35,062 nucleotides of DNA from Clostridiales bacterium (GTDB lineage: Bacteria; Bacillota; Clostridia; Christensenellales; Borkfalkiaceae): the NCBI GenBank assembly GCA_015069485.1, contig SVIM01000019.1, forward strand, positions 1 through 35,062, in the 5' to 3' direction. The translations under genes and the position numbers were made by a program. Below, piece after piece: positions 1-35,062 of the stretch (positions are counted from its first letter, which is position 1; every line of letters begins with the position of its first letter). Below the pieces are notes generated by a model, which saw only the letters and a list, made by a program, of their open reading frames with translations, made no database searches and was not told the DNA's origin.

Positions 1-21
1 CTTATTCTCCTTGTATACAAC

Positions 22-69
22 AGGTCTTTTGACCTATATCAAGACTTTTGACCTAAAATATGATATAAT
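22..69 (+). promoter_or_regulatory. Promoter and operator region of the HTH gene
   Basis: A consensus -10 box TATAAT lies at 64-69. The decamer TTTTGACCTA occurs twice, at 27-36 and 46-55, on the same strand and 19 bp apart, about two helical turns. The first copy is also the right half of the inverted repeat AGGTC-tttt-GACCT (22-35). No -35 box sits 16-18 bp upstream of the -10. The predicted first transcribed base falls on the A of the ATG at 76. The repeats are candidate binding sites, perhaps for the encoded regulator itself; this is inference. Confidence 0.5.
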
Positions 70-75
70 ACGAGT

Positions 76-272
76 ATGGCATACGTAGAAGTAATTAAAC
101 AATTAATGATTGAAAAGAATTTATCTCAACAAAAGCTTGCAGATATTTTATGCGTAAATCAAACCACGGTTAGCAAATGGCTGTTGGGCAAAAAAAGCCC
201 AGCTACGATAACGTTTTGCTTTTTTATGAAAAGTTTGGTATTGAACCAAATAAAATGTACGGTATTGAATAG
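76..272 (+). pseudogene. Small XRE-family HTH regulator, frameshifted
   Basis: The first about 42 residues are a helix-turn-helix of the Cro/CI (XRE) type, with the recognition-helix stretch QQKLADILCVNQTTVSKWL. The frame opened at the ATG (76) then runs into unrelated sequence. One base back, from position 195, the reading continues with KPSYDNVLLFYEKFGIEPNK and stops at 270-272, which is the expected second half of such a domain. The break is at a run of seven A (190-196); eight A would restore an intact 65-residue protein. It may be a real mutation, a sequencing error, or slippage used by the cell. No ribosome binding site precedes the ATG. The left window edge hides its neighbours. Confidence 0.7.
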
Positions 273-331
273 TTTAGCGCATTTTGTAGGTTGCACAAAT
301 AAACGATAACCTGAATTTAATAAATAATATA

Positions 332-362
332 AAGGCGTGGGGCAAATTTTGCCCCACGCCTT
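332..362. terminator. Intrinsic terminator between convergent genes
   Basis: A strong hairpin, GGCGTGGGGC (334-343) with GCCCCACGCC (351-360), has a 7-nt A/T loop and is extended by AA/TT pairs. It lies between the plus-strand HTH gene and the end of the minus-strand membrane protein gene. AT-rich sequence on both sides could serve as a U tract in either direction. Confidence 0.7.
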
Positions 363-426
363 ATTAAAATTAATTTATATCGCCTTTATTTAATTAATTT
401 ATACACTTCGCTTTATTAAAATTAAA

Positions 427-1059
427 TTAAACGCTTCGCTTTTTTAAAATTTTGCAAACCGCCCACGCGATAGTTAACACGAAAATTGCCACTAAATAGC
501 CAAATATCACTAAAACAACACCAAGCTCCCTATACATACCCGTGCCCCCTAAAGCGTCTATGGCTTCAATTACGGCGTGAATTATCATTGCAACGAATAT
601 TGCTAAAATTAGATAAGTTAAAACTGCAATAACCCACTCTAAAGCGCCGTTAGGCTTTTTAAAGGAAGTAAATGCAACAAGCGCGCATATAAAAACTATG
701 CAAGCCAACGCAAGATAGATAATCATTGCGGGCGAGCCCAACATTACGTTAGAAAAATTTTTGTTGCCATAGGCTGTTAGTCTTACCAAATAAAATACCG
801 TAACGAACGCATAGGTTGCTAGGCAAGCGCAAAAAGCTATTAAGTTTATTGCTTTATGCCTAAACTCTATATTGCTTTTTGACAAAGCGTAAAGCAAAAA
901 GGCGGGAAGCGCATAGCACAATAAAAGAATAAGCAAAAAGCCCAAAACCGTTCCACCGTCGTTTAACTGCGACGTAGCCAAAAACAAAACGATATGCGCG
1001 ATTGTAAACGCTATTATAACAATTAACGGCACGCGTTTTGCAATTAAATTTTTATCCAT
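427..1059 (-). CDS. Six-helix membrane protein of unknown function
   Basis: The 210-residue product has six predicted membrane segments at about 11-29, 38-59, 70-92, 111-131, 141-165 and 180-203. The tail is basic (KILKKRSV), which suggests a cytoplasmic C-terminus. I recognise no catalytic or transport motif. The ATG start is preceded by AAGGAGG at good spacing. The gene has its own consensus promoter (1146-1174) with an 80-nt leader and ends at the terminator near 332-362, so it is probably transcribed alone. It is certainly coding; the function is unknown. Confidence 0.8.
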   Translation of the reverse strand: MDKNLIAKRVPLIVIIAFTIAHIVLFLATSQLNDGGTVLGFLLILLLCYALPAFLLYALSKSNIEFRHKAINLIAFCACLATYAFVTVFYLVRLTAYGNKNFSNVMLGSPAMIIYLALACIVFICALVAFTSFKKPNGALEWVIAVLTYLILAIFVAMIIHAVIEAIDALGGTGMYRELGVVLVIFGYLVAIFVLTIAWAVCKILKKRSV

Positions 1060-1091
1060 ACTGTTCCTCCTTATTAATGCTTAAAAACAAA

Positions 1092-1135
1092 AAATTACGA
1101 AAAAATTTTGCTTAAAATTGCCTTTTTTGTAATTT
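1092..1135 (-). other. Leader hairpin of the membrane protein gene
   Basis: AAATTAC-G-AAAAAA (1092-1105) pairs with TTTTTTGTAATTT (1123-1135), leaving one bulged G. It fills the 5' leader between the predicted start site near 1139 and the ribosome binding site. The stem is nearly all A-U, so it could be weak. It may protect the mRNA end or be chance in AT-rich sequence. Confidence 0.35.
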
Positions 1136-1145
1136 GTTTTTTTGT

Positions 1146-1174
1146 ATTATATCACAAAAGTGCAAATTTGTCAA
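1146..1174 (-). promoter_or_regulatory. Consensus sigma-A promoter for the six-helix protein
   Basis: On the minus strand the -35 box is TTGACA (1174-1169), the spacer is exactly 17 bp, and the -10 box is TATAAT (1151-1146). It matches the housekeeping consensus at every position. The predicted transcription start is near 1139. Confidence 0.85.
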
Positions 1175-1194
1175 TACTACTTTTAAAATTTGTT

Positions 1195-1234
1195 AAAAAA
1201 AACGGGCAGGACGCTTTTTTCTTTCGTTCTGCCC
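1195..1234 (-). terminator. Intrinsic terminator after icd
   Basis: On the minus strand GGGCAGAACG (1234-1225) pairs with CGTCCTGCCC (1213-1204) with one mismatch. An uninterrupted U-rich run follows. It lies just after the icd stop codon. Confidence 0.8.
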
Positions 1235-1241
1235 TAAATTA

Positions 1242-2447
1242 TTAAAGTTTTTCTGCAATTTTATATAAGAACTGCTTGGAGTTAAGCTTGGTGGGGGTTA
1301 CGCCCTCTTTTTTAAACAAGGGGATTAAGTCGCCCGTCATAAAGCCTTCTTCTATGGTGGTAACGGTAGCCTTTTCTAATTTTTTTGCAAAGCTAACGAG
1401 CGCGGGAATATTATCAAGCTCGCCCCTTTTTGCAAGCGCGCCCGTCCACGCCCAAATGGTTGCAACGGAGTTTGTAGAGGTTTCTTCCCCCTTTAAGTGC
1501 TTATAATAGTGGCGCGTTACCGTACCGTGCGCCGCTTCGTATTCGTACTTACCGTCGGGAGAAACCAAAACGGAGCTCATCATACCGAGCGAGCCGTATG
1601 CGGTTGCTACCATATCGCTCATAACGTCGCCGTCGTAATTTTTACAAACCCACAAAATTCCGCCTTCCGAGCGCATAACCCTTGCAACGACGTCGTCGAT
1701 TAGGGTATACATATAATATATGCCTGCCTCTTCAAATTTTTCTTCGTATTCGTCGGCGTAAATTTCCGCAAAAATATCTTTAAAGCGGTGGTCGTAGGTT
1801 TTTGAAATAGTGTCCTTTGCGCCAAGCCACATAGGAATTTTATTTTCTAACGCGTAATTAAAGCAGCTTCTTGCAAAGCCCTTAATAGATTCGTCTAAAT
1901 TGTGTACGCCCTGCACTATGCCGTCGCCGTTAAAGCTTTGAATAAGCTGACGCCTTATTTCGTTGCCGTTTGCGTCGGTTATTAAAAGGTAGGCGTTTTG
2001 CCCCTTTTGCACCTTATCTTCAACCGAATTATAAATATCGCCGTATGCGTGACGCGCTAATACTATGGGGGCTTTCCACGAAGGAACGTAAGGCGTTATG
2101 CCGTCCGCTAAAATGGGGGCGCGGAAAACCGTTCCGTCTAAAATGCGCCTTATAGTACCGTTAGGGCTCTTCCACATTTTTTTAAGGTTATATTCCTGTA
2201 CCCTTTGCGCGTTGGGGGTTATGGTTGCGCACTTTACCGCAACGCCGTATTTTTTGGTTGCTTCGGCAGATTTAACGGTTACCTCGTCGTCCGTTTTGTC
2301 CCTTTCCACAAGCCCTAAATCGTAATATTCCGTTTTAAGTTCAACGTAAGGTTCAATTAAAATTTCCTTAATCCAACGCCACAAAATACGAGTCATTTCG
2401 TCGCCGTCCATTTCTACGATAGGCGTTATCATTTTAATTTTTTCCAT
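1242..2447 (-). CDS. icd: NADP-dependent isocitrate dehydrogenase, eukaryotic-like type
   Basis: This enzyme oxidatively decarboxylates isocitrate to 2-oxoglutarate, making NADPH. The sequence follows the homodimeric IDH1/IDH2-like subfamily rather than the E. coli type: [11 protein letters not shown] near the N-terminus, [25 protein letters not shown], the substrate-binding ARHAYGD with its Arg and Tyr, [16 protein letters not shown] for the metal and [11 protein letters not shown]. The start is the ATG at 2447, with AGGAGG 7 nt upstream; an in-frame ATG 45 bases earlier has no such site. The product is 401 residues, close to the family length. No aconitase or citrate synthase gene is next to it. 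It likely supplies 2-oxoglutarate for glutamate synthesis. Confidence 0.95.
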
Positions 2448-2512
2448 CGTGAGCCTCCTAATTAATGTACGCTTGTTAATGCGCTTGCGCAAAGTTTTAA
2501 GTTTCCTTTATT

Positions 2513-2584
2513 GCGCCTTGGGCGAATTTTAAGCCGCCGTGCTTTAAGTTGCCGTTGTCGCCGTTATAGCGCCTTGGGCGAATT
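2513..2584. repeat. Two direct repeats between icd and ddl
   Basis: GCGCCTTGGGCGAATT occurs at 2513-2528 and again at 2569-2584, 56 bp apart. Each copy contains the small inverted repeat CGCC-ttg-GGCG. The 186-bp spacer holds no gene. The icd promoter must lie here or further upstream, but no clear -35/-10 pair is visible. Confidence 0.5.
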
Positions 2585-2633
2585 TAAGCTTAATAAGTTT
2601 TTGCGCGCAAGTTATTATTAATTATACGAAATT

Positions 2634-3731
2634 TTACTTGATTTTACAAGCATTTGCATTTAAATTATCAAGTATTCCCGTATTAATTACGCCTTTTTGG
2701 CTTAAAATAGCGTATCGGTTTTTGGCAACGGCGGCCAAATTGCACAAAAGGCTGGTAAATTGCGAAAAGTTTTCGGTTAAAAGGTAGTGCGAAAGCGAGC
2801 CGGGCACGGTGTTTACCTCGCATAAATACACCTCCCCTTGCGAAATTATGTAATCCATCCTAACAATTCCGTTCATCTCTAAAGCGGTGTAAACCTTTTT
2901 AGTCGTATCCTTAATTTGCGCAGAAATTTGCTCGCTTATTTTTGCGGGGAAGCAGGATGCGCCTCCGCCCGAATATTTATCGTCGTAGCTTAAAAGCTCG
3001 CCAGAGGATAAAACCTCCTCGCACTCGGAAGTAATAACCTCGCTTCCGTTAAAGTAGGCGGCGCAATTAAGCTCCCTGCGACCTTGTAAATATTTTTCTA
3101 AAATTACGGCGTCGTCTAAATAAAGGGCGTTTTGCATAGCCTCGGCAACCTCTTGCTCGGTATGCGCCAAAGCTACGCCTATGCTCGAGCCTAAATTGCG
3201 TGGCTTTACTACTACGGGAAGCCCTATTTTTGCAATTGCTTGGGGGATATCCCCCAACGAATTAACTAATTGCCACGGCGCGCACTTTACGCCCAAGCCG
3301 TTTAAAGCCAGCTTTGTAAAGTATTTATTTATGCACGCCGACGACGAAAAAATGCCCGAGCCGACGAGCGGAATAGAATAAAACGAGCATAGCGACGATA
3401 TTGCACCGCCTTCTTCAATTCCACCGTGGCAACAGTTTATAAGGCACCCAACGCTTATATAATTTTTAATTTTTCCCTTTTTATTTAAAAGGGCAACTCC
3501 CCCTTTAACGAAAATTGCAGGCTGCTTTTTGCTTTGCGCTCCGCTTTTAAAATTGTTAATATCTAAAAGCTCTTCACCGCAAAAAAGGTCGCCCTGCTGG
3601 GAAATATAAAGGGGCAACACGCTTTTTTGCGCGTTTTTTAAAAGATTGCACGCCATTGTACCCGTAATAACCGAAATTTCGTTTTCGCACGATTTACCGC
3701 CGAAAATTACGGCGAACTCAAAAGTTTTAAT
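2634..3731 (-). CDS. ddl: D-alanine--D-alanine ligase, divergent, probable AUU start
   Basis: This ATP-grasp enzyme joins two D-alanines to make the dipeptide that MurF adds to the wall precursor. Family features are FAVIFGGKSCENEISVITG at the N-terminus, HGGIEEGG for the usual HGxxGEDG, PLVGSG, VVVKPRNLGSSIG in the ATP-grasp fold, GIVRMDYI and EVNTVPGS near the end. Several are variant, so the enzyme is a divergent Ddl. The start is unusual. An ideal GGAGGTGAT (3746-3738) precedes no ATG, GTG or TTG; the codon at the right distance is ATT (3731), and starting there gives the N-terminus typical of the family (365 residues). The only common start codon in frame, TTG at 3785, has no ribosome site and adds 18 unlikely residues. 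It follows murF closely. Confidence 0.9.
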   Translation of the reverse strand: MKTFEFAVIFGGKSCENEISVITGTMACNLLKNAQKSVLPLYISQQGDLFCGEELLDINNFKSGAQSKKQPAIFVKGGVALLNKKGKIKNYISVGCLINCCHGGIEEGGAISSLCSFYSIPLVGSGIFSSSACINKYFTKLALNGLGVKCAPWQLVNSLGDIPQAIAKIGLPVVVKPRNLGSSIGVALAHTEQEVAEAMQNALYLDDAVILEKYLQGRRELNCAAYFNGSEVITSECEEVLSSGELLSYDDKYSGGGASCFPAKISEQISAQIKDTTKKVYTALEMNGIVRMDYIISQGEVYLCEVNTVPGSLSHYLLTENFSQFTSLLCNLAAVAKNRYAILSQKGVINTGILDNLNANACKIK

Positions 3732-3795
3732 AAAAAAATCACCTCCGCTTTTATTTTTTAGCTTTGGTGATTTAAAATTATTCAATTTTTTAAAT

Positions 3796-5391
3796 TTATA
3801 AATAAGTGTCGGGCAAGTCGTTTAAAAACAACACGGTATCGCCGGGCTTAATATACGCCTTTAAATATTCCTGCGCGGCGGAAAGGTTAGGCGCTATCTT
3901 TAATTTTTGCTCGTCGCCACCGGCAGAAATATAGCCTTCTTTAACGGCTACTACAAGCGTTTGGCCAACCAAAATAACCAAATCTAAATTGCAAAGCTTT
4001 TCGCCTAAAAGGCGGTTTTCCTGCTTTTCTAAAACGCCTAATTCCACTATTCCGGGGGTTACTGCAATTTTTCTGCCGTCGAATAAATTAAGCACGCCAA
4101 GCGCCGCCTCAGCGCCCTTTACATTGGCGTTATAGCCGTCGTCTAAAATGTTTACTTCGTTAGATTTTATTAACTGCAATCTATGCTCGATATAGTCGGC
4201 TTCCTCAATTGCCCCTATAATATCCTCGATTGAAACGCCAAGCTCAAAGGCTACGGCTGCGGCAAGGGCAAAATTTGTGGCGGTATGCTCGCCTAAAAGC
4301 TTCGTTTTTACCTGCACTTTGTTTTCGCCCAACTGCAAGCAAAATTCCGTTCCGTTTTGGCTTGCAACCACGGACGAGGGGTTATTTATTATAACCTTTT
4401 CCCCAGCAAAATCGCTAAACAAATTAAAATAAGGTTCGGCAATAAAGCACTTTTCTTTAGTGGGGGCAATAATTTCCGCCTTGGTGGAAATTATATTTTC
4501 AACGCTTTCAAAGCTTTGTAAATGTTGGGGGCAAACGCCTGTAATTATTGAATAATCGGGCGGACAAATTTCGCAAAGCTCTTTAATATCGCCCTTATTT
4601 CTCGCGCCCATTTCCGCAATAAAAAAGTCGTATTCGTCCAGGTTGTTTTTGTTAGCGGCAAGCGCAATTCCCATAGGCGTGTTGTGCGAGCGAGGCGTGG
4701 TTAAAACCTTATATTTTTTTTGTAGCATTGCAAAGAGAAGATTTTTTACCGTGGTTTTTGCAAAGCTACCCGTAATGCCAACAACCTTAATTTTGCTTTT
4801 AGAAAGCTTTTCGGTTGCCGACCTTACATACGCCTTATTTTTAGGCTCTTCGTAAATTTTGCAAAGCAAATTACTAAGGCATATTATGGGGTAAATTAAA
4901 AGGGGAAGTACGCTTAATGGAAAGTATCTTAAAGCCGTAAACAAGGGATATTTCCACAGATAATCGGCAAAATTTAAAAGCGTTACTATAATATAGCATA
5001 TAACCGCATACACGAAAAGCGTAACGATAAACAGCCTTTTAAACCTGGGGGTTGCAGCGGTATCTACCTTTAACGCAATTTTAAAATCGGCGCGGATATA
5101 AAGCACCGCAAAAAGCGCAAAGCCGACGAGCGAGATTACGGCAGACCATTGCCCCGCAAACGAAAAGCAAAGAGCGAGCACCGCAGAAGATAAGGCGCAC
5201 ATTGTGGCAAGCAAGGCGTGCCTGCTAAAGCCCAAATTCTCTTTATTTTTTGCCCATTTTATTAACTTTTTTTGGTCGTAACGGAAGGACTGCAATACGC
5301 CGAGCGCCTTATAAGAGGACGCGCCCAAAAGCCCAGTTAGCATAAGGGCAATTAAAATACACTCCACCGTTTTTTCTATGGATATAAACAT
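3796..5391 (-). CDS. murF: Mur ligase (MurF-like) with an N-terminal membrane domain
   Basis: This is probably the ligase that adds D-Ala-D-Ala to the UDP-MurNAc peptide; ddl lies directly downstream. Residues about 8-176 contain roughly five membrane segments. The Mur ligase part starts near 200 with the ATP-binding loop GITGSFAKTT (205-214), then HNTPMG, IAEMGARNKGDI, GVCPQHLQSF, DDGYNAN and LNDLPDTY at the end. Cytosolic MurF proteins are about 450 residues and lack the membrane part, whereas this one has 531. The loop has Ala where MurF usually has Gly before Lys-Thr. The ATG overlaps the end of the hydrolase gene, with GGAG inside the upstream coding sequence, suggesting coupled translation. 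The exact substrate is inferred. Confidence 0.85.
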   Translation of the reverse strand: MFISIEKTVECILIALMLTGLLGASSYKALGVLQSFRYDQKKLIKWAKNKENLGFSRHALLATMCALSSAVLALCFSFAGQWSAVISLVGFALFAVLYIRADFKIALKVDTAATPRFKRLFIVTLFVYAVICYIIVTLLNFADYLWKYPLFTALRYFPLSVLPLLIYPIICLSNLLCKIYEEPKNKAYVRSATEKLSKSKIKVVGITGSFAKTTVKNLLFAMLQKKYKVLTTPRSHNTPMGIALAANKNNLDEYDFFIAEMGARNKGDIKELCEICPPDYSIITGVCPQHLQSFESVENIISTKAEIIAPTKEKCFIAEPYFNLFSDFAGEKVIINNPSSVVASQNGTEFCLQLGENKVQVKTKLLGEHTATNFALAAAVAFELGVSIEDIIGAIEEADYIEHRLQLIKSNEVNILDDGYNANVKGAEAALGVLNLFDGRKIAVTPGIVELGVLEKQENRLLGEKLCNLDLVILVGQTLVVAVKEGYISAGGDEQKLKIAPNLSAAQEYLKAYIKPGDTVLFLNDLPDTYL

Positions 5392-5394
5392 AAT

Positions 5395-6126
5395 TTACTC
5401 CGTTAAATTATCGTTTAAAAATTGCAAAATTAAGTTGTTAAACACTTCGGGATACTCGCAAAAGCAAAAATGCGTGCCTTGCATTTTTAAAAGACGGGAA
5501 TTTTTTATACAGCCTTTAAAAATTAAGCCCTCCTCCAAATACGGCGTAACGGTATCGCCCTCGCCGTAAATTAAAAGGGTTTCGTTGCTTATTTTTTTTG
5601 CTTCTTCCTGCAAATCCTCGTTAACGATTTTTTTATAGCTTTCGCGCATTATGGGCGAAAGAGTTTTATATTCCTCGCTTCCAAAGTGCCTTTCGGCAAA
5701 TTTAGGAAATATCTTTTTTATGCGCTTATAAGCGTTTACCCGCCTAATATATTGCGACGAACGGAGCTTTACTACGCCTGCGCCGCCAACCAACACAATT
5801 TTTTTAGCGCTGAAATTAAAGCTTGATAAAAGCTTTATTGCTACCCTTGCGCCAAACGAGTGCGCAACGACGTGCGGATTTTTAACCTTTAATTTTTTAC
5901 ATAAGGTATAAGTCCACTCGGCGTAATCGCTCACCGAAAAGGCGGTGCTTGGCGCTTGACTTTTACCAAAGCCGGCAAAGTCGGGCGCGGTTACCTTAAA
6001 GCCCTTGCAAAGGCTTTCCGTTTGATAAAAAAAGCTTTCCTTTTGCGACATATAGCCGTGCAAAAGCAAAATATCTTCGCCTTCTCCCTTTTGTAAAACG
6101 CTTACGAATTTACCGTTTATTAAAAT
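5395..6126 (-). CDS. Alpha/beta hydrolase, probable AUU start
   Basis: A serine hydrolase of the alpha/beta fold. Visible parts are the oxyanion motif LLLHGY, the nucleophile elbow AHSFGA, the acid in YGEGDTVTP and the histidine in GTHFCF. The substrate is unknown; placement before murF and ddl suggests a role at the cell envelope. The first common in-frame start is TTG (6069), which would cut off the first beta strands. Coding sequence continues upstream as LINGKFVSVLQKGEGEDI, as expected for the family, back to an ATT at 6126. This ATT lies 6 nt after AAGGAG (6138-6133). With this start the protein has 243 residues. There is no ATG, GTG or TTG between 6126 and 6070 in frame. Confidence 0.85.
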   Translation of the reverse strand: MLINGKFVSVLQKGEGEDILLLHGYMSQKESFFYQTESLCKGFKVTAPDFAGFGKSQAPSTAFSVSDYAEWTYTLCKKLKVKNPHVVAHSFGARVAIKLLSSFNFSAKKIVLVGGAGVVKLRSSQYIRRVNAYKRIKKIFPKFAERHFGSEEYKTLSPIMRESYKKIVNEDLQEEAKKISNETLLIYGEGDTVTPYLEEGLIFKGCIKNSRLLKMQGTHFCFCEYPEVFNNLILQFLNDNLTE

Positions 6127-6174
6127 ATTAAGCTCCTTAAAGCGCCCAAATTTTTTGCGCTTTTTTGCGTAAAT

Positions 6175-6609
6175 TTAGGTTAAATCCTTACGCATAACAA
6201 GGCAATCCTCGCCGTCAGGATAGTAGCGCGCGCGTGCGTACGCCCCCACAAAGCCGTGCTTTAAATACATTAGCATTGCCGGCGAATTAGAAACCCTTAC
6301 CTCTAAAAACACCTTATCCGCCCCCTTTTCTTTTGCAAGGAGCAAAAGGCTTTTAAGAATTTGCGAGCCTACGCCACCCCTTCGAAAGGAATTGCCAACG
6401 GCAACGTTTTCGATATCGGCAGAATCAGCGACTACCGTTACTGCGCCGTAGCCTAAAATTTCGCCGTTCTCTTCGGCGACAAGCAAATTAAAGGTTGGAT
6501 TTTTAAAGGATGATTCAAAGTTTTGCAAGCTCCAACCGTCTGTAAAGCACTCCTTTTCCAGCGCAAAAACCCTTTCTATATCGCCGTTACACCACTTTCT
6601 AATTATCAT
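6175..6609 (-). CDS. rimI: Ribosomal protein S18-alanine N-acetyltransferase-like GNAT protein
   Basis: A single GNAT acetyltransferase domain of 144 residues. The acetyl-CoA loop is FRRGGVGSQIL, followed by KVFLEVRVSNSPAMLMYLKHGF, a stretch typical of RimI. RimI acetylates the N-terminus of ribosomal protein S18, though members of this family can have other protein targets. The ATG overlaps the tsaB stop codon by 4 bases. Genes of the tsaE-tsaB-rimI(-tsaD) set are often adjacent, which supports the call; tsaD is not here. Confidence 0.85.
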   Translation of the reverse strand: MIIRKWCNGDIERVFALEKECFTDGWSLQNFESSFKNPTFNLLVAEENGEILGYGAVTVVADSADIENVAVGNSFRRGGVGSQILKSLLLLAKEKGADKVFLEVRVSNSPAMLMYLKHGFVGAYARARYYPDGEDCLVMRKDLT

Positions 6610-7214
6610 TTTCTGCCTTCCTCTGCTTGACTCTTTCTTACGTACAAGGCGTAAATATCGTCCGTTAAAGGGCGTTCAATACGGCATAGTGTGGGGTGAA
6701 TTAAATTTTGAACTTCAAGCTTCGTATAATTTTCAAAATGTAAATCTTCAATGCCGAAGACGGGAAGATTAAATAAAGCCACCTCTTCTTCAGAAAGATA
6801 GCAAGGGGCAAGCGTGCACCTTTCGCCGTCGTAAACAGAAGCGTAGTAATGATTATGGGCAGCGTCGATAACGGCAACGAACTTTTCGCATTTTACATTA
6901 TATGCAATTAAGTCAAACGCCGTTACACCCAAAAGCTTTTTGCCTGCGCCCATAGCAAGCCCCTTTGCCGTTGCTATACCTATTCTTATGCCCGTAAACG
7001 AGCCGGGGCCCGTTACCGCACAAAAAAAGTCGCACTCGTTAGGGGATAGTTGGGCTTCTTCCATCGCTTTATCGATTTCGCCCATCAAGGTTACAGAGTG
7101 GGAAAGAGCGCAGTCTTGAATAAACCTTAACACGACCTTTTCGCCCTTTTGCGCCAAAACGGTTAGGTGCTTGGAGGAGGTATCGATAGCCAAAAAATTT
7201 TTATATTCAGTCAT
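6606..7214 (-). CDS. tsaB: tRNA threonylcarbamoyladenosine biosynthesis protein TsaB
   Basis: TsaB is the partner of TsaD in making t6A at position 37 of ANN-reading tRNAs. It has an ASKHA-like fold without catalytic activity of its own. Visible are FLAIDTSSKHLTVL at the start, SHSVTLM and the strongly conserved VTGPGSFTGIRIGIATAKGL. The second half is shorter and more variable, giving 202 residues in all, within the family range. The ATG overlaps the end of tsaE by 8 bases. Confidence 0.95.
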   Translation of the reverse strand: MTEYKNFLAIDTSSKHLTVLAQKGEKVVLRFIQDCALSHSVTLMGEIDKAMEEAQLSPNECDFFCAVTGPGSFTGIRIGIATAKGLAMGAGKKLLGVTAFDLIAYNVKCEKFVAVIDAAHNHYYASVYDGERCTLAPCYLSEEEVALFNLPVFGIEDLHFENYTKLEVQNLIHPTLCRIERPLTDDIYALYVRKSQAEEGRK

Positions 7215-7611
7215 AAATAATCTCCCTTATATCTTCGCCCTTTTTAATTATGTTAACCGTTTTGCAGTTTGCAGGCAACACGGAAGCAATGTTTTTGCTC
7301 CACTCTATAAGGCAAACGCCGTTGCCGTAAAAATAGTCGCAAAGCCCTAACGCTTCGGCTTGTTCACCGCAAGAAAGGCGGTAACAATCGTAATGATACA
7401 GCTTGCCCGAATAGTCGTTCATATAGGCATATGTGGGGCTTAATACCTCTTCTTCAATGCCCAAGCCCTTGGCAACGCCCTTGGCAAAAACCGTTTTGCC
7501 TGCGCCCATATCGCCACCGAGAAGAACCACGTCGCCCCCCTTAAGCGTCTTTGCGTATTCAGTTGCAAATAAAAGCGTTTCGTTCGCGCTTTTAGAAATA
7601 AAACTTTTCAT
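7207..7611 (-). CDS. tsaE: tRNA threonylcarbamoyladenosine biosynthesis ATPase TsaE
   Basis: TsaE is the small P-loop ATPase that supports turnover of the TsaB-TsaD complex in t6A synthesis. The Walker A loop is GGDMGAGKT (residues 32-40). LSPTYAYM, HYDCYRL and CLIEWSKN follow in the family order. At 134 residues it is slightly short, as is common. It is the first gene of a tight minus-strand run ending with ddl. No ideal promoter is obvious in the 150 bp upstream, which also hold the mntR terminator. Confidence 0.95.
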   Translation of the reverse strand: MKSFISKSANETLLFATEYAKTLKGGDVVLLGGDMGAGKTVFAKGVAKGLGIEEEVLSPTYAYMNDYSGKLYHYDCYRLSCGEQAEALGLCDYFYGNGVCLIEWSKNIASVLPANCKTVNIIKKGEDIREIIYD

Positions 7612-7730
7612 ACGAATATATTATAACCTTTACGCAAAAAAAGTGCAAGAAATTTTATTCACAAAAAAATGCAGAGCCAACCGCCTTTTTGTAAAATTGC
7701 GCGCGCTTAAAAGGGCTGACGCTACAATTT

Positions 7731-7758
7731 AAAAACGGGGGCTTAAAAGCTCCCGTTT
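7731..7758 (-). terminator. Intrinsic terminator after mntR
   Basis: ACGGGGGCTT pairs with AAGCTCCCGT across two A residues, with one G-T pair. T runs flank both sides, so it could work in both directions. It separates mntR from the tsaE operon. Confidence 0.75.
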
Positions 7759-7761
7759 TTT

Positions 7762-8124
7762 TTACTTTTTATTTACGAAATTTTTAATTGCTTGGTAGGT
7801 TTGAGGGGATAGGGCGTGCTCCATTTCGCAGGCGTCCCGTTCGGCAATTTCTTCCGCAACGCCCAGCGAAATTAAAAAGCTTTTTAAGGTACAATGCTTG
7901 GTATAAACCGCCTCGGCGTAGGTTGCGCCCTTAGCGGTTAAATAAATATGCAGACCTTCTGCCTCTATTAAATCTTCCGCCTTTAAATTTTTAATAGCCT
8001 TTTGCACGGCAGGCTGTGAAACGCCTATTTTGCGCGCAACGTCTATTTGATGAACGAATTGCTGTTCTTTTGAAAGAAGCAAAATCGCCTCTAAATAATC
8101 TTCCTTTGACTGATTTATAGCCAT
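7762..8124 (-). CDS. MntR/DtxR-family metal-responsive repressor
   Basis: A 120-residue protein with an N-terminal winged helix (QIDVARKIGVSQPAVQKAIKNL) and a short metal-binding and dimerisation domain, without the SH3 domain of longer DtxR proteins. Residues matching B. subtilis MntR metal ligands are present: Asp9, Glu12, His77, Glu100, Glu102 and His103. It probably represses Mn or Fe uptake genes when metal is plentiful. No transporter gene is near. It lies after prfA with a 140-bp gap, so it may have its own promoter, but none is clear. Metal specificity is inferred from these residues only. Confidence 0.85.
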   Translation of the reverse strand: MAINQSKEDYLEAILLLSKEQQFVHQIDVARKIGVSQPAVQKAIKNLKAEDLIEAEGLHIYLTAKGATYAEAVYTKHCTLKSFLISLGVAEEIAERDACEMEHALSPQTYQAIKNFVNKK

Positions 8125-8264
8125 ATATCCCCCTATGAATTAACGCAAAAGCGTTTAGCGAGTATATTTACGCTTTAACTAAACTTGGGCAAAATCTGCC
8201 CTTTACTTTGCGCCCTGTTAACGACGCCCTTTACTTTACAATAAAGATTAAAAGGCAAGGGCTT

Positions 8265-9341
8265 TTACTCGCCTGCAAGAAGACGCTCGCGTTCGGCTAC
8301 TGCCAACGCTTCAATCATCTCTTCAATGTCGCCCATAATAAAGCTATCTAACGAATATAGCGAAAAGCCTATTCTGTGGTCGGTTACACGGCCTTGGGGG
8401 AAGTTGTAGGTACGAATACGCTCCGACCTATCTCCGCGTCCTACAAGGCTTTTTCTGTGCTCGTCAAGCGAAGCTTGGTTCTTTGACTGATAATAGTCGT
8501 AAAGGCGAGAACGGAGAACCTTAAAGGCTTTATCTTTATTTTTAAGCTGGCTTCTTTCGTCCTGACAGGTTACCACTATACCCGTGGGGAAATGCGTTAT
8601 TCTTATTGCGGTTTCGGTTTTGTTTACCTTTTGTCCGCCTGCGCCGGAGGAACGGTATACGTCCACCCTTATATCCTCTTCACGGATTTCCACCTCGACG
8701 TCTTCTGCTTCGGGAAGCACGGCAACGGTTACCGTAGAGGTATGAACCCTGCCCTGCGATTCCGTTTCGGGAACGCGCTGAACGCGATGCACGCCACTTT
8801 CAAATTTAAGCTGCTTGTAAGCGTCCTTGCCCGCAATATTTACCACTACTTCCTTTATACCGCCAAGCTCCGTTTCGTTAATATCGATAACTTCCATCTT
8901 TAAGCGGTGATGCTCGCAGTAGTTTATATACATACGGTATAATTCGTAGGCGAAAAGCGCCGCTTCCTCGCCGCCTGCGCCACCGCGAATTTCCATAATG
9001 CAGTTTCTGTCGTCGTTTTTATCCTTGGGCAAAAGTAAAATTTTAAGCTCGCCCTTAATTTCTTCTATGCGTTGCTTGCAGGAGTAAACTTCTTCTAACA
9101 AAAGCTCCTTCATCTCTTTATCTTCTTCGATTAAAGAGGCTTCTTCCGCATCCTGCATTTGCTTTTGCACGGATAAATATTCTTCGTACTTTTGCGCCGT
9201 TTCGGCAATTTCCGCTTGGTCCTTTGCAATTTTCGTAAATTGAGCAGGATCGGAAATAACGTCAGGGTCGGCAAGCTTTTCCGAAAGCGCAACGTACCTT
9301 GCGTATACGTCGGCTAATTTTGCTAACATTTTGTTTTCCAT
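8265..9341 (-). CDS. prfA: Peptide chain release factor 1
   Basis: RF1 ends translation at UAA and UAG codons. The stop-codon-reading PxT motif is PET (191-193) in the stretch VHRVQRVPETES, and the catalytic GGQ is at 235-237 (SSGAGGQKVNKTE). These features separate it from RF2, which has SPF. The length of 358 is normal. It follows prmC, whose product methylates the GGQ glutamine. The ribosome site before the ATG at 9341 is weak; Met5, preceded by GGAAAAC, is another possible start. Confidence 0.97.
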   Translation of the reverse strand: MENKMLAKLADVYARYVALSEKLADPDVISDPAQFTKIAKDQAEIAETAQKYEEYLSVQKQMQDAEEASLIEEDKEMKELLLEEVYSCKQRIEEIKGELKILLLPKDKNDDRNCIMEIRGGAGGEEAALFAYELYRMYINYCEHHRLKMEVIDINETELGGIKEVVVNIAGKDAYKQLKFESGVHRVQRVPETESQGRVHTSTVTVAVLPEAEDVEVEIREEDIRVDVYRSSGAGGQKVNKTETAIRITHFPTGIVVTCQDERSQLKNKDKAFKVLRSRLYDYYQSKNQASLDEHRKSLVGRGDRSERIRTYNFPQGRVTDHRIGFSLYSLDSFIMGDIEEMIEALAVAERERLLAGE

Positions 9342-9384
9342 ATTACTTTACCATAACTTTACGCCTTTGCGCGCTTTTTAGCGG

Positions 9385-11214
9385 TTAAAAGGCTATTTTT
9401 AAAAACCTGTCTACGCCGGCAAAATCCTTCATAACTATTGCATATTCGCGCTTTTCGAATAAATTAATTATATCGGTTGCCTGATTTTCGCCACACTCTA
9501 AAAGGAGCATTCCGCCCTTTGCAAGATAACGGTGCACGTCCTTTGCTATTCTTCTATAAAAATCCAAGCCGTCTTCACCGCCGTCAAGGGCAACCTTGGG
9601 CTCGTATTCGCGCACTTCCTTTTGTAAATGAGGGATTTCGCTACTCTTTATATAAGGGGGGTTGCAAACGATAAGGTTAAACCTTCCCCTAACCTTGTCG
9701 AATAAATCAGTTTGAACGAAGTTTATGCTTACGCTGTTTAAATTTGCGTTTTCCTTGGCGAGCATAATCGCCGCGTCGGAAACGTCGGCTGCGGTAACTA
9801 AAACGCTTTTATCGGCCAGGTGCTTGGCAACGGAAATTGCAATACAACCGCTACCCGTGCACATATCTAAAATTTTATCGCCTTCTTCTGCCATTTTAAC
9901 TACGGCTTCGGCAAGAATTTCCGTTTCGGGGCGGGGTATTAACGCCCTTTCATCCACCTTTATAGTGCAATCGTAAAATTCGGTATCGCCTATAATATAC
10001 CATAAAGGTCTGCCACCTAAACGCTTTTTAACTATTTCGTCAATTTTCTTTGCTTCGGAAGAGGATACTATAGCTTCTTCCTTAAGCTCGCTACGCTTTT
10101 TATTTAAAACTAAAGCGTATATCCACTCTGCGTCGCTTTCGTCAATGCCGTTTGCTTGGAAAAGCTGTTTGGTTTCGTCCATTTTTTGCGAAAGAACGCC
10201 ACCCGTTACGAATTTTTGCTCGGGCACGGTTTCGTCAGCGTCCATTTCCAACACCTTTTTAAAAGCGGTGATGGCTACTTCAAGCATATCGTCTTCCGGC
10301 TCACGCGTGGTGAATACCCTTTGAATAAGCATACCGGGCGCTTTAAAGATTTTTACGAACCAGTTATCGAACCTTGCTAAAAGCTTTAAAATTTCGTACG
10401 AAACGCCGGCAATTACGGGGAGCAATACGAGCTCTACACCTATTCTTGCAAAGAAAAGCAAAATTGCGTTGGGGATATTTATATCGTTTATGCCGAGCGC
10501 CCAGTTTACGAGTGAAAGCACTACGATATTTATGAACAATACGATAAATAAGAAGGAGGTTCCGCATCTATCGTGAATACGGGTGCAGGATTTAGCGTTT
10601 TCTACCGTAAGCTCTAACCCACGCTCAAAGCAGGTTATAGTTTTGTGCTCTGCGCCGTGATACATATAAAGCCTTTTAATGTCGGGTATAAACAAAATAA
10701 GCGCCATATACGCCAAAAAGATTGCCAGCTTTAAAACGCCTAACACTACGAATTCCCACACCGTACCTGCAAGCGCGGGGAACCAGCCCTTTAGGGTGGA
10801 TACTATAAAGTTAGGCAACACCATAAACAACGCAACCGCCAAAACCACGCCTAATACCGTGGAGATAAAGGCAACTACGTCCATTACGTTTATTTTAAAT
10901 TTTTCTGCAAGCCAAGAGCTTACCTTTCCGGGCTCTTCATCGTCGTCGCCGTAAACTGCGGCGGAGCGCATAAGAGTTTTCGTTCCCCTAACGAGTGAGG
11001 AAATCATATTTACAGTGCCCCTTATAAAAGGGATTTTAGAAAGCTTTTCTACGGTAGGCGTTTTGCTTAAACGCAAGCTTTCTACCTGAATTTCACCGTC
11101 GGGGTCGCGCACGGCGGTTGCCATACACGTTTTACCCATCATCATAACCCCTTCCAGCACGGCTTGTCCGCCAATGTAGGAACAGGTTTTTTTGTCATTT
11201 TTATTTTTTGCCAT
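9385..11214 (-). CDS. prmC: Fusion of a YqhQ-like (DUF1385) membrane domain with PrmC methyltransferase
   Basis: One open frame of 609 residues joins two proteins usually encoded separately. Residues about 10-325 are a DUF1385/YqhQ membrane protein: GGQAVLEGVMMMG, membrane helices near 113-136, 150-177, 220-240 and 250-275, and YHGAEHKTITCFE. Residues about 340-609 are PrmC (HemK), which methylates the glutamine of the release-factor GGQ motif. This half has IPRPETEILAE, the SAM-binding DMCTGSGCIAIS (450-461) and the catalytic NPPY (518-521). There is no stop or frame change at the joint, so the fusion is real in this sequence. prfA, encoding its substrate, is next. YqhQ has no known biochemical role that I can cite. 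A natural fusion would tether PrmC to the membrane. Confidence 0.93.
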   Translation of the reverse strand: MAKNKNDKKTCSYIGGQAVLEGVMMMGKTCMATAVRDPDGEIQVESLRLSKTPTVEKLSKIPFIRGTVNMISSLVRGTKTLMRSAAVYGDDDEEPGKVSSWLAEKFKINVMDVVAFISTVLGVVLAVALFMVLPNFIVSTLKGWFPALAGTVWEFVVLGVLKLAIFLAYMALILFIPDIKRLYMYHGAEHKTITCFERGLELTVENAKSCTRIHDRCGTSFLFIVLFINIVVLSLVNWALGINDINIPNAILLFFARIGVELVLLPVIAGVSYEILKLLARFDNWFVKIFKAPGMLIQRVFTTREPEDDMLEVAITAFKKVLEMDADETVPEQKFVTGGVLSQKMDETKQLFQANGIDESDAEWIYALVLNKKRSELKEEAIVSSSEAKKIDEIVKKRLGGRPLWYIIGDTEFYDCTIKVDERALIPRPETEILAEAVVKMAEEGDKILDMCTGSGCIAISVAKHLADKSVLVTAADVSDAAIMLAKENANLNSVSINFVQTDLFDKVRGRFNLIVCNPPYIKSSEIPHLQKEVREYEPKVALDGGEDGLDFYRRIAKDVHRYLAKGGMLLLECGENQATDIINLFEKREYAIVMKDFAGVDRFLKIAF

Positions 11215-11288
11215 ATTTTAGTTTTGCCTTATTTTTCGTTTTTATTTAGGTTATGCCACAAAATTATAAGCGATAACCTTTATTTAGC

Positions 11289-11322
11289 AAAAAAAAGAGC
11301 TCCGTTAAATATGCGGAGCCAA
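11289..11322 (-). terminator. Intrinsic terminator after rpmE
   Basis: On the minus strand GGCTCCG (11320-11314) pairs with CGGAGC (11304-11299) and is followed by a run of eight T. A second small hairpin (accgc-gttat-gcggt) lies just before it. It would stop rpmE transcripts before the yqhQ-prmC gene, at least in part. Confidence 0.75.
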
Positions 11323-11355
11323 TTTTTTTGGATAAACCGCATAACGCGGTGTTGA

Positions 11356-11559
11356 TTAAATGCCGTATCTTTTTTTGAACTTATCTACGCGGCCGCCGGT
11401 ATCAACAAGTTTTTGCTTGCCGGTAAAGAAGGGGTGACACTTGTTGCAAATATCAACCTTTAAGGTTTCTACCTTTTTGGTAGTGCCGGTTTTAAAAGTT
11501 TGACCACAAGCGCAAACAACCGTTACTTCGTGATAATCGGGATGTATTTCGGGTTTCAT
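11356..11559 (-). CDS. rpmE: 50S ribosomal protein L31, zinc-binding type
   Basis: L31 binds at the central protuberance of the large subunit. This is the C+ form: Cys16 and Cys18 (CAC) and Cys38 and Cys41 (CNKC) can hold one zinc. [20 protein letters not shown] is the typical C-terminus. Organisms with the zinc form often also carry a zinc-free copy made under zinc starvation, but none is in this window. The start is ATG with GAGGTGA upstream and a clear promoter at 11597-11626. Confidence 0.97.
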
Positions 11560-11596
11560 TTTTTCACCTCGCTAATATTTCTTCTAATGCTAAATT

Positions 11597-11626
11597 ATTA
11601 TATACCAAAATCCACCTTTAAGTCAA
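11597..11626 (-). promoter_or_regulatory. Promoter of rpmE
   Basis: The -35 box is TTGACT (11626-11621), the spacer 18 bp and the -10 box TATAAT (11602-11597), all on the minus strand. The leader would be about 31 nt. Confidence 0.7.
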
Positions 11627-11676
11627 TTGTTTTTTTCTCTCTAATCGTAAATAAAATTTATTTTTTGAGTTTTTAG

Positions 11677-11705
11677 TTGCCAATTAGCGCAAATTATCGT
11701 ATAAT
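11677..11705 (+). promoter_or_regulatory. Promoter of the MDR gene, overlapping its ribosome site
   Basis: TTGCCA (11677-11682), a 17-bp spacer and TATAAT (11700-11705). The only Shine-Dalgarno-like sequence, GGAG, is at 11706-11709, between the -10 box and the predicted start site (about 11712). The transcript would therefore begin about 3 nt before the ATG and lack that site. It is divergent to the rpmE promoter. Confidence 0.7.
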
Positions 11706-11714
11706 GGAGATGAT

Positions 11715-12737
11715 ATGGATAAGTGGACGTTAATAGGGCCCTCTGCCCTTATAAAAAATGAACAACAGGAAAGCACGGTTTTAGAAGGTCAAGTTAAGGT
11801 TAAAATAACTAACGTTTTGCTAACCGCGTTTGATTCGCTAATTTATGGCGGACTTATAGAAGCTGATTTTCCCATCACACCCGGAAGATGCGCCGTTGGC
11901 ATTATTACCGAGGTTGGCGCAAATTGCTACGGCGTTGCCGTTGGCGACAGGGTTTATATGCAAGCCGCTAAATGCTGCGGTCAATGCTTTGCCTGCAAAA
12001 GCGGAAAGGAAGAAAATTGCACGGAAATTAAAATTGCCGGCAAGGATTTTGACGGATTTTTACGCGACTTTGTGGTTTGTGATTATAGCGAGGTTTACGT
12101 TTTACCCGATTCCGTTGACGATTTCCACGCCCTTTGCATTGAATACGTTGCGCTTGCACAAAGCATTTACGACAGACTTAATTTAACGGCAGGTCAGCGC
12201 GTTGCCGTTATCGGTGGAAGGCTTTTAGGCAACGTTATTTCGCAGGTATTGCAGTACCATAAGGTTATTCCTATCGTCGTTGACAATAACCAAAACAACA
12301 GGGATTTGGCGCAAAAGACGGGCGCTTGCTACACCTTTTCTGCCGACGACGACCTTGTTAGAAGCGTAGAAGAAGCCACTTGCGGACATATGTGCGACGC
12401 GGCTATTTACAACACCTCCTCAAGGCTTTCCCCCTCTATTGCAACGAGAATCGTTTCTAACAACAGGGAAATTGTTTTAGGCGGTTTTTCCAACGTTAAC
12501 TTTGCTATAAACGCGCACGATATAGTAGATAAACAGCTTTCCCTTTACGGGCTTTCTAACGGCTACGGCTATATTTCTACGGCAATAAATATGCTTGTGC
12601 ACGGCGCGGTGAAAATTGATATTTTCGATAAGCAGGTATTAACGGATTTCGACCCTATCGAATACTTTAAGGCAAAACTTGCCTCTGCGCAAACCTCTAA
12701 CTACCCCGGTATGATTATTTTTAAAATGATACTTTAA
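11715..12737 (+). CDS. Zinc-containing alcohol dehydrogenase-like (MDR) protein without catalytic zinc ligands
   Basis: A medium-chain dehydrogenase/reductase of 340 residues. The structural zinc site is intact: Cys88, Cys91, Cys94 and Cys102 in the spacing C-x2-C-x2-C-x7-C. The catalytic zinc site is not. The usual GxCxTD cysteine is replaced (LLTAFDSL, near 37), and GHE is replaced by GRC (57-59). The nucleotide-binding glycine loop is IGGRLLG (166-172) rather than GxGxxG, with Asp193 at the end of the second strand favouring NAD(H). It resembles sugar-nucleotide-linked or polyol members of the family in overall shape, but its activity may be altered or lost. The ATG lies almost at the predicted transcription start. 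The true reaction is unknown. Confidence 0.8.
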   Translation: MDKWTLIGPSALIKNEQQESTVLEGQVKVKITNVLLTAFDSLIYGGLIEADFPITPGRCAVGIITEVGANCYGVAVGDRVYMQAAKCCGQCFACKSGKEENCTEIKIAGKDFDGFLRDFVVCDYSEVYVLPDSVDDFHALCIEYVALAQSIYDRLNLTAGQRVAVIGGRLLGNVISQVLQYHKVIPIVVDNNQNNRDLAQKTGACYTFSADDDLVRSVEEATCGHMCDAAIYNTSSRLSPSIATRIVSNNREIVLGGFSNVNFAINAHDIVDKQLSLYGLSNGYGYISTAINMLVHGAVKIDIFDKQVLTDFDPIEYFKAKLASAQTSNYPGMIIFKMIL

Positions 12738-12743
12738 TAATAC

Positions 12744-12770
12744 GGCGTTTGCTTTATGCGAACGCCTATT
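12744..12770 (+). terminator. Weak terminator after the MDR gene
   Basis: GGCGTT (12744-12749) pairs with AACGCC (12761-12766), with partial pairing inside. The T run is short (tattt). The hairpin resembles the one at 13491-13524 in sequence. Confidence 0.45.
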
Positions 12771-12917
12771 TAAGTAGCCTTTGCGCTAAAAGAGTAGGGA
12801 ATATTATTATTGAATTAACCGATATAAGCGACGCTTAAGCTTGCGTTTGCAACTAAAATTAAGGGCTTTAAAAAAAGCGGTTACAAAGCCTTTTGCGTTA
12901 TATTAAGGAGTATTTTT

Positions 12918-13415
12918 ATGAAACTTTTAATTGCATCCGATATACACGGCTCGGCAAAATGGTGCCAGCTTTTAATTGACGCTTTTAAGCGTGAAAACGC
13001 CGATAAATTAGTTTTGCTTGGCGATATTTTGTATCACGGACCGAGAAATCCTTTGCCCGACGAATATAATCCGCAAAGGGTTGCCGAGCTTTTAGGGCAG
13101 GTTAAAGAAGCAATTATTTGCGTAAGGGGCAACTGCGACGCCGAGGTGGACCAGCTTATTTTGCCCTTCCCCGTGCTTTGCGAATACGGCGTAATAAGCG
13201 ACGGAATAACTAATATTTACCTTTCGCACGGGCATAGGGAAATTCCCCCTCTTCTTCCCTCGGAAGTATATATTACCGGCCATACGCACGTCCCCGTAGA
13301 TGAATTTATTCCTTTTAGGCACCTTAACCCCGGCTCGGTTTCCCTTCCTAAAGAAAACAGCAAAAACGGCTATATTCTTTACGAAAACGGCGAATTTGAA
13401 TTTAAGGCTTTATAA
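12918..13415 (+). CDS. yfcE: YfcE/MJ0936-type metallophosphodiesterase
   Basis: A calcineurin-like metal-dependent phosphodiesterase of 165 residues. All metal and catalytic motifs are present: SDIHG (Asp8, His10), LLGDI (Asp36), RGNCD (Asn72), LSHGH (His104) and GHTH (His122, His124). HLNPGSVSLP near the end is typical of YfcE. The family hydrolyses phosphodiesters in vitro; its natural substrate is unsettled. The start is ATG preceded by AAGGAG. The 180 bp upstream hold only the weak terminator of the preceding gene. Confidence 0.92.
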   Translation: MKLLIASDIHGSAKWCQLLIDAFKRENADKLVLLGDILYHGPRNPLPDEYNPQRVAELLGQVKEAIICVRGNCDAEVDQLILPFPVLCEYGVISDGITNIYLSHGHREIPPLLPSEVYITGHTHVPVDEFIPFRHLNPGSVSLPKENSKNGYILYENGEFEFKAL

Positions 13416-13438
13416 GCTTTTAATATACCGAATAAAAA

Positions 13439-13472
13439 TAGCCGACTGCAAAAATTACAGTCGGCTAAAAAT
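13439..13472 (+). terminator. Hairpin after the phosphodiesterase gene
   Basis: TAGCCGACTG (13439-13448) pairs perfectly with CAGTCGGCTA (13458-13467). The following sequence, AAAATTTTG, gives only a short U tract. It may be the first of two tandem terminators. Confidence 0.6.
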
Positions 13473-13490
13473 TTTGTTAAAGCGTAAATA

Positions 13491-13530
13491 AAATACGGCG
13501 TTGCTTTATAGCAACGCCGTATTTTTTAAT
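13491..13530. terminator. Strong bidirectional terminator between convergent genes
   Basis: A 14-bp perfect stem, AAATACGGCGTTGC (13491-13504) with GCAACGCCGTATTT (13511-13524), has a 6-nt loop and a T run on the plus side. It separates the plus-strand phosphodiesterase gene from the minus-strand small membrane gene ending at 13535. Confidence 0.85.
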
Positions 13531-13534
13531 TGAA

Positions 13535-13774
13535 TTATTCTGCTAAAATAAGGTGACCTTTTAAAATAAGATATACAAGGTCGATAACGCAAAGAATCCA
13601 ACCCCAACCTACGCATACGAAAAGTATAAATACTACGATATGCACAAGGCTTTTGGTTTTAAGCATAACGCTTAATCTTACTAATAATTCTACTATCCAA
13701 CCTATGAAAGGGAGAATAAGAAGAATTACTTTAATTAAAGTGGATTGACTGTTAAACCATTTATCAAATGCCAT
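13535..13774 (-). CDS. Small membrane protein, paralogue 2
   Basis: A 79-residue protein with two predicted membrane helices (about 13-35 and 44-72). Its first half, WFNSQSTLIKVILLILPFIGW, is clearly related to that of the next gene upstream (WFNKQSRLIQIILLLIP), with a shared Arg after the first helix. I know similar proteins only as uncharacterised Clostridia sequences. It is the second gene of a two-gene unit 32 bp after its paralogue, with its own AAAGGAG. The Trp-rich start and single internal charges might suit a membrane-inserted peptide, immunity protein or regulator, but nothing seen decides between these. Confidence 0.8.
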   Translation of the reverse strand: MAFDKWFNSQSTLIKVILLILPFIGWIVELLVRLSVMLKTKSLVHIVVFILFVCVGWGWILCVIDLVYLILKGHLILAE

Positions 13775-13806
13775 TGGTATATTTCTCCTTTAAATTTATT
13801 TGTTTA

Positions 13807-14031
13807 TTATTGAAGGAAAAGCTTTTTAAAGAGAATTACCCAAAGAAGGTCTAACCAACCGATAATAATACCGGAAGGAATAGTTACTAAGATACAAATA
13901 ATTAATCTTAATAATCCCTTTTGTTTAAGCCAGGTTGACCATCTTACTACAATTTCCGTAATCCAGTTAATACCGGGGATAAGAAGTAAAATGATTTGGA
14001 TAAGTCTGCTTTGTTTGTTGAACCACGTCAT
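13807..14031 (-). CDS. Small membrane protein, paralogue 1
   Basis: A 74-residue protein with two membrane helices (about 11-30 and 42-70). Motifs shared with the neighbour are W-F-N-x-Q-S, L-I-x-I-I-L-L, W-I-x-E and V-R, and the second helix contains GWLDLLWVILF. The tandem pair came from a duplication. It is first in the unit, 24 nt after a predicted start site, and its promoter contains a perfect palindrome. Function unknown. Confidence 0.8.
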   Translation of the reverse strand: MTWFNKQSRLIQIILLLIPGINWITEIVVRWSTWLKQKGLLRLIICILVTIPSGIIIGWLDLLWVILFKKLFLQ

Positions 14032-14061
14032 AATTTACTCTCCTTTTTATTTATTATATAT

Positions 14062-14089
14062 ATTATAACATATTTATTAAATATGTCAA
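14062..14089 (-). promoter_or_regulatory. Promoter with embedded palindromic operator for the 2-TM gene pair
   Basis: TTGACA (14089-14084), a 16-bp spacer and TATAAT (14067-14062) on the minus strand. The spacer holds the perfect inverted repeat CATATTTA-T-TAAATATG (14069-14085). A symmetric site between -35 and -10 is a classic place for a dimeric repressor. Its identity is unknown. Confidence 0.7.
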
Positions 14090-14152
14090 TATCAAAATAA
14101 AAAATTAACAAATAAATTTTTAACAAGTAATATCCGCGCCTTTTTAAGTTAT

Positions 14153-14989
14153 TTAATGCACTTCAACCATAAATAAGTATAAATCCTCGTACCCTGCACA
14201 ATGCTTAAAGGATACTCCGCCGATATCCTTCCAAGAGAACCAACCGGGCTTCATAACGTCGATAGCTTCTATTTTAACGGCTACGTAATTATTATAAGTG
14301 CCTAAATATTCCCATACGGCAATACCTTCTTCGGTGTAGCTTGTAGTTACACCGTGCTGTTCGGCACAGTATTCGTTGTACCATTTCGCAAACTCTTGCT
14401 TAATAGCCTTTTCTATAACGGCGTTTAAGCTTTCGGGGTTAAGCGGACTTGCTTGGTAATCAGCGTTTCCTTCGCCGTCGTTATAATAATACGCTATATT
14501 TAGTAAATCTTCCTTTGTAATTAAACCGTCTTCGTAAACCTTTTCTAAGGTTAAGGGTTGGCTAATTTCGGTTACGGTTACTTCAACCTCAGGCTCTTGC
14601 TTTTCGTCTGCCAGCTGACTTTCTAACTCTTGAATATATACTTCTAAATCTTCGACAACTTGGTCGTTTTTATTTTTATATTCATTGTATTCAAAATTCA
14701 ATTCGTTCAACTGTTGCTGAAGCTGAGCAAGACTATTTGATAATTGCTCTAAATCAACGCTATCTTCCTTTAAATCGGCGTTTTCTTCTTCCAATTCCGT
14801 AATTTGCGCTTCCTTTTCGCTAACGGCAGTTTGTAAATTTTGGTTTTGCGTTTTAAGCTGCGTTATTTTTTGTTCCAATTCAGTTACGCGTGCTTGCATA
14901 TTGTTATTTGCGCAAGCAGAAACGACCACAATGCCACAAAGCACTGTTGCGCACAAAAGCGCCGTTAAAATTTTTGTAAAATGCTTCAT
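14153..14989 (-). CDS. Coiled-coil surface lipoprotein of unknown function
   Basis: The N-terminus is a lipoprotein signal: basic KHFTK, a hydrophobic stretch, then VSAC with Cys26 as the lipidation site. Residues about 33-130 are a long heptad-type coiled coil rich in Leu, Glu, Gln and Lys (VTELEQKITQLKTQNQNLQ). A globular domain of about 140 residues follows, with LTLEKVYEDGLITKEDLLNI and several Trp and Tyr. I do not recognise the domain. The product is likely anchored on the outer face of the membrane. The start is ATG after AGGAGG. The gene is flanked by AT-rich gaps and appears to be transcribed alone. Confidence 0.85.
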   Translation of the reverse strand: MKHFTKILTALLCATVLCGIVVVSACANNNMQARVTELEQKITQLKTQNQNLQTAVSEKEAQITELEEENADLKEDSVDLEQLSNSLAQLQQQLNELNFEYNEYKNKNDQVVEDLEVYIQELESQLADEKQEPEVEVTVTEISQPLTLEKVYEDGLITKEDLLNIAYYYNDGEGNADYQASPLNPESLNAVIEKAIKQEFAKWYNEYCAEQHGVTTSYTEEGIAVWEYLGTYNNYVAVKIEAIDVMKPGWFSWKDIGGVSFKHCAGYEDLYLFMVEVH

Positions 14990-15120
14990 TTTTTCCTCCT
15001 TAAAAAATATTTACTATTATATAGAGCACCTTGCGGAAGTGAATTAATATGTTTTTGCGCTTAATTTTTTATAACCGCAAATAAAATAAAAACGATAAGC
15101 TGCCCTATTTATAATATCTC

Positions 15121-15149
15121 ATATTAGTATAATACTATATAAAGTTCAA
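15121..15149 (-). promoter_or_regulatory. Possible promoter of the lipoprotein gene
   Basis: TTGAAC (15149-15144), a 17-bp spacer and TAATAT (15126-15121). The neighbourhood is AT-rich and offers a second pairing (TTGCTA with TATTAT). The leader would be about 125 nt. Confidence 0.4.
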
Positions 15150-15174
15150 TTTAGCAATAGATTTTTTAACTTTT

Positions 15175-15921
15175 TTAAAATTTTTTAATTTTTTTAACTT
15201 TTTTTGCAGATATTTTGTTATTTACCCTTAAAAGCGCTATTGCGCAAGTAAAACAGCTTATGCAAATTATAAACTGAACTATTATAACCACTATAAACTG
15301 GTTTAAAAGAATTGATGCCACAACCAAAATTATATGTAATACGGCAAGCGACAAAAAGCATACCTGCGCTTTATAAACGCTTGGAAGGGCCGTAGCTTTG
15401 TTCAATAAAAAATCGGCTACGCCGTAGGCTGCTTTATGCAAATTTTTTATTGCTACTCGGCAAAAAAAGGCGTAGGCACAAACGACGCAAATAAACGCAA
15501 CGGCAACCCAAAGATGATAACCGCTTATAAGTAATAAAAAACTTAACGAAAGCAAGATTATTAATATAACGAAGGCGACGTTTTCTAGCGCATTTAATAA
15601 AGTTGCCAGGCGTTTTAGCGCAAATATTATGCGGTTATTGCCTTTTACTGCATAACGATATATTTGCCACGCAAAAACGAGCAATACGCTGTAAAAGAAA
15701 AGCGGGAATATATATAAAGGAATAACCGTTACTAATAAAAACAATATAACAGTATTCCAAGTAAATTCGTGCTCGGTAAGGGGCTGAACGAGGTAAAGCA
15801 CGTTAAAATAAAATATTAATATAAAAATACCCGCTAATAAAGTTAGCGTAGAAAGTATGCAAATTAACAAATAATTTTTACTTTTAAATGCGTTTAGCAC
15901 GTCTTGTACTTTTACTTCCAT
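15175..15921 (-). CDS. Six-helix membrane protein of unknown function
   Basis: The 248-residue product has hydrophobic segments at about 17-45, 55-88, 112-133, 136-156, 184-205 and 207-232, and a very basic tail (KISAKKVKKIKKF) that should face the cytoplasm. No conserved motif is recognised. The start is ATG after AAGGGGG, 20 nt from the predicted transcription start. It is transcribed away from the small RNA gene at 16074 from a back-to-back promoter. Confidence 0.8.
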   Translation of the reverse strand: MEVKVQDVLNAFKSKNYLLICILSTLTLLAGIFILIFYFNVLYLVQPLTEHEFTWNTVILFLLVTVIPLYIFPLFFYSVLLVFAWQIYRYAVKGNNRIIFALKRLATLLNALENVAFVILIILLSLSFLLLISGYHLWVAVAFICVVCAYAFFCRVAIKNLHKAAYGVADFLLNKATALPSVYKAQVCFLSLAVLHIILVVASILLNQFIVVIIVQFIICISCFTCAIALLRVNNKISAKKVKKIKKF

Positions 15922-15947
15922 AACAACCCCCTTTATATTTTACAAAA

Positions 15948-15976
15948 ATATTAACATCTTTTGTTTTTATTGTCAA
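15948..15976 (-). promoter_or_regulatory. Promoter of the six-helix protein at 15175-15921
   Basis: TTGACA (15976-15971), a 17-bp spacer and TAATAT (15953-15948) on the minus strand. Confidence 0.7.
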
Positions 15977-16039
15977 TAGCGTATTTTAGTAAAAAAATCA
16001 CACGCCGCTATTTTTTTATAAAAATTTTCTCCTTAAGTC

Positions 16040-16067
16040 TTGACATTTTAAAATTGTGCGATATAAT
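16040..16067 (+). promoter_or_regulatory. Promoter of the small RNA
   Basis: TTGACA (16040-16045), a 16-bp spacer and TATAAT (16062-16067), both boxes perfect. Transcription should start near G16074. No open reading frame follows. Confidence 0.85.
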
Positions 16068-16073
16068 TTTATT

Positions 16074-16187
16074 GTTTTTATTTAAAGTCAAGCGGAGAGC
16101 GTAGGCAGGTTGTTTGCTCTTTGTCCGCTTAACTTGCTTATTATAGCCGTTCGTTTTTTTCTATGTATGCGAACGGCTATTTTTTTA
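16074..16187 (+). ncRNA. Orphan structured small RNA with its own promoter and terminator
   Basis: The predicted transcript is about 114 nt. Stem 1 pairs AAGTCAAGCGGA (16085-16096) with TCCGCTTAACTT (16124-16135), 11 of 12 positions. Inside it GAGC (16097-16100) pairs with GCTC (16116-16119) around the 15-nt loop gtaggcaggttgttt. After a short linker comes an intrinsic terminator, an 11-bp perfect stem (16143-16153 with 16170-16180) followed by eight T. No start codon with a ribosome site is seen. It lacks the SRP RNA GGAAGCAG core and is too short for 6S RNA, tmRNA or RNase P RNA. No gene lies downstream on this strand, so it is not an obvious riboswitch. Its role, perhaps a trans-acting regulator, is unknown. 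Confidence 0.75.
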
Positions 16188-16240
16188 TCGATTATTTAGT
16201 TATGTAATGGATTAAATCAGGTATTTGTTGTGCCGTCCAT

Positions 16241-16412
16241 CCTAACCCTATGCAAAGAGATTCTTCGCCGTTGGCTCAGAATGACAGTATAATTGCCGTT
16301 CGCCTAACCCTGCGCAAAGAGATTCTTCGCCGTTGGCTCAGAATGACAGCATAATTGCCGTTCGCCTAACCCTGCGCAAAAAGATTCTTCGCCGTTGGCT
16401 CAGAATGACAGT
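16241..16412. repeat. 62-bp tandem repeat, about 2.8 copies
   Basis: Units start at 16241, 16303 and 16365 with CCTAACCC. Each contains GATTCTTCGCCGTTGGCTC followed by AGAATGACAG. The core TTCTTCGCC-GTTGGC-TCAGAATGA resembles a dispersed, partly palindromic intergenic repeat that I remember from many bacterial genomes (TCATTCTGAG...GAAGAATC). Degenerate pieces (TGCCGTCC) continue to about 16535. The 420 bp from 16190 to 16613 hold no gene that I can support; small plus-strand frames here are repeat translations. Confidence 0.9.
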
Positions 16413-16559
16413 GCAGTAGCACGCCCTACCATTGTTCGCCCACACACTCTTGCCGTCCGCCCACCTTTACTCGCCCCACACTATCTTGCGGTACGCGCAC
16501 CTTACAAACCTACGCCCCAAACGCTTGCCGTCCACCACGCGCAAGATATTTATTTGCAC

Positions 16560-16595
16560 AAAAAAACTGCGGTGCTTAATGCGCCGCAGTTTTTT
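16560..16595 (-). terminator. Terminator of the ribosomal protein operon
   Basis: AACTGCGGTGC (16565-16575) pairs with GCGCCGCAGTT (16581-16591) with one G-T pair. Seven T follow on the minus strand. It lies just after rplQ, the last gene of the cluster. Confidence 0.85.
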
Positions 16596-16613
16596 ATTTA
16601 TTATTAATATTAA

Positions 16614-17120
16614 TTAAACTAATTCGATAATTGCTTCTTCAGCAGCGTCGCCGCGTCTTTCACCTAAAAGGTAAATACGGGTGTAGCCGCCGCCCTGACC
16701 GAGTTCTTCGGCACGCTGTGCGTATTTAGGAGCAATTTCGTTGAACAACTTTTCCATTAAGGGGTGCTTAATGTCTTGAGTTCTTGCTTTATAGTCGGAC
16801 TTCTTTTCGTTAAAGCCCTTAATTTCTTGTAAGTCGCGAAGCTTTGCCATTAAAGCACGGCGTACTGCAAGCTTTTTGGGGGAATCTTTAAGTACTTTTA
16901 CGGTAATATCCTTACCTTTTTTGTCCTGTTTTACTATTTCTTTTTCTTCGTTCAAGTCGTAAACTTTGATTGCTTTGGTGATGATTTTTTCAACATAGGG
17001 CTGAAGTTCTTTTGCCTTTGCAGCCGTAGTTTTAATTTTGCCGTACCAAAGGAGTTCCGAAGCCTGATTTCTGAGTAATGCAATTCTCTGTTGAGTGGTT
17101 CTTCCTAATTTACCGGGCAT
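16614..17120 (-). CDS. rplQ: 50S ribosomal protein L17
   Basis: The N-terminus (GKLGRTTQQRIALLRNQASELLWYGKIKTT) and the C-terminus (RIYLLGERRGDAAEEAIIELV) are typical L17. The protein has 168 residues, against about 120 in Bacillus. The extra length is a lysine-rich stretch near 55-85 and another near 95-120 (FNEKKSDYKARTQDI). It starts 3 bp after rpoA and is the last gene before the terminator. Confidence 0.97.
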   Translation of the reverse strand: MPGKLGRTTQQRIALLRNQASELLWYGKIKTTAAKAKELQPYVEKIITKAIKVYDLNEEKEIVKQDKKGKDITVKVLKDSPKKLAVRRALMAKLRDLQEIKGFNEKKSDYKARTQDIKHPLMEKLFNEIAPKYAQRAEELGQGGGYTRIYLLGERRGDAAEEAIIELV

Positions 17121-17123
17121 TTT

Positions 17124-18077
17124 TTAATCCTCCTTGTTTGATAATGAAAGTCCGTATGATTGAAGCTTTTGGATTACTTCGTCTAAAGACTTTCTGCCAA
17201 GGTTTCTTACCTTTAACATATCGTCTTCCGTCTTTTTGGTTAAATCTTGTACAGTGTGGATGTTTGCGCGCTTTAAGCAGTTGTAGGAACGAACGGAAAG
17301 GTCCATATCCTCGATAAGCATTGCAAGCACCTGCTGTTGTTTATCGTCCTCGGTTTCTACGATAAAATTCATTCCCTTAATCGTTTCGGAAAGATTTACG
17401 AATAAGGAGATGTGGTCCTGCATAATTTTTGCAGAAAGGGAAACTATTTCCTTTGCGCTGAAAGCACCGTTAGTCCAAACTTCTAAAACGAGCTTGTCGT
17501 AGTCGGTATTTTGTCCAACACGGGTGTTTTCTACGGTATAGTTTACCTTTTTAACGGGCGTAAAAATTGAATCGATTGGAATATAATCTAAAAGTTCCGT
17601 TCTAGTATGATCAGCACCCTTATATCCTCTACCTCTGCCGATAGTAATTTCCATATCGAGCTTTGCGCCAGCATCTAAAGTTGCAATATGCAAATCTTTG
17701 TTGATAATATCTATTTCAGCGTCGGGTTCAATGTCGCCCGCCTTTACTTCACAAGGACCTTCCTTGTAGAGATGAACGACTTTGGTATAATTTTTATCGG
17801 TAATAGCGGTTTTAACGACCATGGATTTAAGGTTAAGAATAATTTCGCCTACGTCTTCCTTTACGCCGTTAATTGCAGAAAATTCGTGCTTTACGCTTCC
17901 GTCTAAAAATCTAATTCCCTGTGCCGCCGCCCCGGGAAGAGCGGAAAGCAATATTCTTCTAAGGCAGTTGCCTATTGTAAGACCGAAGCCTTTTTCGAGG
18001 GGTTCAACCACAACCTTTGTGTAAGATTGGTCTTCGTTTTCTTCTACCTCGATTTTAGGCATATCAATTTCGATCAT
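17124..18077 (-). CDS. rpoA: DNA-directed RNA polymerase alpha subunit
   Basis: The alpha subunit nucleates RNA polymerase assembly and its C-terminal domain contacts promoters and activators. The N-terminal dimerisation domain shows [26 protein letters not shown]. The C-terminal domain near 250-317 has [14 protein letters not shown] and [17 protein letters not shown]. The length of 317 is normal. The ATG has AGGAGG upstream. Gene order S4-alpha-L17 is as usual. Confidence 0.98.
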
Positions 18078-18102
18078 TATACTACCTCCTAAATTTATTT
18101 AA

Positions 18103-18693
18103 TTACTTGGAGTACAATTCGACGATCATGTGTTCTGCGATCTGGGTGTCGATGTCCTCTCTTACAGGAAGTGCTAAAATTTTACCTTCTAACTTTTCAG
18201 GGTTGAATTCTAACCACTTGGGCATATTTGCTGCCTTGGAAGCTTTAACGTTTTCGAAATACTTGTTAGAAGCTTTGTTTTCTCTAACAGCGATAACTTC
18301 GCCTGCCTTTACGATATAGGAAGGGATGTTAACCTTTTTGCCGTTAACCGTGAAGTGTGCGTGGCTAACGAGCTGTCTTGCTTGCAAGCGGGTGGTTGCA
18401 ATACCCATTCTGTAAATAACGTTGTCAAGTCTTCTTTCAAGAAGGGAGAGCATGTTTTCACCGGTGATGCCCTTCATTCTATCTGCCTTTTCGTAGTACT
18501 TACGGAATTGCTTTTCGCTTACGCAATAGATGAACTTTGCTCTTTGCTTTTCACGGAGCTGTAAACCGTATTCGCTGATTTTTCTACCCTTTCTGCCAGA
18601 GGTTCTGATTGACTTTTTAAAGCAACCAACGGCGGTAGGATCTAATTCGAGGAATCTGCATCTTTTTAATCTGTGATATTTATTAATTGCCAT
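18103..18693 (-). CDS. rpsD: 30S ribosomal protein S4
   Basis: S4 starts small-subunit assembly at the 5' domain of 16S rRNA, and in some bacteria represses its own operon. SEYGLQLREKQRAKFIYCVSEKQFRKYY and the S4 RNA-binding domain (LERRLDNVIYRMGIATTRLQARQLVSHAHF) are clear. It lacks the N-terminal zinc-binding cysteines of the other form. At 196 residues it is of normal length. Its position inside the alpha operon matters because S4 could control the structured spacer before rpsM. Confidence 0.98.
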   Translation of the reverse strand: MAINKYHRLKRCRFLELDPTAVGCFKKSIRTSGRKGRKISEYGLQLREKQRAKFIYCVSEKQFRKYYEKADRMKGITGENMLSLLERRLDNVIYRMGIATTRLQARQLVSHAHFTVNGKKVNIPSYIVKAGEVIAVRENKASNKYFENVKASKAANMPKWLEFNPEKLEGKILALPVREDIDTQIAEHMIVELYSK

Positions 18694-18707
18694 AATCTAC
18701 GCTCCTA

Positions 18708-19103
18708 TTATACTCTACGACGCTTGGGAGGTCTGCATCCGTTGTGAGGGATGGGGGATACGTCGGAAATTAAGGTAATTTCTAATTCGCAAGCTGCGAT
18801 AGCGCGGATTGCGGATTCTCTACCTGCACCGGGTCCCTTTACGAATACTTCTACCGAACGAAGTCCGTGTTCTTTTGCTGCCTTAACTGCAGTTTCGCAT
18901 GCCATTTGAGCTGCGAAAGGGGTGCTCTTTCTTGAACCTTTGAAGCCGAGTGCACCTGCGCTGGACTGTGCGAGCGCGTTGCCGTATGCGTCGGTTACGG
19001 TTACGATAGTGTTGTTAAAGGATGACTGAATGTGCACTTGACCTTTGTCAACCTTTTTAAGCTCTTTGCGTTTTCTAGAAACGACTTGCTTTTTAGCTGC
19101 CAT
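18708..19103 (-). CDS. rpsK: 30S ribosomal protein S11
   Basis: S11 lines the platform of the small subunit next to the mRNA exit path. [34 protein letters not shown] and the basic end [13 protein letters not shown] are diagnostic. 131 residues, normal length. It lies 18 bp after rpsM, with a clear GGAGG. Confidence 0.98.
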
Positions 19104-19121
19104 TTATCTGTCCTCCTTTAA

Positions 19122-19496
19122 TTACTTCGCGCCCTTTTTCTTGGCAACGGTACGACGAGGACCCTTTCTGGTTCTCGCATTTCTCTTGGTTGACTGGCCT
19201 CTTACAGGTAATCCCTTTCTATGACGGATACCTCTTTGGCAACCAATTTCCATAAGTCTTTTAATGTTTAAGGATACTTCGCTACGAAGTTCACCTTCTA
19301 CTCTTAAATTGTGGTCGATATATTCTCTCAATCTGGAAACGTCGGTTTCGTTGAGATCTTTAACTCTGGTGTCGGGGTTAATTCCGGTTGCAGAAAGAAT
19401 CTGCTGGGAAGTTTTAAGACCGATACCGTAGATGTAGGTCAAACCTATTTCAACTCTTTTTTCTCTGGGTAAATCTACACCGGCAATACGTGCCAT
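19122..19496 (-). CDS. rpsM: 30S ribosomal protein S13
   Basis: S13 sits in the head of the small subunit and forms bridges to the large one. [20 protein letters not shown] and the basic tail [15 protein letters not shown] are typical. 124 residues. It is preceded by 326 bp of structured non-coding sequence, which is far longer than neighbouring gaps. Confidence 0.98.
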
Positions 19497-19611
19497 ACGA
19501 TTTAATTCCTCCGTTAAAATTTTTTAATATATATTTGTATGTGAACCGAGCGCCCTTTTTACCGTAAAACGTGGAATGGGAAAAATAAAGCGTTCGAAAT
19601 TATTTTTATAG

Positions 19612-19675
19612 TCAAGGGTTTCCGCTGGTATATTTACGGAACCTATCCCACCGCTTCGGTGAAATCAGCCCTCAA
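19612..19675 (-). promoter_or_regulatory. Predicted three-way-junction RNA leader before rpsM
   Basis: Three stems can form together in the minus-strand RNA. P1 pairs TTGAGGG (19675-19669) with CCCTTGA (19618-19612), counting two G-U pairs. P2 is CACCG-AAG-CGGTG (19661-19649). P3 pairs TTCCG (19641-19637) with CGGAA (19624-19620). The 326-bp gap 19497-19822 holds no gene. Further upstream are GGGCGTATGCCC-type and CCCA-GTAT-TGGG hairpins. In E. coli the corresponding place holds the alpha-operon leader bound by S4; that this one does the same is inference. Confidence 0.5.
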
Positions 19676-19822
19676 GCGCATTACTTAATTTGCGAATACT
19701 ATTAAATAGCCCACACGCAAGATAAGCAAAAAATCGCTTTCCCAATACTGGGTGAATATAAAATTTGATTTGCACGGGCATACGCCCCCTATTGATGGCT
19801 TTTGCCACCGTTTATAAGTTAA

Positions 19823-19939
19823 TTAGCCTTGGCGTTGCTTGTGGCTTTTGTTTTTAGAACAAATAACCATTACTTTGCCGTTTCTTTTAATAACTTTGCA
19901 CTTATCGCACATAGGTTTTACTGAAGGTCTAACTTTCAT
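19823..19939 (-). CDS. rpmJ: 50S ribosomal protein L36, zinc-binding type
   Basis: A 38-residue protein, [20 protein letters not shown] at the start and ending [12 protein letters not shown]. Zinc ligands Cys11, Cys14, Cys27 and His33 are all present, so this is the C+ form. It is the smallest protein of the large subunit. The start at 19939 is preceded by AAGGAG, and it follows infA, the usual order. Confidence 0.95.
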
Positions 19940-19980
19940 TTTTAATTCTCCTTAAAAACTTTTAATTTTGCAAAGTCGCA

Positions 19981-20202
19981 TTACGACTTGCTGCGCCACG
20001 TGATTCTGCCTTTAGTTAAATCGTAAGGGCTCATTTCCAGCTTCACCATATCGCCTTCGATAATGCGAATATAGTTCATACGAAGCTTACCGGAAATATA
20101 CGCCGTAATTACGTAACCGTTAGAGAGTTGTACTTTGAAGTTTGCGTTGGGAAGGCATTCGATAACCTTACCTTCTGCTTCAATTACGTCGTCTTTGGAC
20201 AC
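19981..20202 (-). CDS. infA: Translation initiation factor IF-1
   Basis: A single OB-fold (S1-like) domain of 73 residues that binds the A site during initiation. It starts [20 protein letters not shown] and has [20 protein letters not shown] with [11 protein letters not shown] at the end, all typical. It lies between the KOW gene and rpmJ. Confidence 0.98.
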
Positions 20203-20241
20203 TAAATCATTCCTCCGCTTTTTATTGCTTTCGGCACAGCT

Positions 20242-20532
20242 TTACTTTGCCGAGTTTTCCGCTTTAATATAATTTTTTAAAACGGTTTTAATTTCGTAGT
20301 CGTATACGTTTTTGCCCGATACAAGCCTTTGGGCAATTTCTTCTTGTATATAAGGCGTAAGATATAGGTGCTTTACGCTCTTCTTTTTAGGGGAAGAAAT
20401 TAACTTGTACTTGCCGTCGGAGACGAGAACGTAGCCGTTTTGTTCTATTGCAACTATTATATAGTAGCAATCCTTATCGCGGCCCTGCGTGCTTTTTGCT
20501 ATTCCGCCGACCTGCGGATTTTTAACTTTCAT
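20242..20532 (-). CDS. KOW-domain RNA-binding protein (L14e-like)
   Basis: A 96-residue protein with a KOW-like beta-barrel at the N-terminus (VGGIAKSTQGRDKDCYYIIV) followed by KYKLISSPKKKSVKHLYLT. Proteins of this kind sit between map and infA in many Clostridia and are annotated as L14e/L6e-like RNA-binding proteins. Their exact role on the ribosome is unknown. The C-terminal half is helical and not conserved to my eye. Confidence 0.85.
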   Translation of the reverse strand: MKVKNPQVGGIAKSTQGRDKDCYYIIVAIEQNGYVLVSDGKYKLISSPKKKSVKHLYLTPYIQEEIAQRLVSGKNVYDYEIKTVLKNYIKAENSAK

Positions 20533-20637
20533 AATTATTTTGTTTGTGACTTTAATTTCGTCGAATCACAACGCGAATTGACAATGCTTTTTCGCTTTCA
20601 CTTTGTTGCCATCCCGTTAAAAACAGGCGCGCGAGGC

Positions 20638-20964
20638 TTTATTAAGGGAGCGTACAATGAAGTACGCGACCGAAAATAAAACGCAAACGCAACGAAGTAT
20701 TGCGATTTAAAACAGTTTGGCTTAGTGAATAAAACTGCTTAGATACGAGCAAGACTAGGAAAACGAGCATTTTGCAAGGGAGTTTACTTAGCGTAAATGA
20801 CCGAAGCAAAAGCGGAGTTTGACAAAGTATTGCGATTTAAAACAGTTTGGCTTAGTGAATAAACTGCTTAGATACGAGCAAGACGAGAAAAACGAGCGTT
20901 TTGCAAGGGAGTTTACTTTGCGTAAATGACCGAAGCAAAAGCGGAGTTTGACAAAGTATTGCGA
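20638..20964. repeat. Structured tandem repeat between map and the KOW gene
   Basis: Two nearly identical units (20695-20824, 130 bp; 20825-20953, 129 bp) are followed by an 11-bp partial third. A diverged half-copy precedes them (20638-20694). Each carries stem A, then AAGGGAG, stem B, a 5-6-nt loop, B', YGACCGAA and A'. In the diverged copy A is TTTATT/AATAAA and B is CGTAC/GTACG; in the other two A is TTTTGC/GCAAAA and B is TTTAC/GTAAA. Full units also have CAGTTT/AAACTG, which the single-base deletion in unit 2 leaves intact. The whole gap 20533-20979 holds no gene. Confidence 0.85.
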
Positions 20965-20979
20965 AGTATATAAGCTGTT

Positions 20980-21723
20980 TTAAAGCGTTAGGATTTCCAC
21001 ACCGTCCTCAGTAATAAGTACCGTGTTTTCGTAGTGAGCGGCGCACTTGCCGTCAGCAGTTAATACCGTCCAACCGTCGCGGGCTGTTACTACCTTGTAG
21101 GTTCCCATATTTATCATAGGTTCTATACATATGGTCATACCTGCCCTAAGGCGCATACCCGTACCCTTTTTGCCGTAGTTAGGAACGGAAGGATCTTCGT
21201 GCATTTCTTGCCCGATTCCGTGCCCCGTTAATGCCCTTACTACACCGTAGCCGTGAGATTCGGCGTGAGTTTGTACGGCGTAACCGATATCGTATAGGGG
21301 AGTGCCTGCCTTTAAATTTTCGATTGCTTTAAAAAAGCACTCTTCGGTAACCTTTACAAGCTTTTTCTTTTCTTCGGAAACGTTGCCGATTAAAAAGGTT
21401 CTGCAAGCGTCGCCCTGCCAGCCGTTCTTTTCTACCGTGATATCAACTGAAACGATATCGCCGTCTAATAGAACTCTGTCGGAGGGGATGCCGTGCACCA
21501 CCACTTCGTTAACCGATACGCAGCAGCTTGCGGGGAAGCCGCAATATCCAAGTGAAGAAGGCGTTGCCCCACACGAGATTATATATCTGTGTACGAGTTC
21601 GTCCACCTCTTTAGTGGTCATACCCGCCTTGATATTTTCGCCTACGAATTGAAGCGTTTCTTTAACTATCTTACAGCTTTCGCGCATAAGCGCGATTTGT
21701 TGTGGATTTTTAACCGTTATCAT
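20980..21723 (-). CDS. map: Methionine aminopeptidase, type I
   Basis: Removes the starting methionine from new proteins when the second residue is small. The five metal ligands of the pita-bread fold are present: Asp94, Asp105, His168, Glu201 and Glu232, together with His77 in NEVVVHGIP. At 247 residues it is the short form without an N-terminal extension. It lies 3 bp after adk, with the two genes clearly co-transcribed. Confidence 0.98.
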   Translation of the reverse strand: MITVKNPQQIALMRESCKIVKETLQFVGENIKAGMTTKEVDELVHRYIISCGATPSSLGYCGFPASCCVSVNEVVVHGIPSDRVLLDGDIVSVDITVEKNGWQGDACRTFLIGNVSEEKKKLVKVTEECFFKAIENLKAGTPLYDIGYAVQTHAESHGYGVVRALTGHGIGQEMHEDPSVPNYGKKGTGMRLRAGMTICIEPMINMGTYKVVTARDGWTVLTADGKCAAHYENTVLITEDGVEILTL

Positions 21724-21725
21724 TA

Positions 21726-22352
21726 TTAATACTTATCTAATTCTGCTGCGATAAGCTCGAAAACTTCGTTGGGGGTTTTAGTTCCGCAAACGATATTTAT
21801 AAGCTTGCCCTGCTTGGAATAATATTCAATTAAGGGTGCAGTTTGATTTTGATAGGTATCAAGCCTTGCTTTAACCGTTTCTGCGTTATCGTCTGCCCTT
21901 TGATAAAGCTCGCCACCGCACTTTGCGCAAGTGGTTGCGCCGTTTAAGGTGCTTACGTGGTAGCTTTCGCCGCAAGCGCATACGCGTCTGCCACAAATTC
22001 TATCTTGTAAAAGGTTTAAGTCAACGTCGATATTTACGCATAAATCGATTTTTGCAAACTTGTCAAGTTCGGTTGCCTGGAATACGTTGCGGGGGAAGCC
22101 GTCAAGCATATATCCGTTTTGAATATCGTCTTTTGAAAGACGGTCTTTAACGATATCGCAAGTAACTTCGTCGGGAACGAGCTTGCCTGCGTCGATATAA
22201 GATTTTGCAACCTTACCGATAGGCGTGCCACCCTTGATGTTAGCCCTGAAGATATCGCCGGTTGAGATGTGAAGAAGGTTGTACTTTTCTGCAATTTTGC
22301 TTGCCTGAGTTCCTTTGCCTGCGCCGGGTGCGCCGAGTAAAATAATGTTCAT
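21726..22352 (-). CDS. adk: Adenylate kinase, zinc-lid type
   Basis: Interconverts ATP plus AMP and two ADP. The P-loop is GAPGAGKGT (8-16), the AMP-binding part is HISTGDIFR, and DGFPR is at 84-88. The lid carries four cysteines, as in Gram-positive enzymes, but the first pair is Cys125-x-Cys127 instead of the usual C-x2-C; the second is Cys142 and Cys145. 208 residues. It seems to have its own promoter after secY. Confidence 0.98.
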   Translation of the reverse strand: MNIILLGAPGAGKGTQASKIAEKYNLLHISTGDIFRANIKGGTPIGKVAKSYIDAGKLVPDEVTCDIVKDRLSKDDIQNGYMLDGFPRNVFQATELDKFAKIDLCVNIDVDLNLLQDRICGRRVCACGESYHVSTLNGATTCAKCGGELYQRADDNAETVKARLDTYQNQTAPLIEYYSKQGKLINIVCGTKTPNEVFELIAAELDKY

Positions 22353-22386
22353 AACTCTCCCTTTAACTGCTTTTTACACGGCGTTG

Positions 22387-22457
22387 GGCGAAAACGGACA
22401 CCCGTTTTCGCCAAATCGCCATATTTTTCATTATATCATTATAACATATTCGTTCAA
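22387..22457 (-). promoter_or_regulatory. Internal promoter and leader hairpin of adk
   Basis: On the minus strand TTGAAC (22457-22452), a 16-bp spacer and TATAAT (22435-22430). A second TATAAT overlaps at 22443-22438. The leader holds an 11-bp perfect hairpin, GGCGAAAACGG (22387-22397) with CCGTTTTCGCC (22402-22412), with no T run after it. The 199-bp secY-adk gap has no gene. Confidence 0.55.
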
Positions 22458-22551
22458 GTTTATCAAGCAAATGAACTAACTTTGTTACAACGCTTTTTCA
22501 CAAATCTTCCTTTTTTGCTATTTTTTGAATAGCTTTAGGAATTTTTACGGC

Positions 22552-23901
22552 TTATTTAAGGAAGCCTTTATAGTTTTTCATCATAAGCTGAGCGTTGAGC
22601 TGTTTATCAAACTCGAGCGCAACGTTAACTACGATAAGGATACCGGTCGTAGAGAATACGCTTAAGAGCGCCGTATCTGCCGAAAGGTTTAATCCGGTTA
22701 CGATAATGCCGATAAGTGAAGGCACGAACGCAACGAGGGAAAGATAGATTGCGCCGAAAAGAGTAATTCTGTTATTAATCTTTTTAAGATAATCAGCAGT
22801 GGGCTTGCCGGGACGAATACCCTGAATAAAGCCGCCGTTTTGCTGAATATTCTTTGATACGTCTTCTGCGTTGAACTGCATAGATGCGTAGAAGAACGAG
22901 AAGCCGAAGATTAAAAGAGTTAACGCAAGCATATAGATGAGCTGTCCGTACCATGCGCCGGTGCCGGAGAACCATTCTGCCAAGCCGAGCTCGAAAGCGC
23001 TACCGGGCCAGAATAAGCTTGCAAGCATTGCAGGGAAGCTGATGATTGCGAAAGCAAAGATTAAAGGCATAACGCCAGAGCCTGCTATACGCATAGGAAT
23101 TACGGAGGATTGACCGCCGTACATCTTTCTGCCCTTTACCTGCTTTGCGTACTGAACGGGGATTTTTCTTTCGGACAAGTCGATAGTTACGATTGCGATA
23201 AATTCTACAACCGTTAATAATACGAAGCCGAGAAGCTCCCAAACAACTGCGGTATTACCTGCGAACAAGTCAGCAAATTTTGCTACGATAGTAAGACCTG
23301 CGGTAGATAAGATACCGATAAAGATTATAAGGGAAATACCGTTGGATACGCCGTATTCGGTAATTCTTTCACCGATCCACATAACGAGCATTGAGCCTGC
23401 GGTGTATACGGTGGTAAGGAATATACCTGCAACCCATAACGCTGCCGTTTCGCCCCAGAAATCTGCGCCGAAAAGGAAGGTTTTAATAGAGTCGCTTTGT
23501 ACGCCGAAGTTTACTACGATACCTACTGCTTGCATAACTGCAAGGCCGATGGTTAAGTAGCGAGTGATTTGCGCGATTTGCTTTCTGCCTTCTTCGCCCT
23601 GTTTAGAAAGTCTTTCTAAAGCGGGGATACCGACGGTTAAAAGCTGAATAATAATCGACGCGTTGATGTAAGGGCTTATACCGAGAGCGAACAACGTTGC
23701 GTTAGCAAGCGAGCCACCGGTTATGGACGACATAAGCTGAAGGAAGCTCGTGCTGTTGATTTGTTCGCTGAACGTGCTAACGGTAATGCCGGGTACGGGA
23801 ATATAACACCCCAAACGGAAAGCAAGAAGAAGAAGTAACGTGATAATTATCTTGTTTCTTATTTCCTTTACCTTAAAACAATTTTTTATTGTTTCGAACA
23901 T
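22552..23901 (-). CDS. secY: Protein translocase subunit SecY
   Basis: The channel protein of the Sec translocon, with ten membrane helices across 449 residues. GCYIPVPGI in the first helix, SLANATLFALGISPYINASIIIQLL in the second and third, GSGVMPLIFA, and the cytoplasmic FNAEDVSKNIQQNGGFIQGIRPGK are conserved. It stands between rplO and adk as usual. Confidence 0.98.
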   Translation of the reverse strand: MFETIKNCFKVKEIRNKIIITLLLLLAFRLGCYIPVPGITVSTFSEQINSTSFLQLMSSITGGSLANATLFALGISPYINASIIIQLLTVGIPALERLSKQGEEGRKQIAQITRYLTIGLAVMQAVGIVVNFGVQSDSIKTFLFGADFWGETAALWVAGIFLTTVYTAGSMLVMWIGERITEYGVSNGISLIIFIGILSTAGLTIVAKFADLFAGNTAVVWELLGFVLLTVVEFIAIVTIDLSERKIPVQYAKQVKGRKMYGGQSSVIPMRIAGSGVMPLIFAFAIISFPAMLASLFWPGSAFELGLAEWFSGTGAWYGQLIYMLALTLLIFGFSFFYASMQFNAEDVSKNIQQNGGFIQGIRPGKPTADYLKKINNRITLFGAIYLSLVAFVPSLIGIIVTGLNLSADTALLSVFSTTGILIVVNVALEFDKQLNAQLMMKNYKGFLK

Positions 23902-23920
23902 TGTTGACCTCTTTTACGGC

Positions 23921-23952
23921 GTTTAAAAAACACGCCGTCGTGTTTTTTAAAC
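23921..23952 (-). other. Perfect inverted repeat covering the rplO stop codon
   Basis: GTTTAAAAAACAC (23921-23933) and GTGTTTTTTAAAC (23940-23952) are exact inverse complements around 6 nt. The rplO stop codon (23949-23947) lies within it. Two other folds compete: ACACG-acgg-CGTGT followed by six T (terminator-like, minus strand), and ACGGCGT with ACGCCGT reaching towards secY. This could be a read-through switch. Confidence 0.55.
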
Positions 23953-24393
23953 GATTTCAGCCGTACCGCCAACTTTTTCGATTGCGAGTTTAGCGCTTTC
24001 GGTGAATTTTGCAGCCTTTACGGTGATTGCGTTGGTGAGTTCGCCGTTGCCTAATACCTTAAGGCCAGCGTTGTTTTTTACTTCCTTGGTAAGCTTGTTT
24101 GCGATTACGTATTCGTAATCAACAACGGTGCCTGCGGGTACGGAAGCAAGTTGAGAAAGGTTGATAATGCAATAGGTGGTTGCCCATTTATTGTTAAAAC
24201 CTCTCTTGGGAATTCTTCTGTGAAGGGGCATCTGACCGCCTTCAAAGCCGGGGCGTACGCCGCCGCCGGAACGAGCCCATTGACCTTTGTGTCCTTTACC
24301 GGACGTTTTACCAAGGCCGGAGCCGATGCCTCTGCCTAATCTCTTAGGAGAAAATGTTGCGCCCTCTGCGGGGGATAATGTATCGATTCTCAT
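23947..24393 (-). CDS. rplO: 50S ribosomal protein L15
   Basis: A large-subunit protein that enters late in assembly. The glycine-rich start (RLGRGIGSGLGKTSGKGHKGQ), GGVRPGFEGGQMPLHRRIPKRGF and the C-terminal helix-strand unit are standard. 148 residues, normal. Confidence 0.98.
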   Translation of the reverse strand: MRIDTLSPAEGATFSPKRLGRGIGSGLGKTSGKGHKGQWARSGGGVRPGFEGGQMPLHRRIPKRGFNNKWATTYCIINLSQLASVPAGTVVDYEYVIANKLTKEVKNNAGLKVLGNGELTNAITVKAAKFTESAKLAIEKVGGTAEIV

Positions 24394-24411
24394 TATTTTA
24401 TTCTCCTTTAA

Positions 24412-24585
24412 TTAAACCTGTTCAACCTTTAAAAGGTAGCCAACTTTTTTGATTTGTCCCATAAGAGCGGGGGTTTCTTCAAAAGTTTTGGTTGAACGGA
24501 TTTTTCTAAGTCCTAACGCTTCTACGGTTGCTTTTACCGTTTTAGTTTCGTTGGAAGCGCTTTTTACAAGAGTTACTTTTATCAT
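24412..24585 (-). CDS. rpmD: 50S ribosomal protein L30
   Basis: A short protein of 57 residues read from the ATG at 24585: MIKVTLVKSA, then LGLRKIRSTK, and it ends KVGYLLKVEQV. The pattern and length are those of bacterial L30. It fits exactly between rpsE and rplO with about 17 bp on each side and has a GGAGG-type ribosome site. Confidence 0.95.
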   Translation of the reverse strand: MIKVTLVKSASNETKTVKATVEALGLRKIRSTKTFEETPALMGQIKKVGYLLKVEQV

Positions 24586-24601
24586 AACTTTTTACCTCCG
24601 A

Positions 24602-25138
24602 TTAACCTAAAATTTCTTCAACGCTCTTGCCGCGTGCTGCTGCAACCTGTTCGGGGCTCATTAAGCCCTTTAAGCCAGCGATTGCCGCCTTTACGCAGTT
24701 GATGGGGTTGTTTGTACCGTGGGATTTGGTACGGATATCCTTTACGCCTGCTGCTTCCATAACCGCACGAACGGGACCGCCTGCGATAACACCGGTACCT
24801 TGTTCAGCGGGCATCATAAGTACGGAGCCTCTGCCGAATACACCCTTGATAGTGTGAGGGATAGAAGTGTTTAAAAGGTTTACCTTAAACATATTCTTCT
24901 TCGCCTGTTGGGTTGCCTTTTCGATTGCTTCGGGTACTTCCTTGGACTTGCCCATACCGCAGCCGATAGAGCCCTTACCGTCGCCTACTACTACGAGTGC
25001 GGCGAAGCGCATATTTCTACCACCCTTTACGGTTTTGGTTACTCTGTTTACTTGGATAAGCTTTTTAATAAAGCCGTCGTCTTCTGCCCTGCCGGGTCTT
25101 TGATTTCTTCTTGCAGGTCTTTCTTTTCTTTCTTCCAT
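24602..25138 (-). CDS. rpsE: 30S ribosomal protein S5
   Basis: S5 helps decoding accuracy and binds the central part of 16S r[41 protein letters not shown] and [14 protein letters not shown] are the conserved parts. The charged N-terminal tail ([15 protein letters not shown]) is variable among species. 178 residues. Confidence 0.98.
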
Positions 25139-25149
25139 TGCTGCTCTCC

Positions 25150-25518
25150 TTAGAAATTAAGTCCGGCTTCTCTTGCGCCGTCCGCAACTGCCTGTACACG
25201 ACCGGTGTAGAGGTAGCCGCCTCTGTCGAATACGACTGCTTTTACGCCCTTTTCAAGTGCGCGTTCAGCTGCCTTTTTGCCTACAACCTTTGCTGCTTCG
25301 GATTTGGTCATTTCTGCGATTTCTGCTTTAATTTCCTTTTCCATAGTAGAAGCGGAGCAAATGGTTACTCCCTTAACGTCGTCAATTACTTGTACGTAAA
25401 TGTGGTTAAGGCTTCTATAAACGTTGAAACGAGGGGTTTCGGCGGTGCCGGAAACCTTTTTTCTTACTCTCGCATGTCTGCGAAGTCTTTCTTTATTTTT
25501 ATCGATTTTAGAAATCAT
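25150..25518 (-). CDS. rplR: 50S ribosomal protein L18
   Basis: L18 carries 5S rRNA into the large subunit. [37 protein letters not shown] and [26 protein letters not shown] are typical. The start is the ATG at 25518, with AAAGGAGA just upstream; another ATG 18 bases earlier would place that site inside the gene. 122 residues. Confidence 0.97.
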
Positions 25519-25567
25519 AATATCTCCTTTAAGCAATTAACCCCTTGGGGTATATCCTTTTACTTTG

Positions 25568-25605
25568 GCGGTATATATTATGGAATTGAGCCCATAATAT
25601 ACCGC
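25568..25605 (-). other. Hairpin in the rplF-rplR spacer
   Basis: GCGGTATAT-AT-TATGG (25568-25583) pairs with CCATAATATACCGC (25592-25605), leaving two bulged bases. There is no T run after it, so it is not a terminator. A second small palindrome (ccccaagggg) follows. The 122-bp spacer is long for this operon and has no gene. Confidence 0.6.
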
Positions 25606-25640
25606 AAATAAAGCGAATTTTATCGCTTGCAAAGCAAAAA

Positions 25641-26189
25641 TTATTTCTTGCCTTTGCCCCCGGTTTTGCCTTCCTTTCTTTCGATAACTTCATCGCTGTA
25701 CGCAATGCCGTATCCGTGGTAAGGTTCGGGTTTTCTGTATGAACGGATTACCGCTGCGGTTTGGCCAACAAGCTCTTTGTTGATACCGGAAACAACGATT
25801 TCCGTTTGGCTAGGGCATTCAAGCTTTACGCCGTCGGGTTCAACCACTTCTACGGGGTGAGAGAAACCGATGTTCATAACTACTTTGTTGCCTTGTTTTG
25901 CAACCTTCCAACCTACGCCGTGTACCTTTAAGGTCTTTTTAAAGCCTTCAGATACGCCAACTACCATGTTGTGAAGGAGTGCGCGGTATAAGCCGTGTTT
26001 AGCGTCTAAAGCGGGGCTTTCGTTTAACTTAACAACGTGAGCTTCTGCGCCTTCTACCTTAACTGCAATTTCGCCTACGATTTCCTGGCTAAGCGTGCCC
26101 TTTGCGCCCTTTACGGTTACTACGCCGTTTTCGAAGCTTACGGTTACGCCTGCAGGGATAGCTACGGGTAATTTACCAATTCTTGACAT
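25641..26189 (-). CDS. rplF: 50S ribosomal protein L6
   Basis: Two tandem similar domains that bind 23S rRNA near the factor-binding site. SRIGKLPVAIPAGVTV at the start and KPEPYHGYGIAYSDEVIERKEGKTGGKGKK at the end are diagnostic. 182 residues, normal. Confidence 0.98.
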   Translation of the reverse strand: MSRIGKLPVAIPAGVTVSFENGVVTVKGAKGTLSQEIVGEIAVKVEGAEAHVVKLNESPALDAKHGLYRALLHNMVVGVSEGFKKTLKVHGVGWKVAKQGNKVVMNIGFSHPVEVVEPDGVKLECPSQTEIVVSGINKELVGQTAAVIRSYRKPEPYHGYGIAYSDEVIERKEGKTGGKGKK

Positions 26190-26206
26190 ACTAAATTACC
26201 TCCTTA

Positions 26207-26599
26207 TTACCAGATGTAGCAAAGCACTTCGCCGCCTACGTTTGCAGCTTTTGCTTGCTTATCGGTCATAATACCTTTGTTGGTGGAAAGAATAGCAACG
26301 CCAAGGCCGTCCATTACTCTGGGCATATTTTCTACGTTTGCGTAGGTTCTTAAGCCGGGCTTGGAAATTCTTTGTAAACCGCTAATAACGTTTTGCTTTT
26401 TACCAAGATATTTTAAGGTTAAAACGATTTTGCCGTTGTAGCCGTCTTCCACGAGTTTAACGTCGGAAACGTAACCTTCGGAAAGCAAGATGTCGGCAAT
26501 TGCCTTTTTGATGTTGCTGGAAGGGATTTCCACCGTTTCTTTATTTACCATAATCGCATTTCTAATGCGTGTGAGCATATCTGCTATAGGATCTGTCAT
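26207..26599 (-). CDS. rpsH: 30S ribosomal protein S8
   Basis: S8 binds helix 21 of 16S rRNA and in E. coli represses the spc operon. [26 protein letters not shown] and [33 protein letters not shown] are typical. 130 residues. Confidence 0.98.
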
Positions 26600-26616
26600 T
26601 TCTTTCTACCTCCTTA

Positions 26617-26802
26617 TTACCAACTCGACTTCTTAACGCCGGGAATTTCACCTTTATAAGCAAGGTTACGGAAGCAGATACGGCATACCCCGTATTTACG
26701 GAGAACTGCGTGAGGTCTGCCGCAAATGGAACATCTCGTATATGCTCTGGTTGAAAATTTAGCAGGTCTTTGCTGCTTATTAATCATTGACTTCTTTGCC
26801 AT
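26617..26802 (-). CDS. rpsN: 30S ribosomal protein S14, zinc-binding type
   Basis: A 61-residue C+ S14 with Cys24, Cys27, Cys40 and Cys43 able to hold one zinc. [20 protein letters not shown] is the conserved core. This short form is usual in Bacillota. It fits between rplE and rpsH. Confidence 0.98.
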
Positions 26803-26813
26803 ATCTTTTCTCC

Positions 26814-27368
26814 TTACTTCTTGAAGGGCATTCCCATAGCCCTTAAAAGTTCTCTTGCTTCTTCGTCCGTTTTAGCGGTGGTTACGAAGCAAACGTCCAT
26901 ACCTCTGATTTTTTCTACCTGATCGTACTGGATTTCAGGGAAGATGAGCTGTTCTTTAACGCCCATGCAGTAGTTGCCCTTGCCGTCAAAGCTGTCGGTA
27001 GGAACGCCCCTAAAGTCGCGCACTCTGGGAAGAGCGATGGATACGAACTTGTCGTAGAAATCGTACATCCTGCTATCACGAAGGGTTACTTTGATACCGA
27101 TAGGCATACCTTCACGAACCTTGAAGTTTGCTACGGATTTTTTAGCCTTCGTTAATACGGGCTGTTGGCCGGTAATCTGTTTGATTTCGCCCAAAGCAAT
27201 TTGGATGGACTTGGAGTTATCTTTGATATCGCCGAGACCCGAGCTGATTACGATTTTAACGAGCTTGGGTACTTCGTTTACGTTTTTGTAACCGAATTTA
27301 GCGGTGAGCGCAGGTACTACTACTTCTGCATAACGTTGAGCAACTCTGCTCTTATATACTTTTTCCAT
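26814..27368 (-). CDS. rplE: 50S ribosomal protein L5
   Basis: L5 binds 5S rRNA and contacts the P-site t[47 protein letters not shown] and [17 protein letters not shown] are conserved. 184 residues, normal. Confidence 0.98.
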
Positions 27369-27382
27369 CTTGCGCTACCTCC

Positions 27383-27796
27383 TTATTCAGCCTTTTCTGC
27401 TTTTGCAGCACGTTTTCTTACACGCTTCTTAGGAGCCTCAGTCTTTTCTTCAACTGCTTTGCCCTTTCCAGCGAACGCCTTATCGAGAACTGCGCCACAG
27501 CCTTTTTTGCCGCCGCATACTCTTACCTTTTTGCCGTCAACAACGTCGTGCTTAACTCTTACGGGCGCGCCGCACTTAGGGCAAACTACCATTACGTTAC
27601 TTACGTCGATGGGGCTTTCGATTTCTACGATTTTAGAAACTTCGTTAGCTCTTCTTGCCTTCTTAGCCTTTTTAACGATGTTGATACCTTCTACCGTTAC
27701 CGTACCGTTCTTGGGAGACGTAGCAATTACCTTGCCTTGCTTGCCCGCATACTTACCGGTGATAACTAAAACATTATCATTCAATTTTACGTTCAT
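27383..27796 (-). CDS. rplX: 50S ribosomal protein L24 with C-terminal extension
   Basis: An assembly initiator of the large subunit. The KOW motif (VLVITGKYAGKQGKVIAT) and the zinc-ribbon-like part (CPKCGAPVRV) are standard. The cysteines are 72, 75, 94 and 100, so the second pair is C-x5-C rather than C-x2-C. The protein has 137 residues against about 103; the surplus is a Lys/Ala/Glu-rich tail (EKTEAPKKRVRKRAAKAEKAE), likely disordered and RNA-contacting. Confidence 0.97.
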   Translation of the reverse strand: MNVKLNDNVLVITGKYAGKQGKVIATSPKNGTVTVEGINIVKKAKKARRANEVSKIVEIESPIDVSNVMVVCPKCGAPVRVKHDVVDGKKVRVCGGKKGCGAVLDKAFAGKGKAVEEKTEAPKKRVRKRAAKAEKAE

Positions 27797-27812
27797 AGCT
27801 ATTCTCCTTTAA

Positions 27813-28181
27813 TTAAAGAACTTCGGGTGCTAAAGAGATTATCTTCATGTAGTTCTTTTCACGAAGTTCTCTTGCAATCGGTCCAAAAATACGGGTTCCG
27901 CGAGGTTCCTTGTTTGCGTTGATGATTACGGCTGCGTTATCGTCGAATCTGATATAAGTGCCGTCTTCACGTCTGATGCCTTTGGTGGTTCTTACGATTA
28001 CGGCTTTAACTACGTCGCCCTTTTTAACTGCGCCACCGGGGGTAGCGGTTTTTACGGAGCAAACGATTACGTCGCCGATATTGCCGGACTTTCTAAAAGA
28101 TCCGCCAAGAACCTTTATACAAAAGAGCTCTTTTGCGCCGCTGTTATCTGCAGCCTTGAGCCTTGTTTGAGGTTGTATCAT
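27813..28181 (-). CDS. rplN: 50S ribosomal protein L14
   Basis: L14 makes a bridge to 16S r[31 protein letters not shown]-like [31 protein letters not shown] are conserved. 122 residues, normal. It is preceded by an exceptional 314-bp spacer. Confidence 0.97.
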
Positions 28182-28222
28182 ATAAATTCTCCTTAATATT
28201 TTGCTTTTGCCCGCCCTCTACT

Positions 28223-28480
28223 CGACTTGCGTCGGCCCGAAAGGAAGGCTTATATTTTAATTCGGAAGCAATACTTCCTGAATTTATGTTGTACTTACAA
28301 CTTCGCCGTTCAGCGGGTAACGGGCCTTTATTTACGGGGCTTGTTTTTAAAGGCTTGTTACCTTTTTTTAAAAATTGCCCCGCATATATGGCGCGTTTAC
28401 GCTACCTTGAAGGTTATTTCAATAATCGATTAATTGCTTCGCTTTTTTATCGAAACTTCCTTTGTGGGCTTACCCACAAA
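28223..28480 (-). other. Chain of perfect hairpins in the rpsQ-rplN spacer
   Basis: The 314 bp from 28182 to 28495 hold no gene. Five separate inverted repeats are visible: CGAC-ttgc-GTCG (28223-28234), GGAAG-caata-CTTCC (28264-28278), GTTGT-actt-ACAAC (28288-28301), CGGGGC with GCCCCG (28335-28340, 28377-28382) enclosing AAAGG/CCTTT, and TTTGTGGG-ctta-CCCACAAA (28461-28480). None is followed by a U run in the direction of transcription. No promoter is clear. Confidence 0.6.
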
Positions 28481-28495
28481 CAAGTACGACAAAAA

Positions 28496-28756
28496 TTACT
28501 TCGCCTTTTCGATTACTTCTGCAACTCTCCAGTTCTTGTCCTTGGAAAGCTTTCTGCATTCTACGATTCTCACCTTGTCGCCTACGCCGCATTCGTTAGT
28601 TTCGTCGTGAGCCTTAAACTTGGTGGTTTTGGTTATAGTCTTTTTATAGAGGGGGTGCTTGCTCTTTTCTACGATAGCAACTACAACGGTTTTATCCATT
28701 TTGTCGCTTACAACAAGTCCTACTCTTTCCTTTCTTAAAGAAGTTCTCTGTTCCAT
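28496..28756 (-). CDS. rpsQ: 30S ribosomal protein S17
   Basis: An OB-fold protein bound to the 5' domain of 16S r[44 protein letters not shown] and [20 protein letters not shown] are typical. 86 residues. Confidence 0.98.
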
Positions 28757-28767
28757 TGCTCTTCTCC

Positions 28768-28962
28768 TTAACCCTTAATCTGTCTTGCGCGGATAACGGT
28801 GTTTACCCTAGCGATATCCTTTTTAACGAGGTTAATGCGGATAGGGTTTTCGAGTTGGCCGCTTGCGTGACGGAAACGAAGATTGAAAAGTTCCGTTTTT
28901 AATTCAGCGAGTCTTGCAGCAAGTTCTGCATCGGTTAAGTTTTTAATTTCATTAGCCTTCAT
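28768..28962 (-). CDS. rpmC: 50S ribosomal protein L29
   Basis: A two-helix protein at the exit tunnel, where SRP and trigger factor dock. [36 protein letters not shown] and [16 protein letters not shown] are standard. 64 residues. It overlaps the end of rplP by 11 bases, suggesting coupled translation. Confidence 0.98.
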
Positions 28963-29392
28963 TTACTTCGCCTCCTTCAACAACTGCTTCCTTTTTAATA
29001 AACTTGCACTTAACGGGAAGTTTATGGCTTGCAAGACGCATAGCTTCTCTTGCAATATCTTCGCTTACACCAGCCATTTCAAACATTACTCTGCCGGGTT
29101 TTACTACTGCTACCCAATATTCAACGGAACCTTTACCGGAACCCATACGGGTTTCTGCAGGTTTTTGAGTGATGGGCTTGTGGGGGAATATATCAATCCA
29201 AACCTTACCGCCACGCTTGATGAATCTGGTCATAGCAATACGGGCTGCTTCAATTTGTCTGGATGTGATCCATGCGCATTCTTCTGCAACGAGGCCGTAT
29301 TCGCCGTATGCGATGAAGTTGCCCTTTTGAGCCTTACCCTTCATTCTGCCACGATGCTGTCTTCTTCTTTTTACTCTCTTAGGAATTAACAT
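28952..29392 (-). CDS. rplP: 50S ribosomal protein L16
   Basis: L16 organises the A-site region of the large subunit. [48 protein letters not shown] are conserved. 146 residues, normal. Its stop lies inside rpmC; it begins 1 bp after rpsC ends. Confidence 0.98.
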
Positions 29393-29393
29393 A

Positions 29394-30065
29394 TTATTCT
29401 TCGCCTCCGTCTGAGATTATCATCTTCTTTGCGCCTACGAGCACTTCGCCTTTGTAAATCCAGCACTTGATGCCGAGTACGCCAAAGGTGGTGTGTGCTT
29501 CTGCAAAGCCGTAATCGATATCTGCACGAATAGTTTGAAGGGGAATAGAGCCTTCGTGGTATGCTTCGCTACCTGCGATTTCTCTGCCGTCAAGACGGCC
29601 GCTTACTGCGATTTTTACACCCTTAACGCCAGTTTTGGTTACTTTGGAAAGTTGCTGCTTAATAGCACGTCTGTAAGATACGCGCTTTTCAAGCTGAGCT
29701 GCAACTGCTTCTGCAACGAGTTGTGCGTCTTGATCGATTTTGTCAACCTTTTTAACGTTGATGATGATGATTTTGCCCTTGGTTAATTTTGCAAGGGATT
29801 TTTTAATTACTTCGATTTCGGAACCAGCCTTGCCGATAAGCACGCCGGGACGGCCGGTGTAGATGGTAACTTCTACTTTGTTTGCCGCTCTTACGATAGT
29901 AATTTTGCTAATTGCTGCTTCGTAATACTTCTTTTTAATGAAGGTACGGATTACGTTATCTTCTTTAAGGTATTTAGCGAAGTCCTTTTTATCAGCGTAC
30001 CACTGGGTGTCCCATGCGGAAATTACGCCTACTCTTAAACCGTGAGGATTAACTTTCTGTCCCAT
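29394..30065 (-). CDS. rpsC: 30S ribosomal protein S3
   Basis: S3 forms part of the mRNA entry channel. [20 protein letters not shown], the KH-type region with [15 protein letters not shown], and [13 protein letters not shown] are conserved. 223 residues, close to usual. Confidence 0.98.
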
Positions 30066-30078
30066 ACTTTACCTCTCC

Positions 30079-30468
30079 TTAAATCTTCTTCGCATCAAGG
30101 ATAACCGTGATGTGGCTGGTTCTTTTTAAGATTGCGTGGCCGCGTCCTTTGGATACGGGTTGCATTCTTTTAAGGTGAGGGCCGCCGTTAGCGAAAGCCT
30201 CAGCTACGATTAAGTCGCTTCTGTCCATGCCTTTATTGTGTTCTGCGTTTGCAGCTGCAGATAAAAGCACCTTTTTAACGTCGAGGCTGCCGCCTTTGTT
30301 GCAATAGGTTAAAATTGCTTCGGCTTCTTCAACGCTTTTGCCCCTGATAAGAGCGAGAACCGTTCTTACCTTGTAGGGGGAGATTCTGATGTATTTTGCC
30401 GTTGCGTAAGGACGTTTATCCTTAGTTGCGGCAATTCTTTCTACTTTTTTATTCATATTGCTTGCCAT
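30079..30468 (-). CDS. rplV: 50S ribosomal protein L22
   Basis: L22 lines the exit tunnel with a long beta hairpin. AKYIRISPYKVRTVLALIRGKSVEEA and PHLKRMQPVSKGRGHAILKRTSHITVIL are typical. An about 15-residue basic N-terminal tail precedes the usual start of homology. 129 residues. Confidence 0.98.
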   Translation of the reverse strand: MASNMNKKVERIAATKDKRPYATAKYIRISPYKVRTVLALIRGKSVEEAEAILTYCNKGGSLDVKKVLLSAAANAEHNKGMDRSDLIVAEAFANGGPHLKRMQPVSKGRGHAILKRTSHITVILDAKKI

Positions 30469-30479
30469 AACTTTTCTCC

Positions 30480-30752
30480 TTACTTCTTAACGGTTTTTGC
30501 CGCGTGTCCCTTAAACGTTCTCGTGGGAGCGAACTCGCCGAGCTTGCATCCTACCATATCTTCGGTGATATATACGGGAACGTGCTTTCTGCCGTCGTAA
30601 ACGGCAATAGTATGACCAACCATCTGGGGGAATATGGTAGTAGCTCTAGACCAGGTTTTTACTACCTTCTTTTCGCCGGCTGCGTTCATTGCTTCAATTC
30701 TTGATAAAAGTCTTTCTTCGACGTAAGGACCTTTTTTAACGCTTCTTGACAT
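30480..30752 (-). CDS. rpsS: 30S ribosomal protein S19
   Basis: S19 pairs with S13 in the head. [50 protein letters not shown] and [13 protein letters not shown] are conserved. 90 residues. Confidence 0.98.
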
Positions 30753-30767
30753 TTTTCATTCCTCCTT

Positions 30768-31595
30768 TTAGTTAATTCTCTTTAATATAAATTTGGAAGA
30801 AGGGTTCTTCTTCTTTCTGGTCTTGTAGCCAAGTGCAGGCTTACCCCAAGGGGTAACGGGGCCGGGACGGCCTACGGGACACTTGCCTTCGCCGCCGCCG
30901 TGAGGGTGATCACAAGGGTTCATTACGGAACCTCTAACGGTGGGCTTAACGCCAAGGTGTCTGGTTTTACCTGCTTTACCGATACGGATAATTTCGTGTT
31001 CTAAATTACCAACCTGACCGATAGTAGCTTTGCACTTAACGGGAACTAAACGCATTTCGCCAGAGGGCATTTTTAAGGTGCAGTATGCGCCTTCCTTTGC
31101 CATGATTTGAGCAGAGATACCTGCTGCTCTTGCGATTTGAGCGCCTCTGCCGGGCTGAAGCTCGATTGCGTGAACTACGGTACCTACGGGGATATCGGAA
31201 AGTGCCAAGCAGTTGCCGGACTTGATATCTGCGGTGGGGCCGGAAAGAACCTTATCGCCTACGGTTAAGCCTACGGGAGCGAGGATATATCTCTTTTCGC
31301 CGTCAGCGTAAACTAAAAGCGCGATATGAGCAGATCTGTTGGGATCGTACTGGATGCTCTTTACGGTTGCGGGGATACCGTCTTTATTTCTCTTAAAGTC
31401 GATAATTCTGTATTTGGTTCTGTTGCCGCCGCCAATGTGACGAACTGTGATTCTACCGGTATTGTTACGACCACCGGTCTTTCTCATGTCGTGTAAAAGG
31501 CTTCTTTCGGGCTTGTCGCCAGTGAGTTCGGTGTACGCGTTAACCGTCATAAAACGGCGTGCGGGCGACGTGGGTTTATATCTTTTTACTGCCAT
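30768..31595 (-). CDS. rplB: 50S ribosomal protein L2
   Basis: L2 is needed for subunit joining and peptidyl transfer. [15 protein letters not shown], the histidine-bearing region [27 protein letters not shown] and the lysine-rich end are diagnostic. 275 residues, normal. Confidence 0.99.
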
Positions 31596-31610
31596 CTTGC
31601 TTTCCTCCTA

Positions 31611-31901
31611 TTAGGACAACGAGTCGAAGAACTCAATCGTTTTGGAGTCAGCTTTAAGCTGTACGATTGCCTTCTTGTAAGCAGGGGTGTAACCTTCGTT
31701 TCTACCCATTCTCTTAAGCTTACCTTTGTAGTTTACGGTGTTTACGCTTTCAACTTTAACGCCGAAAAGCTTTTCAACTGCAAATTTGATTTCTGTTTTG
31801 TTTGCGGACTTTGCAACGATAAAGGAATACTTTTTAGTTGCGATTCCGTCGTAACCCTTTTCAGTAAGAAGGGGTTTAATGATGATATCCTGAGCTAACA
31901 T
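31611..31901 (-). CDS. rplW: 50S ribosomal protein L23
   Basis: L23 lies at the exit of the peptide tunnel and docks trigger factor. [40 protein letters not shown] and [13 protein letters not shown] are typical. 96 residues. Its ATG shares one base with the rplD stop codon (TAATG). Confidence 0.98.
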
Positions 31902-32527
31902 TATTTTCCGTAAACCTCCTCTAATTTTTCAACTGCGCCCTTGGTGAGCACTACTTTGGAGCTTGCTACGACTTCGTAGGTGGAAATCTGCGCTACGGGA
32001 AGAGTCGAAAGCTTTTCGAGGTTTCTTGCCGCAAGGATTACCTTTTCGTCGTTGTTGTCCATAACTACGATAGCAGTTTTGTTAAGGTTTAACGCCTTTT
32101 GGAAAGCTGCCATTTCTCTGGTTTTGCCTTCAGCTACTACAAGCTCGTCAACTACGATAACTTCGCCGTCAGCAACCTTTTTGGAAAGTGCGGAAAGTAA
32201 AGCCGCAATCTTTGCCTTTTTGTTCATGTCCTTAGAGAAATCTCTGGACTTGGGTGCGAATACTACGCCGCCTTTAATCCATTGAGGAGCACGGATGCTT
32301 CCTTGACGAGCGTTACCGGTACCCTTTTGTCTCCAAGGCTTTTTGCCGCCGCCTCTAACTTCAGAACGGGTTAAGGTGGACTTGGTGCCCTGTCTTTCGT
32401 TTGCAAGACGGGTTACGATTGCCTGGTGAATAAGGGGTTCGTTGTATTCTACGCCGAAAACCTTTTCGCTTAATTCAAGAGTTCCTACTTCGGAACCTTT
32501 CATATTATATACTTTAATGCTAGGCAT
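31901..32527 (-). CDS. rplD: 50S ribosomal protein L4
   Basis: L4 reaches into the exit tunnel and in E. coli represses the S10 operon through the leader. [26 protein letters not shown] is the conserved tunnel loop. 208 residues. Whether it binds the leader found upstream of rpsJ here is untested. Confidence 0.98.
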
Positions 32528-32541
32528 ACTTTAACTCCTCC

Positions 32542-33174
32542 TTACGCTTTAACGCTGTCGTTAATGGTTACGACGCTACCGTCAGGTCCGGGTACAGAGC
32601 CTTTAATAAGAATGCAGTTTCTTTCAACGTCAACTCTTACGATTTCAAGGTTCTGGATGGTTACGCTTTCCACACCCCAATGTCCTGCAAGGTGTTTGTT
32701 CTTGAAAACTCTGGAAGGGCTGGAAATTGCGCCCATAGAACCGGGTTCTCTGTGCACGGGGCCAACACCGTGGGTTTCCTTTAATCTGTGCTGATTCCAC
32801 TTCTTGATAACGCCGGTATAGCCGTGGCCCTTGGAGGTGCCGTGTACGTCTACCTTGTCGCCTGCTGCGAATACGTCAGCCTTTACTTCTGCGCCTACGG
32901 TGTAGGAAGAAAGGTCTGCAAGACGGAATTCTTTTAAAACTTTGCAAGGTTTTACGCCTGCTTTTTTGAACTGTCCAAGTTCAGGTTTGGTAAGACTTTT
33001 TTCCGAAGTTTCGCCAAAACCGAGCTTTAACGCTGCATAGCCGTCCTTTTCAACAGTTTTGATTTGAACTACGGGGCAGGGACCTGCCTGAATTACCGTT
33101 ACGGGAATTACTTTTCCCTCTGCCGTAAATATCTGCGTCATGCCAGCTTTACGACCGATGATTGCTTTATTCAT
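32542..33174 (-). CDS. rplC: 50S ribosomal protein L3
   Basis: An early assembly protein near the peptidyl transferase centre. The start is the ATG at 33174 (MNKAIIGRKAGMTQIF), with GGAGG upstream; the frame stays open 96 bases further, but those residues are not L3-like. KGHGYTGVIKKWN and GPVHREPGSMGAISSPSRVFKNKHLAGHWG are conserved. 210 residues. Confidence 0.98.
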   Translation of the reverse strand: MNKAIIGRKAGMTQIFTAEGKVIPVTVIQAGPCPVVQIKTVEKDGYAALKLGFGETSEKSLTKPELGQFKKAGVKPCKVLKEFRLADLSSYTVGAEVKADVFAAGDKVDVHGTSKGHGYTGVIKKWNQHRLKETHGVGPVHREPGSMGAISSPSRVFKNKHLAGHWGVESVTIQNLEIVRVDVERNCILIKGSVPGPDGSVVTINDSVKA

Positions 33175-33392
33175 TGATAAAGATCCTCCGATAAATTTTT
33201 TTATTTTCAGATAACGCGTTTTAAGTTGCGCCGCCTTGCTTTTGCCTTGGCATTGGCTCCGCGTCGGCATAAACCGTTGGTTATCTATAGGTGACTTTGT
33301 TACTTGGAAAAGATTAATTTTCCTTATCGTGCACGCATTTATATTATAATGTCGTGCGAGGCGCTTATTTCGTTTTGCGCCGTTGCCCTAAA
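33175..33392 (-). other. Long rpsJ-rplC spacer with hairpins, no gene
   Basis: The 218-bp gap is far longer than most neighbours. GGAAAA (33306-33311) pairs with TTTTCC (33318-33323). GCACG and CGTGC pair around an A/T stretch containing TATAAT on the minus strand, with no matching -35 box. No open reading frame of note fits. Confidence 0.5.
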
Positions 33393-33692
33393 TTAGAGCT
33401 TGATTTTGATATCTACGCCTGCGGGCAAGTGAACGGTGTCTAAAAGCTTTGCGTTGGGGGTGTAGATGTCGATAATTCTTTTATAAGTTCTTTGTTCGAA
33501 CTGTTCGCGGCTGTCCTTGTACTTGTGGGGGCAGCGGAGAATGGTAACAACTTCTCTTTCGGTGGGAAGGGGAATAGGTCCGGAAATTTTTGCTCCACTC
33601 TTCTTCATGGTTTCTACGATTCTCGATGCCGCTAAATCTACGAGTTCGTGATCGTACGCTGCAAGTTTGATTCTGATTTTCTGTCCTGCCAT
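33393..33692 (-). CDS. rpsJ: 30S ribosomal protein S10
   Basis: First gene of the cluster; S10 also takes part in antitermination as Nus[57 protein letters not shown] and [16 protein letters not shown] are typical. 99 residues, a little short of the usual 102. Confidence 0.98.
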
Positions 33693-33738
33693 TTTTTACT
33701 CCTTTATACTAACAAAAAATTTTCTCTTCGTGTCAACT

Positions 33739-33833
33739 TAACCGTGCGTATCGCGGAAATTGCATTAAAATAACGCCAAGCGTTTTGGCGTTCTAATCCA
33801 AAAGCCACGGTTAGTCGCAGGAATCTGGTTCCT
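33739..33833 (-). promoter_or_regulatory. Structured leader of the S10 operon
   Basis: The predicted mRNA begins near 33928, giving a 236-nt leader. TAACCGTG (33746-33739 read on +) pairs with CACGGTTA (33806-33813) over 8 bp and encloses AACGCCAA-gcgtt-TTGGCGTT (33772-33792), also 8 bp perfect. Just 5' of this in the RNA is AGGAA with TTCCT (33819-33833). S10 leaders under L4 control are known in gamma-proteobacteria and, in other forms, in Bacillota. This one has no U run that I can assign to an attenuator. Confidence 0.55.
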
Positions 33834-33934
33834 ACATTTGTCAGCGCAAATTATCTGTTCTTGCGGCTTTTTGCAAGCTTTGCAGTAACTTTACGCCTCG
33901 TCCCAATACGCACGTTTTTTGCACACGCTCGACT

Positions 33935-33963
33935 ATTATATAATACTTTTTATTTTAAGTCAA
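33935..33963 (-). promoter_or_regulatory. Promoter of the S10-spc-alpha cluster
   Basis: TTGACT (33963-33958), exactly 17 bp, TATAAT (33940-33935) on the minus strand. The start base would be G at 33928. Confidence 0.85.
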
Positions 33964-34339
33964 CTTTTAAAAAACGCAATTTTTGCTTGTTTTTTGCCCT
34001 TTTTTAATAAAAAACGCCCCGTTTTCGCTATTTTTTACGCGTTTTTTAGCCCTCTTTTGCAAAAATGAAAAAAACGCACAATCTCGCCACAATATATTGA
34101 CTGTTTTGCTCGTTTTTAATCAATATTTAGTAATTATTTTTAAGTACAAAATTTTTTAATTTAGGGTATAATATTTTCTTATATCTTATTTAATGTTAAA
34201 TTTTCTCAACTTTTCGTTCGTCGCTTTCGTGTTAAAATGTTACGAATTAACAAAATGATAATTAACGAAGCTTTCGCCTTACTATTTTTTTAAATTTTTA
34301 ATAATAAACGCCCTACCCTTTTACCTATTTTTCTTTTTA
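33964..34339. other. AT-rich spacer without a recognisable gene
   Basis: This 376-bp stretch between the S10 promoter and the upstream terminator is very AT-rich. A plus-strand TATAAT (34167-34172) lacks a good -35 box and leads to no gene. I see no RNA gene or repeat here. Confidence 0.6.
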
Positions 34340-34395
34340 AAAAACAAAAAATTTTGCCCCGAGGCGAAACCTTAATTTTAAGGTCGCCTCGGGGC
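34340..34395 (-). terminator. Terminator of the surface protein gene
   Basis: GCCCCGAGGCG-aa-ACCTT (34356-34373) pairs with AAGGT-c-GCCTCGGGGC (34380-34395). On the minus strand it is followed by long T-rich sequence. Confidence 0.88.
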
Positions 34396-34448
34396 GCAAG
34401 TTATTTATTGCTTTTAATTAATTATTTTGCTTAAAATAAGTAGAATTT

Positions 34449-35062
34449 TTAAATATAAATCCTTGCAGTATATTCCATAAAAATATCAGAAGGCTCAAAT
34501 TCAATCACTTGCGTATTTGGCATTATAGGTAACAAATAAAAACCCTCGCCACTATTGTAAATTTCTAAATAGGGCACAGTTAATATTCCGTCCTCTATAA
34601 AGCACTCTGCAACAAACTGTTTATCGCTATTTATTAGTATGCACGACGTTGTTGATTCTACCTCTATTTTTAGCGAGCAATTTATCATTTCGCCATAATC
34701 ACAGTCTATTGAACAATCTACGTAGAACACTCGGCTTCCACCAACCGCTATAAACGCTTCGCCGTATAAATACTCTTCATAATCCGCCCATACGTCGCTT
34801 AAATTATATGAATATAACGTTACCAATTCAGTTTGGTCGGCTACGTTAACCGTTCCGCTTTCCGTTACGTAGGCTTTGTCGTTTTCAATATAACAGCCTT
34901 CTATTTTGTTTGCGTAACTATTCCAATTTGTTGCTGTTTTATAGGCGTTTTCTAAAGAATACGGCACGTATATTTGCAAACCCGAATAAGTATAATTAAA
35001 AGCATTTGTCCCCAAGGTAGGCACTGTTGTTTGGTTATACATTACCACCTTTTCAAGATTAG
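34449..35062 (-). CDS. C-terminus of a BspA-like leucine-rich-repeat protein, cut by the window edge
   Basis: The frame stays open to the edge, so the start lies outside. The first visible residues (NLEKVVMYNQTTVPTLGTNA then FNYTYSGLQIYVP and NAYKTATNWNSYANKIEG) are the usual last repeat and cap of BspA/LRR_5 proteins found on the surface of gut bacteria. About 135 further residues follow, rich in Tyr, Glu and Asp with a few Cys; I do not recognise them. Such proteins are generally secreted or wall-bound, but no sorting signal is seen at this end. Confidence 0.75.
   Translation of the reverse strand, partial: NLEKVVMYNQTTVPTLGTNAFNYTYSGLQIYVPYSLENAYKTATNWNSYANKIEGCYIENDKAYVTESGTVNVADQTELVTLYSYNLSDVWADYEEYLYGEAFIAVGGSRVFYVDCSIDCDYGEMINCSLKIEVESTTSCILINSDKQFVAECFIEDGILTVPYLEIYNSGEGFYLLPIMPNTQVIEFEPSDIFMEYTARIYI

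Follow-up and report, generated by a model that had tools for sequence, protein, structure and literature searches.

A small RNA gene of a Clostridiales bacterium, probably an orphan copy of an antisense RNA of mobile elements

The window, a stretch of 35,062 nucleotides that forms one contig (C18) of the 1.52-Mb, 46-contig genome of a Clostridiales bacterium, carries a predicted small RNA gene on its plus strand. The promoter of this gene (TTGACA-16-TATAAT, 16040..16067) agrees with the consensus at 12 of 12 positions, has both hexamers unchanged in a second copy of the gene, and was equalled in quality by 0 of 300 shuffles of the upstream region. The RNA would be about 114 nt in length (16074..16187), with its ends placed from the -10 box and the T run. 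When folded, the RNA forms a hairpin (16085-16135), situated in a core (16085..16138) and capped by the 15-nt loop GUAGGCAGGUUGUUU (16101..16115). The hairpin is followed by a terminator (16143..16186) that was recognized from sequence and fold and is composed of a stem (16143-16153 paired with 16170-16180), a 16-nt loop and seven T after the stem. This terminator was missing from our scan for hairpins and terminators because its loop exceeds the length accepted by the scan. The fold of 16074-16187 was calculated at -39.3 kcal/mol compared to a shuffle mean of -22.4 (sd 3.1; z -5.4), and with the terminator omitted the z value was -3.4. Extra weak pairs within the 15-nt loop were present in the minimum-energy fold; thus, a fully open loop is one form among several. 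The loop and its complement may resemble stretches of 16S rRNA. In the ORF list of the window, no ORF of at least 60 aa was found to overlap 16040-16187. Searches of the whole window against Rfam 15 returned 0 matches at gathering score, and a relaxed scan around the gene gave matches that were all below this score, with nothing credible among them. The preliminary description had proposed a small RNA gene standing alone, with perfect promoter boxes, a long hairpin with a 15-nt loop and a terminator, devoid of a reading frame and unlike the common RNA classes it considered, and on the sequence it was borne out in each of these respects.

The neighbors of the RNA gene, an ORF at 16614-17120 that we take to be rplQ and an ORF at 15175-15921, are both on the minus strand, opposite to the RNA gene. 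The L17 downstream element, which sits in the rplQ 3' UTR on the same strand as rplQ, was considered and rejected, as the RNA is on the plus strand, rplQ is on the minus strand, and there is no Rfam match. A strong terminator-like hairpin of 15 pairs (16561-16595) was observed between a 62-bp repeat array and the end of rplQ. Since A and T runs flank this hairpin, it could serve rplQ on the minus strand.

A second complete copy of the gene was detected by Blast in the same genome (G000:C37:65518-65669, 84% identity over 152 bases), adjoining an ORF that we assume to be pyrH. The two copies align from about 27 bases upstream of the -35 box through the terminator. Within this alignment, the core was identical at 54 of 54 positions, compared to 23 differences in the 82 other positions (spacer, 5' part and terminator region; Fisher p 2.6e-6), which argues that the core has been under selection since the copies separated; this selection perhaps acted within an element, prior to capture. 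On the minus strand at 16013..16039, at the position where the following gene starts in the relatives, we found what appears to be a remnant of that gene. This remnant includes a sequence similar to a ribosome site (AAGGAG, 16029-16034) and has lost its start codon; 23 of its 27 bases are kept in the second copy, where ATG and 13 codons are retained. Directly behind the terminator, also on the minus strand, is the remnant of a convergent small ORF (16192..16251) that reads IGLGWTAQQIPDLIHYITK up to the stop (compare MNLFAVQRLREYLLGKGWTANEILDLLDYITK in the relative L089). About the last 15 codons of this reading come from the element, and the remainder overlaps the repeat array. The array itself (16241-16412; a 62-bp unit, ...AAAGAGATTCTTCGCCGTTGGCTCAGAATGACAG..., present 2.8 times with 95% matches) starts where the element remnant stops and may have cut the small ORF. 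Both loci of this genome are, to judge by these pieces, remnants of an element of which chiefly the RNA gene survives. We consider it somewhat unlikely that the window copy is a dead leftover of an element, with a promoter that has not worn away yet. Such a leftover agrees with the remnants of element genes on both sides, and the searches that did not find the gene in other genomes of the genus (below) would allow a recent capture, but both loci retain little except the RNA gene, with a 12/12 promoter and an identical core. The latter point is weakened in that the selection behind the kept core and promoter may predate the capture.

Searches for relatives brought the family to 11 RNA gene copies in eight genomes and two viral contigs, with two copies here, seven in other genomes and two in IMG/VR contigs. 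The 19-base loop, searched as an exact match together with its closing pairs, was found in three records among 84,980 species, a collection from which records of this genome were possibly left out; each of the three was a Clostridia MAG obtained from the gut of roe deer. With these three copies and the two here, a covariance model was built, and it detected further copies in G402, G501, G462 and G1306. Searches with the leader of the small ORF (described below) gave 23 + 2 stretches, and the one of these 25 that had both a small ORF and a loop complement led to the IMG/VR contig L184 (the same contig as L205). A protein near the RNA in L184 led in turn to a second IMG/VR contig, L208; among six contigs related to this neighbor protein, a match to model R3 was present in two (L205 and L208).

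The preliminary description had advised a comparison of homologous regions downstream of rplQ, but a host-lineage RNA linked to rplQ was not borne out. Model R1, built from the two near-identical copies of this genome, found no accepted copy in the 92 other genomes of the genus (93 searched), and the relatives were located in the regulatory regions of phages and mobile elements. R1 scores the divergent L089 copy at just 27.8 bits, and thus divergent copies in the genus could be missed. At E <= 0.1, R1 also matched seven further genomes of the genus, with a top score of 32 bits; these matches were dropped, and when rescored with model R2 they reached 18.4 to 28.6 bits, and the alignments of the three examined (L081, L082 and L086 of the seven) cover the terminator. 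By Blast of the 155-bp gene against 101 genomes, 46 matched at E <= 0.1, with long matches only for the two copies here. A 21-base pattern allowing up to 3 mismatches was found in this genome and nine others of 297; the nine other loci gave one R2 match at E <= 0.1 (L045, 16.4 bits) and were dropped. A model search of 151 genomes gave 13 matches, with six kept and L098-L104 dropped (the alignments of L098-L100 skip the loop, and L101-L104 are weak), and another search of 151 genomes returned the same 13 places. In a search of 391 genomes two matched, of which this genome was kept and L167 dropped; in 395 genomes, matches were confined to G381 and G501; and in 394 genomes nine matched, of which six were kept and L098, L169 and L170 dropped. 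L170, which retains GGCAGG at a hairpin-like position and scores 22.8 bits, may be distantly related.

Among viral contigs, the 19-base loop was found 0 times. The 15-base loop occurred there in 56 stretches, with a best R2 E value of 0.046 and a best closing run of 4 pairs, and none was kept. The gene DNA had one partial match to phages (E 0.04) and none to plasmids, and the small ORF, searched as protein, matched neither phages nor plasmids. Viral contig L196 was observed to have the leader and a broken small ORF (about 5160-5200) and, separately, a hairpin-terminator (4432-4514) that is a weak R3 match devoid of the loop. A description of the RNA family was not found in the open-access literature (most subscription journals lie outside this scope), and the matches listed for the loop core GGCAGGUUGU, searched as letters, were all unrelated.

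The strongest support for the predicted RNA gene of the window is comparative: 11 copies with a promoter, and compensatory changes in the stem. In the 10 copies aligned (alignment A9, fitted to the model), 91.0% of cells over 22 pairs can pair, compared to 41-47% when the partner is slid, and both sides have changed in 16 of the 22 pairs. Covariance analysis of homologues, a kind of check advised by the preliminary description, backs the pairing of the core. Four of five measures of the alignment exceeded all 500 shuffles, and the fifth (further pair types) was reached by 102 of 500. Because the alignment was fitted to the model, the arms of nine copies were also cross-paired as a separate test. 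By this approach, 5' and 3' arms of the same copy paired with a mean of -18.2 kcal/mol compared to -10.4 kcal/mol for foreign arms, although single foreign pairs reach -18.0 kcal/mol and thus equal own pairs in strength. A promoter with at least 9 of 12 consensus positions is present in all 11 copies, with the -10 box ending 17-34 nt upstream of the loop and a T run 81-113 nt downstream of the inferred start; the promoters of L105 and L179 are unexceptional when taken alone (a promoter of that quality arose in 33 and 19 of 300 shuffles). The terminator stems of the relatives are of the GCCGUUCG type or the GCCGUCC type. All 11 copies carry the loop core GGCAGGUUGU unchanged, on stems that differ; in the G402 copy the pair closing the loop has changed from C-G to U-A. 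This constancy is in part hit selection, since the exact loop served as the query for three copies and is favored by the models. Taken together, these comparisons show a family of predicted RNAs with a promoter, a covarying stem, a constant loop core and a terminator across 11 copies.

A constant loop on varying stems, together with two copies in this genome that have intact promoters outside any intact element, could be read as a host regulatory RNA that acts on host mRNAs via its loop, with the loop mirroring a conserved host partner (RNA or protein). We regard this as distinctly unlikely, given that R1 had no copy in the 92 other genomes of the genus and that few of the sites complementary to the loop lie close to a possible gene start. 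With up to 3 mismatches to the loop complement allowed, 34 sites were counted in the host genome (own two genes included) compared to 25 for the reversed pattern, and of the 32 outside the two genes, 28 were inspected and 4 had a possible start codon within 45 nt. Thus, of the earlier proposal that the loop is important and could bind mRNAs, the importance is upheld by the constant core and the binding of host mRNAs is not upheld by these counts. As there is no clear host target, the near-complements fit action on incoming elements, or no action.

The genes around the copies were compared. In L109 (G501), one strand encodes a serine-type integrase, a CI-like repressor and a DUF4145 gene, and the other a 36-codon ORF, a Cro/CI-type HTH protein, a Gam-like protein, an exonuclease, an SSB and replication genes; the RNA gene lies opposite the latter strand, after the 36-codon ORF and before the Cro/CI-type HTH gene. 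Similarly, one strand of L184 encodes an integrase and two repressors (a CI-like one and a further HTH repressor), after which come the small ORF, the oppositely oriented RNA gene, and genes for a Cro-like HTH protein, an Erf-like annealing protein and an SSB. By their gene content, L109 and L184 are recognizable temperate phages in which the predicted RNA lies opposite the early operon, between an ORF of about 36 codons and a Cro-like gene. The RNA was likewise opposite, between the small ORF and the next gene, in L088, L089, L090, L096, L168 and L184. An IS30-family transposase was found near the RNA in L088 and L168, a relative of the L088 transposase (75% identical) in L090, and a tyrosine recombinase near the RNA in L089.

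Five of the small ORFs were aligned and have a K-G-W motif in common. The small ORF matched no family at the Pfam cut-off, and its best PHROG match, a transcriptional regulator, was at E 0.0054; that of G402 looks frameshifted. A small DnaJ-like protein was observed after the RNA in L088 (3599-4087) and L090 (1849-2340). The two proteins are 92% identical to each other, with a weak DnaJ match under the Pfam cut-off and a match to phrog_15863 at 9e-31. In L089, a tyrosine recombinase, a P-loop ATPase and an HUH-type Rep recognized by motif surround the RNA (3000-7540), and from the Zot-like ATPase and the HUH-type Rep motifs this locus is perhaps a filamentous-phage-like element or inovirus. 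The ATPase and Rep had no fitting family match, and the structure model (mean pLDDT 36) was of no use. The L089 ATPase was found in one of three genomes searched, and no relative of it or of the L088 DnaJ-like protein was confirmed in viral contigs.

The small ORF is preceded, just upstream of its start codon, by a leader AAGGCAGGU(U)AAAGGA in L106, L107, L108, L109, L179 and L205, and by the same motif with G replacing the last A in L208. The leader motif is therefore found in 7 of the 9 copies outside this genome, L105 and L110 being without it. Loop and leader have AGGCAGGU in common, in the same sense, in L106, L107, L108, L109, L205 and L208, and GGCAGGU in L179. The pattern AGGCAGGTN{0,2}AAGG was found in eight places in eight genomes, of which five are beside the RNA and one of the other three is inside a gene of this genome. 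The reversed pattern was found 23 times, and thus the leader pattern is not frequent as such; its position is the striking part. The duplex of the leader with the loop complement was calculated to have 7-9 pairs and -13.8 to -16.1 kcal/mol in five loci, and of 500 shuffled leaders between 0 and 5 did as well. For L179, a different stretch of the mRNA gives stronger pairing with the loop complement (-17.0). Covariation between leader and loop was not seen, and L179 has an altered loop together with an unaltered leader. The leader motif was also observed repeated in the same direction in L205 (3654 and 4160) and L208 (3142, 3647 and 4140). The repeats of L205 flank an HTH repressor gene, as if immunity modules were swapped at the motif, and in L208 a truncated small ORF follows the motif at 3647.

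This sharing of sequence bears on two further explanations. The first is a type I toxin-antitoxin system, in which the ORF of about 36 codons would encode the toxin, the convergent RNA would be the antitoxin, and the orphans would shield their host when new copies enter. The arrangement seen is indeed that of a small ORF and, adjacent to its 3' end, a convergent antisense RNA, but the peptides have no membrane-spanning stretch by inspection, the RNA has the same sequence as the leader and not its complement, and the gene order of a phage early operon accounts for the neighbors; we find this explanation very unlikely. The second, which we hold to be just as improbable, is a sponge, in which the loop would mimic the leader of the small ORF and titrate away a leader-binding factor, either protein or RNA, as the same-sense identity of loop and leader in six loci and in L179 could suggest. 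To our knowledge no such factor has been described, and a complement within the mRNA itself is the simpler partner.

In our judgment, there is a fair probability that the window gene is an orphan copy of a mobile-element antisense RNA. Since members of the RNA family in other genomes are found in control regions of phages and mobile elements, the window gene probably represents viral control machinery that was captured in part, as opposed to an ordinary RNA of the host. The RNA would pair with the intercistronic part of the early mRNA, with a loop-loop contact formed first, and this pairing would lower the expression of the genes there and favor the quiet (lysogenic) state. Because the RNA loop equals the leader sequence AGGCAGGU, the loop complement on the mRNA (ACCUGCC) could pair with its own leader or with the antisense RNA, and the antisense RNA would compete with the leader for this site, provided that the early mRNA runs through. 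As ACCUGCC pairs either way, the RNA would set a switch between two states of the mRNA. The chromosomal orphans would act in trans on incoming relatives, or may be leftovers. From sequence, we infer the transcription, the target and the trans immunity of the RNA. Counting against the antisense reading is that a purely cis-acting antisense RNA need not hold its loop constant across elements. We propose very tentatively, as an idea that is unlikely but worth stating, that these antisense RNAs form a lysogeny-switch family in which the constant loop is a copy of the leader preceding the first early ORF, with a three-way competition of leader, mRNA loop and antisense loop, common to tailed phages and transposase-bearing elements of gut Clostridia and kept by bacteria as RNA immunity genes against any incoming element with the same loop.

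Known systems offer points of comparison. OOP RNA of phage lambda is described as a small RNA with its own promoter and terminator opposite the early operon, near a lysogeny regulator (PMC5869508), with a length of 77 nt (PMC12197685). The family described here is like OOP in having its own promoter and terminator and in its position on the strand opposite the early operon. By contrast, OOP overlaps the end of cII, whereas the present RNAs are between the small first ORF and a Cro-like gene; a sequence relation of OOP to the window RNA was not found by Rfam. In phage P22, the gene for sar RNA is located between arc and ant. The sar RNA is described as an antisense RNA of 68/69 nt in the immunity region that pairs with ant mRNA (PMC2629481, PMC12197685). 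The present family differs in the genes concerned, with no antirepressor seen here, and no sequence relation to sar was found. A location opposite an early operon, as for OOP and sar, was found in L109 and L184 and, by remnants only, for the window copy; a short RNA with its own promoter and terminator is predicted for all 11 copies.

The C4-like RNAs of Acinetobacter baumannii number 21 similar sRNAs in the chromosome, for which the authors propose action on incoming phage or new host targets (PMC5320573). Together with these C4-like RNAs, the C4 RNA of P1/P7 resembles the present family as a phage immunity RNA with copies in a bacterial chromosome, but C4 has three stem-loops and is excised by RNase P, whereas the window RNA has one hairpin and a terminator and its own promoter. 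With one hairpin plus terminator and no Rfam match, the window RNA was rejected as a C4 antisense RNA. In the I-complex plasmids, the competing site precedes the downstream replication gene. RNAI, or Inc RNA, of these plasmids is an antisense RNA whose hairpin makes a kissing complex on the target mRNA (PMC10724649). RNAI controls a replication gene, whereas the shared motif here is upstream, before the first small ORF. Membership in the RNAI class was rejected, as the next gene here is Cro-like (L109, L184) or of no assigned function.

An RNA family absent from Rfam would join the small set of phage antisense RNAs, from gut bacteria whose phages are little studied, and would provide a case, beside the C4-like RNAs of Acinetobacter, of immunity-region RNAs standing alone in a chromosome. 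The sequence shared by loop and small-ORF leader makes for a specific proposal of a switch, and the orphans raise the question of whether captured phage RNAs protect bacteria. Most likely, the family regulates the early operon by an antisense mechanism that starts with a loop contact and is comparable to those of OOP, sar, C4 and the plasmid RNAI.
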